Part shown: positions 1 through 64,000 of the stretch, one piece after another
How positions within the stretch are numbered: the first letter of the stretch is position 1
Layout: each line of letters opens with the position of its first letter
From: Lachnoclostridium sp. An76
Lineage (GTDB): Bacteria; Bacillota; Clostridia; Lachnospirales; Lachnospiraceae
Reading direction: 5' to 3'
Assembly (NCBI RefSeq): GCF_002161355.1
Contig: NZ_NFHL01000002.1
Coordinates: forward strand, 62,001-126,000
DNA length: 64,000 bases
The notes under the pieces: model-generated
Databases searched by the model: none
Seen by the model: the letters and a program-made list of their open reading frames with translations, nothing else
What the model was told of the DNA's origin: nothing
Made by a program: the position numbers and the translations under genes

Positions 1-188
1 AAGGGCAGCATGACCAGCATCATACACATGGCAGCCACGCTGTTTCCCACAGGCCCCCGGAGCAGGAAGAAAAGCGGTACGCCGATCAGCGCACCGCCGC
101 CGAAGCAGACAAGCTGCCTCTTGGTTAAGTTGAACGCGACCTTGGTTTTGACTTTCGTAAGATCCTTGGGTACAGGTACATAAGCCAA
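1..188 (-). CDS. PrgI-family conjugation protein (C-terminus outside window)
   Basis: This is the start of a gene that leaves the window at base 1. It starts with TTG at 186-188, preceded on the minus strand by a strong ribosome binding site (GGAAGGAGGT). The product begins AYVPVPKDLTKVKTKVAFNL, followed by a hydrophobic stretch (CFGGGALIGVPLFFLL) and then a second one. That pattern, directly after a VirB6-like gene, is the PrgI family: small membrane proteins of Gram-positive conjugation machines that associate with the VirB4 ATPase. The VirB4 gene would be expected next, outside the window. The family call rests on the N-terminal motif and gene order. Confidence 0.8.
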   Translation of the reverse strand, partial: MAYVPVPKDLTKVKTKVAFNLTKRQLVCFGGGALIGVPLFFLLRGPVGNSVAAMCMMLVMLP

Positions 189-208
189 AGGGATTACCTC
201 CTTCCTGG

Positions 209-1078
209 TTAATGTGCATTGAAAACGGATTTTGCGAGGCTGCCGGTCTTAAAGAGCGTAAAGCACAACAGGACCGTATAGCCCACGCAGCTCCAGATGG
301 CCATAATGATGTCGGATTCGGTGGCAATACTCTGCACCAGCACGGCGTAGATCGCCACACAGACGATGATGAGAAATGCCTGGAAGCCCAGGGCGATCAA
401 CGAGCGCAGATAGTTCTGGCCCATACCGCCCCATTCCTTGCCCATCATGGTGGCCATAGGGATGGGAGCCACCGAGGTCACAAGGTAAATCTCAATCATA
501 CGGCCATAAATCACGATAAAGATACAAATGTAAAGCGCCCACATGGTAATGCCGATAAAGAGCGACTGGAACCACAGGCCGAACAGCGGCCCCAGGTCCA
601 TATCCATCAGCCGGGACTCCATATCGGTCATGACAGAGGAGATGTCGATGGAAGCGTCGGAACCGATGATGCCCGCCGCCTGCGCCACCACACTTTGAGC
701 TGCGTCAAACACGCCCATCACGATGTTCCAGGTGTTTGAGACGATGAGGATGGCAGCGGCAGATTTGAACACCCATTTGAAGATCATCCAGGTGTCCACA
801 TCATGCAGGTTGTTCTTGTCGGTAATCATCTGAATCAGCTCCAGCGTCATCACGATAGCCAGGATCACGCCAGCAATCGGCACCATGATGGAGTTGGAGA
901 GATTTTGGATCATGCTGAAAATACTCCCGTTCCAGCCCTGAGGGGTCTGGCCCACCTGTGTCGCAATGTCTGCGACCTGCTGGTTCACGCTATCGAACAT
1001 CCCCGATAAGTTGCTCATAATGCCGCCTACCAACATTTCCTTGAGCCAGTCAGTAAGGGCATCGAGTAAGAAATCCAT
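209..1078 (-). CDS. VirB6/TrbL-like conjugal transfer membrane protein (CD1112 type)
   Basis: The product has 289 residues and is a polytopic membrane protein. Clear hydrophobic segments lie near residues 62-85, 98-120, 165-200, 225-250 and 260-280. VirB6-type proteins form the inner-membrane channel of type IV secretion systems. The position between a Maff2 gene and prgI, downstream of virD4, matches the conserved order of CTn/Tn1549-like elements, where this gene is the CD1112 homologue. The ATG at 1078 is preceded by AGGAGG. Nothing suggests disruption. A GC-rich hairpin lies in the gap to Maff2. Confidence 0.88.
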   Translation of the reverse strand: MDFLLDALTDWLKEMLVGGIMSNLSGMFDSVNQQVADIATQVGQTPQGWNGSIFSMIQNLSNSIMVPIAGVILAIVMTLELIQMITDKNNLHDVDTWMIFKWVFKSAAAILIVSNTWNIVMGVFDAAQSVVAQAAGIIGSDASIDISSVMTDMESRLMDMDLGPLFGLWFQSLFIGITMWALYICIFIVIYGRMIEIYLVTSVAPIPMATMMGKEWGGMGQNYLRSLIALGFQAFLIIVCVAIYAVLVQSIATESDIIMAIWSCVGYTVLLCFTLFKTGSLAKSVFNAH

Positions 1079-1098
1079 ACGGTGTCAACCTCCTTTCA

Positions 1099-1126
1099 GC
1101 CGCCCCCGCTTGGGGGCAGGGGCGGC
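1099..1126 (-). other. GC-rich hairpin between Maff2 and virB6
   Basis: GCCGCCCC and GGGGCGGC form an 8-bp stem directly upstream of the virB6 ribosome binding site. No T tract follows, so it is not a standard terminator. It may protect the mRNA end or set relative expression of the two genes; that role is inference. Confidence 0.45.
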
Positions 1127-1161
1127 AAGGATTTCTTATGACAGCTTAACGACGGGAGCGA

Positions 1162-1380
1162 TCAGACGGTGAACAGGCTGGAGAGCAGGGGTACGAGGAC
1201 CATGCCGACCACGGCGACGCCAGCGCCAGCCATGAGCTGCTTCATGCCCTGGGACTTCGCACCGGGGTTGTCGTTGCCGTAACCTTCCAGCAGGTTGATG
1301 ACACCCCAGATGCCGAGACCAGCGCCCAGAGCGATAACGAGGGTCTGAAGAACGGTGATAGCCTGATTGAAAAATGCCAT
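1162..1380 (-). CDS. Maff2-family mobile-element membrane protein
   Basis: The 72-residue product has two hydrophobic segments (about 8-28 and 48-70) separated by a short Gly/Asn/Lys loop (LLEGYGNDNPGAKSQGMKQ). This is the Maff2 family, a small membrane protein always found between virD4 and virB6 in these elements and thought to be a VirB2-like or accessory channel component. The coding sequence is intact. However, the bases just upstream of the ATG hold no ribosome binding site, because an IS110-family element starts there. The likely original site (AGGGAGGCGAAAAA) is now on the far side of that element at 3136-3149. Translation is therefore probably reduced. Confidence 0.85.
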   Translation of the reverse strand: MAFFNQAITVLQTLVIALGAGLGIWGVINLLEGYGNDNPGAKSQGMKQLMAGAGVAVVGMVLVPLLSSLFTV

Positions 1381-1440
1381 AAATTATAGTTAGCCGGAAT
1401 CATTTGAAAAGTTTGATTTAGTCATTCATAGGCATACAAA

Positions 1441-1497
1441 AGCCGGAACAATCGGCACCCGGTTTCCGGGGCCTGATTCCGGCTGTCCTCCTTTTTT
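1441..1497 (+). other. Stem-loop followed by T run in the IS110 left end
   Basis: AGCCGGAA at 1441-1448 pairs with TTCCGGCT at 1477-1484, and an inner hairpin CCCGG-TTT-CCGGG lies at 1458-1470. A run of six T follows at 1492-1497. This could insulate the element from outside transcription or be part of its left-end structure. Confidence 0.45.
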
Positions 1498-1597
1498 CAT
1501 TATTTTTTGGTGATTGTCCGCTTTGTACGCCGATGGCCCCATCCGGGGCGGTTGAGGCGGGTAGATAAGATCACTCCTATTACAATAAATTTGGACA

Positions 1598-1850
1598 GGA
1601 AAGCCGGACAGCCAGTCCGGCTTTCCCTCCATCTCGTGCCTAAGCTACAATGAGAGGAGCAACTGGCTGACCAATCACTCCTTGGGCTTGTATGTCCGTG
1701 TGAAAGACTGTTAGCCATCCTCTCGTTGCAGCGTTCGATTTAAGCAGGTTGAACCACCGGATGTCGGAGAGTTCGTGTCACACAATAGATTGAATCGGCA
1801 GCGAGAAAAGATGGATTCCGGTTGCAGATTCTTTGTATTGGAGGAATGTG
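1598..1850 (+). ncRNA. Candidate IS110 bridge RNA
   Basis: The non-coding left end holds three consecutive structures. First is a perfect 12-bp hairpin (1598-1609 with 1615-1626, loop AGCCA). Second is a long stem (1644-1658 with 1718-1732, one A-C mismatch and one G-U) closing a loop of about 60 nt that contains a further 5-bp pairing, TGGCT 1664-1668 with AGCCA 1713-1717. Third is an 8-bp stem (1736-1743 with 1790-1797) closing a loop of about 46 nt. IS110-group elements encode a bridge RNA in the left end with a 5' stem-loop and two internal loops, one for target and one for donor. The architecture fits. I could not demonstrate guide-to-target pairing, so this remains a structural inference; the 3' limit is approximate. 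Confidence 0.6.
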
Positions 1851-1851
1851 A

Positions 1852-3060
1852 ATGAACTGCGTTGGCATCGATGTTTCCAAGGGTAAGAGCATGATTGCAG
1901 TCATGCGGCCCTTCGGAGAGGTAGTGGTTTCACCCTTTGAAGTACGTCACACCGCCAATGAACTGAGCGAGCTGGCAGGACTGCTCAAAAGCCTGGACGG
2001 CGAGACCCGTGTGGTGATGGAATCCACGGGTAATTACCATGCTCCGGTGGCCTGGCTGCTCCACGACGCGGGCCTTTATGTCTCGGTAGTCAATGCAATG
2101 CTGGTGCATGACTACGGAAACAACAGTTTAAGACGGGCCAAAACCGACAAAAAGGATGCCGTAAAGCTGGCCAACTACGGTCTTGACCACTGGCTCACAT
2201 TGCCGAGATATATCCCGGAGGAGGATACCCGACTCATGCTGAAAATCTGCTACCGGCAGTACCAACAGTATTCCAAAGTTCAGACCATGCTGAAGAATAA
2301 CCTGATCTCCCTGCTGGACACCACCTTCCCAGACGCAAATCGCTTGTTTACCAGTCCGCCCCGCGCCGATGGCAGCGAGAAGTGGGTGGACTTTGTCGCT
2401 ACTTTTTGGCATTGCGAGTGCGTTTGTGGCCGGTCTGAGAAGGCCTTTACTACCCAATACCAGAAGTGGTGCAGAAAGCACGGCTACAATTTCAGCGAGG
2501 ATAAGGCGCTGGATATTTATGCCTCTGCTTGCAGACACTTCGGTGTCATACCGAAAACGGATACGGCAAAACTTTTGGTAGAACAGGCCATTTCTCAACT
2601 CCAGACAACTTCTTCCGCGTTAGCTGCTCTCAAACAGGAGATGCAATCCCTGGCAGCTTCTCTGCCGGAGTATCCTGTAGTGATGGGGATGTTTGGTGTT
2701 GGCCCAACCCTCGGCCCTCAACTCCTGGCTGAAATTGGCGATGTACGCCGTTTTCATTCCAAAAAAGCGTTGGTTGCCTTTGCGGGTATTGACGCCCCGC
2801 CCTACCAATCCGGTCAAATAGATGTCCGTAGCCGTAGCATTTCCAAGCGAGGATCTGCCTCACTGCGCAGGACGCTCTTTCTGGTGATGAGCGTCATCCT
2901 GCAATGTGCTCCAATAGACGAGCCGGTGTACCAGTTCATGGACAAGAAACGCTCTGAAGGCAAGCCATATCGTGTCTACATGATGGCCTCTGCCAACAAG
3001 TTCCTGCGCATCTACTACGCTTCTGTGAAAGCCTACTTGGAATCCCTGGAGCACGACTGA
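1852..3060 (+). CDS. IS110-family transposase (bridge-RNA-type recombinase)
   Basis: The 402-residue product begins NCVGIDVSKGKSMIAVM, the first catalytic Asp of the RuvC-like DEDD domain. The acidic Glu lies in RVVMESTGNYH and further Asp residues in RRAKTDKKDAVKLANY. The C-terminal half carries the Transposase_20 (IS116/IS110/IS902) domain, with the hallmark GVGPTLGPQLLAEIGDVRRFHSKKALVAFAG and the conserved RSRSISKRGSASLRR segment holding the catalytic Ser. Length is typical. The ATG follows GGAGG at 1841-1845. The gene is intact and opposite in direction to the surrounding conjugation genes. IS110 enzymes recombine a circular donor with DNA chosen by an element-encoded RNA. Confidence 0.93.
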   Translation: MNCVGIDVSKGKSMIAVMRPFGEVVVSPFEVRHTANELSELAGLLKSLDGETRVVMESTGNYHAPVAWLLHDAGLYVSVVNAMLVHDYGNNSLRRAKTDKKDAVKLANYGLDHWLTLPRYIPEEDTRLMLKICYRQYQQYSKVQTMLKNNLISLLDTTFPDANRLFTSPPRADGSEKWVDFVATFWHCECVCGRSEKAFTTQYQKWCRKHGYNFSEDKALDIYASACRHFGVIPKTDTAKLLVEQAISQLQTTSSALAALKQEMQSLAASLPEYPVVMGMFGVGPTLGPQLLAEIGDVRRFHSKKALVAFAGIDAPPYQSGQIDVRSRSISKRGSASLRRTLFLVMSVILQCAPIDEPVYQFMDKKRSEGKPYRVYMMASANKFLRIYYASVKAYLESLEHD

Positions 3061-3063
3061 TTT

Positions 3064-3135
3064 TTACACTCTATACCATCTGGCTGGCCGCCGTTTTAAT
3101 TTTGAGATGCTCAGCGGCTTGATTTTGTATTGCAT
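3064..3135 (-). other. Chimeric mini-ORF created by the IS110 insertion
   Basis: The displaced Maff2 ribosome binding site (GGAGG within 3141-3149) is now seven bases from an ATG at 3133-3135 that reads 23 codons into the IS right end and stops at 3064-3066. The peptide has no recognisable function. It is recorded because it shows where translation initiated by the old Maff2 signal now goes. Confidence 0.5.
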
Positions 3136-3206
3136 TTTTTCGCCTCCCTAAAAATCTGAAATTTCTACTTGACTTTTATTAGCAGGTCTTTCACAGCGGA
3201 ACAGAT

Positions 3207-5042
3207 TTACACGCCCTCTGCGTCTACTTCATACACATCGTAGACCTCGTTGGGCTTGAGCTTGAGCCGGGTGGACAGGAACGCCTCGATGTCAAAGGCG
3301 TTCTTGGGGTCCGCGTCGGCGGTGTACGGGTAATTGGGGTGCTTGGTGATGTCGTACTTGTCCGAGAGGAAAGGCCGCACACCGCGCAGCTGGAGGATAC
3401 ACTTGCCGCCGTCCATGACGGCCAGTTCATCCTGGCTCATAAGCTCTTTGCCGAGCTTTTGGTAGTTAAGAGAATGGGATGTCTCGCGGCCCCGGCTCTC
3501 GCCGGTGTTGTAGGTGTCGATGGTCTCCTTGCCCAGCACGGCGGCCAGCTCCTTGAGGGTTGTCGGCTCTTTGCCGCCCAGGAAGATGGAGGTATCCATG
3601 TTGCCGATGATGGTATCGGCGTTGTCCTTGTAGATAGCTTTGAGCTGGGACTGTGCTTGCAGCACCAGGCAGGCGGAAATCTCACGGCTTCGGATGGTGG
3701 CAACCAGCTTTTCCAGCCGAGGGATCTGTCCAATATTGGCGGCCTCGTCAATGAGGCACCGCACATGGACCGGCAGCCGCCCGCCGTACACATCGTCCGC
3801 TTTTTCGCAGAGCAGATTGAACAGCTGGGTGTAGCACATGGAGATCAGGAAGTTAAAGCTATCGTCCGTGTCGCTCATAATCAAGAACAAGGCGGTTTTC
3901 CGGTCTCCCAGGGTATCCAGCTCCAGCTCGTCGTAGGCCGTGACCTCCCGCAGCTCCGCGATGTCGAACACGGCAAGGCGCGCACCGCAGGAAATCAGGA
4001 TGGATTTTGCGGTTTTGCCCGCAGCCAGCTTGTACTTTTTGTACTGACGGACGGCGAAGTGGTTGGGCTTCTCTGCCTCCAGCGCGTCAAACATCAGGTC
4101 CACGGGGTTCTTGAACTCCTCGTCATCCTCCCGGACCTCCATCGCGTTGATGAACTCGATGAGGGTGGAGAAATTCTGTTCCTCCACCGGGGCCTCGTAG
4201 TGGATATACCCAATGAGGGCGCAGTACAAAAGCGTCTCGGCCTTAACCCAAAAATCGTCCCCGGCCTTGCCCTCGCCCTTGGTGTTGGCGATCAGCGTCG
4301 TGACCAGTTTCAAGATGTCCTTTTCGGAGTGGATGTAGGCAAAGGGATTATAGTGCATGGACTTCTTGAAGTTGATGGTATTGAGGACTTTGATCCGATA
4401 AGGCTCATAGATGTCCTTGCCGTGCTTATCCTTCATGGGCTTGCCGTCCTTGCCCAGCTTGGGTGTGCCGCGCTGAAGCATTTTGCCGCACTCCACCAGG
4501 ATGGTGCCTTTTGGGTCTGTCACCACATAGGAGCTGTGCATCTGCATCAGGTTCGGTTTCAGCCAGAAGCGGGTCTTGCCGGAACCGGAGCCACCGATCA
4601 CCAGCACATTTTTGTTTCTGGCGGTCTTGGGGTCCTTGGGGCGGCTGTTCATGGTCAGGCTCTCGGTTTTAGTCAGAATCACATTGTTCTGGAACACCGG
4701 GTCGATGTAGGGTGCGATGTCCTCATGGGTGCCCCAGCGGGCGCTGCCATACTCCATACCGTGCCGGTACTTCTTGGCGTTCTTGCTTTTGAGATACACG
4801 GCCAATCGCAGGCCAGCGCCGCAGCACAGCCCCACCAGCAGGTCCAAAGGGTGCAGGCTGGGCCACCAGCTGGCCAGCGCCACCGGCAGCGTGGAGAAGA
4901 ACGAAAGCATTTTTGCCGAAGCGTCCGCACCCACGGCCATCCGCCATCCTTCACCGAAGTTGGTTGCGAACAGCCCCATCAGGATATAGGGCATATTCAG
5001 CAAAAGGAGCTTTTTGATGTCAAGTTGCTTTTTCATCTTCAT
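3207..5042 (-). CDS. VirD4-like coupling protein (CD1115 type)
   Basis: The 611-residue product is the type IV coupling ATPase that brings relaxase-bound DNA to the transfer channel. Two N-terminal membrane segments (about 12-30 and 45-85) precede a cytosolic ATPase domain with Walker A GGSGSGKT at 150-157 and a Walker B region in VRCLIDEAANIG. The SYVVTDPKGTILVE and QSQLKAIYKDNADTIIGN segments are typical of TraG/VirD4 proteins. Its start overlaps the pcfB stop by four bases (ATGA), indicating translational coupling. Order and sequence match the CD1115 family of CTn elements. It is intact. The next gene of the operon (Maff2) is cut off from it by the IS110 insertion. Confidence 0.94.
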   Translation of the reverse strand: MKMKKQLDIKKLLLLNMPYILMGLFATNFGEGWRMAVGADASAKMLSFFSTLPVALASWWPSLHPLDLLVGLCCGAGLRLAVYLKSKNAKKYRHGMEYGSARWGTHEDIAPYIDPVFQNNVILTKTESLTMNSRPKDPKTARNKNVLVIGGSGSGKTRFWLKPNLMQMHSSYVVTDPKGTILVECGKMLQRGTPKLGKDGKPMKDKHGKDIYEPYRIKVLNTINFKKSMHYNPFAYIHSEKDILKLVTTLIANTKGEGKAGDDFWVKAETLLYCALIGYIHYEAPVEEQNFSTLIEFINAMEVREDDEEFKNPVDLMFDALEAEKPNHFAVRQYKKYKLAAGKTAKSILISCGARLAVFDIAELREVTAYDELELDTLGDRKTALFLIMSDTDDSFNFLISMCYTQLFNLLCEKADDVYGGRLPVHVRCLIDEAANIGQIPRLEKLVATIRSREISACLVLQAQSQLKAIYKDNADTIIGNMDTSIFLGGKEPTTLKELAAVLGKETIDTYNTGESRGRETSHSLNYQKLGKELMSQDELAVMDGGKCILQLRGVRPFLSDKYDITKHPNYPYTADADPKNAFDIEAFLSTRLKLKPNEVYDVYEVDAEGV

Positions 5043-5539
5043 CGTTCCAGCTCCTTCCGCTTGTTCCGGTCCACAACGGCGTGTTTCACCAGCTCTTTGA
5101 ACTGGCTCAGCTTTGCCAGCACGGACGGACGCTCTGTTTTCTGCGCCTTTCTGACCTTCTTGCCGGTGTACTCGGTAAAGGCAGCGGTCAGGGCATCCGC
5201 ATCGCGGCCTTTGAAAAAGATCAGGTACTTGGGCGGGGAGCTGCTGCGGTCCTTCTTCACCGCATAGTCAACGCCGTATTTCCGGGCGATCTTTTCAAAC
5301 TCCTTGATGGAGGGGTCGGTGATCTCGATGTTGGAAACGCCCTGATTCTGGCCGATCAGCTGCTTCACCGTCTGTTTGCCGTGGGGAATCACGGGGGTAT
5401 CCCGGCTTTTCTGCTTTTGCAGCTTCTTTTCCTTGCGGTGGGCAAGGTACTTGGTGATGGCGGCCTTAAACAGCCGCCCGGTAAACTTTGTTCCGCTGAC
5501 TACCAGCGTCAAAGTCCTGTTTTCCACTTCCTCCTGCAT
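5039..5539 (-). CDS. PcfB-family (DUF3801) conjugation protein
   Basis: The 166-residue product is basic and soluble, with TGRLFKAAITKYLAHRKEKK near the N-terminus and the central KEFEKIARKYGVDYAVKKD...PPKYLIFFKGRDADALTAAFTEY segment that marks the PcfB/DUF3801 family. PcfB of enterococcal pCF10 is a relaxosome accessory protein that links relaxase-bound DNA with the coupling protein. Here the gene directly precedes and overlaps virD4, consistent with that job. The ATG at 5539 has a good AAAGGAGG upstream. It looks intact. Confidence 0.88.
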   Translation of the reverse strand: MQEEVENRTLTLVVSGTKFTGRLFKAAITKYLAHRKEKKLQKQKSRDTPVIPHGKQTVKQLIGQNQGVSNIEITDPSIKEFEKIARKYGVDYAVKKDRSSSPPKYLIFFKGRDADALTAAFTEYTGKKVRKAQKTERPSVLAKLSQFKELVKHAVVDRNKRKELER

Positions 5540-5586
5540 AGGTCATCGCCTCCTTTCCACGGATTTTGCAGGGGTGGCGCTTGATA

Positions 5587-5628
5587 CTAAGGCGGGACCA
5601 CCAGCCGCCGCAGCAGGTATTTCATCAT
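5587..5628 (-). CDS. Possible 13-codon leader ORF upstream of pcfB
   Basis: An AAAGGAG site is followed, after seven bases, by ATGATG and a 13-residue frame (MMKYLLRRLVVPP) that ends TAG, about 50 bases before pcfB. The strong ribosome binding site is the only reason to list it. It could be a leader peptide or a relic; no function is claimed. Confidence 0.35.
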   Translation of the reverse strand: MMKYLLRRLVVPP

Positions 5629-5640
5629 GGCAGGCTCCTT

Positions 5641-5952
5641 TCAACGCAGCTGATCGGAGCGGTCATAGTACAGATGTCCCTGGCGCACCTTGGCATGGCT
5701 GAGAATCTTGATGTGGCCCTTTTCCTGGTTCTCCAGGCTTTTCTGGTATCCGGCCTCCGTCAGAAACAGGCGGGTCCGTTCGCCTTTCCAGCCCACCGGC
5801 GAATCGTGGGTCAGCACATCGAAGATAATCATGTGCCGGGTGTCCTCGGCAAACCGCTCCAAATCCATGTACTCATGGCCGTGGTAGTTCTGCGCCCCGG
5901 CCTTGAGCCGCATTTCCTCCATCAGCTGGCCCACGGTCTTACGCTCAGGCAT
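5641..5952 (-). CDS. DUF5720-like protein of the conjugative element
   Basis: The 103-residue soluble product carries the segment TRLFLTEAGYQKSLENQEKGHIKILSHAKVRQGHLYY near its C-terminus. I believe this is the DUF5720 family found in CTn-like elements next to pcfB; its function is unknown. The start at ATG 5952 is preferred over an in-frame GTG nine bases upstream because GGAGG lies eight bases before the ATG and overlaps the GTG. A shorter relative with the same C-terminal block is encoded at 7538-7813, so the element carries two copies of this module. Confidence 0.65.
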   Translation of the reverse strand: MPERKTVGQLMEEMRLKAGAQNYHGHEYMDLERFAEDTRHMIIFDVLTHDSPVGWKGERTRLFLTEAGYQKSLENQEKGHIKILSHAKVRQGHLYYDRSDQLR

Positions 5953-6307
5953 GGCGCGCACCTCCTTTCCCGCGTCCCTGGCCTTTCACAGTCAGGATAC
6001 CGTCCAGGGTGGTAGCGGTGATCCGCAGGCGCTCAGCGGTGGCGATGTCATTCTTCACGGTCTCGTCGATGCCGTGGCCGCAGACCACCAGCACATGGGA
6101 CCGGCGCAGATAGTCTCGCACCATATCCAGCCCGTCCTTGTGTTCCTGGGGAATCTCGTCCTTGAGGAAGGTGGACAAGAACAGAACCGGGCAGATGGGC
6201 GAATACCCGGCGTCGTACACCTGGCGGCAGTAGGTGGCAGCGTTCTCGGCGTTCTCATACTGGTTGTTGCTCCAGGGAGCCGTAATGTAGGCAAGAGGTC
6301 GTTTCAT
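5945..6307 (-). CDS. DUF7768/DUF4406-like protein
   Basis: The 120-residue product starts MKRPLAYITAPWSNN, continues with YCRQVYDAGYSPICPVLFLSTFL, and has RRSHVLVVCGHGIDETVKNDI. This resembles the nucleoside 2-deoxyribosyltransferase-like fold (a strand ending in an aspartate- or serine-rich loop, then a second strand with cGxG) seen in DUF4406/DUF7768 proteins of phages and conjugative elements. No enzyme activity is known for this group. The ATG at 6307 is chosen because AAAGGA precedes it; a longer upstream frame lacks such a site. Its stop overlaps the start region of the next gene. Confidence 0.6.
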   Translation of the reverse strand: MKRPLAYITAPWSNNQYENAENAATYCRQVYDAGYSPICPVLFLSTFLKDEIPQEHKDGLDMVRDYLRRSHVLVVCGHGIDETVKNDIATAERLRITATTLDGILTVKGQGRGKGGARHA

Positions 6308-6343
6308 GGCAAAATCCTTTCTCCCGGTATTGCCGGGCAACAG

Positions 6344-6366
6344 AAAAGCGGCTGTTTACCAGCCGC
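6344..6366 (-). terminator. Terminator after the replication-initiator-like gene
   Basis: GCGGCT and AGCCGC form a 6-bp stem around a 7-nt loop, followed on the minus strand by TTTT. The stem overlaps the stop region of the upstream gene. Confidence 0.6.
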
Positions 6367-7249
6367 CTGTGTTCATATCGTGATTGACTTGTACGGTGTA
6401 GTGATTGCTGATCGTGGTGGGCGCGTTGAACAGCACTGCAAGCAAATACTGTTTCATATTGCGGACCTCCGTGGTGTTTTTCTGCATACCGTCCATGACA
6501 AATCGGATATGCTCGCTATCCAGCTTCAAGAACCGGGAGCGCACGACTTCATGGGGAAAGTCGCTGCCAGCGATCCGAGTGGTTTTACGTTTGGCACAAA
6601 CGGTCTCCACCATCAGCTCCACAATCTCGTCCAGGTCCTCACGGTAGGTCGAAAACTCTCTGCACAGATAGTCATACTCGATGTTCTCCAGAATCAATTC
6701 CCGATAATTTTCTATCTCTGAGACAGACATCGCATCCCTTCCTTTCCGTTCCGGCAGCTGTGCTGCCGCTGTTTCCCGGAAGGGAATGGAATCGGTACTT
6801 GCTCCATGAGTATTTTGTTTTTGAGTATTTGGTTTCTCTATATTTAATTCTGCGGGCTTTTCCGTATCCGGTTTATCCAGATACGGGTTTTCCGTATCTG
6901 GTGAAGCCGTATCTGGTACAGCCGTATCCGGCCTTGGCGTTTCTGGCTGCCTGGGCTGGGGTTTCTCATAAATCACATACTCGGTGTCGCTGATCCGGCC
7001 TTGTTGGTCCCGCAGCTGGTTCCGCACGATGTAACCGGCGGTTTCCAACTCCCGCAGCGCACTGCCGATGGCATCAACGCCCTCCTTGCAGATTTTCGCA
7101 AGTCCACGGGTAGTATAGTTCCAGTCATCAGGCAGGGATAACATCATGGAAAGAAGCCCCTTTGCCTTGAGGGATAGTTCGTGGTTCCGCAGGTGATGAT
7201 TGCTCATCACGGTATAATCTTTGGTCCGTTCAATGCGAAAAACGGCCAT
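6356..7249 (-). CDS. Replication-initiator-like protein (winged helix, DUF6017)
   Basis: The 297-residue product has an N-terminal winged-helix region (FRIERTKDYTVMSNHHLRNHELSLKAKGLLSMMLSLPDDWNYTTRGLAKICKEG, about 3-60) typical of plasmid and element replication initiators. A Pro/Asp/Thr-rich linker (about 105-150) carries repeated PDT motifs. A C-terminal DUF6017-type domain includes YDYLCREFSTYREDLDEIVELMVETVC. The ATG at 7249 is preferred over GTG 7258 because AAAGGAG lies eight bases before it. The linker DNA contains a 15-bp-spaced repeat lattice, listed separately. A role in replication of the excised element is inferred from the family and the neighbouring par genes. Confidence 0.72.
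   Translation of the reverse strand: MAVFRIERTKDYTVMSNHHLRNHELSLKAKGLLSMMLSLPDDWNYTTRGLAKICKEGVDAIGSALRELETAGYIVRNQLRDQQGRISDTEYVIYEKPQPRQPETPRPDTAVPDTASPDTENPYLDKPDTEKPAELNIEKPNTQKQNTHGASTDSIPFRETAAAQLPERKGRDAMSVSEIENYRELILENIEYDYLCREFSTYREDLDEIVELMVETVCAKRKTTRIAGSDFPHEVVRSRFLKLDSEHIRFVMDGMQKNTTEVRNMKQYLLAVLFNAPTTISNHYTVQVNHDMNTGGW
6862..6931. repeat. Five-copy decamer lattice with 15-bp spacing inside the rep-like gene
   Basis: CCGTATCYGG occurs at 6862, 6892, 6907 and 6922, and its exact reverse complement CCAGATACGG at 6877, so all five lie on one 15-bp grid. Direct copies encode the PDT repeats of the linker on the minus strand. The inverted copy encodes different residues (PYLD) yet keeps the decamer. 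Confidence 0.85.
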
Positions 7250-7283
7250 TGACTTCACTCCTTTCTAATTTTAGGGCATGAAA

Positions 7284-7319
7284 AAAGCCACAATCCTTCG
7301 TGAAAAAGACTGTGGCTTT
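7284..7319 (-). terminator. Terminator between the 63-codon ORF and the rep-like gene
   Basis: AAAGCCACA and TGTGGCTTT form a 9-bp stem. On the minus strand it is followed by TTTTTT (the run of A at 7281-7286). The hairpin begins at the stop codon of the upstream small ORF. Confidence 0.7.
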
Positions 7320-7510
7320 CAGCTGTTTTTGTTGTTCTGCCAGGGCCGGTAAGGACGCTTGTACTTCGGCGGATGACTGAACATCGGCTCATGCTCCGAA
7401 AACGGGAGGGTCTGCAAAACCCGGTCAATGTCGGTGGATTCCATATCATACTGGGACTGGCAACTTTCCCGGATGGCATCTTTGATGCTCTGGACAGTAC
7501 ACATATTCAT
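7319..7510 (-). CDS. Small hypothetical protein of the conjugative element
   Basis: The frame encodes up to 63 residues, acidic at the N-terminus and ending in a basic Pro/Tyr/Arg-rich tail (PPKYKRPYRPWQNNKNS). The start is either ATG 7510 or ATG 7504; the AAAGGAAAGGA run upstream can serve both. It sits between the DUF5720-like gene and the rep-like gene and ends at a terminator. I do not recognise the family. Confidence 0.55.
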   Translation of the reverse strand: MNMCTVQSIKDAIRESCQSQYDMESTDIDRVLQTLPFSEHEPMFSHPPKYKRPYRPWQNNKNS

Positions 7511-7537
7511 TCCTTTCCTTTCGTAGTGATAATGAGT

Positions 7538-7813
7538 TTACGGGTGGCGGCGGCGCTTGTCCGGTTTGAAGTCGAGCACATGGCCCTCGATCACACGGGC
7601 ATACCGCTTGATTTTGATTTCCCGACGCTTCTGGCTTACGAGGGCGGCCTGATACCCGTCCTCCGTAAGAAACAGCCGCATATCATCGCCGGGGCAGCCG
7701 TAGGAACAAGGGCGCTGAACGGAAAACTCGATCATCCAGCGGGTGCTGTCCTGAAAACGCTCTACGGCCAAGATATTGTGTCCTTTCAGCTCACGGGCTG
7801 AAATATCCCTCAT
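7538..7813 (-). CDS. Short DUF5720-like paralogue
   Basis: The 91-residue product contains MRLFLTEDGYQAALVSQKRREIKIKRYARVIEGHVLDF, which aligns with RLFLTEAGYQKSLENQEKGHIKILSHAKVRQGHLYY of the gene at 5641-5952. The N-terminal parts also share a short alpha/beta pattern (WMIEFSV against HMIIFDV). It follows parB by 12 bases with an AAAGGAG site before ATG 7813, so it is probably cotranscribed with parAB. Function is unknown; duplication within the element is clear. Confidence 0.6.
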   Translation of the reverse strand: MRDISARELKGHNILAVERFQDSTRWMIEFSVQRPCSYGCPGDDMRLFLTEDGYQAALVSQKRREIKIKRYARVIEGHVLDFKPDKRRRHP

Positions 7814-7825
7814 AGGCGGCTCCTT

Positions 7826-8752
7826 TCATCGTTCCTGGTCTCTCTGGCGCTTCTTCTGCCACGCCTCCAGCAGTTTGATAATGGTTTCCTGCATCCGCTG
7901 GGGCGTATAGCTTTTGGGGAAATACTTCCGCAGGGTGTCGGAGGTGAAAGTCACTTTGTCGAGATCACTTTTCTTTTCCTCACCCATGATGACGCGCATC
8001 ATATCGAGGGTCAGATGTCCCTCCTGGCTGTATTTCTTGAGTCGCTGAGCCTGGGAGAGAGAGGGGGTAGCCTGTTCGCTGTCCATCGCGTCCAGCAAAT
8101 CCCGCTGTTCTTCTTTTTTGAGAAAGGACAGCTCATAAGCCGGATTGAGGGCGATTTTCTTTTCATCGACCATATCCAGCAGTTCGGGAATCAGCTCCGT
8201 CAGGCGGATATAGCGCTGCACCTGGTTCCTACTCGAACCAGCCTGCTGCGCCAACAATTCATCTGCACGCAACTTCGTCCCAAGTTGGGACGAAGTTAAG
8301 TCCCCCCGTGCGCCTTGGTGTTTCATAGCCTCCAGCTTCATCTTGTAAGCAAAGGCCCTTTCGCTGGGGAGCAGGCTTTCACGTTGTAAGTTGCTGTCCA
8401 CCATGATGATAGTGGCAGCATCATCGTCCAGGTCTCGGACAATGACAGGCATGGTTTCTTTCTCGGCCAGCTCACTGGCCCGGTGCCGCCTGTGACCGGC
8501 AACCAGCTCATAGCCGCCCTCCGGGTCCGGGCGGGCGATCGCCGGAACCAGAACACCATACTGCCGAACGCTGTCGGCGGTCTCCATCATGGCCTCGTCA
8601 TCCTTGACTTTGAAGGGATGCCCCTTAAATGGGTGCAGCTCAGACAGCGGAATTTCCTGTATCTTCTCCAGCTTGGCATCCTGGCGGCTTTCCTCGGTGG
8701 AAAACAAATCATCGTATGGAGCCAGCTCTACTTTTTTCGCGCTGCTTTTCAA
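7826..8752 (-). CDS. parB: ParB/RepB/Spo0J-family partition protein
   Basis: The 308-residue product has the N-terminal ParB domain: IPLSELHPFKGHPFKV, then GGYELVAGHRRHRASELA (the box II region, with AGHRRHRA in place of the common GERRxRA), then VDSNLQRESLLPSERAFAYKMKLEA. A helix-turn-helix region follows (DELLAQQAGSSRNQVQRYIRLTELIPELL). It starts with TTG 8752 behind GGAGGTGAT, overlapping the parA end by 44 bases, so the two are translated together. ParB binds centromere-like sites and, with ParA, stabilises an extrachromosomal replicon, here presumably the excised circular form of the element. Confidence 0.9.
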   Translation of the reverse strand: MKSSAKKVELAPYDDLFSTEESRQDAKLEKIQEIPLSELHPFKGHPFKVKDDEAMMETADSVRQYGVLVPAIARPDPEGGYELVAGHRRHRASELAEKETMPVIVRDLDDDAATIIMVDSNLQRESLLPSERAFAYKMKLEAMKHQGARGDLTSSQLGTKLRADELLAQQAGSSRNQVQRYIRLTELIPELLDMVDEKKIALNPAYELSFLKKEEQRDLLDAMDSEQATPSLSQAQRLKKYSQEGHLTLDMMRVIMGEEKKSDLDKVTFTSDTLRKYFPKSYTPQRMQETIIKLLEAWQKKRQRDQER

Positions 8753-9530
8753 GTTTTATCACCTCCTTGGTCAGATTCTTATAGCCCTCGGCCACCTTGC
8801 CATTAGGGTCATGGGCAAAAATGCTTTTGCCCTCGGCGCTGATCTCCTTTGCCCGGACAGAATGGGGAATCTCGGTGCCGAACACCTTGATTTTGCTGCC
8901 ATAGGTCTCCCGCAGCAGGGCGGCAATCTCCTTGGCGAAGTTGGTGCGGTTGTCCACCATCGTCAGCAATATGCCGTCGATCTGGAGCTTGGGGTTGATC
9001 TGCCGCTTCACCTTGTTTACGGTCTGGAGCAGCTGTTCCAGGCCCTTGGCGGGCAGGTACTCCGCCTGAACGGGGATTATGACCCTGTTGGCGGCGGCCA
9101 GGGCGTTGACCGTGAGCATACCCAGGGATGGCTGGCAGTCAATCAGGATATGGGAATACTGTCCCTTGAGCGTGTCCAGATACTGCCGCAGGATGGTCTC
9201 TCGGCTCATGGCGTTCACCAGGGAGACCTCCATGCCGGAGAGCTGGATGTCTGCGGGCATCAGGTCAACGCCCTCCGGGTGGTGCAGGATACCCTCGCCG
9301 GGGCGCAGCGGCTCGTCCATCAGGATACGGCCCATCGCGTCGGACAGGGTAAAGGGCAGCTTGTCCGGCTGGGGGTGGCCCAGGCTGATGGTCAGGCTGC
9401 CTTGCGGGTCCCCGTCGATCAGCAGCACTTTCTTTCCGGCCTGCGCCAGCCCAATCCCCAGGTTCGCGCAGGTGGTTGTCTTGCCAACGCCGCCTTTCTG
9501 GTTGGCGATGGCGATGATTTGCGTGTTCAA
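8709..9530 (-). CDS. parA: ParA/Soj-family partition ATPase
   Basis: The 273-residue product has the deviant Walker A motif KGGVGKTT at residues 12-19, Walker A' LLIDGDPQGSLT, and Walker B ILIDCQPSLGMLT, with PVQAEYLPAKGLEQLL downstream. All are standard for ParA/MinD ATPases. The start is placed at TTG 9530 because GAGGTGA lies six bases upstream; a longer frame to 9593 would translate through the stem-loop at 9589-9617. It is the first gene of the leftward operon and lies nearest the element end. Element-encoded ParAB commonly stabilise the excised circle. Confidence 0.9.
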   Translation of the reverse strand: MNTQIIAIANQKGGVGKTTTCANLGIGLAQAGKKVLLIDGDPQGSLTISLGHPQPDKLPFTLSDAMGRILMDEPLRPGEGILHHPEGVDLMPADIQLSGMEVSLVNAMSRETILRQYLDTLKGQYSHILIDCQPSLGMLTVNALAAANRVIIPVQAEYLPAKGLEQLLQTVNKVKRQINPKLQIDGILLTMVDNRTNFAKEIAALLRETYGSKIKVFGTEIPHSVRAKEISAEGKSIFAHDPNGKVAEGYKNLTKEVIKLEKQREKSRAGSIR

Positions 9531-9588
9531 TGACTTCACCTCATTTCTGAATTGTTCTATGGCTTCTGGAAATAGAAAAAGCCGCCAC

Positions 9589-9617
9589 TTCAAAAATTGA
9601 AAGTGACGGCCTTTTCT
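9589..9617. terminator. Hairpin with A and T runs upstream of parA
   Basis: GCCGCCACTT and AAGTGACGGC pair with one mismatch, flanked by runs of A and T. It could stop transcription in either direction and lies between parA and the element end. Confidence 0.5.
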
Positions 9618-9648
9618 TATCCCGGAATGAAATTCCCCGGAAACGCAA

Positions 9649-9678
9649 AAAGCGCCCAGTAGAAAATACTGAGCGCTT
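9649..9678. other. Hairpin in the element-end region
   Basis: AAGCGCCCAGTA and TACTGAGCGCTT pair around GAAAA with a small mismatch. The segment AGCGCTTG here is shared with the rpsI 3' end, which may be coincidence. Confidence 0.4.
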
Positions 9679-9713
9679 GGCGATTAGATTTATTCTCTTT
9701 TGTTCAAATTAGG

Positions 9714-9920
9714 TCAAATTCAGACAAACCGTTTTCACGAAAAAGGTCTCTTGGAGATGTATAAATAAACATCCCCTTGGCATCCCAAAATCGCGTCTCG
9801 GTTGTCCTATTTTTTAACCCATAAGCCCTCTTTTTGGGGTGGTTGTCCACCATTTAACCCATAGAAAACGGGTTAAAAGAGGCTTCGTTCTGTCAAATTG
9901 CGTCAAACCATTTGAAAAGG
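9714..9920. repeat. Paired imperfect direct repeats at the conjugative element end
   Basis: Two families of repeats lie in the 380-bp gene-free region between parA and rpsI. The first starts TCAAATT and continues with CAAACCRTTT and a GAAAAGG end, at 9714-9746 and 9893-9920. The second has GGTTGTCC and TTTAACCCATA separated by four or five bases, at 9800-9823 and 9841-9863, followed by an inverted GGGTTAAA at 9870-9877. Such repeats are expected for recombinase arm sites or for ParB or initiator binding. No gene is credible in this stretch; a 61-codon frame here is rejected. Confidence 0.65.
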
Positions 9921-9955
9921 AAAAACCCCGGAAACCGCGTAGTTCCGGGGTTTTT
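9921..9955. terminator. Strong bidirectional terminator after rpsI
   Basis: AAAAACCCCGGAA and TTCCGGGGTTTTT form a perfect 13-bp stem with a 9-nt loop. It has T runs on both strands and lies 18 bases past the rpsI stop. Confidence 0.9.
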
Positions 9956-9990
9956 GACCACTTTTGATAAAGTTTAGCGCTTGCTGAACT
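9956..9990. other. Probable attachment-site junction of the conjugative element at the rpsI 3' end
   Basis: Element genes (parA and others) end and ribosomal protein genes begin here, with no other gene between. The 3' end of rpsI is a known integration site for conjugative elements that use tyrosine recombinases. The core probably lies in the last rpsI codons (AGCAAGCGCTAA on the minus strand). The other end and the integrase are outside the window, so the exact duplicate cannot be shown. Confidence 0.5.
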
Positions 9991-10366
9991 GCGGAGCACG
10001 ACGGGCGGCTTTGAGGCCGTACTTCTTACGCTCTTTCATTCTCGGGTCACGTGTCAGGAATCCTGCGCTCTTAAGTACCGGTCTGTAATCAGCGTCAGCC
10101 TCAAGAAGAGCTCTTGCGATACCGTGACGGATCGCGCCTGCCTGTCCTGTGTAACCGCCGCCTTTTACGTTTACGAGTACGTCGAATTTGTCTGTTGTGC
10201 CTGTCGCAACGAGCGGCTGGCGAACGACAACTTTCAGAGTCTCAAGTCCGAGATACTCGTCGATGTCTCTTTTATTGATCGTGATCTTGCCCGTTCCCGG
10301 TACAAGGTATACTCTTGCAACTGATTTTTTTCTTCTTCCTGTTCCGTAATATTTTGCGTTAGCCAC
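9974..10366 (-). CDS. rpsI: 30S ribosomal protein S9
   Basis: The 130-residue product has the full S9 sequence, from [23 protein letters not shown] through [18 protein letters not shown] to the universally conserved C-terminus RAPQFSKR. The final KR reaches the ribosomal P site. Length is normal, so the adjacent conjugative element preserves the reading frame and stop. It is the second gene of the rplM-rpsI operon, 26 bases after rplM, with its own AGGAGG site. Confidence 0.98.
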
Positions 10367-10392
10367 TGTTATATCCTCCTTTCAACCTCTAA

Positions 10393-10821
10393 CTAAAATG
10401 TCAGTACTTCCGGCTTCTGAGCCTGATTTGCATGCTCTGGGCCAGCGTAGACATGAAGCTTCTTGATCATGCTTCTTCCCATAGGTCCTTTCGGGAGCAT
10501 TCCCTTAACAGCCAGCTCGATCACTTTCTCCGGTTTCTTTGCCATCATCTCAGCAAGTGTAGTCTCTTTCATACCGCCTACATAATCGGAGTGATTATAG
10601 TAAACCTTCTGCTGAAGTTTCTTTCCTGTAACTTTCACTTTCTCAGCGTTTACAACGATCACATAATCGCCTGTATCAATGTGCGGTGTGTACTCCGGTT
10701 TGTTCTTTCCTCTGAGCACCTTAGCCACTTCAGAAGCAAGACGTCCCAGTGTACATCCCTCAGCGTCAACCACATACCATTTTCTTTCAATCTTGTCAGG
10801 GTTAGCCATATAAGTTTTCAT
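10393..10821 (-). CDS. rplM: 50S ribosomal protein L13
   Basis: The 142-residue product, standard length, starts [46 protein letters not shown] and contains [18 protein letters not shown]. The start is ATG 10821 behind TAGGAGG; an 11-codon upstream extension has no such site. L13 is an early-assembly protein of the large subunit. The operon rplM-rpsI is the universal arrangement and has its own promoter at 10928-10956. Confidence 0.98.
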
Positions 10822-10876
10822 GGGTGTTCCTCCTATAAAATCATCAGATAACATTTACTTGTATATGTGAAATCAG

Positions 10877-10903
10877 CATACTCCGGGGCTATGGCGCATA
10901 CTG
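10877..10903 (-). other. Possible eight-codon leader ORF in the rplM 5' UTR
   Basis: In the transcript leader, AAAGGAG is followed eight bases later by ATG and an eight-residue frame (MRHSPGVC) ending TGA. The segments CAGCAT and ATGCTG could also pair in this leader. L13 leaders are regulatory in some Firmicutes, but I cannot match a described motif. Confidence 0.3.
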
Positions 10904-10927
10904 TTTCTCCTTTAGTCATGCTGTAAT

Positions 10928-10956
10928 ATTATAGTCCGGCCAAAACCCTGTGTCAA
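10928..10956 (-). promoter_or_regulatory. Consensus sigma-A promoter for rplM-rpsI
   Basis: On the minus strand TTGACA (10951-10956) and TATAAT (10928-10933) are separated by exactly 17 bases. This is a perfect housekeeping promoter, about 107 bases before the rplM start, leaving a leader of roughly 100 nt. Confidence 0.92.
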
Positions 10957-10965
10957 GATTTTTCT

Positions 10966-12063
10966 TTATTTTCTTCTTTTTATTATGATAATGATCCCCG
11001 CGATCACCGCTGCTGCCGCCAGAACCGTGATGGCGCCCCAGATAAATACGGAGTAGTCGTCGCCGGTCAGCGGAACTGACGTGCTGTATTTCAGGGACGC
11101 CGGCAGTGCGCCGGATGTACGGGAGTCTGACGGATATACTTTTGTCAGCTCCAGCCGGTCAACTTTTGACGTCATCTCAAGGGATGCAGGGATATCTTTC
11201 CACTGCTTTTCTTCAGCGATCACAAACAGCCCGCTGTGGTCTGTCTTAAATACAGCGCCGCCGTTTATGTTCTGATAAGTAATTTCTGTCCACGCCGGCA
11301 TCTGCGAGCCAGCGCTCTGCCCGATCTCGGCCACAACAGTCCTTGAGGGATCATAGCCCTCCGGGATCGCAAGCGACACCTCTACCGCTTCTTCCGGAAC
11401 CGTCGGCTGCCATGCAGACGGGTCGGAAGGATTGGTCGGATCTGTCAGTTCTACAACCGCAACCGTATAAATCTGGAACCGGTCCGCAATGAGTGTCAGG
11501 AACTGCTCCAGCTGCGCATACATGGAATCTGACGTATCCATCGGCACTGCCATCGCCATCGGCGGGATCGTAACCGGCGGAATCACAGGCGTTTCTGTTC
11601 CCGGCGTTTCTGTTCCGGCAGGATCCTCGCCTTCCGGATTCTCCGTTGGATCCTCCGTCCCGGGGTTATCCGGCACTGTAGGATCTTCCTCTTCCGGATT
11701 CTTCGGTTCTGCCGGCTCTTCCTCTTCTGGGTCCTCCGGTTCTGTCGGATTTTCCTCTTCCGGATCCTCTAGTTCTGTCGGATCTTCCGTGTCTGTCAGT
11801 TCCTCGGTTTCTGTTTCTGTCGCTTTCTCCGTATCCGTACTTTCTTCCTCTTCCGGCGTCTCCGCGTCTGTGATCTCTTCCTCTTCCGGCGTCTCTGCCT
11901 TTTGAAGTTCTGTTTCAGAATTTTCTTCTTCCATGATCACAGGATCTTCCTGAGTCTCCGCTTCCTGCGCAAATGCTGCCGCCGGGACCGTCATGCCAGA
12001 TATGAGCGCCGCTGCCAATACGGTTACAAATATTTTTCTTATGGATGATATGCGTTTTTTCAT
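10966..12063 (-). CDS. Sortase-anchored acidic Pro/Glu/Thr-rich surface protein
   Basis: The 365-residue product has a signal peptide (about 1-32, ending PAAAFA), then a region of about 130 residues made almost wholly of Glu, Pro, Thr and Asp with repeating xPEEExP-type units (about 35-170). A small folded domain of about 150 residues follows (DSMYAQLEQFLTLIADRFQIYTVAVVELTD onward). The C-terminus has VPLTG at 330-334, a hydrophobic helix and KRRK, which is a sortase signal of the xPxTG type. The acidic stalk probably projects the domain through the cell wall. I do not recognise the domain. The gene shares direction with rplM but lies upstream of the rplM promoter. Confidence 0.75.
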   Translation of the reverse strand: MKKRISSIRKIFVTVLAAALISGMTVPAAAFAQEAETQEDPVIMEEENSETELQKAETPEEEEITDAETPEEEESTDTEKATETETEELTDTEDPTELEDPEEENPTEPEDPEEEEPAEPKNPEEEDPTVPDNPGTEDPTENPEGEDPAGTETPGTETPVIPPVTIPPMAMAVPMDTSDSMYAQLEQFLTLIADRFQIYTVAVVELTDPTNPSDPSAWQPTVPEEAVEVSLAIPEGYDPSRTVVAEIGQSAGSQMPAWTEITYQNINGGAVFKTDHSGLFVIAEEKQWKDIPASLEMTSKVDRLELTKVYPSDSRTSGALPASLKYSTSVPLTGDDYSVFIWGAITVLAAAAVIAGIIIIIKRRK

Positions 12064-12191
12064 GCCGTTCCCTCCATATTTTCAAACAATTCGCCGGATG
12101 AATACTATATTTTCAGTATATCCCTGCATCGGCCCGGTGTCAATTCAGAGAAAGCGTCCGGCAGGTGTTTTTGCTTTTGTTTCCTTACAAA

Positions 12192-12201
12192 ATATGATAC
12201 A
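12192..12201 (+). promoter_or_regulatory. Putative extended -10 promoter element for the GH13 gene
   Basis: TGATACAAT is a TGn-type extended -10 element (TACAAT), about 60 bases before the GH13 start. A T-rich stretch upstream offers only weak -35 candidates. Confidence 0.4.
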
Positions 12202-12263
12202 ATGTAAGACAGTGCCGGGGCAACCGGCTTTACGTTATCAAACACAAGGAAGGTACTGAATTT

Positions 12264-13592
12264 ATGTGGGCTTATAATGAAACTTTTTATCAGATCTACC
12301 CCATCGGCTTCTGCGGCGCGCCCGTTCACAATGACGGCGTTACTGAGCATCGCATCCTGAAGCTTGCAGACTGGGCGGAATATCTCCAGGAACTGGGGAT
12401 CGGCTCGATCATCCTGAATCCGATCTTTGAGTCGGACAACCACGGTTATGATACGAGGGATTTCAAAAAGATTGACTGCCGCCTCGGAACGAACGATGAT
12501 TTTAAGGAAGTCTGTCAGACACTCCACGACCACGATGTGAAGATCATGCTGGACGGCGTTTTCAATCACGTGGGACGGGGCTTCTGGGCATTTAAAGACG
12601 TCCAGGAGAAAAAATGGGACTCTCCCTACAAAGACTGGTTCTGCATTAACTTTGACGGCAACAGCGGCTACAACGACGGTTTCTGGTACGAGGGCTGGGA
12701 AGGCCACTATGAACTGGTCAAACTGAACCTGCAGAACCCGGCTGTCGTTGACTATCTTCTGGAATGTGTAAAAATGTGGATCGAGGAGTTCGGCATCGAC
12801 GGGCTCCGTCTCGATGTGGCGTACAGCCTGGACCACAATTTCATGAAACGGCTCCGCCGCTACTGTGAGGAGATCAGACCGGGCTTCGCCCTGATCGGCG
12901 AGGTGCTTTTCGGCGACTACAACCTGATCGTCAATGACGAGATGCTGCACAGCTGCACGAATTATGAGTGTTACAAGGGACTTTACTCCAGCTTCAACAG
13001 CATGAACATGTTCGAGATCGCACACTCCCTGAACCGCCAGTACGGTCCGGAGCAGTGGTGCATTTACCGGGGCAAGCATCTGATGACGTTCGCGGACAAC
13101 CACGACGTCTCCCGGCTGGCCACGATCCTGACCAACAAGAAGCATATCCCGCTGGCTTACGGGCTGCTCTTCGGAATGCCGGGCATCCCCTGCATATATT
13201 ACGGAAGCGAGTGGGGCGAGGAAGGCCAGAAAGCGCCGGACAACGACTATGCCCTGCGCCCCTGCTTTGAGGAGCCGAAGCCGAATGAACTGACAGACCT
13301 GATCAAAGAACTGATCGCCATTCGCAGGGAGAGCGACGCCCTCTGCAACGGATCCTACCACAACGTCGTGATCACCAACCACCAGCTTGTATTCGAGCGG
13401 AAGACCGACCGTGAGCGCGTCCTCGTGGCGATCAATGCGTCCGATGCGGAATTTTCCGCCGGAAGCCACGAGCTGAACGGAACATTCGAGCGGATCATGA
13501 CGTATCCCGAAGCTGCAGCGGAGACGGATACCGTAACACTGAACGGACAGCTTTCCATGCCGCCGTACAGCATCCAGTATCTGAAAATGTAG
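12264..13592 (+). CDS. GH13 alpha-amylase-family glycosidase, intracellular
   Basis: The 442-residue product has the four GH13 signature regions: DGVFNHVG (region I), GLRLDVAY with the nucleophile Asp (II), ALIGEVLFG with the acid/base Glu (III) and FADNHDVSR with the transition-state Asp (IV). A short beta C-domain ends the protein. There is no signal peptide, so it acts inside the cell. The opening YNETFYQIYPIGFCGAP and compact size resemble neopullulanase- or maltogenic-type enzymes acting on short alpha-glucans; exact specificity cannot be read. It stands alone between convergent genes, with a long hairpin terminator after it. Confidence 0.88.
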   Translation: MWAYNETFYQIYPIGFCGAPVHNDGVTEHRILKLADWAEYLQELGIGSIILNPIFESDNHGYDTRDFKKIDCRLGTNDDFKEVCQTLHDHDVKIMLDGVFNHVGRGFWAFKDVQEKKWDSPYKDWFCINFDGNSGYNDGFWYEGWEGHYELVKLNLQNPAVVDYLLECVKMWIEEFGIDGLRLDVAYSLDHNFMKRLRRYCEEIRPGFALIGEVLFGDYNLIVNDEMLHSCTNYECYKGLYSSFNSMNMFEIAHSLNRQYGPEQWCIYRGKHLMTFADNHDVSRLATILTNKKHIPLAYGLLFGMPGIPCIYYGSEWGEEGQKAPDNDYALRPCFEEPKPNELTDLIKELIAIRRESDALCNGSYHNVVITNHQLVFERKTDRERVLVAINASDAEFSAGSHELNGTFERIMTYPEAAAETDTVTLNGQLSMPPYSIQYLKM

Positions 13593-13608
13593 CACAAGAA
13601 AAACACAA

Positions 13609-13665
13609 TCGCCGGTATGCAGAGTGTCCAGGGGACTTGACCCCCTGAACACCTGCACACCGGCG
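13609..13665. terminator. Long hairpin between convergent GH13 and sbcC genes
   Basis: CGCCGGTATGCAG...CAGGGG pairs with CCCCTGAACACCTGCACACCGGCG through interrupted stems. It is placed to end both transcripts. Confidence 0.65.
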
Positions 13666-13678
13666 TTCTTCATTCATT

Positions 13679-16126
13679 TCACTGCGACCACTCTGTCCGG
13701 CTGCCCCGCTCCGTCTTGATGACATTGAGCTTCCAGTCGATCTGCTCTTTTAATTCATTTACATGGGAAATGATCCCCACCAGGTCTTTTTCTCCCGCCA
13801 GTTCCTTCAGGATCTGGATGGCCCGCTCCCGGGCCGCATCGTCCAGGGACCCGAACCCCTCGTCTACAAACATGGTCTCAAGGTTCACGGCCCCGGCCGT
13901 ATTCTGCACGATGTCCGCAAGGCCCAGCGCCATGGAAAGCGCCGCCATGAAGGACTCGCCGCCGGACAGGGACTTCACATCCCTGACCGAGTCATTGACC
14001 AGGTCATAGACGTCCAGGTCGAGCCCCGCCTGGCCCTGGCTTCCCAGCGCCCGGATATCCCGGCACTGGAGGATGAATTCATTGGACGTCATGCGGGCGA
14101 GCCGCCGGTTCGCCGCCTGGATGATCTGGCGGAAATACCGGCGCTGCACGTATGTCTCAAAGTCCAGCTTGGCACTGCCGCTTAAGTTGCCGTTGGCCGT
14201 GCGGCTTAAGTTGCCGATCACCTCGTATATTCTCCGCAGTTCCTCCTGGGATGTGAAATATTTTTTCAGGTTTTCATACGCACTTTTATTCGTCTCATTC
14301 CGGCCGTGAAGATCCATGGACCGCCTGCGGAGGTCTTTCACTGCAAGGCTAAGCTCCTTCTCCCGTTCCTGGTCCGGAGCGGGATCTTCCCGCTTCCTTT
14401 CGCCGGCCTGGTTCTCCAGCGTCTCGATCCGGGTGCGGCACTGGATGACTTTTGTGTCGTATTCCTTCACTTTTTGCTCTTTCTGCTGCCAGCCATCGAT
14501 CCACTGCTTCGCCGCCCGGTATTCTTCCTGGTCTTTGAACTGCTGGTTCCGGATCTCGCTGTAAAAAGCTTCTTTCTCTTCTTCCAGCCTTTTCGCCGTC
14601 TCCGCATGCCGGCTTCGCAGGCTTTCAAGCTGTCCGGCTTTCCGACGGTTCTCTTCCGCACATTCCCGGTGCTGCTCCCGCACCCGCGCAACGGCCGCCT
14701 TCCGGCTGTCCAGTTCTTTCTCTGCGCCGGCCAGCTGCGCTTTCGCCTCTTCGTACGCCGGCGGATCTTCCCCCAGCGCCTTCTTCTCCGCCGCCAGCGC
14801 CGCGGCTGCCTTCTGATATTCTTCCTGGATCCCTGCCCGGCGGGACTCCGCCTGGTCCCGGCGCTTCTTCGCCTGTTCCACCGCATTCTGGTCCGGGACG
14901 CCGTCCGGCAGTTCCGCCTTATGGGGATGGTGGACAGAGCCGCACACGGGGCAGGGCTTTCCCTCTTCCAGTTCCCGCGCCATCAGGCCGGCCTGTCCCA
15001 CGAAGAACCGCTCATACCGGTCCTCATATTCAGCCGCGGCCCTCCGGCACGCCTCCATGCATTCAGCCATCTTCTCCGTCCATTCCGCGCACGCCGCGCT
15101 CATCCGGCGGACCGTCTCATACCGGGGCAGCATCTCGCGCAGTCCGGCGATCCGTTCCTGAAGCCCCGGTTCGTCCCGGCCAAACGCTTCCTCCAGCTCC
15201 TTAAGTTTCTCTCCGAGCTGTCTTTCATCTTCACTGTGTTCCTTCTGCCAGGTTTCCAGCGATGAGATCTCTTCCGCCACCCGGTTCAGGTCTTTTTGGG
15301 TACGGAGCGCCTCCGCCTGTTCCTGAAGCTGCTTTTCTTCCTTCGCCAATTCTGACAGACAGCTCTTCCCCGCCCGGATAATCTCCTTTAATGTGTTTTG
15401 CGTCTCCTCTGCCGGCGGCATTTCCATGCCGGCGATCTCCTGCCAGCGCAGGTCCGGATCATGAAATGCATCCACCCGTTCAATCTCCCGCCGGATATCC
15501 GCCTCGTTTTCCTTCAGGCTGACATAGAGTTCTTTCGCCTGCTCTTTCAATTCCTCCTGCATCTTCCAGTAGATCCGGGTCTGGAAGATCTTGCTGAAGA
15601 TCTTCCGCCGCTCCCGAGATCCCGCGTGCAGCAACTGAAGGAATTCGCCCTGGGCGATCATGGCGATCTGGGTGAACTGTCCGGCGTCCAGCCCCAGGAT
15701 CTCTTCGATCTTCTGGTCCGTCTCCCGCTTCTTCCCCTGAAATTCCTTCCCGTCGGGCAGAAGCAGGCTCACTTTCGCCGTCTCCTTTACCAGACGCACG
15801 GTGCCGTCCGCATTTTTCCGTTTGCCGGCCCGCATATATTCAGGATTGCGCCGCACCGTGTACTCGCCCTCCCTGCCGGAAAAGGTGTATTCCACATAGG
15901 TATCCGTGCTTTCGTCCGCATACTGGCTGCGCATCATATTGCCGTCGCGCACCCCGCCGCTTGTCCGGTTATAGAGCGCGTAGGTGATGGCGTCAAAGAT
16001 GGTCGTCTTCCCGGCGCCCGTGTCGCCGGCAATGAGAAAGAGTCCGCCTTTTATCACTGTAAAATCAATAACTTCCACGCCGGAATAGGATCCGAACGCA
16101 GACATGGTAAGTCTGACCGGTCTCAC
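13679..16126 (-). CDS. sbcC: Exonuclease SbcC (Rad50-type SMC ATPase)
   Basis: The 815-residue product has an N-terminal ATPase half with Walker A GDTGAGKT at 34-41. Two long charged coiled-coil arms flank a zinc hook (GKPCPVCGSVHHP, about 400). The C-terminal ATPase half has the signature SLSGGESFMAALSMALGLADIVQ and Walker B TMFVDEGFGSLD. SbcC with SbcD cleaves hairpins and processes DNA ends. The protein is shorter than E. coli SbcC, mostly through shorter arms. It overlaps sbcD by four bases, so the pair is translationally coupled. Confidence 0.94.
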   Translation of the reverse strand: MRPVRLTMSAFGSYSGVEVIDFTVIKGGLFLIAGDTGAGKTTIFDAITYALYNRTSGGVRDGNMMRSQYADESTDTYVEYTFSGREGEYTVRRNPEYMRAGKRKNADGTVRLVKETAKVSLLLPDGKEFQGKKRETDQKIEEILGLDAGQFTQIAMIAQGEFLQLLHAGSRERRKIFSKIFQTRIYWKMQEELKEQAKELYVSLKENEADIRREIERVDAFHDPDLRWQEIAGMEMPPAEETQNTLKEIIRAGKSCLSELAKEEKQLQEQAEALRTQKDLNRVAEEISSLETWQKEHSEDERQLGEKLKELEEAFGRDEPGLQERIAGLREMLPRYETVRRMSAACAEWTEKMAECMEACRRAAAEYEDRYERFFVGQAGLMARELEEGKPCPVCGSVHHPHKAELPDGVPDQNAVEQAKKRRDQAESRRAGIQEEYQKAAAALAAEKKALGEDPPAYEEAKAQLAGAEKELDSRKAAVARVREQHRECAEENRRKAGQLESLRSRHAETAKRLEEEKEAFYSEIRNQQFKDQEEYRAAKQWIDGWQQKEQKVKEYDTKVIQCRTRIETLENQAGERKREDPAPDQEREKELSLAVKDLRRRSMDLHGRNETNKSAYENLKKYFTSQEELRRIYEVIGNLSRTANGNLSGSAKLDFETYVQRRYFRQIIQAANRRLARMTSNEFILQCRDIRALGSQGQAGLDLDVYDLVNDSVRDVKSLSGGESFMAALSMALGLADIVQNTAGAVNLETMFVDEGFGSLDDAARERAIQILKELAGEKDLVGIISHVNELKEQIDWKLNVIKTERGSRTEWSQ

Positions 16127-17301
16127 TGCTCATCCCCCTTTGCATGATCATACGCCTGATCCACGATCCCGCGCTCCTCGCCCGTCAGATCCCGGCCCTG
16201 CATCTCGCGGTAGAAATCCGCGAACACCTGCGCCGGATCGCCCAGCCAGATCTCATCGTCGTCAAACTCCAGCTTCTTCCGTGTGCGGGTGTTGTCCATC
16301 CGCACTTCCAGGATATGGCCGTACACTTTCTGCAGCTGCTCTTTCGGTTTATACGGGTCCGTCTCATCGGTGAGCACCACACTTACGTAATCATCCCGGT
16401 GCCGCGGATCCGCTTCTTTTAAAATATCATCCAGGTTCCCGCGCACCCGGCGCACATCCCGCAGCGGATGAAGGGGCAGCTTCTCCACCTTCACCGGCGC
16501 GCCCTTTTCACCCAGTTCCACCAGATGGAGCGTCTTCTCCTGTTCTGCCTCGCTGACCGAATATTTCAGAAGCGTCCCGCAGTAGCGGACCGTCTCCCGG
16601 CCAACCTTCTGGGCGCCGTGGAGATGCCCGAGGGCCGCGTAATCAAAGTCTCTCAGGACGGAAATATCCACGTTGTCGATGCCGCCCACGCTCAGCTGTT
16701 CGGAATCGCAGGTCTCCGGCCGGAGCGTTTCCTCCGCGGCGTCATCTTTCCCGGTATAAAACTGATGGGAAACGATCACATTGCGCTCCCGCGGATCGAT
16801 CTTCTCCCGTTCCAGCACGATCCGCACCGCCTCCGTATAATTTTCCGGCAGGCTGCCCCCATTCAGGCCGCGCACATACCCGGGCTTTAGGAAAGGCATC
16901 AGGTAAAAGTTCACGTTCCCGTGTTCATCCGCCAGCGTGATCTTCTTCAGATGCTCATCCTCCGTTTCCGGCGCCCGGCCGGCGATATGGATCCGGTGGC
17001 TCCCCAGCAGCCGGCTCGCATAGTCCAGACGCTGGGCGGAGTCATGGTTTCCCGCGATGATCAGCAGCGGGATCTCCGGCCGGATCTTCGACATCCGTGT
17101 GAGGAAATCGTCAAAAATCGCCACCGCCTCGCCGGACGGCACGGTCTTGTCATAAATATCCCCGGCGATCACCACCGCATCCGGGCGCAGGGCCTCCGCA
17201 TAAGAAACGATCTCCGAGAGGATGTGTTCCTGGTCCTCCCGGAGATTATAGTGATGTAATTGTTTCCCGATATGAAGATCCGATAAATGAAAAAATCTCA
17301 T
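16123..17301 (-). CDS. sbcD: Exonuclease SbcD (Mre11-type nuclease subunit)
   Basis: The 392-residue product has all metallophosphoesterase motifs in order: FHLSDLHIGK, VIAGDIYDK, IIAGNHDSAQR, VIVSHQFYTG and AALGHLHGAQ. These bind the two manganese ions of the Mre11/SbcD nuclease. The C-terminal part caps the active site and contacts SbcC. It precedes and overlaps sbcC, the usual arrangement. It is complete and unremarkable. Confidence 0.95.
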   Translation of the reverse strand: MRFFHLSDLHIGKQLHHYNLREDQEHILSEIVSYAEALRPDAVVIAGDIYDKTVPSGEAVAIFDDFLTRMSKIRPEIPLLIIAGNHDSAQRLDYASRLLGSHRIHIAGRAPETEDEHLKKITLADEHGNVNFYLMPFLKPGYVRGLNGGSLPENYTEAVRIVLEREKIDPRERNVIVSHQFYTGKDDAAEETLRPETCDSEQLSVGGIDNVDISVLRDFDYAALGHLHGAQKVGRETVRYCGTLLKYSVSEAEQEKTLHLVELGEKGAPVKVEKLPLHPLRDVRRVRGNLDDILKEADPRHRDDYVSVVLTDETDPYKPKEQLQKVYGHILEVRMDNTRTRKKLEFDDDEIWLGDPAQVFADFYREMQGRDLTGEERGIVDQAYDHAKGDEQ

Positions 17302-17327
17302 GGCTTTCCTCTTTTCCGCTTCTCCCG

Positions 17328-17879
17328 TCAGAGTTTCACGATCGTCGGTTCGTGGTCCATGGCCGGGATCACTTTATCCGTCAGATCCTTTGTAGCGAAC
17401 CGGAGGCTTGACGTATTGATGCACGGATGGCAGGCAAAATACGCCGGCTTCAGCACATCTTCGTCGATCAGAAGGCGCACCCGCCCCTCATGGTCGTTCA
17501 TCAGCCCCATTACGCTGAGCGACCCGGGCGTGATATCCAGATAGGCTTCCATATATTCCGCTTTGGCAAAGGACAGCCTTGCGGAACCGATCTGGGCGGA
17601 CAGATATTTCGTCTTAAAGGGCTTGTCCCCCGGAATGAGCAGCAGATAAAAATCCGTCTCCTGCCGGTTGCAGAGGAGCAGGTTCTTGCAGATCGACACG
17701 CCTTCCTCCACGCCATCGCTGAGCGTCCGGTCGATCTCCTCGCAGGCATCCATGGTCATGGCCGCCTCGTGGTCCACCCGCGCGTAGGACACGCCCAGGG
17801 AATCCAGCAGATCGTATACGCGGAGTTCTTTCTCCAGTCTGCCCTCCGTATGTTCCGGTCTTCCGTTATATAACTCCAT
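17328..17879 (-). CDS. ProX/YbaK-family prolyl-tRNA deacylase-like protein
   Basis: The 183-residue product is a stand-alone YbaK/ProRS-associated domain, with LGVSYARVDHEAAMTMDACEEIDRTL near the N-terminus, CKNLLLCNRQETDFYLLLIPGDKPFKTKYLSAQIGSARLSFA in the centre (the Lys in this block is the conserved catalytic one) and GSLSVMGLMNDHEGRVRLLIDEDVL toward the end. Family members hydrolyse mischarged tRNA, typically Ala-tRNA(Pro). It lies 26 bases downstream of sbcD start but in the same direction, with its own GGGAGA site. Confidence 0.85.
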   Translation of the reverse strand: MELYNGRPEHTEGRLEKELRVYDLLDSLGVSYARVDHEAAMTMDACEEIDRTLSDGVEEGVSICKNLLLCNRQETDFYLLLIPGDKPFKTKYLSAQIGSARLSFAKAEYMEAYLDITPGSLSVMGLMNDHEGRVRLLIDEDVLKPAYFACHPCINTSSLRFATKDLTDKVIPAMDHEPTIVKL

Positions 17880-17949
17880 CTCTTTCTCTCCCGTTTATTT
17901 TTATTCCGCGTTTTTCTCTCTTTGAAGCTTATCTGCAGCCTTTGCCGCA

Positions 17950-19653
17950 CTATAGCTTCAGGCTCCTGCAGCGGTTAAAGCAGGCGAACATCTCCTGCCG
18001 TCTCGGCCTTGCCATGCAGGCGATGCTCGACGTGCTCTCGCAGAGTGCCGCAAGAGTACCTTTTTCAATCGCCTGCTCCAGCTCCGCCACGATCTGCCGC
18101 AGGTCCTTCCTTCCATCTAGCAGATGCTTCTGCGCATACCGCACGCAGTACCCGAGCGCCGTCACCTGCTCGCTGTCCGTGATCTGCTCTACATACCGCA
18201 GATCGATGGTCTCCCGGTTGATCATCACGCCTTCTTTCCCGAGCGTCTTCATCTTGATCCTGTCATTGCCCCTGAATGCCTTGTCCGGCCGCGGGCAGCG
18301 TCCGAGATCCGGCTTCGCCGCCGGCTCCTCCGGCGCACTGATCATGGGGAAGTTCTCCGCCTCTTTTTTCGCGTAAGTCGTAATGTCCTTCGGCACATAC
18401 CGGTCCATCTGGATGATCGTGTCCGCGATGTGGAAATAAGATCCCGAGCTGCCGGCCACGATCACCGTGGAAATGCCATAGTTCTCATACAGTTCCCGGA
18501 TCCGGTCGATGAACGGCGTGATCGGCTCCATATCCCGGTGGATCACCCGCTGCATAAGCTCATCCCGAATCATAAAGTTGGTGGCGCTCGTATCCTCATC
18601 GATCAGCAGGAGGGACGCCCCGGCCTCGATGCTCTCCACCACATTGGCCGCCTGGGACGTGCTGCCGCTGGCGTCCTCCGTACAGAATTTCACCGTATCC
18701 TTCCCGTTCGGCAGATCATTGATGAACATGGAAATGTCGGTCTTCCGGATGCTGCGCCCGTCCTCGGCCCGGATCTTCATGGCCGTATCGTCCGTGATCA
18801 CATACTCCCGGCCGTCCCCGGCGATATGGTCGTACACGCCCAGTTCCAGCGCTTTAAGAAGGGTGGATTTCCCGTGGTATCCGCCGCCCACGATCAGGGT
18901 GATCCCCCTGCGGATGCCCATGCCGGTGATCTTCCCCCGGTGGGGCAGGTCCAGTTCTACTTTCAGTTCATCGGGCGACCGGAACACCACGCCGCCTTTC
19001 ATGGGGCGTGCGGAAATGCCGGACTCCCGGGGCAGGGTGCTCCCGTCCGCCACGAACGCGCACAGCCCGAGCTTCGGCAGCATTTCCCGGATGAAATGCT
19101 GATCCTCCGCCAGGTCAACGATGGCGCGCAGCCGCTTCGCGTCCATATTTTTATAGAACAGCGCGTGCTTCACGCATTCCGGTACGAAGTCAAAGAGGAT
19201 CTTCTCCAGCTCCCGCGCATTGATAGTCCGCCCGTTGGCCGGGAATCCGATCTCCATGCGGAGCACCACATCCCCGCTCTTTGGATCGATCCGGCAGGCC
19301 GTCCGCTCCAGCACTTCCTGCCCGCAGCGGCTCACCGAGATAAGTCCGCTCTTCCCGGATCCTTTCGCCTTAAATGCGAACTGCTCCGCCCGTCTGCCGA
19401 ACTGCCTCGTCAGCTCATCCTGCAGAGCAATCCTCTGATGGTCTCCTCCATAAAGTTCCTGCGGGAATCCCGCGGTGCGCCCGGCCACGCGTACGCTCAC
19501 CTTTGATGGTGAAGCGAAAGGGTCTCCCTGCACATGGTCGATAGACAATATATAGCCTGGGAACTGGTAAGCGCCCTTTGTATCTTTATATGCCGGATAC
19601 CCCCGGTGGTCGATCCTGTTTAACAGGCTTCTAAGTTCTGTTGATGACTGCAT
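17950..19653 (-). CDS. ABC_ATPase-family (PF09818-type) P-loop protein
   Basis: The 567-residue product contains ITLIVGGGYHGKSTLLKALELGVYDHIAGDGRE, the distinctive P-loop of this family (GGGYHGKST). The paired segment STSQAANVVESIEAGASLLLIDEDTSATNFMIRD provides signature and Walker B motifs, with STVIVAGSSGSYFHIADTIIQMD as the switch His region. The family is wide in bacteria, with trypanosome relatives that bind RNA, but its bacterial function is not established. It has no transporter partner. It is complete. The C-terminal 70 residues after PEEPAAKPDLGRCP look like a separate helical extension. Confidence 0.82.
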   Translation of the reverse strand: MQSSTELRSLLNRIDHRGYPAYKDTKGAYQFPGYILSIDHVQGDPFASPSKVSVRVAGRTAGFPQELYGGDHQRIALQDELTRQFGRRAEQFAFKAKGSGKSGLISVSRCGQEVLERTACRIDPKSGDVVLRMEIGFPANGRTINARELEKILFDFVPECVKHALFYKNMDAKRLRAIVDLAEDQHFIREMLPKLGLCAFVADGSTLPRESGISARPMKGGVVFRSPDELKVELDLPHRGKITGMGIRRGITLIVGGGYHGKSTLLKALELGVYDHIAGDGREYVITDDTAMKIRAEDGRSIRKTDISMFINDLPNGKDTVKFCTEDASGSTSQAANVVESIEAGASLLLIDEDTSATNFMIRDELMQRVIHRDMEPITPFIDRIRELYENYGISTVIVAGSSGSYFHIADTIIQMDRYVPKDITTYAKKEAENFPMISAPEEPAAKPDLGRCPRPDKAFRGNDRIKMKTLGKEGVMINRETIDLRYVEQITDSEQVTALGYCVRYAQKHLLDGRKDLRQIVAELEQAIEKGTLAALCESTSSIACMARPRRQEMFACFNRCRSLKL

Positions 19654-19940
19654 AGTGATGTCTCCCTTCTTCCGGCCTCACAGTCGGAATCTGATATTTC
19701 TCTTCGCTTGTCCTCACAAACTCTAAACTCATACCTGACTCACATCTTAGTACATGACGCCGGCGAAATCAATATTGTTTTCTCATATTTTCATACCGTC
19801 TGTCTGTACGATCCGGCACACGCAGCCGGAACACTTTCTCCCGAAACGCACTTCGCGCGGTTCTGTCGTCCCCCGTCAAAGGGAGCAAATACAAAACCGC
19901 GCGGTTCCTTCTTCATTCTGCTTTATCAAATCAACGTTTG
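19654..19940. other. Gene-free stretch of 287 bp between the ABC_ATPase and sulfatase genes
   Basis: No credible coding frame with a ribosome binding site was found. CGCGCGGTT near 19852 can pair with AACCGCGCG near 19896, and the second arm is itself part of the palindrome AACCGCGCGGTT, so a hairpin downstream of the sulfatase gene is possible. Nothing else stands out. Confidence 0.4.
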
Positions 19941-21407
19941 TTATTTCTGATATTTTGCTGTTTCAGCATACACCTGCCTGCCTTCGGAATATACACCCGG
20001 ACGGCGCAGCTGCCCCATTCCGGTCACGGCTTCTCTTGAGCCGTCCACAGCCGGATCCGCATATTTCATGTACCACTTCTGCAGCCGGTCAAACAGCCCG
20101 CACCGGATTTCTTCATATTCCGGAAGTCCGATCAGATTCTCTTTCTCTTCCGGATCTTCCGACAAATGATAAAGTTCATCCGGGCCATACGGATAACGAT
20201 GGATATACTTCCATTCACGGTTGCGGATCATCCTGCTTGATCCATACTCATCCAGGATAACAACATGATTATCCGTGTCCGATGCTCCGGTCAGCACAGG
20301 AGCAAAACTCCTGCCCGGCAGTCCCTCCGGAAGGTCACCGTCAAGCTTGAGCAGATCTTTCAGGGTCTGGATGATATCGTAATGGCTGCACATACTCTCC
20401 GTTACCCTGTCTTCAGGAATCACGCCTTTCCAGCGGGCAATGAACGGAACCTTGACAGCCGTATCGAACAGATTGAACGGAAACGTTCCGTTGCCTTTTC
20501 CCCAGATGCCGTGATGTCCCATATTCATGCCGTTGTCCGCGGTAAAGATCACCAGTGTATCATCCGCGATCCCCAGCTCTTCCAGACGGTCAAGAAGCCT
20601 GCCTACGCCTGCATCCATCGCCGTCACCGCAGCATAATATCCCCGCAGAAGACGTTTTCTCTCCTCGCCTGTTCCTCCCGGAGCCGTAGGGATACGGTTA
20701 GGATGGAGCGGTTCGTCCGGAGTCGCCGTACACTGGCAGTCACGGTACATCTCTACATACTCTGCCGGATGCTGATCTGCATCCCACGGGTCGTGGGGCG
20801 CCGTATAATGCACACTTATATAAAACGGCTGATCTGAATCCTTATACCGCTCCGAATATTTATCAATATTTTCCAGTGCATGCTGCGTTATTAAATCTGT
20901 AATATAACGATTCTCTATCCTGAGTTCACCGTTCTCGATCACATCCGGCTCCATATAAAGGCAGCCGCCTCTGCCGATTGTAAACCAGTCCGTAAATCCG
21001 TGCTGCGGGCTCATGCTGTCGCCAAGATGCCATTTACCTGAAAGGGCGCAGCAGTATCCGTTGTCCGCAAGCAGATCCGTGTACGCTGTCATACCTTCCA
21101 GATAGCGGACCGGCTTGTCTTCATTGGCGAAATACGGGTGGTCTTTATATTCCCCAAGTGTATCCTTATCAAGACTTCCGCAGCGGATCCAGTCGTGGAC
21201 TCCGTGACGTGAGGGAATACGTCCCGTCAGTATGGACGCCCTTGCCGGGCTGCATACCGGAGACGCACAGAAAAAATTGTCAAATCTCGTTCCCTGTTTT
21301 GCCAGCCGATCCAGATTCGGCGTATAAATATCTGTATTCCCGGCGCAGCGCATTGCCCACGCCCCCTGATCATCCGTCAGGACAAACAATATATTCGGTC
21401 GCTTCAT
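19941..21407 (-). CDS. S1-family sulfatase, Cys-type
   Basis: The 488-residue product has the sulfatase core: PNILFVLTDDQGAWAM with metal-binding Asp pair (12-13), and CSPARASILTGR with the Cys at residue 52 that must become formylglycine. KWHLGD and FTADNGMNMGHHG supply further metal and substrate residues. No signal peptide is seen, so it acts in the cytoplasm on imported sugars. A Cys-type enzyme in an anaerobe needs a radical SAM maturase; one is encoded at 29619-30734 in the same locus. The start is ATG 21407, behind GAGAGGAG; the TTG six bases earlier is too close to that site. It lies after the sugar-binding protein, separated by a terminator hairpin. Confidence 0.92.
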   Translation of the reverse strand: MKRPNILFVLTDDQGAWAMRCAGNTDIYTPNLDRLAKQGTRFDNFFCASPVCSPARASILTGRIPSRHGVHDWIRCGSLDKDTLGEYKDHPYFANEDKPVRYLEGMTAYTDLLADNGYCCALSGKWHLGDSMSPQHGFTDWFTIGRGGCLYMEPDVIENGELRIENRYITDLITQHALENIDKYSERYKDSDQPFYISVHYTAPHDPWDADQHPAEYVEMYRDCQCTATPDEPLHPNRIPTAPGGTGEERKRLLRGYYAAVTAMDAGVGRLLDRLEELGIADDTLVIFTADNGMNMGHHGIWGKGNGTFPFNLFDTAVKVPFIARWKGVIPEDRVTESMCSHYDIIQTLKDLLKLDGDLPEGLPGRSFAPVLTGASDTDNHVVILDEYGSSRMIRNREWKYIHRYPYGPDELYHLSEDPEEKENLIGLPEYEEIRCGLFDRLQKWYMKYADPAVDGSREAVTGMGQLRRPGVYSEGRQVYAETAKYQK

Positions 21408-21422
21408 CTCCAAACTCCTCTC

Positions 21423-21456
21423 AAAAAAACCGGCACGCCGTCTGGCAGTGCCGGTT
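21423..21456 (-). terminator. Terminator/attenuator between the binding protein and sulfatase genes
   Basis: AACCGGCAC and GTGCCGGTT form a 9-bp stem, followed on the minus strand by seven T. It lies between the binding-protein stop and sulfatase start, so it probably lowers sulfatase expression relative to the abundant binding protein. Confidence 0.85.
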
Positions 21457-21470
21457 ATAAATCATCTTAT

Positions 21471-23021
21471 CTATTTAGATGCCTGAAACTCCTCAACCTG
21501 AGTTGTCACTTCATCGATCAGATCCTGTGCCCCGTTTGCTTCCAGATCTTTAAGGAATGCCGGGATGTATTCCTCAGGATCTACAGATCCCGTCTCAAGA
21601 GACGGACCGTACTCTGCGATTACGTTAGTCAGCGCTGCAACCTGTGTCTCTACCGGTGTCATATCAAAGGAGAAACCGTTGTTCTGGGAGATAATAGCTG
21701 CATCATTGTACTCCTGGAACAGTTCTTCAATGTTGTCCGGATAACTGATATCCCATTTCTGGTTGAACGGTGTACCAAACTGCCATCCGTATGTATAGTC
21801 GTATCCGTTGTCCGCCGGATCAAGTGTTCCGTCCATTGTTCTGTCAACCTGGTCTTCGCCGACTGCTGTATAGTGCTCGCCTTCGATACCATGACGGATC
21901 AGTGTTCCAACATACTCGTCCGTGTTCAGAAGATTGATGAACTCAAGAGCTTTCTCCGGATGCTCGCTTGCGGAGGAGATTGCAAGGATACCGCCGCTGA
22001 GTACACTTGTTGTCTCAAATAACGGATCCATCAGTGATACGAAACCTACTCCGTGTCCGCTTGAATTTGACATCATTTCTACATTACCCGGTGCATTTTT
22101 AATGAAGTAGGAGAACAGCTTGCCGTTGTTGAAGTCATTGTCACGGTTTGCTGTATCGCTGTCATAGTTAACCGGATCGCCGCCAAGGTATCCTGCTTTA
22201 TTCCATGAATAAACTGTTTTGCAGTAGTTCATGTACTCTTCGCTCGCGTACTGGTTAAATACAGTCTCTCCTGCCATATCTTTGAAGTTATCATACTCCG
22301 GTACTGCCGCAACTGCAGGAAGTGTGGAGTTTCCTGTAAGAGACTCATACGGAGCAGCCATCGGCCATGCGTTCACAAGTCCGGATACACCGATCACATC
22401 CTGTCCTGCTGCCTTTGATTTCTCGGCAACTGTCTCAAGAACTTTTGTGTAATCCTCAAGTGTGGCAACCTGACTCATATCGATGCCATATTCAGCTGCG
22501 AGATCGCTGTTATATACGATTCCGCCCTGCCATCCCATTTCTTTATAGGAAGGAACACCGTAGATCTGTCCGTCTACTTTCACTGTATCCCACACTTCCT
22601 GCGGAATAAAATCATAAGTTTCTTTTGCATATTCCGGAAGGAGATCTGTGATATCCATATATGCGTCCTTGCCTACGAACTGAAGATAATCTGTCGTCCA
22701 GTTTGCTGTAAAGCAGATATCGAAATACTCGCCTGCATTGATCAGGTTCGGCATTTTCTCTTTGTAGTCCGGATTTGCAATTACATTGTAATCAATCTCT
22801 ACGCCGATCTTGTCACGTGTATACTCGTTGAGCTTTTCAATCACCTTATCTGTATCTGCTGCCACCGGGTTGATGGACATATACCATTTCAGTGTCGTGA
22901 TGCCATCCTCGTCGCTGCCGCCGTTGTCTGATCCGCCTTTCTTTCCGCATCCTGCCAGCAGGCCTACTGTCATGGCTGCCGCAAGTCCGATGCTGAGCAA
23001 TCTCTTTGTTCTCAGTTTCAT
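21471..23021 (-). CDS. Sugar ABC transporter substrate-binding lipoprotein (CUT1, large type)
   Basis: The 516-residue product has a lipoprotein signal (LLAGC, lipidated Cys at 25) followed by a Gly/Ser/Asp linker. The rest is an extracellular solute-binding fold of family 1, with TLKWYMSINPVAADTDKVIEKLNEYTRDKIGVEIDY at the start. The large size and the pairing with LplB- and YtcP-like permeases place it with binding proteins for complex oligosaccharides. No ATPase gene is present; such systems usually share a global MsmK-type ATPase. It lies in an operon: permease, permease, binding protein, sulfatase. Confidence 0.9.
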   Translation of the reverse strand: MKLRTKRLLSIGLAAAMTVGLLAGCGKKGGSDNGGSDEDGITTLKWYMSINPVAADTDKVIEKLNEYTRDKIGVEIDYNVIANPDYKEKMPNLINAGEYFDICFTANWTTDYLQFVGKDAYMDITDLLPEYAKETYDFIPQEVWDTVKVDGQIYGVPSYKEMGWQGGIVYNSDLAAEYGIDMSQVATLEDYTKVLETVAEKSKAAGQDVIGVSGLVNAWPMAAPYESLTGNSTLPAVAAVPEYDNFKDMAGETVFNQYASEEYMNYCKTVYSWNKAGYLGGDPVNYDSDTANRDNDFNNGKLFSYFIKNAPGNVEMMSNSSGHGVGFVSLMDPLFETTSVLSGGILAISSASEHPEKALEFINLLNTDEYVGTLIRHGIEGEHYTAVGEDQVDRTMDGTLDPADNGYDYTYGWQFGTPFNQKWDISYPDNIEELFQEYNDAAIISQNNGFSFDMTPVETQVAALTNVIAEYGPSLETGSVDPEEYIPAFLKDLEANGAQDLIDEVTTQVEEFQASK

Positions 23022-23083
23022 AATCTTTCCTCCTCTTAGAAATTATTTACCAAAACGCTTCTGCGTTCTGAATACGTGTTATA

Positions 23084-24025
23084 TCAGCCTTTCACTCCGC
23101 CGACCGTAAGTCCTTTGACAAAATATTTCTGGAAGTATGGATACGCCAGAAGGATTGGCAGGACTACCAGTACGGTAAGAGCCATACGGCCACTGTCTGT
23201 CGGTGCATTTGCTGCCATCTCTGCATATTCCAGAGCATTTGCCGAAGACTGTTTCATAAATTCCAGACTGTTCTGCATACTCCACAGCAGTGTCTGTACA
23301 GGATATTTTTCCTGATCCACGATGTAGAGCATTCCGAGGAACCAGTCGTTCCAGTATGCGATCATCGTAAACATACCGATCGTTGCGATACCCGGTTTGG
23401 AAAGCGGAAGCACGATCCTGAAAAATGTCTTGAACTCGCTGGCTCCGTCCACTCTCGCAGCTTCTATAAGTTCAACGGGTATGCTCTTGTAGAATGTCCT
23501 GAGCACCACAATGTAGAATGCGTTGAACGACATCGGGAAGATCAGCGCCCACACGCTGTTGCCCAGACCGAGCAGCTGTGTGTTTACCATATATGTGGCA
23601 ACGATACCTCCGTTAAACAGCATGGTAAAGAGCATCAGGAGTGTAAACAGTCTGTTGTATGCATAGTCGCTGCGGCTGAGTACATATGCGAAGCTTGCGC
23701 TGATCGCCAGACTGAATACTGTTCCGACTACAGTTACAAAAATTGTGATTCCGTAAGAACGGATAAGCTGGTCTCCCAGTTTAAAGAAGAACTCATATGC
23801 CGCGAGACTCCACTCGGACGGGAAAAAGCTGTACCCGTTTTCAAAGATGCTCTGCTCACTGCTGAAAGATACGATCACTACGAGCAGAAGCGGAAGCACA
23901 CAGATAAGAGTCCATATGGCAAACCAGATATTCAGAGCAATATCGGCTTTTTTAGATATCCGGTTTATTGTCAGATCAGGTACTCCCTCATCCTTGTTCT
24001 TTTTCTTCTTAAATAAACTTCTCAT
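23084..24025 (-). CDS. Sugar ABC transporter permease (YtcP/MalG-like)
   Basis: The 313-residue product has six hydrophobic segments and the EAA loop VELIEAARVDGASEFKTFFRIVLPLSKPGIATIGMF, which contacts the ATPase. The N-terminal TINRISKKADIALNIWFAIWTLICVLPLLLVVIVSFSSE is typical of YtcP-type permeases. It follows the LplB-like permease by 15 bases and precedes the binding protein by 62. Confidence 0.92.
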   Translation of the reverse strand: MRSLFKKKKNKDEGVPDLTINRISKKADIALNIWFAIWTLICVLPLLLVVIVSFSSEQSIFENGYSFFPSEWSLAAYEFFFKLGDQLIRSYGITIFVTVVGTVFSLAISASFAYVLSRSDYAYNRLFTLLMLFTMLFNGGIVATYMVNTQLLGLGNSVWALIFPMSFNAFYIVVLRTFYKSIPVELIEAARVDGASEFKTFFRIVLPLSKPGIATIGMFTMIAYWNDWFLGMLYIVDQEKYPVQTLLWSMQNSLEFMKQSSANALEYAEMAANAPTDSGRMALTVLVVLPILLAYPYFQKYFVKGLTVGGVKG

Positions 24026-24040
24026 CCATAACCCCTCCTG

Positions 24041-24997
24041 TCAGAATAATGCGCTGTCCGGATCCATTTTACGTACGACGAGGTTGGTTCCTACTACAAG
24101 GACAAATCCCACAACCGACTGGTAAAGGCTGGCTGCAGATGCCATGCCGACATTGCCGGTTTCTTTGAGCGCCCTGTATACATATGTATCAATAACCTGT
24201 GTCACGTCATACAGCGGTCCCGAATCTCTCGGAAGCTGGAAGAACAGACCGAAATCAGCGTAGAAAATTCTTCCGATCGCCAGGATTGTCAGGACGATCA
24301 TCATCGGTTTCAGACATGGCAGCGTAATATTTTTGATCTGCTGCCATTTTGTCGCTCCGTCGATTACCGCTGCTTCATAGTAATCGTTCGGAATACCGGT
24401 AAGAGAACTCAGGTACATAACCGTTGAATATCCGATCGTCTTCCACAGCTGGAAAAACGTCAGAATAAACGGCCATTTTCCAGGATCAGAATACCAGTCT
24501 ACCCCGGCGAATCCGAAGTAGTCAAGCAGATGATTGAACAGGCCGTCGTCCACGCTGAACATTGAAAACGCCATAAACGAAACAACAACCCATGACAGGA
24601 AGTAAGGCGCCATGAAGATCGTCTGGTAGATCTTCGCCCTGCGTTTCTTCAGGAGTTCGTTCAGACCGATCGCCATAGCCACTGCCATCACGAGATCCAG
24701 CAGGATAAACAGACCGTTATAAAGCAGTGTGTTTCTCGTGATGATCCAGGCGTCTGTTGTCTTGAACAGGAATTCAAAGTTTTTGAAGCCGGTCCACTCA
24801 CTTCCGAAAATGCCGTCCCTTACGCTGAAGCGCTTAAATGCGAGAAGCAGTCCCGACATCGGAAGGTAGCGGAACAGAATCATTACGATCAGCCCCGGTG
24901 CCGCCATAACAGTCAGTGGAAGATTTTTTTTGAATACATACCAGAAACTTTTTTTCTTTTTTTTCACGACAGCCGGGTTAGCAGTTGAAGTTTTCAT
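24041..24997 (-). CDS. Sugar ABC transporter permease (LplB-like)
   Basis: The 318-residue product has six transmembrane segments and the EAA loop NDYYEAAVIDGATKWQQIKNITLPCLKPMMIVLTIL. The start VMAAPGLIVMILFRYLPMSGLLLAFKRFS is the LplB signature. It is the first gene of the leftward transport operon and has GGGGGA before ATG 24997. The 240-bp region upstream is shared with the divergent response-regulator gene, so both can be controlled from one site. Confidence 0.92.
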   Translation of the reverse strand: MKTSTANPAVVKKKKKSFWYVFKKNLPLTVMAAPGLIVMILFRYLPMSGLLLAFKRFSVRDGIFGSEWTGFKNFEFLFKTTDAWIITRNTLLYNGLFILLDLVMAVAMAIGLNELLKKRRAKIYQTIFMAPYFLSWVVVSFMAFSMFSVDDGLFNHLLDYFGFAGVDWYSDPGKWPFILTFFQLWKTIGYSTVMYLSSLTGIPNDYYEAAVIDGATKWQQIKNITLPCLKPMMIVLTILAIGRIFYADFGLFFQLPRDSGPLYDVTQVIDTYVYRALKETGNVGMASAASLYQSVVGFVLVVGTNLVVRKMDPDSALF

Positions 24998-25150
24998 AAC
25001 ATCCCCCTTTTCTTTCCGTGCTTTCTACATAAAGTTTATCATCCACATTCCTGCTTCAACAACGGCACAATTTTTATATGAGGTGCATCTTTTTTATCTG
25101 ATGCTATGTGCTTAAAAAGAGCACCCGAGATCACTAATTTTAGGAAATAA

Positions 25151-25180
25151 TTCACAAATCTGCCGTCTGTATGCTATAAT
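25151..25180 (+). promoter_or_regulatory. Promoter for the response regulator-kinase operon
   Basis: TTCACA (25151-25156) and TATAAT (25175-25180) are 18 bases apart, and TGC before TATAAT gives an extended -10. It is about 60 bases before the regulator start. Confidence 0.75.
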
Positions 25181-25240
25181 ACCCGATGATTATTGCGGAT
25201 AGCTCACAAATGAGAACTGCAAATGAGGAGGAGAAGATTT

Positions 25241-26335
25241 ATGATCAAAATACTGCTTGTAGATGACGACTACCTCGCCCTTGAGGGACTGTGCCAGATG
25301 CTTCACTGGGATGATTTCAACGGTGAGCTGTCAGGCTGTGCCACAGACGGGCTTGATGCCGTTTCCATGATTGAAGATAATCCCCCTGACGTAGTCGTAG
25401 CAGACATCAAAATGCCCCGAATGAACGGTATAGAGCTTTCCCGCTATCTGTACGAAAACCATCGCGGTACCCGCGTCATTCTGCTGAGCGGCCACAGCGA
25501 ATTTGAGTATGCACAGAAAGCGCTGCAGTACCGTGTCACAGATTACATCCTCAAACCGGTCACCCGGCAGAAGATAAAAGAACTGGAAACTCTTCTGAAA
25601 AAGATCGATAAGGAGCTCGCTGCAAAGAAACAGATCCGCCGTCTGACGGGAAGCGAGGTCCTCAAAGACCGGCTGCTCTCTTTACTGAGGCAGGGAGATG
25701 AAAAAGCGGTCTATGACTTCCTGTATGACGGAGTTCTGGCAGAGGCACTCCTCCATGATACCGCCGGGACTCTCGGCTCCACACTTCTTAACCACACTTT
25801 TGCCTATCAGAATGAAATTGGCAAGGACAAAGCTGCGCTTGATGAGCTGAAGAAAACATGCACGGATGAATACTGGCTGCTCTCCTCATCCCGGGAACGT
25901 GTTTCTTACATCTATACCCGCTGTCAGGAACTGATGACATATGCACAGAGCAGGAAGAGCGAATATGAGCAGCCGATCGTTGCGCACTGTATTCAGGTAA
26001 TCCGGGAATCATTCTCTGATCCCGGCTTTAACATCTCCCAGCTTGCAGACCATGCCAATCTGTCTCTCCCCTATCTGAGTACGGTTTTTAAACAGGCAAT
26101 GGGACAGACGATCAGCAGCTATCTCTCCCGTCAGCGGCTGCTCTGCGCCCAGAAACTGCTGCAGGACATCTCGATTCCTATCAAAGATGTGTGTGCACGG
26201 TCAGGATACGAAGATCCGCATTATTTTGCAAGATCCTTTAAAAAGCAGACCGGGATGACGCCCAGCGAGTATCGTAATCTCCACAGCTCCAGGGACTTTA
26301 CCCCCGAGTATAGCGATAAGGAGGGCAATCCATGA
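25241..26335 (+). CDS. YesN-type response regulator with AraC DNA-binding domain
   Basis: The 364-residue product has a receiver domain (about 1-120) with acidic pocket VDDD, phosphorylated Asp55 (VVVADIKMPRMNG) and conserved Lys in YILKPV. A middle region of about 120 residues leads to a C-terminal AraC domain with two helix-turn-helix units (ISQLADHANLSLPYLSTVFKQAMGQ and IKDVCARSGYEDPHYFARSFKKQTGMTPSEYR). The start is ATG 25241 behind GGAGGAG; the frame extends six codons upstream without a better site. It overlaps the kinase gene by four bases. It probably activates the divergent transport-sulfatase operon and the downstream fucosidase. Confidence 0.93.
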   Translation: MIKILLVDDDYLALEGLCQMLHWDDFNGELSGCATDGLDAVSMIEDNPPDVVVADIKMPRMNGIELSRYLYENHRGTRVILLSGHSEFEYAQKALQYRVTDYILKPVTRQKIKELETLLKKIDKELAAKKQIRRLTGSEVLKDRLLSLLRQGDEKAVYDFLYDGVLAEALLHDTAGTLGSTLLNHTFAYQNEIGKDKAALDELKKTCTDEYWLLSSSRERVSYIYTRCQELMTYAQSRKSEYEQPIVAHCIQVIRESFSDPGFNISQLADHANLSLPYLSTVFKQAMGQTISSYLSRQRLLCAQKLLQDISIPIKDVCARSGYEDPHYFARSFKKQTGMTPSEYRNLHSSRDFTPEYSDKEGNP

Positions 26336-28116
26336 GCATCACCAAACGCAGTTTCATGATCATATGCCTGATCATATCCTGCATACTGATCACATTGAAC
26401 CTGGTCACTTACGGACTCTTCCAGTATTCGATTACCGAACAGATCCTGACTTCCTATGACACTCTTGTAGACGCCAACAACTCTCTGTGCCGGCTCTTCA
26501 CACAAGAACTGGACCAGCTTACATATATGTATACTACGGATGAGGAGCTGGGCAGCCTGCTCTCCATGCCCGTAGGCAATGACAGACTGGAGGATCTCCA
26601 GACGAAATCTGAACTGAACAGCCGGATGGCGTACACGCTGAATTCCCAGAGTGCACTGTCTAATAAAGGATTTTCTTCTGTCCTCTATGTTAATCCGGAG
26701 CTTCCTGTAAGCACTCTTTTCAGGTCCAATACAACGGTCCGGGGCGTCAGCCGCCTCTTCAGCGCAGAGACTTTTCTCAATGAGGACTGGTATACACATG
26801 CACTTGATCAGGTTGCACGTCATTATATTTTTGTAGATGAAACGGAAGGCCGGCTCTGCTTTGCCAAAAAGCTCCAGAACAGCCATTATTCCGGTCCCCG
26901 TCTGGAAGACGGAGTCGGAGTACTTCTCTGCAGTGTGCCGGCAAGCCGCATCCCCCAGATTTTTTCTTTTCATCCGCTTACTGCAAACAGCGGATTTGCA
27001 CTTTTCAGCCGCGACGGAGCGCTTCTGTACCAGTCGGACGCTCTGCCGGACTTGTCTGATGCAGCCGAGCAGTTTCTGAGCGATACCTCCCATCAGAAAC
27101 TGAACCTGAATGGCAGTTCATATATATACAGCTCAGCGGAACTTGACTGGGGACTCCACCTCCTCTTCCTCACGCCTTACAGCGATATTACAGAGCAACT
27201 CCATGCGATGATGCTCCCGTATCTGCTCTGTTCATTTGTCTTCCTGATCATCGGCGCCCTGTCTTCTCTCCTGCTCTCCAGGGGAATTACACTTCCTGTC
27301 GTACAGCTGACACGGAAGATTGAACGTATCGAAGATACCCGGAATGTAGACCTGTCAGCATTTTCAGGTTCGGGACCCCCGGAAATCAGAAGGCTGAACA
27401 GCAGCTTCAGCGATCTGATCCGCCGTGTCAACCGCCTGACCGGACAGATCCAGCAGGCTGCGGAACAAAGGAGGATCAGTGAGCTTCGGGCACTCCAGGC
27501 ACAGATGAATCCGCACTTTGTACTAAACGCCATGAATACCGTAAATTACATGGCGCTGATGCGTGAAGAGGATGATATCGCCGCTACCGTTGATTCCATC
27601 GCTAATCTGATGCGCTATAGCATCACTGAACCGGACCAGCTTGTCAGCATCCGGACAGAGGTCGAAAATATACGGGAATACATCTCCATTTATACTCTGC
27701 GTTTCCGTCAGGAAATCCGTCTGGAAGTCTCGGCAGACCGTCCGGACACGGAGATTTTTATCCCCAAGTTTACCCTGCAGCCGCTCGTAGAGAATTCGAT
27801 CCGGCACGGGATCACCCGGCAGGACGCCGGTATCACCGTATTCCTGCGGGCATGGGAAGATAGAGACAATCTCTATGTACAGGTCACCGATACAGGCAGG
27901 GGTGCTGATCCGGACAAGCTGAACGCCTACCTTCGCTACGAAGATGTAGATCTGAAAGTATCCCACGGGTTCGGCATACGCAATGTAAACGAGAGGATAC
28001 AGCTCCATTTCGGCGGAGACAGCGGTCTGACCTTTTCCATAGATCCGGACGGCCGGCTCGCCGCCACGCTCACGATCTGCACAGATAAAAAAAGTGCACC
28101 TGATAATAAGATTTAA
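26332..28116 (+). CDS. YesM-type sensor histidine kinase
   Basis: The 594-residue product has a first membrane helix (about 9-31), an extracellular sensor of about 260 residues, a second helix (about 293-314) and a HAMP linker. The LytS/YesM-type kinase core has the phosphorylated His in QAQMNPHFVLNAMNTVNYM, and an ATPase domain follows with ENSIRHGI, DTGRGADPDKL and SHGFGIRNVNER. Kinases of this type sense extracellular sugars, often through a binding protein. Its ATG overlaps the regulator stop (ATGA). The ligand is not known; the locus suggests a sulfated or fucosylated oligosaccharide. Confidence 0.93.
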   Translation: MSITKRSFMIICLIISCILITLNLVTYGLFQYSITEQILTSYDTLVDANNSLCRLFTQELDQLTYMYTTDEELGSLLSMPVGNDRLEDLQTKSELNSRMAYTLNSQSALSNKGFSSVLYVNPELPVSTLFRSNTTVRGVSRLFSAETFLNEDWYTHALDQVARHYIFVDETEGRLCFAKKLQNSHYSGPRLEDGVGVLLCSVPASRIPQIFSFHPLTANSGFALFSRDGALLYQSDALPDLSDAAEQFLSDTSHQKLNLNGSSYIYSSAELDWGLHLLFLTPYSDITEQLHAMMLPYLLCSFVFLIIGALSSLLLSRGITLPVVQLTRKIERIEDTRNVDLSAFSGSGPPEIRRLNSSFSDLIRRVNRLTGQIQQAAEQRRISELRALQAQMNPHFVLNAMNTVNYMALMREEDDIAATVDSIANLMRYSITEPDQLVSIRTEVENIREYISIYTLRFRQEIRLEVSADRPDTEIFIPKFTLQPLVENSIRHGITRQDAGITVFLRAWEDRDNLYVQVTDTGRGADPDKLNAYLRYEDVDLKVSHGFGIRNVNERIQLHFGGDSGLTFSIDPDGRLAATLTICTDKKSAPDNKI

Positions 28117-28130
28117 CTCTTTCAAACATT

Positions 28131-28172
28131 ACAGCCGGGCGGTATATTAGAATCAACCCCCGGCTGTTTTTG
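28131..28172 (+). terminator. Terminator after the histidine kinase gene
   Basis: ACAGCCGGG and CCCGGCTGT form a 9-bp stem followed by TTTTT. The fucosidase gene starts 29 bases later, so it may be read by read-through or from its own promoter. Confidence 0.85.
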
Positions 28173-28200
28173 CCGGATACGAGAAAAGGAGCACAAAAAT

Positions 28201-29559
28201 ATGGCGAAAACACTTGTTGTCAATGGTATTCACAATTATACTGCACCGGAGGAATATATCCCCCCGAAATCAGCGGCGGTCAGAGAGCATCTGGAATGGT
28301 TCATGGACCAGAAGCTGGGACTGATGATGCACTGGGCACCCGGCTGCCAGCTCGGCACTTACGAGAGCTGGCCGTTAAGCGACGGAGACGGCTCATGGAG
28401 CCAGGAAGATATGACATGGGCCGACATCGAGACCTGCAAGCAGCAGTACTGGGATGCAAACCGGACTTTCAATCCTATAAAATTCGATCCCGTCAGATGG
28501 GCGGCACTCGCCGCAGACTGCGGATTTAAATACCTGCTTTTTACAACAAAGCATCATGACGGATTCTGTATGTATGACACGGATACAACAGACTATAAGA
28601 TCACAGCAGAGAGCTGTCCCTTCCATACACATAAGGACGCTGACATCGTCGGCGCTCTCTTCCGGGAATTCCGCAGACAGGGGCTGGGCATCTCTGTCTA
28701 CTTTTCCAAGCCGGACTGGCACAGCGAGTATTACTGGGCTCCGCAGTTTGGCACTGCACCTGACAGAAACGTAAATTATGATGTCAGTGAACATCCGGAT
28801 CTGTGGGAGAAATATGTACAGTTTGCCCATCAGCAGATCCGGGAACTGTGCACGAACTACGGCAAAGTCGATGTGCTCTGGCTGGACGGTGGCTGGGTGC
28901 GCCCCGATAATCTGGGACAGGACATCCGTCTCGGCGAGATCGTGGAGGAGATCCGCTCTTCCTCCCAGCCGCACCTGATCGTCTCTGACCGTACCTGCGG
29001 GGGAGAGTATGAAAACTTCATCACACCAGAGAAAACTGTCCCTGAAACTGCCCTTAATGTTCCGTGGGAAACTTGTACGACTGTAGGGAATAAGTTTTCG
29101 TTCCACTATACAGATACATTCAAAAGCGGACACCAGCTTGTTCTGCTCCTGCTTGATGTTGTGAGCAAAGGCGGCAATCTTGCCCTTAACATTGCCCCGC
29201 AGCCGGACGGTGAACTTCCGGCTCCCGCAGTCCGGTCTCTCCGCGATATGGGCGCATGGCTTAAAATCTACGGAGACGGCATATATGGGACGCGCATCTG
29301 TGCCCCGTATTTCAAAGATAACCTGTTCTACACGCAGAAAGAAAATAGAAGATATGTTTTCTGCGCATACGGAGATACTCCTGTTCTTCCGGCACAGATC
29401 ACACTCGTCTCAGAAAAACCGGTGAAATCTGTCATATGTATGCGTACCGGCACTCCGGTTCTCTTCCGCCAGGAAGGAGATAAAGTCACCGTCTTCACAG
29501 ACGGCCTTCCCACAGGCGGAGCATTCTACGCGGAAGGCTTCTGCGCTGTTACCGGATAG
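28201..29559 (+). CDS. GH29 alpha-L-fucosidase
   Basis: The 452-residue product has the GH29 barrel: EWFMDQKLGLMMHWAP, then WAALAADCGFKYLLFTTKHHDGFCMYDT with conserved His pair (118-119), then GKVDVLWLDGGW with the nucleophile Asp229. VSKGGNLALNIAPQPDG marks the end of the catalytic domain, followed by a small C-terminal beta domain. No signal peptide is present, so it removes fucose from imported oligosaccharides. It lies after the two-component genes and next to the sulfatase maturase. The HHDGFC block and the short C-terminus fit GH29; linkage preference cannot be told. Confidence 0.92.
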   Translation: MAKTLVVNGIHNYTAPEEYIPPKSAAVREHLEWFMDQKLGLMMHWAPGCQLGTYESWPLSDGDGSWSQEDMTWADIETCKQQYWDANRTFNPIKFDPVRWAALAADCGFKYLLFTTKHHDGFCMYDTDTTDYKITAESCPFHTHKDADIVGALFREFRRQGLGISVYFSKPDWHSEYYWAPQFGTAPDRNVNYDVSEHPDLWEKYVQFAHQQIRELCTNYGKVDVLWLDGGWVRPDNLGQDIRLGEIVEEIRSSSQPHLIVSDRTCGGEYENFITPEKTVPETALNVPWETCTTVGNKFSFHYTDTFKSGHQLVLLLLDVVSKGGNLALNIAPQPDGELPAPAVRSLRDMGAWLKIYGDGIYGTRICAPYFKDNLFYTQKENRRYVFCAYGDTPVLPAQITLVSEKPVKSVICMRTGTPVLFRQEGDKVTVFTDGLPTGGAFYAEGFCAVTG

Positions 29560-29599
29560 GACCGGGGCGGAAGCCCGCCCTGATTGTTTCCGGACATTC

Positions 29600-29648
29600 A
29601 AAGAGATTGCCGGCTGTCTTATTTCCTAAGATAGCCGGCAATCTCTTT
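29600..29648. terminator. Bidirectional terminator between fucosidase and maturase genes
   Basis: AAAGAGATTGCCGGCT pairs with AGCCGGCAATCTCTTT with an inner TCTTA/TAAGA extension. The stem includes the last codons of the maturase gene, so coding and termination signals overlap. Confidence 0.88.
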
Positions 29649-30734
29649 CATCCTCGGTGCGCATTTTTCAAAAAACATCCTGTATCCGCCGCAGAAGTAG
29701 TTTCTGTACGTCCCTGTCTGGGCATCCCGTATTCTGTGTCTGCGGCACCCGTTCCGGCAGAGTTGAAACCACCGGCACTGCCTGCACTCTTCATCGTGTT
29801 TCAGAGATTCCCGCACAAATTGTTTTGCAGTCTCATTCTCAAAGAATTCCTCAATTCTGTTCTCGTTATAATTTCCCAGACAGTATCCGTCCATCGCATA
29901 GAAATCACAGGGATATGCCCTGCCGTCTGCCTCCGCTACGCACTGCACACTGCAGGTTCCCCTCTGCTCGCAGGACTCCGGAGGGATACCCGCGAGGATT
30001 CCGATGTAATTCTCAAACTGGCGGATATACGGCGCCCTGCCCTTTCTCCAGTCCTTTTCCCATAACCGGAACAGCTCTGTCAGAAACTTTCCGTAAGCTT
30101 CCGGCGTCAGCGAGTATTCCCTGCCTCCCGGCTCTTCCCCCGCCGGATCAAGACAGGCGATATACTGCTGGTAATCCCATCCGTTGTTTTTGTATTCTTT
30201 GTATATCTCCCGGGTATGTTCCGACACGCTCCGGGTCACAACTGTGAGAATATTATAGGCCACGCCGAAGCTGTCAAGCAGATCCGCCGCCTTTTTAACA
30301 CGGGCGTAAGTCGCCCCCCCTGATGCGTCATGCCTGTACCGGTCATGAATCTCCTGTGTTCCGTCCACTGACAGACCGATCAGAAAATCATGTTCTTTAA
30401 AAAACCGGCACCACTCTTCGTCAAGAGCAAACCCGTTTGTCTGAATCGTATTAATCACACGGATTCCTCTTCTGTTGAACCTCTTCTCAAGCCGGATCAC
30501 TTCTCTGAAAAAATCCAGTCCCCGGAGGGTTGGTTCCCCTCCCTGGAAGGCAAAACATATCTCATCCCCAGCCTGTCTCATAGCCTTTTTTATGAGATTT
30601 TTTACAGTATCCACGGACATCATTCCGCGGATGCCTTCTTCACGTTTGTCCATCTCGTCGCAGTAAAAGCAATAACTGCAACGCATATTGCACAGTCCGG
30701 AAGCGGGTTTAATCAAAATTGTATGTAATGTCAT
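29619..30734 (-). CDS. Anaerobic sulfatase-maturating radical SAM enzyme (anSME)
   Basis: The 371-residue product has the radical SAM cluster CNMRCSYCFYCDE (CxxxCxxC) near residue 15, GGEPTLRG as the SAM-binding motif, and a C-terminal SPASM region with Cys clusters (CSVQCVAEADGRAYPCDFY, CRQCRWFQLCRNGCRRHR, YFCGGYR). Together these define anSME, which oxidises the active-site Cys of sulfatases to formylglycine without oxygen. The Cys-type sulfatase at 19941-21407 is the obvious client. ATG 30734 follows GGGAGG. Confidence 0.93.
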   Translation of the reverse strand: MTLHTILIKPASGLCNMRCSYCFYCDEMDKREEGIRGMMSVDTVKNLIKKAMRQAGDEICFAFQGGEPTLRGLDFFREVIRLEKRFNRRGIRVINTIQTNGFALDEEWCRFFKEHDFLIGLSVDGTQEIHDRYRHDASGGATYARVKKAADLLDSFGVAYNILTVVTRSVSEHTREIYKEYKNNGWDYQQYIACLDPAGEEPGGREYSLTPEAYGKFLTELFRLWEKDWRKGRAPYIRQFENYIGILAGIPPESCEQRGTCSVQCVAEADGRAYPCDFYAMDGYCLGNYNENRIEEFFENETAKQFVRESLKHDEECRQCRWFQLCRNGCRRHRIRDAQTGTYRNYFCGGYRMFFEKCAPRMKEIAGYLRK

Positions 30735-30892
30735 CGTTTTCCTCCCGGTATTTTTCTATCCTGCTCACAGTATAACAAATCCGCGCCGTTTCGTGTATTT
30801 TTTTCACAAAACAGCACGGATCTTATTCCTCTTTTAAACTATATTAACATATATTTCCCGTCACTACTGTACAGACGGCGCATGCCGGTCTA

Positions 30893-32194
30893 TCAGAGCA
30901 GTCCCGCCATCTGCGGCAGCCATAGGCTGACGGCAGGCACATATGTGACGAGCAGCAGTCCGATCAGGATCGCTATATAATACCTTAGCATATATGGCAT
31001 AACCTTTGCCAGGCTGGTCCTGCCGACTTTGATCGCAACAAACAGTGTATTGCCAACAGGCGGTGTAATATTACCGATACACAGGTTGTAGACAAGGATC
31101 AGTCCGAACTGTACCGGATCCATTCCGAACGTCTGTACTACAGGAAGGAACAGCGGCGTAAAGATCAGGATCGCCGGTGTAACGTCCATAAATGTTCCCG
31201 CGATCAGCAGGATCACGTTCATGATCAGAAGGATGATGATCGGATTCTGTGTCAGACCGAGCAGTGCAGCCGAAATCGCCTGCGGGATCTGTGTAAAGGA
31301 CATAACCCATCCGAGGATGTTGGACACACCGATCAGGAACACTACCATACCGCTCATCTTCGCGCTCTCAACCACGATATTCCAGAAGGATTTCCATGTG
31401 ATATTGCGGTAGCAGATACCAAGGATCAGCGCGTATACTACGGCAATAGCCGAACCCTCTGTAGCCGTGAACACACCTGCGATGATACCGCCGATCACGA
31501 CAACGATAAGAGATAAGGACGGGATAGCTTTCAATGTGCACACGCCCAGGTTTTTCCAGTCAAACTTGCCGGGAAGTCCCTTATATCCCTTTTTCTTCGC
31601 GATCAGAATAGCAACGACCATACAGCAGATAGCCCAGATGATTCCAGGAACATATCCAGCCATAAAAAGTGCTGCAACAGATGTTCCTCCTGCTGCCAGA
31701 GAATAGGTGATCAGCGCGTTGGACGGCGGGATCAGAAGTCCCGACGGTGCGGATGCTCCGTTAGTTGCGGCACACAGAGCCTTGTCGTATCCCTGCTCTT
31801 CCTCGCCTTTTTCAACCATGCTTCCAACTGCCGCTGCCGCTGCGGAAGCAGATCCGGAAATCGCACCAAACAGTGCATTTGCTCCGATATTAGTAACAAG
31901 AAGAGCCCCCGGCATCTTGCCGAGTATAGCCATAACAAAGTCTACGAGACGCTTTGCGATTCCGCCCTGGTTCATAAGATTTCCTGCCAGGATAAAGAAC
32001 GGGATCGCTGTCAGGCTGAACTTGCTCATACCTACAAAGATACGCTGTGCGCCGGTTACCACCGATATGTCAAGCGATACTGTCTGCAGGATACAAACAA
32101 GTGAGGAAATGCCGATGGCATACGAGATCGGCACCCCGATGATCAATAAAACTGCAAGGATGACTATAATGATCAATAATGACTCCATTGCCAT
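30893..32194 (-). CDS. TRAP transporter large membrane subunit (DctM)
   Basis: The 433-residue product is very hydrophobic, with about twelve membrane segments. Motifs typical of DctM include IPFFILAGNLMNQGGIAKRLVDF, LFGAISGSASAAAAAVGSM, NGASAPSGLLIPPSNALITYSL and FMDVTPAILIFTPLFLPVV. The subunit carries the sodium-coupled transport path and works with DctQ and DctP. It starts three bases after the dctQ stop. Substrate cannot be deduced directly; the neighbouring SDR remnant suggests a sugar acid. Confidence 0.94.
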   Translation of the reverse strand: MAMESLLIIIVILAVLLIIGVPISYAIGISSLVCILQTVSLDISVVTGAQRIFVGMSKFSLTAIPFFILAGNLMNQGGIAKRLVDFVMAILGKMPGALLVTNIGANALFGAISGSASAAAAAVGSMVEKGEEEQGYDKALCAATNGASAPSGLLIPPSNALITYSLAAGGTSVAALFMAGYVPGIIWAICCMVVAILIAKKKGYKGLPGKFDWKNLGVCTLKAIPSLSLIVVVIGGIIAGVFTATEGSAIAVVYALILGICYRNITWKSFWNIVVESAKMSGMVVFLIGVSNILGWVMSFTQIPQAISAALLGLTQNPIIILLIMNVILLIAGTFMDVTPAILIFTPLFLPVVQTFGMDPVQFGLILVYNLCIGNITPPVGNTLFVAIKVGRTSLAKVMPYMLRYYIAILIGLLLVTYVPAVSLWLPQMAGLL

Positions 32195-32197
32195 AAC

Positions 32198-32689
32198 TTA
32201 CACCTCCTCCTTCTTCTCTTCATAAGTGCCTCTGCTGATCTCCACGATATTCAGCACAGTATAGATCATATTGAGCACGCCGCACACCGGAAGCACTATG
32301 TAAAACACTCCGACAGCAACGCCGAGAGACGATGTCATCTGTCCCATGGCAAGCTCCGTGATCTTGATGCCGCCGTAGACGAGAATGACTGCCGAGAAGG
32401 CAAATGCAATCAGCTCACCAAATATAGCAAAAAACTTCTGAGCTTTTTCCCCCATTTTTTCTACAATGACTGGGATGTTCATATGTCCGCGCTCTCCTGT
32501 GATCAGAGACGCCCCGAAAAGGCTGGCCCATGCAAACAGGTAAGATACCAGTTCCTCTGACCATGACGACGGATTCTGAAGGACATAGCGGGTAAATACC
32601 TGCCAGCAGGTCAGGGCGACCATGGCGATAAAACTGACTCCCGCCAGTACGTTTAAGATTTTATTCAATACATTTCTTAATGCTTTCAT
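32198..32689 (-). CDS. TRAP transporter small membrane subunit (DctQ)
   Basis: The 163-residue product has four membrane segments and the DctQ features VFTRYVLQNPSSWSEELVSYLFAWASLFGASL and RGHMNIPVIVEKM. It pairs with the DctM subunit encoded directly downstream and lies 12 bases after dctP. It appears intact. Confidence 0.92.
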   Translation of the reverse strand: MKALRNVLNKILNVLAGVSFIAMVALTCWQVFTRYVLQNPSSWSEELVSYLFAWASLFGASLITGERGHMNIPVIVEKMGEKAQKFFAIFGELIAFAFSAVILVYGGIKITELAMGQMTSSLGVAVGVFYIVLPVCGVLNMIYTVLNIVEISRGTYEEKKEEV

Positions 32690-32701
32690 GTCTCCCCCTC
32701 C

Positions 32702-33739
32702 TTATGACTCGTCAGCCGGATACTGCTCGTTATATGCCTGGATCGCATCATAAATCGGTACAAGATCCGGGTACTTTTCAAGCATATCGTCATGCATCGG
32801 CAGACATGCTTCTCTGAAAGGCTCTATATCCGGATAATTGAACTGTACACCCTGCTCATTCTGCGCGCGGTCCTTTGACTCTTCCACAGCTTTGACCCAC
32901 TCTTCTCTCTGAACCTGGTTGACAAGCTCAAATCCTTCCTCAAAGATCGCCCTTTCGTCATCGCTCAGACCATCCAGGAAGTCATTGCTGCCGATCAGGA
33001 TGTCAGGGATCATCTGGTGCATACTGTAAGAATAGTATTTACAAACATCCCCGTGTCCGTTGTCCGTCAGCGCCAGCTCGTTATTCTCCGCGCCGTCGAT
33101 GATATTTGCCTGGAGTGATGTATACACATCTCCGAATCCCATCGGCGTAGCAGAACCGCCAAGACGGTCCATCATCTCGATGTTAGTCGGGGACTGCTGT
33201 ACACGGATCTTAAGACCTTTGAGGTCTTCCACCGTCTCGATCGGCTTATCCACAGTGTAGAAATTACGCGTGCCGGCATCCAGCCATGTCACCGCCGTAA
33301 AACCGGCCTGTTTCGTCGATTCAAAGATCGGTCCTGTAATATTCTCGTCATCCATAGATGCGTGATACGCCTCACTGGAGACGAACAGGTACGGCAGGTT
33401 AAACAATGTATAGTTGTCGCTGAATGTCTCAAGCAGAGAATTGGATGCCACGCAGAAATTGATCGCGCCGGTCTGTGTCAGCTGTACCATCTCATTCTGG
33501 GATCCCAGCAGTTCGCTCGGGAACACTTCTACATCATACTTATCTCCCAGTTCACTCTCGATAAACTCTTCAAACGCCTGGAGTGCGATGTGTGTCGGAT
33601 GGTTCGTAGACTGATTGTGTCCGATCCTGATGATCTGTTTGTCTCCCCCGGAGGAGGAGCTGCCGCAGCCCGTCATGGTGCCCAGGAGCAGTAAGGACAC
33701 CAGCGCGAGCGCAGCTGCTCTATATCTTTTCTTCATCAT
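32702..33739 (-). CDS. TRAP transporter substrate-binding lipoprotein (DctP)
   Basis: The 345-residue product has a lipoprotein signal (GTMTGC, Cys about 25) and a DctP fold: IIRIGHNQSTNHPTHIALQAFEEFIESELGDKYDVEVFPSELLGSQNEMVQLTQTGAINF, then VEDLKGLKIRVQQSPTNIEMMDRLGGSATPMGFGDVYTSLQ. The Arg in LKIRVQQSP is the conserved residue that binds the substrate carboxylate, so an organic or sugar acid is expected. It is the first transporter gene after the truncated SDR gene, from which it probably once drew its promoter. Confidence 0.93.
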   Translation of the reverse strand: MMKKRYRAAALALVSLLLLGTMTGCGSSSSGGDKQIIRIGHNQSTNHPTHIALQAFEEFIESELGDKYDVEVFPSELLGSQNEMVQLTQTGAINFCVASNSLLETFSDNYTLFNLPYLFVSSEAYHASMDDENITGPIFESTKQAGFTAVTWLDAGTRNFYTVDKPIETVEDLKGLKIRVQQSPTNIEMMDRLGGSATPMGFGDVYTSLQANIIDGAENNELALTDNGHGDVCKYYSYSMHQMIPDILIGSNDFLDGLSDDERAIFEEGFELVNQVQREEWVKAVEESKDRAQNEQGVQFNYPDIEPFREACLPMHDDMLEKYPDLVPIYDAIQAYNEQYPADES

Positions 33740-33785
33740 TTATTTAACCCTCTCTCTCATAAACTAACCCTTTTTACTTGTCTGC

Positions 33786-34476
33786 TTATACACCTGAATA
33801 CGCAGCGTATCCTCCGTCGATCGGAATACATACTCCGGTGATAAATCCAGCCGCATCGTTGTTCACAAGGAACAGCACAGCGCCGACCAGCTCTTCCAGC
33901 TCTCCGAATCTTCCCATAGGTGTTCCGGCAAGGATCTTTGCCGTGCGGGCTGTCGGAGTTCCGTCCTCATTAAACAGAAGTCCTCTGTTCTGATTTCCTA
34001 CAAAAAATCCCGGCGCAATGGCATTGACACGGATACCGGATTTTGCAAAGTAGGTAGCGAGCCACTGTGTGAAATTAACGATAGCCGCCTTGGCTCCTGA
34101 ATAAGCGGGGATCTTTGTCAGCGGTGTGTAAGCATTCATGGACGCTATGTTCAGGATATTTCCGTTGCGGTCGATCATATCAGGCGCGAACACCTGGGTC
34201 GGGAGCAGAGTTCCCAGCCAGTTCAGTGCAAACACGAACTCAACGCCGCTTTTGTCCAGATCAAAAAACGTCTTGCAGTTTTCGATATCTTTTGCTTCAA
34301 AGTGGAATTCATTATCTGTCGTAGCGCGCGGATTATTTCCTCCGGCTCCGTTGATCAGCACGTCGCACGGACCGAAATCAGCCAGGATCTGCTCGTGTAC
34401 CTGATCAAGGTTCTGACGCTCAAGGACATTTGCCTTGTAAGCTTTTGCGATTCCGCCTTCTGCAGTTATCTTAAGA
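33786..34476 (-). pseudogene. Truncated SDR oxidoreductase (mannonate-oxidoreductase type)
   Basis: Homology to short-chain dehydrogenases runs from ITAEGGIAKAYKANVLERQNLDQVHEQILADFGPCDVLINGAGGNNPRATTDNEFHFE (34476 downward) to the normal C-terminus ITGVCIPIDGGYAAYSGV. The catalytic YSGAKAA motif is present. About the first 55-60 residues, including the Gly-rich NAD-binding motif and any start codon, are absent. Upstream in frame there is no ATG, GTG or TTG before a stop, and the sequence instead becomes the divergent AraC gene. An internal GTG at 34361 would lack the cofactor site. The NNPRATTDNEF block resembles D-mannonate (fructuronate) oxidoreductases, a hexuronate enzyme. Confidence 0.85.
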
Positions 34477-34482
34477 CAGACT

Positions 34483-35298
34483 ATGAACCGGCCGGATTTT
34501 GAGTGTCATCATTACTGTGACACGGTTCCTCCGGCTGTTGATTTTCACGAGCATGAATTTTACGAAGTCTTCTTTTTCGTGTCAGGAAATGTTACTTACA
34601 ATATCGAAGGCCGTACATATCTTCTCAGGACAGGAGACATCCTCCTGACCGACAATCAGGATATCCACCGTCCTTACATCAGTCCCGGGAAACCCTACGA
34701 GCGCTATGTGCTCTGGATCACTCCTGATTTTCTGAACTTCCTGCAGAAATACGGTTCAAACCTTTCGGCCTGCTTTACCGATGCAAGCCGCAAGAAATAC
34801 AAACTGATCCGCCCGGACAGCAGTCTTGCAGCACAGCTTAAAAATCAACTGGATAAAATCATTGCAAACAGAGATGATAAGAATTTCGGAAGTGAGATTC
34901 TGGAAGTTATATACATCGTTGAATTTATGGTGTATCTGAACCGCGCATACTTCGACACTTCAGATATCATCCGAAGAGATGTGACTGAAAACAAAAAAAT
35001 CAACAGAGTCGTTGAATATATCAATGAGAACCTCTCACAGGACCTGTCGCTGGAGAAACTGGCGGAAATCTGTTTCATCAGCAAATCATACCTGTCCCAT
35101 CAGTTTAAAACATATACCGGCATGCCGCTCATTCAGTTTATTATCAAGAAGCGGCTTACCGCGGCGCGCAATATGATCCGCAGCGGCATGCCTGCGATGG
35201 ATGCGTGCATGCTGTGCGGATTTAATGACTATTCTAATTTTCACAAGGCATTTAAAAAAGAATTCGGAAAAAGCCCAAAAGAATTCCGGAAAATATAG
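34483..35298 (+). CDS. AraC-family regulator, possibly missing a few N-terminal residues
   Basis: The 271-residue product has an N-terminal cupin sensor (FHEHEFYEVFFFVSGNVTYNIEGRTYLLRTGDILLTDNQDIHRPYI, about 20-65) and a C-terminal pair of helix-turn-helix units (LEKLAEICFISKSYLSHQFKTYTGMPLIQFI and AMDACMLCGFNDYSNFHKAFKKEFGKSPKEFRK). The ATG at 34483 has only a poor ribosome binding site. The gene abuts the break in the divergent SDR gene, and relatives often have ten or more residues before the DFECHHY block. It may therefore have lost its own start and promoter in the same deletion. It ends at a hairpin facing the GH42 gene. Confidence 0.8.
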   Translation: MNRPDFECHHYCDTVPPAVDFHEHEFYEVFFFVSGNVTYNIEGRTYLLRTGDILLTDNQDIHRPYISPGKPYERYVLWITPDFLNFLQKYGSNLSACFTDASRKKYKLIRPDSSLAAQLKNQLDKIIANRDDKNFGSEILEVIYIVEFMVYLNRAYFDTSDIIRRDVTENKKINRVVEYINENLSQDLSLEKLAEICFISKSYLSHQFKTYTGMPLIQFIIKKRLTAARNMIRSGMPAMDACMLCGFNDYSNFHKAFKKEFGKSPKEFRKI

Positions 35299-35342
35299 CG
35301 CAGCATTCCGGCCTTTCCAAGGTTGACCGGACTGCTGCGCTT
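35297..35342. terminator. Hairpin between convergent AraC and GH42 genes
   Basis: AGCGCAGCA pairs with TGCTGCGCT, with an inner TCCGG/CCGGA. It lies between two stop codons and can serve both genes. Confidence 0.65.
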
Positions 35343-35348
35343 CTCCTG

Positions 35349-40433
<5,085 letters not shown>

Positions 40434-40464
40434 ATTTTGCTTCCTCCTTTAAACTGGTATCTCT

Positions 40465-40519
40465 ATTATACAGTCAATAGACAAACATGTGTATGACATG
40501 TTAAAATAAAAAATATAAT
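40465..40519. promoter_or_regulatory. Divergent promoters between GH2 and AraC genes
   Basis: On the minus strand TATAAT lies at 40465-40470 for GH2, without a good -35. On the plus strand TATAAT lies at 40514-40519 for the AraC gene, 24 bases before its start. The weak -35 for GH2 coincides with the inverted repeat listed next. Confidence 0.6.
40484..40502. promoter_or_regulatory. Operator-like inverted repeat between GH2 and AraC genes
   Basis: AACATGT and ACATGTT form a perfect 7-5-7 palindrome. It overlaps the expected GH2 -35 region and sits just upstream of the AraC -10, a placement that fits a regulator controlling both genes. Confidence 0.6.
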
Positions 40520-40542
40520 ATTTCGAAACAGGAGAGCGTCAT

Positions 40543-41349
40543 ATGCCTATTATATTTCGCAGCACCCCCGTAACTGAACCTTTTACATTCGAATCGATCG
40601 GAAAAGACTGGGAGCAGGATCATGTCACCCGTCCGGGAGGATATCCGTTCTATCATTATCTCCAGACGGAAAAAGGCGCCGGTAAGATAGAAACATCCTC
40701 CGGATCATATATTCTCCGGAAGAACGAAGGGCTCCTGATCGCGCCTTTCATACGCCACTCATATGAGAAGTACGACAGCCTGTGGTTTACAAAGTTTGCT
40801 TCATTTACCGGCACAGCCGAAAGAAGTATCCCCCAGATCATGGGAAACCGCCAGGTCGTCCCCGTGGGGAGCGCCCGCGGAGCGCAGATTGCCGGTCTGA
40901 TCGATGACTGTGTTGCAATGTACGACGCGCTCCCCTTTAACAGCCGGCAGCTGTCCGTAAACTGTTATGCCATACTCATTAACATTGCTGACAGCACAGC
41001 TATCCGCAGTCCAAGTGACGAGCCCCTGTATCAGAACTACGTCCTGCCGGTGATAAAAGAAATCGAAAGAAACTTCTCCATGCCTCTGACTGTGGAAACC
41101 CTGAGCAGAGGAGTATTTGTCACTCCCCAGTATCTGACACGTCTTTTCCGCCGTTATCTCAACTGCTCTACCTATGAGTATCTGACGTCTTTCCGCATAA
41201 GCAAGGCAAAAGAACTGCTCATCACATGTCCGCGGCTGGAGATACAGGATATCGCCCTTAGAACAGGCTTCTCCGATTCAAGCCACTTTATCGCCGTATT
41301 CAAAAAAGCTGTCGGGGCTACGCCGCTTGAATTTCGCAGACAGAACTGA
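40543..41349 (+). CDS. AraC-family transcriptional regulator
   Basis: The 268-residue product has an N-terminal sensor domain (YPFYHYLQTEKGAGKIETSSGSYILRKNEGLLIAPFIRHSYEKYD, a cupin of the AraC type, about 30-75) and two C-terminal helix-turn-helix units (LTVETLSRGVFVTPQYLTRLFRRYLNCSTYEYL and IQDIALRTGFSDSSHFIAVFKKAVGATPLEFRR). It is divergent from the GH2 gene and intact. It is the likely local regulator of the galactosidase operon and perhaps the nearby transporter. ATG 40543 follows AGGAGAG. Confidence 0.92.
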   Translation: MPIIFRSTPVTEPFTFESIGKDWEQDHVTRPGGYPFYHYLQTEKGAGKIETSSGSYILRKNEGLLIAPFIRHSYEKYDSLWFTKFASFTGTAERSIPQIMGNRQVVPVGSARGAQIAGLIDDCVAMYDALPFNSRQLSVNCYAILINIADSTAIRSPSDEPLYQNYVLPVIKEIERNFSMPLTVETLSRGVFVTPQYLTRLFRRYLNCSTYEYLTSFRISKAKELLITCPRLEIQDIALRTGFSDSSHFIAVFKKAVGATPLEFRRQN

Positions 41350-41380
41350 CACTTTCTCCTGCATGTTACGTTTATTATAT

Positions 41381-41414
41381 AAAGAAGGCTGCCATATTTC
41401 TGGCAGCCTTCTTT
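41381..41414. terminator. Strong bidirectional terminator
   Basis: AAAGAAGGCTGCCA and TGGCAGCCTTCTTT form a perfect 14-bp stem with a 6-nt loop, between the convergent AraC and permease genes. Confidence 0.92.
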
Positions 41415-41438
41415 CCCCCTCCCGGGCATCTATTCTTT

Positions 41439-42278
41439 TTATTTTACGGCACCTGTAATACCTTCTGCGAACTGTTTCTGCAGTACGAAGAATACGATCA
41501 TCGTCGGTACAGAACAGAACAGGACGCCGACCATCAGCATACCGTAATCCGTTGTATATCCGAATGACATGTTTGCGATCAGCATAGGCATTGTCTGCGC
41601 GTCAGGCTGTGTCATGATTACCTTCGGCCACAGATATGCATTCCATGCATTCATAAATGTAATAACACCGGCTGCCGCATATGTAGCTTTCATCATCGGC
41701 ATGTACATGCGGTAGAATATCTGGAATTCATTCAATCCGTCAATACGCGCCGCCTCCATAGTGTCGATCGGGAAGTTCCTCGAGTTCTGTCGGAACATCA
41801 TGATCAAAAACGGCGTTGACAGGGACGGAAGGATAAAGCCCCACACACTGTTCAGAAGCTTCATGCCAGAGAGCATTTTGAACAGCGGAATCATCGTTGC
41901 AACCTGCGGAATCATCATCGCAAGAAGCAGGATGGAGAATACAATATCTTTCCCTTTGTCATGATACAGCTCGAATCCGAATCCCGCCAGTGAACAGATC
42001 AGGATCGCCAGAATGGTCTGGACAACCGCATACAGGAAAGAATTTCCCATTGCCTGCCAGAGATCATAATTGGAGAGCAGATTCTGGAAGTTCTCGATCA
42101 GATGTGTACCGATCGTTATCTTACCGCTGGCTACGTCGAATGACGTATTCGTTGCTGCGGATATCATCCAATAGAACGGGAATACAGATAAAAACGCCAC
42201 AATGATCAAAAATATGTAAGTAGGAATCAGCCGGCGCTGGATCATACTTCTGTTCTTTTTCTCAGTCACGTGTATCAC
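41439..42278 (-). CDS. Sugar ABC transporter permease (MalG/AraQ-like)
   Basis: The 279-residue product has six membrane segments and EAA loop IDTMEAARIDGLNEFQIFYRMYMPMMKATYAAAGVITF. It overlaps the upstream permease gene by 17 bases. It belongs to a second CUT1 sugar transporter whose other two genes are frameshifted, so by itself it cannot form a working system. It is intact. Confidence 0.92.
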   Translation of the reverse strand: MIHVTEKKNRSMIQRRLIPTYIFLIIVAFLSVFPFYWMISAATNTSFDVASGKITIGTHLIENFQNLLSNYDLWQAMGNSFLYAVVQTILAILICSLAGFGFELYHDKGKDIVFSILLLAMMIPQVATMIPLFKMLSGMKLLNSVWGFILPSLSTPFLIMMFRQNSRNFPIDTMEAARIDGLNEFQIFYRMYMPMMKATYAAAGVITFMNAWNAYLWPKVIMTQPDAQTMPMLIANMSFGYTTDYGMLMVGVLFCSVPTMIVFFVLQKQFAEGITGAVK

Positions 42279-43165
42279 CTACTTTCATATTGATAAATGC
42301 CAGGACTGCTACGATAACGAATACGAAGAAGCACATTGCTGTCGCGTATCCGAAGTTCGAAACAGCGCCCTGTCCGAATGAATTGTTGAAAATGTAGTGC
42401 GACATGGTGATCGTCGAGTTTGCCGGACCTCCGTTCGTCAGGTTGACAGACTCATCGAACAACTGCAGCGTACCATTGATAGACATAATGAACGTCATGA
42501 TAATGGTAGGTTTCAGCAGCGGAACAGTAATCTTCCAGAAAGTATTCCATCCGTTGGCTCCGTCAATCTTTGCCGCCTCATATACAGAGTACTCGATGTT
42601 CTGCAGTCCGGCAAGGTAGAATACCATGTTGTATCCTGTCCATCTCCAGATCAGGGCGATGATAATAATGACTTTCGCGCTTGCGGAATTCCCGAGGAAG
42701 TTATAGTTCTGTTCCAGAATTCCAAGGTTTACAAGGATCGAGTTAACAAGTCCGTCTGTTGCGAACAGAGACTTGAAAATGATTGAATAGGATACAAGAG
42801 CAGTCGCACATGGCAGGAATACACATGTACGGAAAAATCCTTTAAATTTCAGGTGCTGGTTATTCAGGAGCTGTGCCAGAAGGATCGCAAGGATCAGCAT
42901 GATCGGCACCTGAATGATCAGGTACAGGAATGTATTTCCGACAGATGTCAGGAACACCTTGTCAGAGAACATTCTTGTGTAGTTGTTAAAAATCGGCTCG
43001 TTCCAATGCATGTTTGCACTGGATCCGGTCTGCAGTGACATAATGAACGCCTGGATCATCGGCCAGAAGGCCATGATGGCAATCAGGATCGTAGCCGGGG
43101 GTCAGAAATACCCAGCCTGCTGCCGACTGCTTCGCAAGCAGCGACATTTTCTTTTTCTGTTTCAC
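42262..43165 (-). pseudogene. Sugar ABC transporter permease (MalF/UgpA-like), frameshifted near the N-terminus
   Basis: The gene starts with GTG 43165 behind GGAGG and reads KQKKKMSLLAKQSAAGWVFLTP, then goes out of frame at a run of five C at about 43096-43100. With four C the frame would read LTPATILIAIMAFWPMIQAFIMS and continue through the remaining 270 residues, including EAA loop VYEAAKIDGANGWNTFWKITVPLLKPT. Total length is one base over a multiple of three. An ATG at 43074 could start a product without the first membrane segment, which would probably not assemble. Confidence 0.85.
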
Positions 43166-43199
43166 TTAGGGCCCCTCCTTTTCGTCATTAACTCTCATA

Positions 43200-43270
43200 A
43201 GGTCTGCTCCGCAGCAGCAGGCAGACCGCTTTGACAGACAGGGCAGGGTAACAGATTGCTCCGTCCCCCG
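43200..43270 (-). other. Paired hairpins between binding protein and permease genes
   Basis: GGTCTGC pairs with GCAGACC near 43200-43226, and AGACAGGGC with GCCCTGTCT near 43237-43278. No strong T run follows on the minus strand. Such structures between a binding protein and permease often stabilise the upstream message. Confidence 0.45.
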
Positions 43271-43310
43271 CCCTGTCTCATTTTCTCTCAGCGTTATATT
43301 TAGTTAAAGG

Positions 43311-44605
43311 TTAGTTGCCCATCTCGAAGTTCAGCTGATCTTCTGCTTCCTGAAGAGCTTCCATTGTATCTGCACCGTTTATGATATTTACAATCGCTGT
43401 TCCGACGTAGTTACGTGCTGAATAGTGGTAATCGCTCTGCTCAACGATCTGTACGTGTGTTCCCATCTCAACGATGTCAGCATAGATCGGCTGGTTGTTG
43501 AAGTACTCAACGCCCTCGTTGTATACATCTGTCTCACCTGCCGGTGCGTATGTAGAAATAACACCGCCGTCTTTCAGAGCATTGTCATATGTAACTGTGC
43601 TGCCGCCGAATGTGTATGCAAGGAAATCCTTTGCAAGGTCAACATTAGAGCAGTTGGATGTGATATACAGGGAAGCGCCGCCGTTACTTGCATATCCTTC
43701 TTCACCGGAAAGTGTCGGCATTGTTGTGATCTCCCATTTACCGCTGTTAGCTTCTACCTTCTCAATCGTCGGGATGATCCAGTTACCGTTCATAACACCT
43801 GCAACCTGATCGCCCTGGATTGCTTTGTCTGTGTAGTCAGACCAGCTGTTCGGCATAAGAAGTGTGCCGTCTTTTGCCATCTGAACCAGTTTTTCTACAA
43901 TCGTTACAAGAGTTTCATTCTCTGTGATGTACGGCTTGCCGTCCTTAAACTGGGATACGCCTCAGCCTGCATCATCATGTACGGAAGGTCATTTCCGTCG
44001 CTGTTCATACAAAGAAGAGCCTTGCCTGTCTTGTCGTAAACAGCTTTACCGATCTCCATGAACTCGTCCCATGTACAGCCTGTCAGGTCGTCGATCGTAT
44101 ATCCTGCTTCCTGCAGAATATCTGTACGGTACGCGCAGATAACTGTACCATTGTCTACCGGCACTCCGTAATGCTCGCCGTCGATCGTGGAGTAGTCAAG
44201 TTTCTCAGCTGCAAAATCATCCCAGTTGATGTCGATGTCTCCGAGCGGTGTCCATGCATCCGGATAATCAGCTACATATCTCTGGATGTAGTGATCCTGG
44301 AACAGCACCATATCCGGCAGGTTGCTGAAATCGCCTGCTGATGCAGCCGTCGTAACCGCTGTCTCAACATCAGATGATGAAGCCTGCTCAAGGATTTCAA
44401 GCTCGAAATCCGAATTCACATTCTCTTTGTAGTCAGCTGCCGCTGCTTCCAGAGCCGGAATGTTGAACGCCGGGTCCCATGCAAACACTGTCAGCTTGTT
44501 TCCGCCGCCTTCTTGCTGGTCGCCCTCGTCAGAGCCGCCTCCGCAGGCAGCAAGTGAAAATGCCATCACGCCCGCAAGCAAAATTGAAAGTACTCTTTTT
44601 TTCAT
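43311..44605 (-). pseudogene. Sugar ABC transporter substrate-binding lipoprotein, frameshifted
   Basis: The first part (44605 downward) has a lipoprotein signal (SLAACGGGSDEG, Cys at 21) and a family 1 binding fold up to LPYMMMQAEA. Frame is lost at about 43955, where GAGGCGTA would read GAGGGCGTA with one more G. The second part continues GVSQFKDGKPYITENETLVTIVEKLVQMAKDGTLLMPNSW to a normal end near EDQLNFEMGN. The total is one base short of a multiple of three, for a protein of about 431 residues. Truncation removes the second lobe, so substrate binding should be lost. Confidence 0.88.
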
Positions 44606-44663
44606 ATACTTACCTCCTTTGTGTCCCGCTTATCTTTTTTTGTTCAGGACCTCTTATGGAGTA

Positions 44664-44715
44664 ATTATATCAAGACGTCCACTTCAGATGTTTGCATATT
44701 CATACACATAATGTG
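44664..44715 (-). promoter_or_regulatory. Promoter region of the second sugar transporter operon
   Basis: TATAAT lies at 44664-44669 on the minus strand, about 60 bases before the binding-protein start, with no recognisable -35. Upstream, CACAT and ATGTG form a 5-1-5 inverted repeat at 44705-44715. The layout fits an activator-dependent promoter; the activator is unknown. Confidence 0.5.
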
Positions 44716-44804
44716 CATTTTCAACTATTTTTATCTATTTTGCACTATTTTTAATCTTGCAGAGATTGTTTTTGTGGATTTTATCCATTTACAGATAATA
44801 TATT

Positions 44805-45317
44805 TTATGCAAAATATACTTTATCCGGGCACATTCTCTTCATCTCATGAAGCATTTCACTGTTCAGATCCAGCAAAATTTTGATTTTTCTCCCGTCCTC
44901 GACGATAATCATCGTATAATAGGGAATATCATCATTATAAGATGTATAATCATACTTTTTCAGTTTTTCCGTTCCGCCCTTCACTCTGTATTTTGCCACA
45001 CTTTCATGCCAGTTTGGCGCCACGATTTCCAATTCCTGGAGATTCAGCACGTGTGCTTCCCTGCGGTGCTTTCTGCCCAGTATTACATCTATCGAAAAAT
45101 TGCTTCCTTCCAGCGTATACTCATATTCCTTCTGACTGAAAACATCATAAACAAAATAAAGTCCCACAAGAAGGAATCCGGGCAGCATAAACCCTCTGGA
45201 AAACACGATTCCCATAAGTACGAACAGAACACCGAATATAATCATCACCGCTTTGAGCAGTCCTGTTCCTGACTTTTTTTCCCTTACAACCTGTGCCGTT
45301 AATTTTGAACTGTACAT
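44805..45317 (-). CDS. Small membrane protein, DUF6106-like
   Basis: The 170-residue product has a short cytosolic N-terminus (QVVREKKSGTG), two membrane helices (about 22-40 and 42-60) and a soluble C-terminal domain of about 105 residues (EYEYTLEGSNFSIDVILGRKHRREAHVLNLQELEIVAP...). This layout resembles the DUF6106 family of Clostridia, function unknown; I am only moderately sure. It starts four bases after the broken AraC gene and is probably cotranscribed with it. It is intact, with GGAGGAAGG before the ATG. Confidence 0.55.
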   Translation of the reverse strand: MYSSKLTAQVVREKKSGTGLLKAVMIIFGVLFVLMGIVFSRGFMLPGFLLVGLYFVYDVFSQKEYEYTLEGSNFSIDVILGRKHRREAHVLNLQELEIVAPNWHESVAKYRVKGGTEKLKKYDYTSYNDDIPYYTMIIVEDGRKIKILLDLNSEMLHEMKRMCPDKVYFA

Positions 45318-45321
45318 ATTT

Positions 45322-46270
45322 CTACCATCCTTCCTCCGAGTGTATCTGAAATCTCAGTATCTGCTGCTCATAATTTTCAGAGCGTTTCCGCCATTCAGCC
45401 GGAGAGACCCCCGTAATATGCCGGAAATTCCGGTTAAAAGTAGAGCTGACAGTAAACCCGCACTTTGCCGCTATCATCGCCACAGGCTCGTCTGTCTTCT
45501 TCAGATACTCGCAGGCCGCCTGTATTCTGACCACATTGATATACTCCAGAGGACTCATATTCATATACGAGGAAAACATTCTCCTGAACTGCGTCTCACT
45601 GATATGCGCCCACTTTGCAATATCACTTATTTTGAGTGCTTCTCCGTAGTGTTCACTGATATAGTCTATAATACGCAGAAAGAGGTTATCGGATTTTAAT
45701 TTTATCCCTGCTCTGGCATTCTGGCTGTATGTCTCGCTGTTCTCTCCGTTTCGCCGCGCCACCTCGGTGAGAAAGGCAGCATAAGTCCTTCCGCTTCCTG
45801 CTGCAGTACATCTCACCGCTGCGGATAATATTCATAATCTCTTTGATAAGATCAGCCAGATGAGGATACTTGCTGCTTTCTGTAAAGATAGCACGACTGT
45901 TGATCCTGCGCGCCATCTGCTCCGCACATCCCGGTATTCCCGCAACCATTTTCTCCAGTAACTTTTCCACATCCACAAACAGATATTCCCAGCTGCTGAG
46001 CTTTCCCGGCATACTGTTCGTCGTATGCAGGTAATTTTTCGGAATTACAGTAAACGTTCCCCCATGATAGCTGATTTCCCTCTCCCCAAGAGTCATATAA
46101 CCGCTGCCTTCGTAACAGTAACCGATCTCAAGATAATTATGAAAATGAAGATAATCAATATCCCGTCCATACTGCTGTCTCCATTTTTCTCCCAGCAGAG
46201 CGAACAGCACACGGTTTTCCGGCATCTGATAATAGTGGAATTCCGCCACCTGTTTCTTCTTCCTGGCCAT
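45322..46270 (-). pseudogene. AraC-family regulator, frameshifted
   Basis: The first frame (ATG 46270 behind GGAGG) encodes the sensor part: LHFHNYLEIGYCYEGSGYMTLGEREISYHGGTFTVIPKNYLHTT, to about LIKEIMNIIRSGEMYCSRK. Homology then moves one base to a second frame, from about TYAAFLTEVARRN through two helix-turn-helix units (LKISDIAKWAHISETQFRRMFSSYMNM and AMIAAKCGFTVSSTFNRNFRHITGVSPAEWRK). The switch is near 45800-45815. Total length is one over a multiple of three, indicating a one-base insertion. Sensor and DNA-binding parts are no longer joined. Confidence 0.85.
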
Positions 46271-46389
46271 AACCGTCCTCCTTCCACGGTCTGCCGTACA
46301 TCCTGCACACCTCTGTTATTTATCATATGTGAAAACCTCTCCTCCGTCAATCGCAGTCAGGACCACCGGCTTAGCCGGTGGCTTGCTCT

Positions 46390-46522
46390 GCCCCTATAAG
46401 GGGCCATTACCTGCTTGCGCCCGGAAGGCGCACTGACGGCCTGCCAACTGCACCACATTCACAGCCGCCCCTAAAGGGGCTTACTCAGTGCTTCATTTTT
46501 CCGGCGCAGCCCCAAAAGGGGC
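46390..46522. repeat. Array of short GC hairpins inside the IS200-type element
   Basis: The 200-bp non-coding stretch downstream of the transposase gene holds GCCCCT-ATA-AGGGGC (46390-46404), TGCGCC-CGGAA-GGCGCA (46416-46432), GCCCC-TAAA-GGGGC (46467-46480) and GCCCC-AAAA-GGGGC (46509-46522). Three of them share the GCCCC stem, and the last two are each followed by TTACT. Confidence 0.75.
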
Positions 46523-46563
46523 TTACTGGTTTGCTTTGACTTCCCACTACCACTCCAAGTGGT

Positions 46564-47037
46564 TTATTTCTTGTGTTTCTTCACCGGCTCACCCGTAAAC
46601 GGGTCGATATACTCTACTAATGACATCTGATCGTATTCTAAATCCTCTTTTAATTGATTCTGAATATACTCTTTAATTGCAGCCGTATTCTTCCCTACAG
46701 TATCTACATAATATCCTCGGCACCAGAAATGTCTATTTCCATATTTATACTTTAGATTCGCATGCTTTTCAAATATCATGAGCGAACTTTTCCCCTTCAA
46801 ATACCCCACGATTTCTGATACAGAATACTTCGGCGGTATCCTTACCAGCATGTGGATATGATCTGGGCAGCATTCTGCTTCTATGATTTCTATTCCTTTC
46901 CTTCTGCATAGCGTTCCCAATATCTGCCCCACATCGGCTTTTATTTGTTTGTAGATTACCTGTCTGCGGTATTTCGGTGCAAAAACGATGTGATACTTGC
47001 ATTCCCATTTCGTATGAGCTAAACTATTTACGTCCAT
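46564..47037 (-). CDS. tnpA: IS200/IS605-family Y1 transposase TnpA
   Basis: The 157-residue product has the HUH motif in AECCPDHIHMLVRIPPKYSVSEIVGYLKGKSS and the C-terminal YYVDTVGKNTAAIKEYIQNQ, with the catalytic Tyr in EYIQNQ. Y1 transposases cut and join single-stranded DNA at palindromic ends. Length is typical. It is intact, preceded by AGGAGG, and flanked by hairpins. Confidence 0.95.
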   Translation of the reverse strand: MDVNSLAHTKWECKYHIVFAPKYRRQVIYKQIKADVGQILGTLCRRKGIEIIEAECCPDHIHMLVRIPPKYSVSEIVGYLKGKSSLMIFEKHANLKYKYGNRHFWCRGYYVDTVGKNTAAIKEYIQNQLKEDLEYDQMSLVEYIDPFTGEPVKKHKK

Positions 47038-47171
47038 TCTTAGGACCTCCTGTGCTATTTTATTTGTGGTTTTGCAGACCCACTTTTATTCTAGCACAGG
47101 AGTTCATACTTTTATCTAAAGATCTGCCCTCCCCCTGCATAGCAGGGGGTTTATTTTTACTGTTACACAAT

Positions 47172-47219
47172 AAAATCCCGGCAGGGAAAGAGAGAGAGGT
47201 GTATCTTTCCCTGCCGGGA
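47172..47219 (-). terminator. Terminator after the glutamine synthetase gene
   Basis: TCCCGGCAGGGAAAGA and TCTTTCCCTGCCGGGA form a perfect 16-bp stem with a 12-nt loop. TTTTATT follows on the minus strand. Confidence 0.92.
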
Positions 47220-47278
47220 GACAGGTATCTGTATTAAACTATATTTCCGGACAAATCCGCTGCCCGGTATCCTGGCGG

Positions 47279-49393
47279 CTATACCTCAAAGATCAGGTCG
47301 CCGTAGGACGGCATCGGCCATGCCTCTTTATCAACGATCATCTCCAGCTGATCCACCGGATCGCGGAGCGCATCCATCGCCGGGTGCACCACTTCATAGT
47401 ATGCTCTCGCTTTCTCCGGTCCGTCCGGAAGCTGCGCCACTTCGCCGGTCACTTTCTCAAGCTCCATCAGCGCCGCACGCGCCTCTTTCAGAAGCACCGT
47501 GATCTCAGCCAGCGTCTCGGACTGCACGCTCGCATCCGCGCCCGCCTCTTTCACCGCGTTGACTGTATCTGCAAGAGTTCTCGTATATTTAATGATCGCC
47601 GGCAGGAACTGCTTTCTCGCCATGTCGATCATAGTCCGTGCTTCGATGTTGATCGCCTTTGAGTAGTTCTCGTAGTGGATCTCTGCACGGGACTCAAGCT
47701 CGGTTTTCGTAAATACGCCGAACTTCGCGAAAAGATCGATCGACTTGTCCGTCACGAGCGCCGGGATCGCGTCCACCATGGAGCGGATGTTCGGCAGTCC
47801 TCTTCTGGCCGCCTCTTCAACCCACGCCTCGGAATATCCGTCGCCGTTGAAGATGATCTTCTGGTTCTCCACCGCGTATTCCTTGATCAGGTCGTGGACC
47901 GCCTTCTGGAAGTCATCCGCTTTCTCCAGCACGTCGCACGCCTCGGAAAACGCCTCGGCAACGATGGTGTTCAGCACGATATTGGCGGAAGCAACAGAAT
48001 CTCTGGATCCCACCATACGGAACTCGAATTTGTTTCCCGTAAACGCGAACGGTGAAGTACGGTTCCGGTCCGTCGCATCCTTTGTGAACTCCGGAAGGGT
48101 GCGCACGCTTGTGGCCAGCTTCTCGCCCTTGATGCTGTGGGTCGCCTCGCCCGCACTGATAAGCTGCTCGATCACATCCTCCAGCTGCTCGCCCAGGAAT
48201 ACGGATACGATGGCCGGCGGCGCCTCATTTGCGCCAAGTCTGTGGTCGTTGCCCGGATCCGCTGCGGATTCCCGAAGCAGGTCCGCATGACGGTTCACTG
48301 CCTTCAGAATGCAGGTGAGCACCAGCAGGAACTGGATGTTCTCGTGCGGCGTCTTGCCCGGATCCAGCATGTTGATGCCGTCATCCGTAGTCAGGGACCA
48401 GTTGTTGTGCTTGCCGGATCCGTTCACACCCTTGAACGGCTTCTCGTGGAGCAGGCACTTCATGCCGTGCTGGCACGCCACTCTCTTGAGCGTCTGCATG
48501 ATGATCTGGTTGTGGTCCACCGCGATATTCGCCTCGGCATAGATGGGGGCCAGCTCATGCTGCGCCGGAGCCACCTCGTTGTGCTGGGTCTTCGCTGTCA
48601 CGCCCACTTTCCACAGTTCTTCATTGACATCCTTCATGAAGGATGCGATCCTCTGGCGGATCGTTCCGAAGTAGTGATCGTCCATCTCCTGGCCCTTCGG
48701 CGGCATCGCGCCGAACAGGGTGCGTCCGGTATAGATCAGGTCCTTCCTCTGCAGGAACTTGTCCGCATCCACAAGGAAATATTCCTGCTCCGCGCCGACA
48801 GAGGGCGTCACTTTCTTAGATGTCGTATTTCCAAAGAGTCTCAGGAGCCTCAGCGCCTGTGCATTGATCGCTTCCATGGAACGCAGGAGCGGCGTCTTCT
48901 GATCCAGCGCCTCGCCCGTGTAGGAGCAGAACGCCGTCGGGATGCAGAGGATCGCGCCCGCCGCGTCTTTTCTCACGAACGCCGGTGAAGTACAGTCCCA
49001 CATCGTGTAGCCTCTCGCCTCGAATGTGGCCCTCAATCCGCCTGACGGGAATGAAGAAGCATCCGGTTCGCCCTTGATCAGTTCCTTTCCGGAAAAGCTC
49101 ATCAGCACCTTGCCGCTCGGCTGCGGCGCGGAGATAAAGGAGTCGTGCTTCTCGGCCGTTACGCCGGTCAGCGGGAGAAACCAGTGCGTATAATGAGTCG
49201 CGCCTTTCTCAATGGCCCATTCCTTCATCTCATGGGCAATGACGTCGGCCGTCTCAAGATCCAGCTCCCTGCCCTCCTCGATCGTCTTCTTCAGCTTTAT
49301 GTATACTTTCTTCGGAAGACGCTCCTGCATCACAGTATCGTTGAAAACATTTTCACCGAAAATTTTCGCTACATTGATCTTTTCTGTGCTCAT
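47279..49393 (-). CDS. glnN: Type III glutamine synthetase
   Basis: The 704-residue product has the GSIII N-terminal domain (FGENVFNDTVMQERLPKKVYIKLKKTIEEG) and catalytic motifs QEYFLVD, GSGKHNNWSL, LGANEAPPAIVSVFLGEQLE and NRTSPFAFTGNKFEFRMVGSRDSVA. The size is normal for GSIII and far above types I and II. It makes glutamine from glutamate and ammonia. The start is ATG 49393 behind GAAGGAAGGGA; an 18-codon extension lacks a site. The leader holds small hairpins (for example GACGGA with TCCGTC near 49440-49465), of unknown role. Confidence 0.95.
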   Translation of the reverse strand: MSTEKINVAKIFGENVFNDTVMQERLPKKVYIKLKKTIEEGRELDLETADVIAHEMKEWAIEKGATHYTHWFLPLTGVTAEKHDSFISAPQPSGKVLMSFSGKELIKGEPDASSFPSGGLRATFEARGYTMWDCTSPAFVRKDAAGAILCIPTAFCSYTGEALDQKTPLLRSMEAINAQALRLLRLFGNTTSKKVTPSVGAEQEYFLVDADKFLQRKDLIYTGRTLFGAMPPKGQEMDDHYFGTIRQRIASFMKDVNEELWKVGVTAKTQHNEVAPAQHELAPIYAEANIAVDHNQIIMQTLKRVACQHGMKCLLHEKPFKGVNGSGKHNNWSLTTDDGINMLDPGKTPHENIQFLLVLTCILKAVNRHADLLRESAADPGNDHRLGANEAPPAIVSVFLGEQLEDVIEQLISAGEATHSIKGEKLATSVRTLPEFTKDATDRNRTSPFAFTGNKFEFRMVGSRDSVASANIVLNTIVAEAFSEACDVLEKADDFQKAVHDLIKEYAVENQKIIFNGDGYSEAWVEEAARRGLPNIRSMVDAIPALVTDKSIDLFAKFGVFTKTELESRAEIHYENYSKAINIEARTMIDMARKQFLPAIIKYTRTLADTVNAVKEAGADASVQSETLAEITVLLKEARAALMELEKVTGEVAQLPDGPEKARAYYEVVHPAMDALRDPVDQLEMIVDKEAWPMPSYGDLIFEV

Positions 49394-49527
49394 ATTGATC
49401 CCTTCCTTCTTCGTCATATCGATGCTCATTCCGGGGAACAGACGGATCACGCGCTCCTCCGTCCCTCACACCCGCGCGGATGTTCCGGAAGCAGACTCTC
49501 TGCAGCGGCCCCGTAAGGGTCCTACAT

Positions 49528-49562
49528 AAAAAGGGCACTCCAAGTTGCCTTGGAACGCCCTT
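49528..49562 (-). terminator. Terminator after the aldolase gene
   Basis: AAGGGC/GCCCTT and TCCAAG/CTTGGA form a two-part stem interrupted by two bases on each side, followed on the minus strand by TTTTTA. Confidence 0.8.
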
Positions 49563-49628
49563 GTTCTTGTCTACGTGTGACAGTATAAAACAATCACTCC
49601 GAAAAGGCAAGTGTTTTTTGAAAATTTT

Positions 49629-50492
49629 TTATGCCTGTCCTACAGATCCGAACAGTTCCATCTTCTCTTTCACTTTAGCCATGATCGCTTCTGCGCCCGG
49701 TTTCAGGAGTTTACGCGGATCAAAGCCCTTGCCCTGTTTGTCCTTGCCAGCCTCGATGTACTCGCGTGTAGCCTCAGCGAATACGATCTGGCACTCTGTA
49801 TTAACGTTGATCTTAGCTACGCCGAGATCGATGGCTTTCTTGATCATGTCATCCGGAATACCTGTACCGCCGTGAAGTACGAGCGGCATAGTTCCTGTCT
49901 TCTGCTGGATGGCGTCCAGAGTCTCAAAGCTTAAGCCTTCCCAGTTATCCGGGTATACGCCATGGATATTTCCGATACCTGCTGCCAGGAAATCAATACC
50001 CAGATCTGCGATTCTCTTGCACTCGTCCGGATCCGCGCACTCGCCTCTTCCGATCACGCCGTCTTCCTCTCCGCCGATGGAGCCGACCTCAGCCTCAAGA
50101 GACATATTGTGCTCATGTGCAATCTTAACAAGCTCTGTTGTCTTAGCTACATTCTCATCGATCGGATAGTGTGATCCATCAAACATAATAGAAGAGAATC
50201 CTGCCTCTACGCATTTCAGACATCCTTCATAGCTGCCGTGATCCAGATGAAGAGCTACCGGAACTGTAATGTTCAGCTCTTCGAGCATCCCGTTAACCAT
50301 TCCAACGACTGTCTTGTAACCTGTCATATATTTCCCGGCACCCTCTGAAACTCCAAGGATAACCGGAGAATTGCACTCCTGAGCAGTCAGAAGGATCGCC
50401 TTCGTCCACTCAAGATTGTTAATGTTGAACTGTCCCACTGCATAGTGTCCTGCTTTTGCTTTCTGAAGCATTTCTGTTGCTGATACTAACAT
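49629..50492 (-). CDS. fba: Class II fructose-bisphosphate aldolase
   Basis: The 287-residue product has the class II zinc aldolase motifs: VALHLDHGSYEGCLKCVEAGFSSIMFDGSHYP with catalytic Asp and zinc His, EAEVGSIGGEEDG, AAGIGNIHGVYP with zinc His, and LVLHGGTGIPDDMIKKAIDLGVAKINVNTE. It splits fructose 1,6-bisphosphate in glycolysis. The start is ATG 50492 behind TGGAGGAAAAAA; the longer frame upstream has no site. Length is standard. Confidence 0.95.
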   Translation of the reverse strand: MLVSATEMLQKAKAGHYAVGQFNINNLEWTKAILLTAQECNSPVILGVSEGAGKYMTGYKTVVGMVNGMLEELNITVPVALHLDHGSYEGCLKCVEAGFSSIMFDGSHYPIDENVAKTTELVKIAHEHNMSLEAEVGSIGGEEDGVIGRGECADPDECKRIADLGIDFLAAGIGNIHGVYPDNWEGLSFETLDAIQQKTGTMPLVLHGGTGIPDDMIKKAIDLGVAKINVNTECQIVFAEATREYIEAGKDKQGKGFDPRKLLKPGAEAIMAKVKEKMELFGSVGQA

Positions 50493-50683
50493 ACTTTTTT
50501 CCTCCAATTCTAACTTCCCAGCCGGAACTGTCAGCCCCGGCCGCCGGGATTGTTTGATTGTTTTGAACCTTTTTCTATTATATCCCATCCATGATAAAAA
50601 CACAATCTTATTTTCTTCCGCAAGCCGATTTAGACGCAGGAATCTATCATCATCTCTATGATCCTGCTTTGCCGAAAAACAGG

Positions 50684-50727
50684 CAAAAAAGTCCCGTGAG
50701 ATCTTTTTGCAAGACCTTACGGGATTT
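50684..50727 (-). terminator. Terminator after tRNA-Glu
   Basis: TCCCGT and ACGGGA form the base of an interrupted stem that extends through AGATCT/AGACCT. Six T follow on the minus strand. Confidence 0.75.
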
Positions 50728-50734
50728 CATGCAG

Positions 50735-50806
50735 TGACTCCGAGGGGAATCGAACCCCTGATTCCAGCGTGAGAGGCTAGCGTCTTGACCGCTTGACCAC
50801 GGAGCC
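50735..50806 (-). tRNA. tRNA-Glu (CTC anticodon)
   Basis: The 72-nt gene folds as a full cloverleaf. The acceptor stem GGCTCCG pairs with CGGAGTC (one G-U), the anticodon stem CTAGC with GCTGG, and the loop is CTCTCAC with anticodon CTC. The T arm is AGGGG-TTCGATT-CCCCT and the discriminator base is A. CCA is not encoded. CTC reads the GAG codon for glutamate. Confidence 0.95.
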
Positions 50807-50886
50807 TTATTTATATCCGCTGTTCAGCAGTGCCTCACAGCGAATATTAATATACCATATGATTTTTCATAATGCAAGTGTTTTTA

Positions 50887-51855
50887 TCAATTTTCTTCAT
50901 TTTTTTCCGAAACTTTTTCGGAGCCTTTTTCAGAGACCTGTCCCGAGACGGATAACCCGGCTGCCATCTCCTGTCTGACCATGATCCTCAGCGCCTGTTT
51001 TTTGTCTGTTACGGTGACCTCCCTGTGCTTTCCGCCGAACTCCCCGTCCAGCGTCCATGGGATCTCTTCCTCACACGCAAAGCGCACGCACCCTGACTTA
51101 AACGAATACATCCTCTGGGGATTGATCTGTTTCATCACGATCGCGCCAAGCAGTTCATTGAGCTCAAGCGGGTTTTTCGGAGTCCGGATCAGCGTCACCT
51201 CAAACTCACCGTCATCAAATACTACATCCGTGCCTATGATCCCCTTGAAACCGCCCACGGACCTGGAATTCGTCACCATTCCGAATATAAATTCATCTTC
51301 AAACTCTTCTCCGTCATGCGTCACTTTGATCTTGTAAGACGGAATATTAAATATCCTTTTTGTACCTTCCAATACATAGGCCAGATGTCCCAGGATATTT
51401 TTCATGCTCTGCTTCGTCTCATAGGACACATCCGTAAACAGGCCGAATGCAGCTATGTAAATAAAGGGATCGCCATTAAACAGCCCCACATCGCAGGAAA
51501 AAGGCACGCCGTTCACCGCGGTGTCCGCTGCTGCCAGGATATCCTTTGAGATCCCGAGGCTGGATGCGAAGTCATTTGTCGTGCCTGCCGGGATATAGCC
51601 CAGCGGGATATCCGTCCCCCGCAGCTGGATGCCGGTCACAGCCTCATCCAGAGTGCCGTCCCCTCCGCTGCAGACGAGCAGGTCATACTCCCCTCGGAAG
51701 GACTGGATCTTTTCCACTGCATCGTGAGCCTTCTGCGTCGGATAGACTGTCACCTCATACCCGCCTTTCGTAAAAATATCCAGCACATCTGAAATCTTCG
51801 GTTTCAGAGCTCCTGTCCCCGCATTCGGATTATAGATAAACAACATTTTTTTCAT
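50887..51855 (-). CDS. YegS/DagK-family lipid kinase
   Basis: The 322-residue product begins MKKMLFIYNPNAGTGALKP and has the nucleotide-binding motif LLVCSGGDGTLDEAVTGI, then LGYIPAGTTNDFASSLGI and RSVGGFKGIIGTDVVFDDGEFEVTLIRTP. These are standard for diacylglycerol kinase-like proteins, which phosphorylate membrane diacylglycerol or related lipids. The last 20 residues (VSEKGSEKVSEKNEEN) are a short charged repeat tail. It is a single gene with GGGAGGG before the ATG. Confidence 0.88.
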   Translation of the reverse strand: MKKMLFIYNPNAGTGALKPKISDVLDIFTKGGYEVTVYPTQKAHDAVEKIQSFRGEYDLLVCSGGDGTLDEAVTGIQLRGTDIPLGYIPAGTTNDFASSLGISKDILAAADTAVNGVPFSCDVGLFNGDPFIYIAAFGLFTDVSYETKQSMKNILGHLAYVLEGTKRIFNIPSYKIKVTHDGEEFEDEFIFGMVTNSRSVGGFKGIIGTDVVFDDGEFEVTLIRTPKNPLELNELLGAIVMKQINPQRMYSFKSGCVRFACEEEIPWTLDGEFGGKHREVTVTDKKQALRIMVRQEMAAGLSVSGQVSEKGSEKVSEKNEEN

Positions 51856-52026
51856 ACCCTGTCATCCCTCCCGTCTGTGTATCCCCCGTGTCCACACACG
51901 GACGCAGCGCATCCCCTGCCCTGTGCCCGCGAATGGAAAAGGCTGTACTCCATCCGCACAGCCTCCCTCGTAACATTCCCTATTTATCTGTTCCCCGCCC
52001 GTATCCGGACAGGGTACGCCCTCACA

Positions 52027-52287
52027 TCAGCATGCGCAGTTTGCAAAAAAAGTACGGATGCCTTCCGCTGCCTTCTGCTCGTCCTCTCCCTCTGTAACAA
52101 CAGTGATCTTCTCACCGTCTGTAAGAGTCAGGCTCATCATGCCCATGATGCTCTTTGCATTGATATTTTTCTCGCCGATCTGGATATAGATCTTGCTCGC
52201 ATACTGGCTAGCTTCCTGCACGAGCAGCGCGATCGGCCTTCCGTCAAATCCCTCTTCTGTCTTAACTACAACAGGTGTTTTAATCAT
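52027..52287 (-). CDS. HPr/Crh-like protein without the phosphotransfer His
   Basis: The 86-residue product has the HPr fold (VVVKTEEGFDGRPIALLVQEASQYASKIYIQIGEKNINAKSIMGMMSL). Position 15, normally the His phosphorylated by enzyme I (GLHARP), is Asp (GFDGRP). Ser46 in AKSIMGMMSL, the HPr kinase site, is kept. That pattern, and its place right after whiA, matches Crh, the catabolite-repression HPr of Bacillus, which has Gln at 15. It therefore should not carry phosphate to PTS transporters but could act through Ser46-P with CcpA. The gene overlaps whiA by eight bases. The tail ends CAC. Confidence 0.85.
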   Translation of the reverse strand: MIKTPVVVKTEEGFDGRPIALLVQEASQYASKIYIQIGEKNINAKSIMGMMSLTLTDGEKITVVTEGEDEQKAAEGIRTFFANCAC

Positions 52288-53245
52288 AATAATCCTCCTT
52301 GTGTTCCTGCCTTACCTTGTCTGCCAGCTCGCTCAGCCTGCGCAGCCTGTGATTGATGCCGGACTTACCCACGGGCGGGGTCAGCGCCTCGCCGAGTTCC
52401 TTCAGGGTGGCCTCTGGATTTTCCAAACGGGCATGCGCCGCCTCGACCAGATTTTCCGGCAGGTTCTCAAACCCGACCGTATCCCTGAGATATGTAATGT
52501 CCTCTACCTGTTTCACTGCTGCTGACACTGTCTTATTGATATTGGCAGTCTCGCAGTTTACCTTCCTGTTTACGGAATTTCGCATTTCCTTGAGGATCCT
52601 GACATTTTCAAGTTCCATCAGGGATACATGGGCTTCCATCACATTCAGGATATCCACTATCTGGGCTCCTTCCTTAAGGTATACAACGAACGTCTTCTTG
52701 CGGGGCACGATCTTGGCATCGAGCCCGAAGCTGCATATCACACTCCGGATCTGCCCAGCCGCTTCCGGCGATGAGCACACGATCTCAAAATGATATGACT
52801 TCTTCGGATCACTCATAGATCCCGCTGCCTGAAATGCTCCCCTGAGGAAAGCCCTCTTACAGCAGGTCTGCCTGATCACAAGAGGGCTGAACGCCTGTAT
52901 ATCGTCCGCGCTCCCCTGATGATCCCCGATCATCTTCGCTGCCTGAAGGATCCGCAGTGCATCTTCGTGGTTTCTGACTATAACCGCGTAAGCTGCACTT
53001 CCTTTCCTGATATTTCTCCTTACAGAAATATCAGCTTTAATATTAAATGTTTTTTGCAGCAATGTAAAGACTTTTCTTGCAGCCAGAAGATTTTCGGAAT
53101 GGATCTTGATACTGTATCTGTCAAAGCTGTTGATGACCACAGTCCCGCACATCCCGATAAATGCGGCTGTCTCTGCGATCCGGCAGTGCCTCGCCGGGCT
53201 GATGCTGCCTGCCAGCTCTTCCTTTACTCTCCCGGAAAACGACAT
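52280..53245 (-). CDS. whiA: DNA-binding protein WhiA
   Basis: The 321-residue product has the LAGLIDADG-like N-terminal half (SFSGRVKEELAGSISPARHCRIAETAAFIGMCGTV, then CCKRAFLRGAFQAAGSMSDPKKSYHFEI) and a C-terminal helix-turn-helix domain (PENLVEAAHARLENPEATLKELGEALTPPVGKSGINHRLRRLSELA). WhiA affects cell division and chromosome segregation in Firmicutes and sporulation in Streptomyces. It follows rapZ by six bases and overlaps the HPr-like gene. Confidence 0.95.
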   Translation of the reverse strand: MSFSGRVKEELAGSISPARHCRIAETAAFIGMCGTVVINSFDRYSIKIHSENLLAARKVFTLLQKTFNIKADISVRRNIRKGSAAYAVIVRNHEDALRILQAAKMIGDHQGSADDIQAFSPLVIRQTCCKRAFLRGAFQAAGSMSDPKKSYHFEIVCSSPEAAGQIRSVICSFGLDAKIVPRKKTFVVYLKEGAQIVDILNVMEAHVSLMELENVRILKEMRNSVNRKVNCETANINKTVSAAVKQVEDITYLRDTVGFENLPENLVEAAHARLENPEATLKELGEALTPPVGKSGINHRLRRLSELADKVRQEHKEDYYD

Positions 53246-53251
53246 ATAGGC

Positions 53252-54130
53252 TCACTTCCTTTTCGTGATCGTATCTTTCCCAATATCCCGGTGCTCAATA
53301 CGCACCCCGTAATTTCCCTGTTCTTCCAGTATCTGGTACAGGGCGTTCGCCAGAGTCACCGACCGGTGCTTCCCGCCGGTGCAGCCGATCGATATGACCA
53401 GCTGGTTTTTCCCTTCCAGGATATAGTTCGGGATCAGGAATCCAACCATATCATTCAGCTTATCGAGGAACATGCGGGATTTTTCATTTTCCATCACATA
53501 ATCCTGCACCTCAGGGTCATTTCCTGTTTTCTCACGCAGCCCGTCTATATAATAGGGATTGGGAAGGAAACGCACGTCAAATACAAGGTCCGAGTCCTGC
53601 GGGATACCGTACTTGAAGCCAAAAGACATCACAGTGATATAGAGATTGCAGAAGCTCTTTCCTTCCACAAAGAGCTTCTCCAGCTCGATCTTAAGCTCTC
53701 TTGTCAGCAGCTTGCTCGTATCAAGTATATAAGTTGCCCTCATTTTTAAGAACATGATCTTTTCGCGCTCTTTCGCGATCCCCGTGTCCACTCTCCCCGA
53801 GCCGCTCAGAGGATGCTGTCTCCTCGTCTCCTTGTAACGCTTGACCAGCACATCGTCACCGGCGTCCAGGAACAGGATCTCATACTGGATCTCCTGCTCA
53901 TCCATCTCATCCAGGACTTCTTTCAGCCCGGAGAAATCCTGCCCGCTCCGCACGTCAAGCCCAAGGGCGATCTTTTTCACCTCTTCATCCGGCTCCCTGA
54001 ACATCTCCACAAAACGCGGGAGAAGGGGGATCGGCAGATTATCCACGCAGAAATACCCCATATCTTCCAGCATTTTAAGGGCCGTTGATTTCCCCGCCCC
54101 TGACATTCCCGTAACTATAACAAAACGCAT
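53252..54130 (-). CDS. rapZ: RapZ-family nucleotide-binding protein (YvcJ)
   Basis: The 292-residue product has Walker A GMSGAGKST at residues 8-16, LGLDVRSGQDF, LFLDAGDDVLVKRYKETRRQHPL and the C-terminal SIGCTGGKHRSVTLANAL motif. RapZ controls glucosamine-6-phosphate synthase expression through small RNAs in enteric bacteria; in Firmicutes (YvcJ) it binds nucleotides and its job is less clear. It starts three bases after murB and precedes whiA. The yvcK gene found between them in Bacillus is absent here. Confidence 0.95.
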   Translation of the reverse strand: MRFVIVTGMSGAGKSTALKMLEDMGYFCVDNLPIPLLPRFVEMFREPDEEVKKIALGLDVRSGQDFSGLKEVLDEMDEQEIQYEILFLDAGDDVLVKRYKETRRQHPLSGSGRVDTGIAKEREKIMFLKMRATYILDTSKLLTRELKIELEKLFVEGKSFCNLYITVMSFGFKYGIPQDSDLVFDVRFLPNPYYIDGLREKTGNDPEVQDYVMENEKSRMFLDKLNDMVGFLIPNYILEGKNQLVISIGCTGGKHRSVTLANALYQILEEQGNYGVRIEHRDIGKDTITKRK

Positions 54131-54133
54131 TCT

Positions 54134-55051
54134 TTAAAACTCTCCTATCTTCTTAACTTCCGGCTGCAGCCTCACGCCGAACTTCTCTTCTACCCTGTCC
54201 GCCACGTCTTCCATAAGCTGCGCCACCTCTGCTGCGGTCGCATTTCCCCTGTTGATCACAAACCCGCAGTGTTTTTCCGATACCTGGGCATCTCCCACAC
54301 GGTAGCCCCGAAGTCCTGCATCCTCAATCAGTTTTCCCGCGAAATAGCCTTCCGGACGTTTAAACGTACTTCCGGCGCTTCCGTATTCCAGAGGCTGTTT
54401 TTCAACCCTTTTTTCTTTCAGCTCTTCCATCCGCGCGCGGATCTGCTCCCGGTCTCCCTTTTGGAGCTTCAGGACCGCCCCCAGCGCCACATAGTCATTC
54501 CGCGAGATCACGCTTGTGCGGTAGCCCATCCCCAGGTCCTCCACAGACAGAGTCTTTACCTCTCCGTCCGGGGTAAGGATATCCGCTGACTCCACGATAT
54601 GTTTCATCTCGCCGCCGTAAGCGCCCGCATTCATCCTGAGGGCGCCGCCCAGGGTCCCCGGGATCCCGGACGCGAACTCCATCCCCGTCAGCGATGCCTC
54701 GCACGCCGCTGCCGCAGTCTTTGAGAGCAGAGCGCCCGCCTGGGCGTAAATCCGCTCTCCTTCTACACGGATCCCGCTCATCCGCTTAAAGAGCTGGACG
54801 ATGACCCCCCTGTATCCTTTGTCTCCCACGAGAAGGTCGCTTCCATTTCCCATAATATAGTACGCCGTTGAATTCCTGCGGCATGCCCCGAGGACCTCCC
54901 TGATCTCCTCCACGGAGGACACACTGACAAAATAGTCGGCCGGCCCGCCGATCCGAAATGTCGTATGCCTGCTCATAGGCTCATCCGCAAGTACATTCTG
55001 CGCTCCCGCCACATCACATAATTCTCTGTATAAATCCATAGATTGCTCCAT
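54134..55051 (-). CDS. murB: UDP-N-acetylenolpyruvoylglucosamine reductase
   Basis: The 305-residue product has RHTTFRIGGPADYFV, YYIMGNGSDLLVGDKGYRGVIVQL for FAD binding, GMEFASGIPGTLGGALRMNAGAYGGEM, and EYGSAGSTFKRPEGYFAGKLIEDAGLRGYRVGDAQVSEKHCGFVIN, with the catalytic Ser in GSAGSTFKRP. It reduces the enolpyruvyl sugar to UDP-MurNAc for cell wall synthesis. It is the first gene of murB-rapZ-whiA-HPr-like. Confidence 0.96.
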   Translation of the reverse strand: MEQSMDLYRELCDVAGAQNVLADEPMSRHTTFRIGGPADYFVSVSSVEEIREVLGACRRNSTAYYIMGNGSDLLVGDKGYRGVIVQLFKRMSGIRVEGERIYAQAGALLSKTAAAACEASLTGMEFASGIPGTLGGALRMNAGAYGGEMKHIVESADILTPDGEVKTLSVEDLGMGYRTSVISRNDYVALGAVLKLQKGDREQIRARMEELKEKRVEKQPLEYGSAGSTFKRPEGYFAGKLIEDAGLRGYRVGDAQVSEKHCGFVINRGNATAAEVAQLMEDVADRVEEKFGVRLQPEVKKIGEF

Positions 55052-55234
55052 CCATTTTGATTTTTTCTATTTTTTATTTCTTAGACATTCATTATAGAGC
55101 ACACAGGCGGCAAAGTAAAGCCAGCCGCCGCAAATCTTGCATAATCTTCAAAAACAGTGTATACTGAATCAGTATCTGTACATTTTTTTATGATCCATTA
55201 TGTGTGTTTTTATTAAAGGAGTGAAATTAAAACC

Positions 55235-56578
55235 GTGGATTCTGGTGACAGTTTTCAACTAATCATACTTATAATTCTTTTAATGCTGTCTGCATTTTTT
55301 TCATCTAATGAGACAGCGCTGATGTCAGTGAGCAAGCTGAAACTGCGGACACGGGCAGATTCCGGGGACAAACGCGCCGCAATGGTGCTCGATGTTACGG
55401 AAAACCATACTTCCAAGATGCTCAGTGCGATCCTGATCGGAAACAACATTGTCAACCTCTCCGCATCTGCCCTTGCCACATCGCTCGCATACGCATTCGG
55501 CGGCTATATGGTCAGTATCGCGACCGCAGTCCTTACAGTTGCGATCCTTGTGTTCGGCGAGATCACGCCAAAAAACTACGCAACGATAAACGCCGAAAAA
55601 CTGGCGCTCAGATATATCGGGGTCATCCGTTTCTTTATGACTGTCATGACGCCTGTGATCTTTATCATCAATCTGTTTTCCCGGGGCATCATGTTCCTGC
55701 TGCGGGTAGACCCGGATGCGTCCGGCAAAGGGATCACAGAGGACGAGCTCCGCACCATCGTGGATGTCAGCCATGAAGACGGCATCATAGAGTCCGATGA
55801 GAAAGAGATGATCTATAATGTATTCGACCTGGGCGATGCGAACGCAAAGGACATCATGGTTCCCCGCGTACACGTTACATTTGCGGACGTGGACAACACC
55901 TACGAAGAGCTGATCGAGATCTTCCGCAAGGACAAGTTCACCCGCCTGCCTGTCTACGAGGAGACCCAGGACAATATCATCGGCATTATTAATATGAAGG
56001 ATCTGCTGCTGTATGATAAAAACCAGCCCTTCCACATCCGCGACATCATGCGCAAGCCGCATTTTACCTATGAGTATAAAAGTATTTCGGAACTGCTCGT
56101 GGAGATGAGGGACTCTACCTTTAATATCGCGATCGTGCTCGATGAGTACGGCGAGATGGCAGGCCTGATCACACTGGAGGATATCCTGGAAGAGATCGTG
56201 GGCGAGATCCATGATGAATATGACGAGACAGAGGACGAGCTCATACGCCGGATCTCCGACCGGGAATATATCATCGAAGGCTCCATGAGCCTGGACGATG
56301 TCAACGACCGTCTCCACACGGAGCTTGCGTCTGAGGACTATGATTCCCTCGGCGGCCTCATTATCGAATACCTGGACGACCGCCTGCCGGAAAAAGGGGA
56401 CGAGGTCATCACTGACGACGGTATCCGGCTCGTCGTGGAATCACTGGACAAAAACCGCGTGGAGAGCGTGCATGTTTATCTGCCGGAAGTTCCGGTGTCA
56501 GAAGGAGAGCCCGGAGAGGGCAAACAGTCTGACACAGCGGAAGCCTCCGAAAAGGACGTGGTATCTGATACTCAATAA
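55235..56578 (+). CDS. CNNM/CorC-type membrane protein with CBS pair
   Basis: The 447-residue product has an N-terminal DUF21 (CNNM) membrane domain of about four helices (1-170, SAFFSSNETALMSVSKLKLRTRADSG and FGEITPKNYATINAEKLALRYI), a CBS pair (about 200-320, with DIMVPRVHVTFADVDNTYEELIEIFRKDKFTRLPVYEE) and a C-terminal CorC_HlyC domain. A charged tail follows. Family members export or sense magnesium and cobalt. The start GTG 55235 is 13 bases from AAAGGAG, a long spacing, but no closer in-frame start exists. Confidence 0.9.
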   Translation: MDSGDSFQLIILIILLMLSAFFSSNETALMSVSKLKLRTRADSGDKRAAMVLDVTENHTSKMLSAILIGNNIVNLSASALATSLAYAFGGYMVSIATAVLTVAILVFGEITPKNYATINAEKLALRYIGVIRFFMTVMTPVIFIINLFSRGIMFLLRVDPDASGKGITEDELRTIVDVSHEDGIIESDEKEMIYNVFDLGDANAKDIMVPRVHVTFADVDNTYEELIEIFRKDKFTRLPVYEETQDNIIGIINMKDLLLYDKNQPFHIRDIMRKPHFTYEYKSISELLVEMRDSTFNIAIVLDEYGEMAGLITLEDILEEIVGEIHDEYDETEDELIRRISDREYIIEGSMSLDDVNDRLHTELASEDYDSLGGLIIEYLDDRLPEKGDEVITDDGIRLVVESLDKNRVESVHVYLPEVPVSEGEPGEGKQSDTAEASEKDVVSDTQ

Positions 56579-56587
56579 ATGGGATCC

Positions 56588-56638
56588 AAAGACTGATAAC
56601 CTGCGGGAAGACCTTCCCCTGTTTATCAGTCTTTTTTA
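56588..56638 (+). terminator. Terminator after the CNNM/CorC gene
   Basis: AAAGACTGATAA and TTATCAGTCTTT form a 12-bp stem followed by TTT. Confidence 0.88.
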
Positions 56639-56805
56639 TTTCACCTTTCCCTCTTTCAAAGTAATCGCTTCCGCGCCCGCACATCTCAGGGAAATATAAG
56701 CAACATAATTCTTCTTTTTTACGATGGGATTCATTTTTGTTTTATTATCATTTTTTCTTTTTACGCATATTTTACTATAGAACACTCATGCAAGGAGCTA
56801 TAAAT

Positions 56806-57672
56806 ATGCCATATTCTATCATGCTGGATGCCGGACACGGGGGAAAGGATCCCGGGGCAGTCTACAATGGCCGTCAGGAAAAGGACGACACACTTGCCCT
56901 CACACTTGCTGTGGGAGAGATCCTGCAGGGGCGGGGGATCGATGTCCTGTACACCCGCACTACGGATGTATACGAATCCCCTTATCAGAAAGCCATGGAA
57001 GCGAACGAAGCGGGTGCGGACTTCTTTGTGTCCATCCACCGCAACTCCTACCCGACCGACAACACTGCGTCAGGGGTCGAAACACTGGTCTACGACAGAT
57101 CAGGCCTGAAGCTTCAGATGGCAGAGAACATAGACGAACAGCTGGAGGCCATCGGCTTTGTAAACCTCGGGGTCAAGGAGCGCCCGGGCCTGGTCGTCCT
57201 CCGCCGCACCCGGATGCCCGCCGTGCTCGTAGAAGCCGGATTTATCAATTCTAATACTGACAACCAGCTTTTCGATGACAATTTTGGCGGCATCGCCCTT
57301 GCCATCGCAGAAGGCATACTCGATACGCTTCAGATGAACGGACTGATCGGGAACGACATGCTCCCGGACAGTGATCCCGGAGATACAGATAACATGCCCG
57401 GCGGCGGGAACACGCCCGGCCGTCCCGGAAATGAGCCCGGGCACTCTGGGGGGATCCCGCAGTATACCGTGCAGGCAGGAGCCTTCCGCAACGGCGCTTA
57501 TGCAGACCGTCTCCAGAAAGAACTGTTAGAGCAGGATTTCCCCGCAGTGACCAGCCAGGACGGCGGGCTCTACCGGGTGACCGTAGGTACATTTCCGACC
57601 TTGGATGAGGCGGCGGATATGGAACGACGGCTGAAACGGGCAGGATATCAGACAGTGATCGTGAGTTCATAA
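56806..57672 (+). CDS. N-acetylmuramoyl-L-alanine amidase with SPOR domain
   Basis: The 288-residue product has an Amidase_3 domain: SIMLDAGHGGKDPGA with zinc His, RQEKDDTLALTLAVGE with zinc Glu, FFVSIHRNSYPTDNTASGVET with zinc His, and RRTRMPAVLVEAGFINSNTDN with catalytic Glu. A Gly/Pro-rich linker (about 185-210) leads to a C-terminal SPOR domain (YTVQAGAFRNGAYADRLQKELLEQDFPAV...). SPOR domains bind denuded peptidoglycan. No signal peptide is seen from ATG 56806 (site AAGGAG), so export is not evident. Such soluble amidases are common in Clostridia near sporulation or lysis genes. Confidence 0.9.
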   Translation: MPYSIMLDAGHGGKDPGAVYNGRQEKDDTLALTLAVGEILQGRGIDVLYTRTTDVYESPYQKAMEANEAGADFFVSIHRNSYPTDNTASGVETLVYDRSGLKLQMAENIDEQLEAIGFVNLGVKERPGLVVLRRTRMPAVLVEAGFINSNTDNQLFDDNFGGIALAIAEGILDTLQMNGLIGNDMLPDSDPGDTDNMPGGGNTPGRPGNEPGHSGGIPQYTVQAGAFRNGAYADRLQKELLEQDFPAVTSQDGGLYRVTVGTFPTLDEAADMERRLKRAGYQTVIVSS

Positions 57673-57673
57673 A

Positions 57674-57720
57674 GAAAAGGAGCAGACAGAGTTTTCAGAT
57701 GACTCTATCTGCTCCTTTTC
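57674..57720. terminator. Bidirectional terminator
   Basis: GAAAAGGAGCAGA and TCTGCTCCTTTTC form a 13-bp stem, with AGAGT/ACTCT pairing inside. It lies between the convergent amidase and surface-protein genes. Confidence 0.9.
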
Positions 57721-57754
57721 GCTCTTCTTATTGTATCCGCTATCTGCGGTCAGT

Positions 57755-59371
57755 TTACATACCTCTTTTCTTCCGGACAACTGCTCCTGCCGCCGCACCT
57801 GATCCCGCCAGCGCACCCAGCGCAAGAAGGAGGGCGCTGCTGTCTCCAGTCTTCGGACTCGCCGTCTCTTCCTTTCCGCCGGAAGCCTGGCCGTTCATGT
57901 CGTCCGGCTTCTGCCCGCCATCATTCCCGGACGGTTTCTGTTCCGGATCCCCAGGGGTTTCCGGTGTCGGATCCGGTGTCTCCGCTTTGTCTTCTGTTAC
58001 AAAGTTCCCGTCTTCATCCTGTACCAGCCCTGCATTCTCAGCCCCGTTTATCTCCACCTGGTTTACGTCCGCATTCTCGATATAGATCGCGTCCAGTTCC
58101 TTTCCCGAAGTATCCTGGACAGTCACTTTCGATCCTTCCGCAAAATTCACTTCAGCCTCGCCGTTGATCCCGTCAACATTGATGCCTCCCCAGGAATTCT
58201 CTCCGAGGATGATCTCAAGCCCGCCGGAAATGTCCGCTGTTCCGCCGTTCACGATCATCCCTGCTCCGCCTGCTGTGTCCGTGTTATCCAGCGTAATATC
58301 CTGAAGCGCTGCCCGCGACCTGTAAATGTGGAGTGCCGACTTATTTGCGGCGTCTGTCCTGATCCCAAGATCTTTGAGCGTCACCACGTCAGACGCCTCT
58401 GCCATAACGGTCACCACATTGTCCTTTCCGATCGCAGCCGTTCCGTTGAAATAGAATCCCTGTCCGTTGACTGTCATCTGCTCTTCCAGGTAAAGCGGCT
58501 CACTCAGCTCCACATCGTGCAGCAGTGTAACGGATACCACATCTTTCTCCTTTTTCGCTTTCAGAAATCCCGGAAGGTCTTCATCCTGCACATAAGCTGT
58601 CTGTCCGTCTGCTGTCACCACCTCCGTTGTATCTGCGACCTTGCCCGGGACGCTTCCTCCGTTTTCCACGCACACGACTGACTGTGTCGCCACAGGAGTA
58701 TCGATCTTTGCGATGGACGCGCCTGAGAAATCCGCTGCCGCATTATCCACGTTCACGCCATACCAGGAATTCATTCCCAGTTTCAGATCAAGGTTTCCTG
58801 TAAATGCCGCGCTCCCGCCATTGATGATGACCGGCGCCCCGCCCGCTGTGTTTGTGTGGTCGATCGTAAGATTGTTTGCCCTGAACACAGTCCTGTAGGC
58901 ATGCAGTGCGGATTTATTTTCCGCTGCCGTAATGATCGTAACCCCGTCAAGTGTAACTTCATCTCCGGTAAGCGTTACCAGATTGTTGTATCCGACGGCA
59001 GCTGTTCCCGCCAGCGTACCCCCTGTAACCGTCACGCTGGTGCTTATTGTCAGCGGTCTTTCCAGGGTGATCGTCTTTCCTGTCAGGTCGATGGCGCCTC
59101 CCTGGGCGATCGCAGCTTCCAGGGACGTCTGATCTGTGATCTCAGCTCTTGCTGATGTCACTTGTGCATGATCCGACGGCTCTTCTGCTGTCTCCGTTCC
59201 TGTTATCTCCACTCCGATTCCGGATGCCGCGCCGGCAGCCCCTGTCTCTGCCGCTTCCTCTACTGCAGATACCGCTCCATTATCAGCCGCAGTCTCAGCA
59301 AAAGTAATCACCGGTGATACGTTGACCACCATAGCCGCACCCATCACGGCTGCCAAAATTTTTTTCTTCAT
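57755..59371 (-). CDS. Sortase-anchored surface protein with duplicated beta-helix-like domain
   Basis: The 538-residue product has a signal peptide (about 1-25, ending TFA). Two related regions follow (about 125-265 and 312-453), a Pro/Asp/Gly-rich wall-spanning tail, and SPKTG at 505-509 with hydrophobic helix and RKKRGM, a sortase signal. Each repeat holds KSALHxYR, then LTIDHTNTAGGAPVIINGG or ITLDNTDTAGGAGMIVNGG, then NSWYGVNVDN or NSWGGINVDG, and ends in a VQDED block. The short repeating beta strands resemble right-handed beta-helix proteins, which often bind or cut polysaccharides. I do not recognise a catalytic site. A consensus promoter lies upstream. Confidence 0.8.
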   Translation of the reverse strand: MKKKILAAVMGAAMVVNVSPVITFAETAADNGAVSAVEEAAETGAAGAASGIGVEITGTETAEEPSDHAQVTSARAEITDQTSLEAAIAQGGAIDLTGKTITLERPLTISTSVTVTGGTLAGTAAVGYNNLVTLTGDEVTLDGVTIITAAENKSALHAYRTVFRANNLTIDHTNTAGGAPVIINGGSAAFTGNLDLKLGMNSWYGVNVDNAAADFSGASIAKIDTPVATQSVVCVENGGSVPGKVADTTEVVTADGQTAYVQDEDLPGFLKAKKEKDVVSVTLLHDVELSEPLYLEEQMTVNGQGFYFNGTAAIGKDNVVTVMAEASDVVTLKDLGIRTDAANKSALHIYRSRAALQDITLDNTDTAGGAGMIVNGGTADISGGLEIILGENSWGGINVDGINGEAEVNFAEGSKVTVQDTSGKELDAIYIENADVNQVEINGAENAGLVQDEDGNFVTEDKAETPDPTPETPGDPEQKPSGNDGGQKPDDMNGQASGGKEETASPKTGDSSALLLALGALAGSGAAAGAVVRKKRGM

Positions 59372-59458
59372 AGGTTCCTCCTGGTGAATGTTTATTTTGT
59401 GATCTTTTCATTCGTTTTCCGGCGGCCAGTCCTGCCGGAACTCGCTGTCACGGGTCAG

Positions 59459-59488
59459 ATTATATCCAGAGGGATGCATTTTTGTCAA
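59459..59488 (-). promoter_or_regulatory. Consensus promoter for the duplicated-domain surface protein
   Basis: On the minus strand TTGACA (59483-59488) and TATAAT (59459-59464) are 18 bases apart, giving a leader of about 85 nt. The leader contains the pair CCGGCGG and CCGCCGG-like GC segments near 59420-59438 that may form a hairpin. Confidence 0.88.
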
Positions 59489-59628
59489 CGAAATCAGGGC
59501 TTGTAATTTTTTCCATCTATAGCAGTTCAGCCATCTGTCTGTGCGGTTTCCCGAACGGCGCGGCTGAACGGTTCCTTACCGCCAATCCGGGGATCACTGC
59601 CATAAATCCTGAAAACAGCACGCAAAGA
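59489..59628. other. Remainder of the intergenic region between nifJ and the surface-protein gene
   Basis: The gap between the two genes is 335 bp. Apart from the promoter and terminator listed, this part shows no coding frame with a ribosome binding site and no clear structure. Confidence 0.5.
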
Positions 59629-59658
59629 AAGCCGGAGAGTTTTGATCCTCTCCGGCTT
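59629..59658 (-). terminator. Terminator after nifJ
   Basis: AAGCCGGAGAG and CTCTCCGGCTT form a perfect 11-bp stem with an 8-nt loop, followed on the minus strand by TTTCTTT. The plus strand is also T-rich. Confidence 0.85.
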
Positions 59659-59706
59659 CTTTCTGTTTTTATCTATGATACGGTTTTCTGCCGCCGGGCG
59701 TTCTGA

Positions 59707-62700
59707 TTACTCAGCGTCAGCAGCGTATACGTCTACCAGTTTCTTCAGGTATGCGTATCTCTCCATAGCTTCCTTCTCGTTGAGGGCAAACAGTCTTGCT
59801 GCCTTCTCCGGGTTCGCTCTCTTCAGAGCATTGTAACGGACTTCTCCGTCAAGGAATGCCTGGTAATCCTCTTCCTTCGGCTCTTTGCTGTCAAGGAAGA
59901 ACTTGTTGCCCTCAGCAGCCGGGTTGAACCGGAAGTTGTTCCAGTATCCGCACTCTACTGCGAGCTGCTCCTCTGTCTGAGCCTTGCTCATACCCTTCTT
60001 GATACCGTGGTTGATACACGGAGCGTAAGCTATGATCAGTGACGGTCCCGGATAAGCCTCAGCCTCTGTGATGGCTTTGACTGTCTGGTTGAAGTCAGCG
60101 CCCATAGCGATCTGTGCAACGTATACGTATCCGTAGCTCATTGCCATGCCCGCAAGGTCTTTCTTCTTCGTCTCTTTACCGCCTGCCGCGAACTGTGCAG
60201 TAGCACCTGTCTTCGTAGCCTTGGAAGACTGTCCGCCTGTGTTGGAGTAAACCTCTGTATCGAATACCATGATGTTGATGTCCTTGCCGCTTGCAAGTAC
60301 GTGGTCAACACCGCCGAATCCGATATCGTAAGCCCATCCGTCACCGCCGAATACCCACTGGGATTTCTTAGCGAGGAAGTCTTTGTTCTTAAGGACTTCG
60401 TTCTTCTCAGCAAGGTCGCAGTCACAAGCCTCCAGAGCTGCTACCAGGTTGTCTGTAGCTGTTCCGTTTGTAGCGCCGCATCCGAATGTATCAAGATACT
60501 CTTTTGCAGCAGCCTTCACTTCTTCTTTCTCTGCGATCTCAGCGATCTTCTCTACTTTTGCTTTCATTCTGTCACGGATCGTGTTCTGAGCGAGCAGCAT
60601 ACCGTAACCGAACTCTGCGTTATCCTCGAACAGAGAGTTGCACCATGCCGGACCCTGTCCCTTCTCGTTCACTGTGTAAGGTGTGGACGGTGAAGAGTTG
60701 CCCCAGATGGAGGAACATCCTGTTGCGTTTGCGATGTACATCCTGTCACCGAACAGCTGAGTGATCAGCTTCGCGTACGGTGTCTCGCCGCATCCTGCAC
60801 AAGCTCCTGAGAACTCAAGCAGCGGCTGTTTGAACTGGCTTCCCTTTACAGTTGTCTCTTTGAATTTTGCGACAACTTCCGGTTTCACCGGGATCTCTCT
60901 TCCGTAATCGAAGAAGTCCTGTTTTCCGGCATTTGCTTCCATGTTTTCCATAACGAGAGCCTTCTCGCCCTTCTTGCCCGGACATACATTTGCGCAGGAA
61001 CCGCATCCTGTACAGTCGTAAGCAGATACTGTCATGGAGAACTTCATGCCCGGCATACCGATCATGTCGATCGCTTCCATTCCTTCCGGAGCCTTTGCAA
61101 GCTCTTCCTCTGTCAGAGCTACCGGACGGATAACAGCGTGCGGACATACATATGCACAGCGGTTACACTGGATACAGTTCTCCGGCTTCCATACCGGGAT
61201 ATCCACTGCGATACCGCGTTTCTCGTATGCAGAAGATCCGGACGGTGTAGAGCCGTCTACATAATCGTTGAATGCAGATACCGGAAGAGTATTTCCTTCC
61301 TGAGCATTTACCTTCGCCTGGATATTCTTAACGAAATCGATCACGTCTTTTCTGCCGTTCTCGTCTACCTTCGGCTGAGCAAGACCTTCGTCAGCAGCGT
61401 CCTTCCAGCTCTCCGGAACAGCTACTTCTACGACCTGCTTAGCGCCTGCGTCGATCGCGTCATAGTTCATCTGTACGATCTTGTCGCCTTTTCTTCCGTA
61501 AGTAGCCTTGGCAGCCGCCTTCATCAGGTCGATCGCCTCTTCCTCCGGAATGATCGCAGCCAGTTTGAAGAATGCAGACTGAAGAACAGTGTTGATACGT
61601 CCGCCAAGTCCGATCTCCTTACCGATCTTGATACCGTCGATCGTGTAGAACTTGATGTTGTGGTTCGCAATGTATGCTTTCACCTGTCCCGGCAGATGTT
61701 TCTCAAGTCCTTCCATATCCCACGGGCAGTTCAGAAGGAATGTACCGCCGTCAACAAGCTCCTGTACCATGTTGTATTTGTTCACATAAGACGGGTTGTG
61801 GCATGCCACAAAGTTCGCCTGATGGATCAGATATGTAGACTTGATCGGCAGCTTACCGAAACGTAGGTGAGACATTGTAACGCCGCCGGACTTCTTGGAG
61901 TCATAATCGAAGTAAGCCTGTGCGTACATGTCTGTGTTGTCGCCGATGATCTTGATGGAGTTCTTGTTCGCTCCAACTGTACCGTCAGCGCCAAGTCCCC
62001 AGAACTTACAGTTGATCGTTCCTTCCGGTGTTGTAACGAGCGGCTCGTCCGCTGTCAGTGACAGGTTTGTCACATCATCGACAATACCGAGAGTGAATTT
62101 CGCTTTCTCATCATTGTGATATACAGCAACGATCTGAGCAGGTGTTGTGTCCTTGGAACCAAGTCCGTAACGTCCTGTGTAGATCGGCACTGCGTCGAAT
62201 TTGGAGCCTTTGAGCGCTGCGACAACGTCAAGGTACAGCGGCTCGCCCATAGCTCCCGGCTCTTTTGTCCTGTCAAGTACAGAGATCTTCTTCACAGAAT
62301 CCGGGATCGCATCGATAAGAGCCTGTGCGCAGAACGGTCTGTACAGACGAACCTTAACAACGCCGACTTTCTCGCCTGCCTTCATCAGGTAATCGATGGT
62401 CTCCTCGATCGTATCGCAGACAGAACCCATAGCAACGATCACGTGCTCAGCGTCCTCTGCTCCGTAGTAGTTGAACAGCTTGTAATCTGTTCCGATCTTA
62501 GCGTTTACTTTGTCCATGTAATTCTGGACGATCGCCGGCATTGCCTCGTAGTACGGGTTGCATGCCTCTCTTGCCTGGAAGAAGATATCCGGGTTCTGTG
62601 CGGAACCTCTCTGGCACGGATGGTTCGGGTTCAGTGCATGAGCACGGAAAGCGTCGATCGCATCCATGTTTACCAGGTCTTTCAGGTCTTCGTAATCCCA

Positions 62701-63255
62701 TGTCTCGATCTTCTGGATCTCGTGGGATGTACGGAATCCGTCAAAGAAGTTGATGAAAGGAAGCTTTCCTTCCAGTGCTGCACAGTGTGCAACCGGTGTA
62801 AGGTCCATAACCTCCTGTACGCTGGACTCGCAGAGCATAGCTGCTCCGGTCTGGCGGCAGGCGTAAACATCTGAGTGATCGCCAAAGATGGAAAGTGCAT
62901 GGCTTGCAAGCGCACGCGCGGATACGTTGAACACGCCCGGAAGCTGCTCGCCGGCAACCTTGTACAGGTTCGGGATCATAAGAAGAAGTCCCTGGGACGC
63001 TGTAAATGTTGTCGTCAGGGCTCCTGCTGCCAGAGATCCGTGTACAGCACCTGCCGCACCTGCCTCGGACTGCATCTCTACGACATTGACTGTCTGTCCG
63101 AAGATATTCTCTCTGCCTTCTGTTGCCCATTCGTCAACATGCTCCGGCATAACGGATGACGGTGTGATCGGGTAGATCGCCGCGACTTCTGTATACGCAT
63201 AGGAAACGTGAGCAGCAGCCTGGTTACCGTCCATGGTCTTCATTTTTCTTGCCAT
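59707..63255 (-). CDS. nifJ: Pyruvate:ferredoxin (flavodoxin) oxidoreductase
   Basis: The 1,182-residue product is a single-chain PFOR. The N-terminal domain begins MKTMDGNQAAAHVSYAYTEVAAIYPITPSSVMPEHVDEWA. A gamma-type domain sits in the middle. Two ferredoxin-type clusters follow, CIQCNRCAYVCPHAV and CTGCGSCANVCPGKKG (about 685-760). The C-terminal TPP-binding domain has FSGACAGCGETPY and GDGWAYDIGFGGVDHVLASGKDINIMVFDTEVYSNTGGQSS. It oxidises pyruvate to acetyl-CoA, passing electrons to ferredoxin, and is central to fermentation. GGAGGAAC precedes the ATG. Confidence 0.97.
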   Translation of the reverse strand: MARKMKTMDGNQAAAHVSYAYTEVAAIYPITPSSVMPEHVDEWATEGRENIFGQTVNVVEMQSEAGAAGAVHGSLAAGALTTTFTASQGLLLMIPNLYKVAGEQLPGVFNVSARALASHALSIFGDHSDVYACRQTGAAMLCESSVQEVMDLTPVAHCAALEGKLPFINFFDGFRTSHEIQKIETWDYEDLKDLVNMDAIDAFRAHALNPNHPCQRGSAQNPDIFFQAREACNPYYEAMPAIVQNYMDKVNAKIGTDYKLFNYYGAEDAEHVIVAMGSVCDTIEETIDYLMKAGEKVGVVKVRLYRPFCAQALIDAIPDSVKKISVLDRTKEPGAMGEPLYLDVVAALKGSKFDAVPIYTGRYGLGSKDTTPAQIVAVYHNDEKAKFTLGIVDDVTNLSLTADEPLVTTPEGTINCKFWGLGADGTVGANKNSIKIIGDNTDMYAQAYFDYDSKKSGGVTMSHLRFGKLPIKSTYLIHQANFVACHNPSYVNKYNMVQELVDGGTFLLNCPWDMEGLEKHLPGQVKAYIANHNIKFYTIDGIKIGKEIGLGGRINTVLQSAFFKLAAIIPEEEAIDLMKAAAKATYGRKGDKIVQMNYDAIDAGAKQVVEVAVPESWKDAADEGLAQPKVDENGRKDVIDFVKNIQAKVNAQEGNTLPVSAFNDYVDGSTPSGSSAYEKRGIAVDIPVWKPENCIQCNRCAYVCPHAVIRPVALTEEELAKAPEGMEAIDMIGMPGMKFSMTVSAYDCTGCGSCANVCPGKKGEKALVMENMEANAGKQDFFDYGREIPVKPEVVAKFKETTVKGSQFKQPLLEFSGACAGCGETPYAKLITQLFGDRMYIANATGCSSIWGNSSPSTPYTVNEKGQGPAWCNSLFEDNAEFGYGMLLAQNTIRDRMKAKVEKIAEIAEKEEVKAAAKEYLDTFGCGATNGTATDNLVAALEACDCDLAEKNEVLKNKDFLAKKSQWVFGGDGWAYDIGFGGVDHVLASGKDINIMVFDTEVYSNTGGQSSKATKTGATAQFAAGGKETKKKDLAGMAMSYGYVYVAQIAMGADFNQTVKAITEAEAYPGPSLIIAYAPCINHGIKKGMSKAQTEEQLAVECGYWNNFRFNPAAEGNKFFLDSKEPKEEDYQAFLDGEVRYNALKRANPEKAARLFALNEKEAMERYAYLKKLVDVYAADAE

Positions 63256-63311
63256 TTTCTTGTTCCTCCTTAGATTTTACATTGAAAATATAAATATTCA
63301 CATGTGGTTTT

Positions 63312-63340
63312 ATTATATCGCCAAAAATGACAAAAGTCCA
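63312..63340 (-). promoter_or_regulatory. Promoter for nifJ
   Basis: TATAAT lies at 63312-63317 on the minus strand, with TGGACT (four of six -35 bases) 17 bases upstream. The leader is about 50 nt. Confidence 0.6.
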
Positions 63341-63412
63341 TAGAGGGCGGTCGGGTTTTTTGTATATTTTGGGGTGCAGGATCATCATGCCGAATATTTC
63401 AAAAAGCGCTTT

Positions 63413-64000
63413 TTATCTTGATTCTCTTTTAATATATTTCCTCAGTCGGCTATTCACACACTCTTTTACCTCTTCTGCAATCCGCTTTGCTTTCCTGCCG
63501 TCCATACCAATCGCATCCGCCACTGCCGCACAGTCCCACACATCTGGATTTTTTCCGTTTCCATGGATTGTTGTAGCGTGCTCTCCGCCGATGGAATGGC
63601 TGAAGGTAAGATCATATGCAGGTGAAAGCACCCATTTTTCTTCTTTTTCCTCATACAGATAGGTGAAATTTTTAGAGTGATCGTCCCGGTTATGGGCAAA
63701 TACATTGAAGCACATAAGCCTGTACAGCTTTTCCACTTCGGAAAAGTCTTTTGTCAATTCCAGGGTCAGCTTCATAAGGATCTCATAATCAAGATTCGGT
63801 ATACGATGGGATGTTTCTAACACTGCAGATGCAGACAGCATGTGAACGCGCTCCTCTCTGCCATCCTGCTTTCGCCTTCTGTCAAACCTCTTTGTTCCGA
63901 AATAACCTGCGCAGTTTTTTGACGGAAACAGCCTGGTCTCTGTCATCTGTATCCCACACTCGCGGGCGCACAGAGAATATTCATACTCCTGTTTTCCAAT
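63413..64000 (-). CDS. HipA-family kinase, C-terminal part (N-terminus outside window)
   Basis: The frame is open to base 64000, so at least 195 residues of a longer protein are visible. CFNVFAHNRDDHSKNFTYLYEEKEEKWVLSPAYDLTFS holds the HxxDxHxKN catalytic loop and the D-L-T metal-binding motif of HipA-type Ser/Thr kinases. YSLCARECGIQMTETRLF near the window edge is the matching upstream segment. HipA of E. coli phosphorylates glutamyl-tRNA synthetase and causes persistence, paired with the HipB antitoxin. The partner should lie beyond the window. The C-terminus (RLRKYIKRESR) is normal, so nothing suggests breakage. Confidence 0.85.
   Translation of the reverse strand: MGKQEYEYSLCARECGIQMTETRLFPSKNCAGYFGTKRFDRRRKQDGREERVHMLSASAVLETSHRIPNLDYEILMKLTLELTKDFSEVEKLYRLMCFNVFAHNRDDHSKNFTYLYEEKEEKWVLSPAYDLTFSHSIGGEHATTIHGNGKNPDVWDCAAVADAIGMDGRKAKRIAEEVKECVNSRLRKYIKRESR

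Follow-up and report, generated by a model that had tools for sequence, protein, structure and literature searches.

A predicted bridge RNA with target and donor guides and a putative Shine-Dalgarno aim in an IS110-group element of Lachnoclostridium sp. An76

The window analysed here, a 64,000-nucleotide stretch of Lachnoclostridium sp. An76 (contig NZ_NFHL01000002.1, positions 62,001 to 126,000 of the forward strand), contains an IS110-group element that sits among conjugation genes. One of these, on the reverse strand at 3207-5042, codes for a VirD4-like protein of the CD1115 family, on account of which an integrative conjugative element is the probable host. As the element is present in a single copy in this genome, insertions could not be compared within it. 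The element and its gene comprise:

1577..3189, forward strand: IS110-group element with a CT core at both ends (1577-1578 and 3188-3189); ends common to relatives in different flanks, and eight empty sites
1840..1844, forward strand: Shine-Dalgarno motif GGAGG of the transposase gene, read from the sequence
1852..3060, forward strand: IS110 recombinase of 402 amino acids (PF01548, E 1.5e-32; PF02371, E 2.4e-19; NF033542, 244 bits against a cut-off of 140)

The limits of the element, 1577-1578 to 3188-3189, follow from the empty sites together with the ends common to its relatives. The latter share a left end reading CTATTACAATAAATTT and a right end reading TTATTAGCAGGT, then CT, and 8 of the 397 same-family genomes searched contain the host element with an intact insertion site, allowing at most two mismatches to the flanks once joined. 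In all eight the flanks meet at 1578/3188 with a two-base overlap equal to CT. An exact search of viral contigs found no empty site. The non-coding ends measure 275 bases from core to start codon on the left and 127 bases from stop codon to core on the right. An earlier note on this DNA put the right end at about 3132, whereas the true one, at 3187-3189, lies some 55 bases further on, and because of this misplacement it missed the guides described below. The nine-base match TTTGTATTG that it reported between 1832-1840 and 3124-3132 is indeed present, but the second copy is not at the right end; as a candidate guide the match was dropped, since neither copy lies at an element end.

The reading frame of the recombinase is intact and includes both the IS110 DEDD domain and the C-terminal domain with a conserved serine. 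Across both domains the protein matches two solved structures, those of IS621 (8wt6, E 8e-19) and ISCro4 (9t56, E 5e-17), and the IS621 alignment places D7, E57, D99, D102 and S320 on conserved positions, by our own count and with an assumed offset to the PDB numbering. The NCBIfam model NF033542 labels it an RNA-guided transposase. A TIGR-Tas assignment was rejected, as the match to the nuclease model (36 bits) stays below its cut-off of 100, and so was the IS1111 group, which would have its bridge RNA at the right end, whereas guides and structure lie here in the left end. A search of plasmid records returned three distant matches, 60-80% identical, which were not used further.

Between the left end and the gene, the non-coding sequence folds into three successive stem-loops:

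1593..1800, forward strand: predicted bridge RNA, its start inferred from the -10 element and its end from the stem of the donor loop (fold z -4.8, matched by 0 of 200 shuffles)
1598..1626, forward strand: 5' stem-loop, perfect over 12 bp (1598-1609/1615-1626), with 12 of 12 pairs changed on both sides
1644..1732, forward strand: target-binding stem-loop, with outer (1644-1658/1718-1732), inner (1664-1671/1710-1717) and apical (1684-1687/1694-1697) stems
1736..1797, forward strand: donor-binding stem-loop, with a stem (1736-1743/1790-1797) and an apical stem (1751-1754/1771-1774), pairing conserved

The hairpin and the two closing stems had been proposed in the earlier note, and all their pairings lie where it put them: the outer target stem holds 13 Watson-Crick pairs, one G-U pair and one A-C mismatch, and the donor stem has 8 bp including one G-U. 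Covariation among relatives, which it had named as a check, is found in the 5' stem-loop and in the target stem-loop (6 of 26 counted pairs changed on both sides), but not in the donor stem (0 of 7 counted pairs; 1 of 4 in its apical stem). Furthermore, the donor stem comes out of RNAalifold in a different register and is missing from the lowest-energy fold of the window's own copy. From 1593 to 1851 the sequence folds at -103.3 kcal/mol (z -5.3), with none of 200 shuffles as good. Taken over 50 distinct relatives, the 49-pair structure is paired in 96.0% of cells, 19 pairs having changed on both sides against a shuffled mean of 10.0; none of 500 shuffles was as high on any of five measures, and versions slid along the alignment pair in 32-47%. 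Rfam covariance models gave no match at E up to 1 for 1560-1870, and over the window only a tRNA, elsewhere.

The guide positions within the target loop, and the flanking DNA that they match, are:

1570..1578, forward strand: left target with core, ATCACTC CT, identical to 1674-1682
1674..1682, forward strand: left target guide, ATCACTC CT, recognised by guide-target agreement over relatives' insertions
1699..1706, forward strand: right target guide, TGTGAA AG (TGTGAAAG), complementary to the core and right flank
3188..3195, forward strand: core and right target, CT TTCACA, complementary to 1699-1706

For comparison the best 80 of 126 relatives were kept, giving 79 loci, of which 75 (all but L062, L066, L068 and L079) were analysed with the window. 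Among these 76 loci, five have no usable left end (L018, L045, L054, L058, L063) and one has too short a flank (L073); the guide-target set holds 70 loci with 56 distinct combinations of guide and site, the right side being absent in 8, so that 48 remain. Right ends were set by direct reading in L051, L052, L071, L075, L077, L078 and L080 and set to missing in L024, L026, L037, L045, L058 and L063, and L076, whose core was probably placed one base off, which lowers its score, was kept as it is. The right end of L035 runs into what we take to be sequencing-adapter sequence, and this contig end is probably an assembly artefact.

Within this set of the best 80 of 126 relatives, left guides match their own targets at 5.86 of 7 positions against 3.49 (sd 0.15) after shuffling (56 combinations), and right guides at 4.69 of 6 against 2.51 (sd 0.15; 48 sites), 0 of 10,000 shuffles being as high in either case. 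Seven left matches occur in 19 of the 56 sites, six in 22, five in 9 and four or fewer in 6. By position, -7 to -1 match in 71-93% and +1 to +5 in 77-100%, whereas -14 to -8 (12-45%) are at the level of all pairings and +6 reaches only 31%; longer guides were thus discarded, as matching beyond 7 left and 5 right positions is at the all-pairings level. Core included, 9 left and 7 right positions of the target-loop pairing stand above that level. With one site per distinct guide, again from the best 80 of 126 relatives, 34 left groups score 5.68 against 3.15 of 7 and 29 right groups 4.28 against 1.87 of 5, with no shuffle as high in any of 200 draws of 500. The earlier finding of no convincing guide match is overturned: once the ends are corrected, both target guides match the flanks, and the comparison of loops with target and donor flanks that the same note had recommended yields matches over many sites. 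L076 carries a TT core at both ends, in its target guides and in its right donor guide.

A more distant set points the same way. A search of 391 genomes of the class for relatives at E up to 1e-60 was positive in 15, counting the window's own, and of the 20 places outside the window 16 were analysed (all but L095, L102, L103 and L107). These elements, whose recombinases are 42-65% identical, share with their left flank a longest run in the target loop of 8.38 bases against 4.52 when shuffled (13 elements), and with their right flank one of 5.33 against 3.47 (12 elements), 0 of 10,000 shuffles being as high on either side. Anchors and guide strands were chosen by hand, L104, L108 and L109 were removed because they repeat the L090 element, and L106 lacks a right side. 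The four copies L090, L104, L108 and L109, all in one genome, have a 7-9-base guide run in common with their left flanks; in L090 and L108 a single additional base separates the guide match from the left end.

Several insertions deserve mention in their own right. L019 and L032, from different species, have the same left flank and different left guides. In L049, after the transposase gene (end at 4203), the right end of a first IS110 element breaks off at TTTGGGA|CT, interrupted there by the left end of a second. The target loop of this second element is TTTGGGG|CT, agreeing at 6 of 7 positions plus core, and its right guide fits the CTTGACT of relatives' right ends; the far side lies beyond the contig end. 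Judging by these matches, the guide of the second element seems to be aimed at a sibling element. The right ends of L024 and L026 are likewise cut by another IS110-like left end, and the right flank of L056 directly abuts one, so that these elements apparently insert into or next to one another. A distant clade (L096-L101, L105, L106) often has the core TT, and in some of its copies the guides match the end of a hairpin with a run of T, like intrinsic terminators. Local folds of the left flank are strong in L096 (z -4.2), L099 (z -7.8) and L106 (z -5.3) and weaker in L098 (z -2.6), with none that is strong in the 45 bases tested of L097, L100, L101 and L105.

The second loop carries sequences that correspond to the element's own ends, and the ends themselves carry the two halves of a putative promoter:

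1743..1749, forward strand: left donor guide AGCAGGT, same as the right end at 3181-3187
1784..1788, forward strand: right donor guide AATAG, complementary to the left end at 1577-1581, with a possible second block GT at 1777-1778
3169..3174, forward strand: -35 half TTGACT of a putative promoter created by joining of the ends, with 17 bp between it and 1581-1586 over the junction
1581..1586, forward strand: -10 half TACAAT of the same putative junction promoter

The right donor guide exactly complements the first five bases of the left end in all 50 distinct rows, and does so through four states of that end (CTATT in 42, CTGTT in 6, CTACT in 1 and TTGCT in 1). The block at 1777-1778 tracks positions 6-7 of the left end, AC going with GT in 46 of 46 rows and AT with AT in 4 of 4; that it is a real part of the guide is only suggestive, because its four AT rows (L069, L071, L072, L073) look like one clade. 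The left donor guide AGCAGGT and the right end are identical in 35 of 43 rows; in L076 both read GGCAGGT, and in the other 7 they differ. When the ends are joined, TTGAC(T/A), a 17-bp spacer and a -10 element appear in 40 of the 43 distinct rows with a right end. At the level of sequence, what can be regarded as established are the element ends, the agreement of guides with targets at many sites, the covariation of guides with donor ends, most of the stems and the promoter halves.

We conclude that the stretch from 1593 to about 1800 almost certainly encodes a bridge RNA of the IS110 group, with guides for both target and donor; the joined ends would supply its promoter, and in many relatives the guides appear to aim at Shine-Dalgarno motifs. 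The earlier note had read a bridge RNA here, and this reading gains support from stem covariation, from the agreement of guides with targets and with donor ends, and from the empty sites. In the mechanism that we envisage, the element would leave as a circle, and its joined ends would form a promoter driving the bridge RNA; the first loop would pair with both sides of the target DNA and the second with the two ends of the element itself, upon which the recombinase would join target and element ends at the CT core. Transcription of the RNA, its binding by the recombinase, catalysis and activity of the promoter are all steps that we infer. Where the left guide complements a Shine-Dalgarno motif, as here and in many relatives, insertion would tend to occur directly ahead of a ribosome-binding site, with the element pointing away from the gene and the motif left intact.

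The Shine-Dalgarno aim is best seen among the best 80 of 126 relatives, where CTCCT, the complement of the motif, occurs in 20 of 34 distinct left guides. In 34 of 51 distinct left flanks from this set (54 were available, 3 being too short), a start codon lies 6-18 bases from the core on the opposite strand, followed by an open reading frame of at least 60 codons, ATG being the start codon in 27 of the 34; the background, at 18,800 random positions in the same flanks, is 15.9% (6.4% with ATG). The other 17 flanks do not fit the pattern. As the window's own site has a Shine-Dalgarno-like motif but no start codon with a reading frame behind it, the statement rests on the relatives, whose landing place in about two thirds of cases looks, from its sequence, like a ribosome-binding site before a gene. 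When the same 7-mer occurs elsewhere in the flanks, such a reading frame comes after it in 10 of 18 instances, 5 of them starting with ATG, and the start-codon context thus follows from the motif; since the core is kept at both ends, the motif stays beside its gene. A limited search of the open-licence literature did not find Shine-Dalgarno targeting by covarying guides.

A further set of pairings connects the base of the target loop with the leader of the transposase gene:

1659..1825, forward strand: long-range helices with the transposase leader (1659-1666/1818-1825, 1715-1718/1811-1814, 1721-1729/1798-1806)

In the RNAalifold structure of the 50-row alignment, these leader pairings replace the outer target stem. 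Their positions pair in 95.6% of cells, 5 of 21 pairs have changed on both sides against 2.0 when shuffled (6 of 500 as high), and 24 cells have changed against 6.1 (0 of 500). The first helix occurs with 16 distinct arm pairs, 118 of 128 positions being paired against 102.9 after shuffling (1 of 10,000 as high), and in L071 GCAACTGG/CCGGTTGC is swapped for CGAAATGG/CCATTTCG. Duplex energies, computed for 25 representatives below 85% identity (3 of 63 sequences having been skipped by the search pattern), are -10.07 against -7.87 kcal/mol shuffled for the first helix (0 of 10,000) and -16.06 against -14.83 for the third (49 of 10,000). A control pairing of the 5' arm with the leader also gave 0 of 10,000, which indicates that relatedness inflates these shuffles; part of the control signal may be real pairing, seen by eye in L097-L101. 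In the window's own copy, forcing the target and donor stems gives -96.3 kcal/mol, forcing the leader helices -95.9, and forcing the leader helices together with the donor stem -92.3; the unconstrained fold at -103.3 keeps the target stem without the donor stem. Thus the bridge fold is favoured and the leader fold is not preferred by the isolated sequence, and near-equality of the two fold energies once the donor stem is required is not borne out.

On the evidence of the alignment, the leader fold is one that evolution supports and that competes with the bridge fold. Likely, the helices represent a strand exchange between guide and leader, although the first of them might instead be a pseudoknot on the folded guide. 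A dual use can be imagined, in which the bridge RNA homes on ribosome-binding sites, leaving them intact, and is also half of an RNA switch, the leader invading the base of the target loop so that the transcript serves either as guide or as translatable messenger; this combined proposal we take seriously but on balance doubt. Helices of this kind at the base of a target loop were not found in a limited search of the open-licence literature.

Could the recombinase protein itself recognise the target, the loop resembling it merely through a common Shine-Dalgarno-like sequence? The prevalence of CTCCT among the left guides means that the match is indeed partly common to many elements. However, shuffling the targets keeps this common part and the left score nevertheless drops from 5.86 to 3.49; positions -7 to -5, which lie apart from the motif, agree in 71-79% against 30-47% over all pairings; the guide of L044, GTCAAGACT, does not resemble the motif, yet fits its target at 7 of 7 positions plus core; and the right guide has a match of its own, all of which renders recognition by protein very improbable. 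We give as little credence to the view that the structure is merely a regulatory leader of the transposase gene without any guide, as for ISPpu9: it does lie directly upstream of that gene, the leader helices covary, and the IS110 family offers a precedent (in the sections of PMC8450116 drawn on here), but such a leader would not predict loops that match the flanks and ends of each element.

Another explanation, compatible with the guide-bearing bridge RNA that we prefer, holds that the RNA is a true one by descent and that the present copy survives as a relic, transported only as part of the conjugative element. The single copy in its genome fits this, as do the 11 loci, window included, that have the same guide and site among the best 80 of 126 relatives, as expected if the host element had spread. 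Against it, the reading frame is intact, the catalytic residues align, and all four guides still match their partners; a relic is therefore unlikely, with more in its favour than the two preceding explanations.

This predicted bridge-RNA family is a well-resolved one in gut Clostridia, and its 34 distinct natural left guides with their targets (best 80 of 126 relatives) come close to a natural guide-swap experiment. Aiming at Shine-Dalgarno motifs suggests how a guided element may spread with little damage, by using a motif that recurs before genes and is kept intact. The leader helices, in turn, provide a testable proposal for how one transcript might be shared between guide and messenger.

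Among the closest known systems, mycobacterial IS900, also of the IS110 family, reportedly targets translation initiation signals, going by the title of Doran's 1997 work alone. ISPpu9, as far as the consulted parts of PMC8450116 describe it, is an IS110-family element with a folded transposase leader affecting translation, which there involves an antisense RNA and a folded ribosome-binding site instead of the likely strand exchange with a bridge-RNA stem. The seekRNAs of ISEc21 and IS1111, in the portions of PMC11187229 used, are guide RNAs that in the IS110 type come, as here, from the non-coding end upstream of the transposase gene, but they have other targets and, at 70-100 nt, are shorter than the RNA predicted here. 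For IS621, bridge RNAs of such a layout were described, and they were predicted in 85.7% of IS110-group elements (PMC11208160, in part). The excerpts of PMC11208160 and PMC11208158 considered agree with the present element in the IS110 group, a left-end RNA with a 5' stem-loop followed by target and donor loops, a left guide for the bottom and a right guide for the top strand, a CT core throughout, and a joined-end promoter (the last also in PMC11208160), and the possible second donor block here resembles the split right donor guide of IS621 in the material at hand. They differ in that the natural targets named there for the family are REP elements, whereas many here are Shine-Dalgarno-like, the words ribosome, Shine, terminator and start codon being absent from the main text of PMC11208160, and in the helices between target-loop base and leader, a feature not met in those excerpts. 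The kind of bridge RNA is thus already known, and the element in the window is a further case of it.
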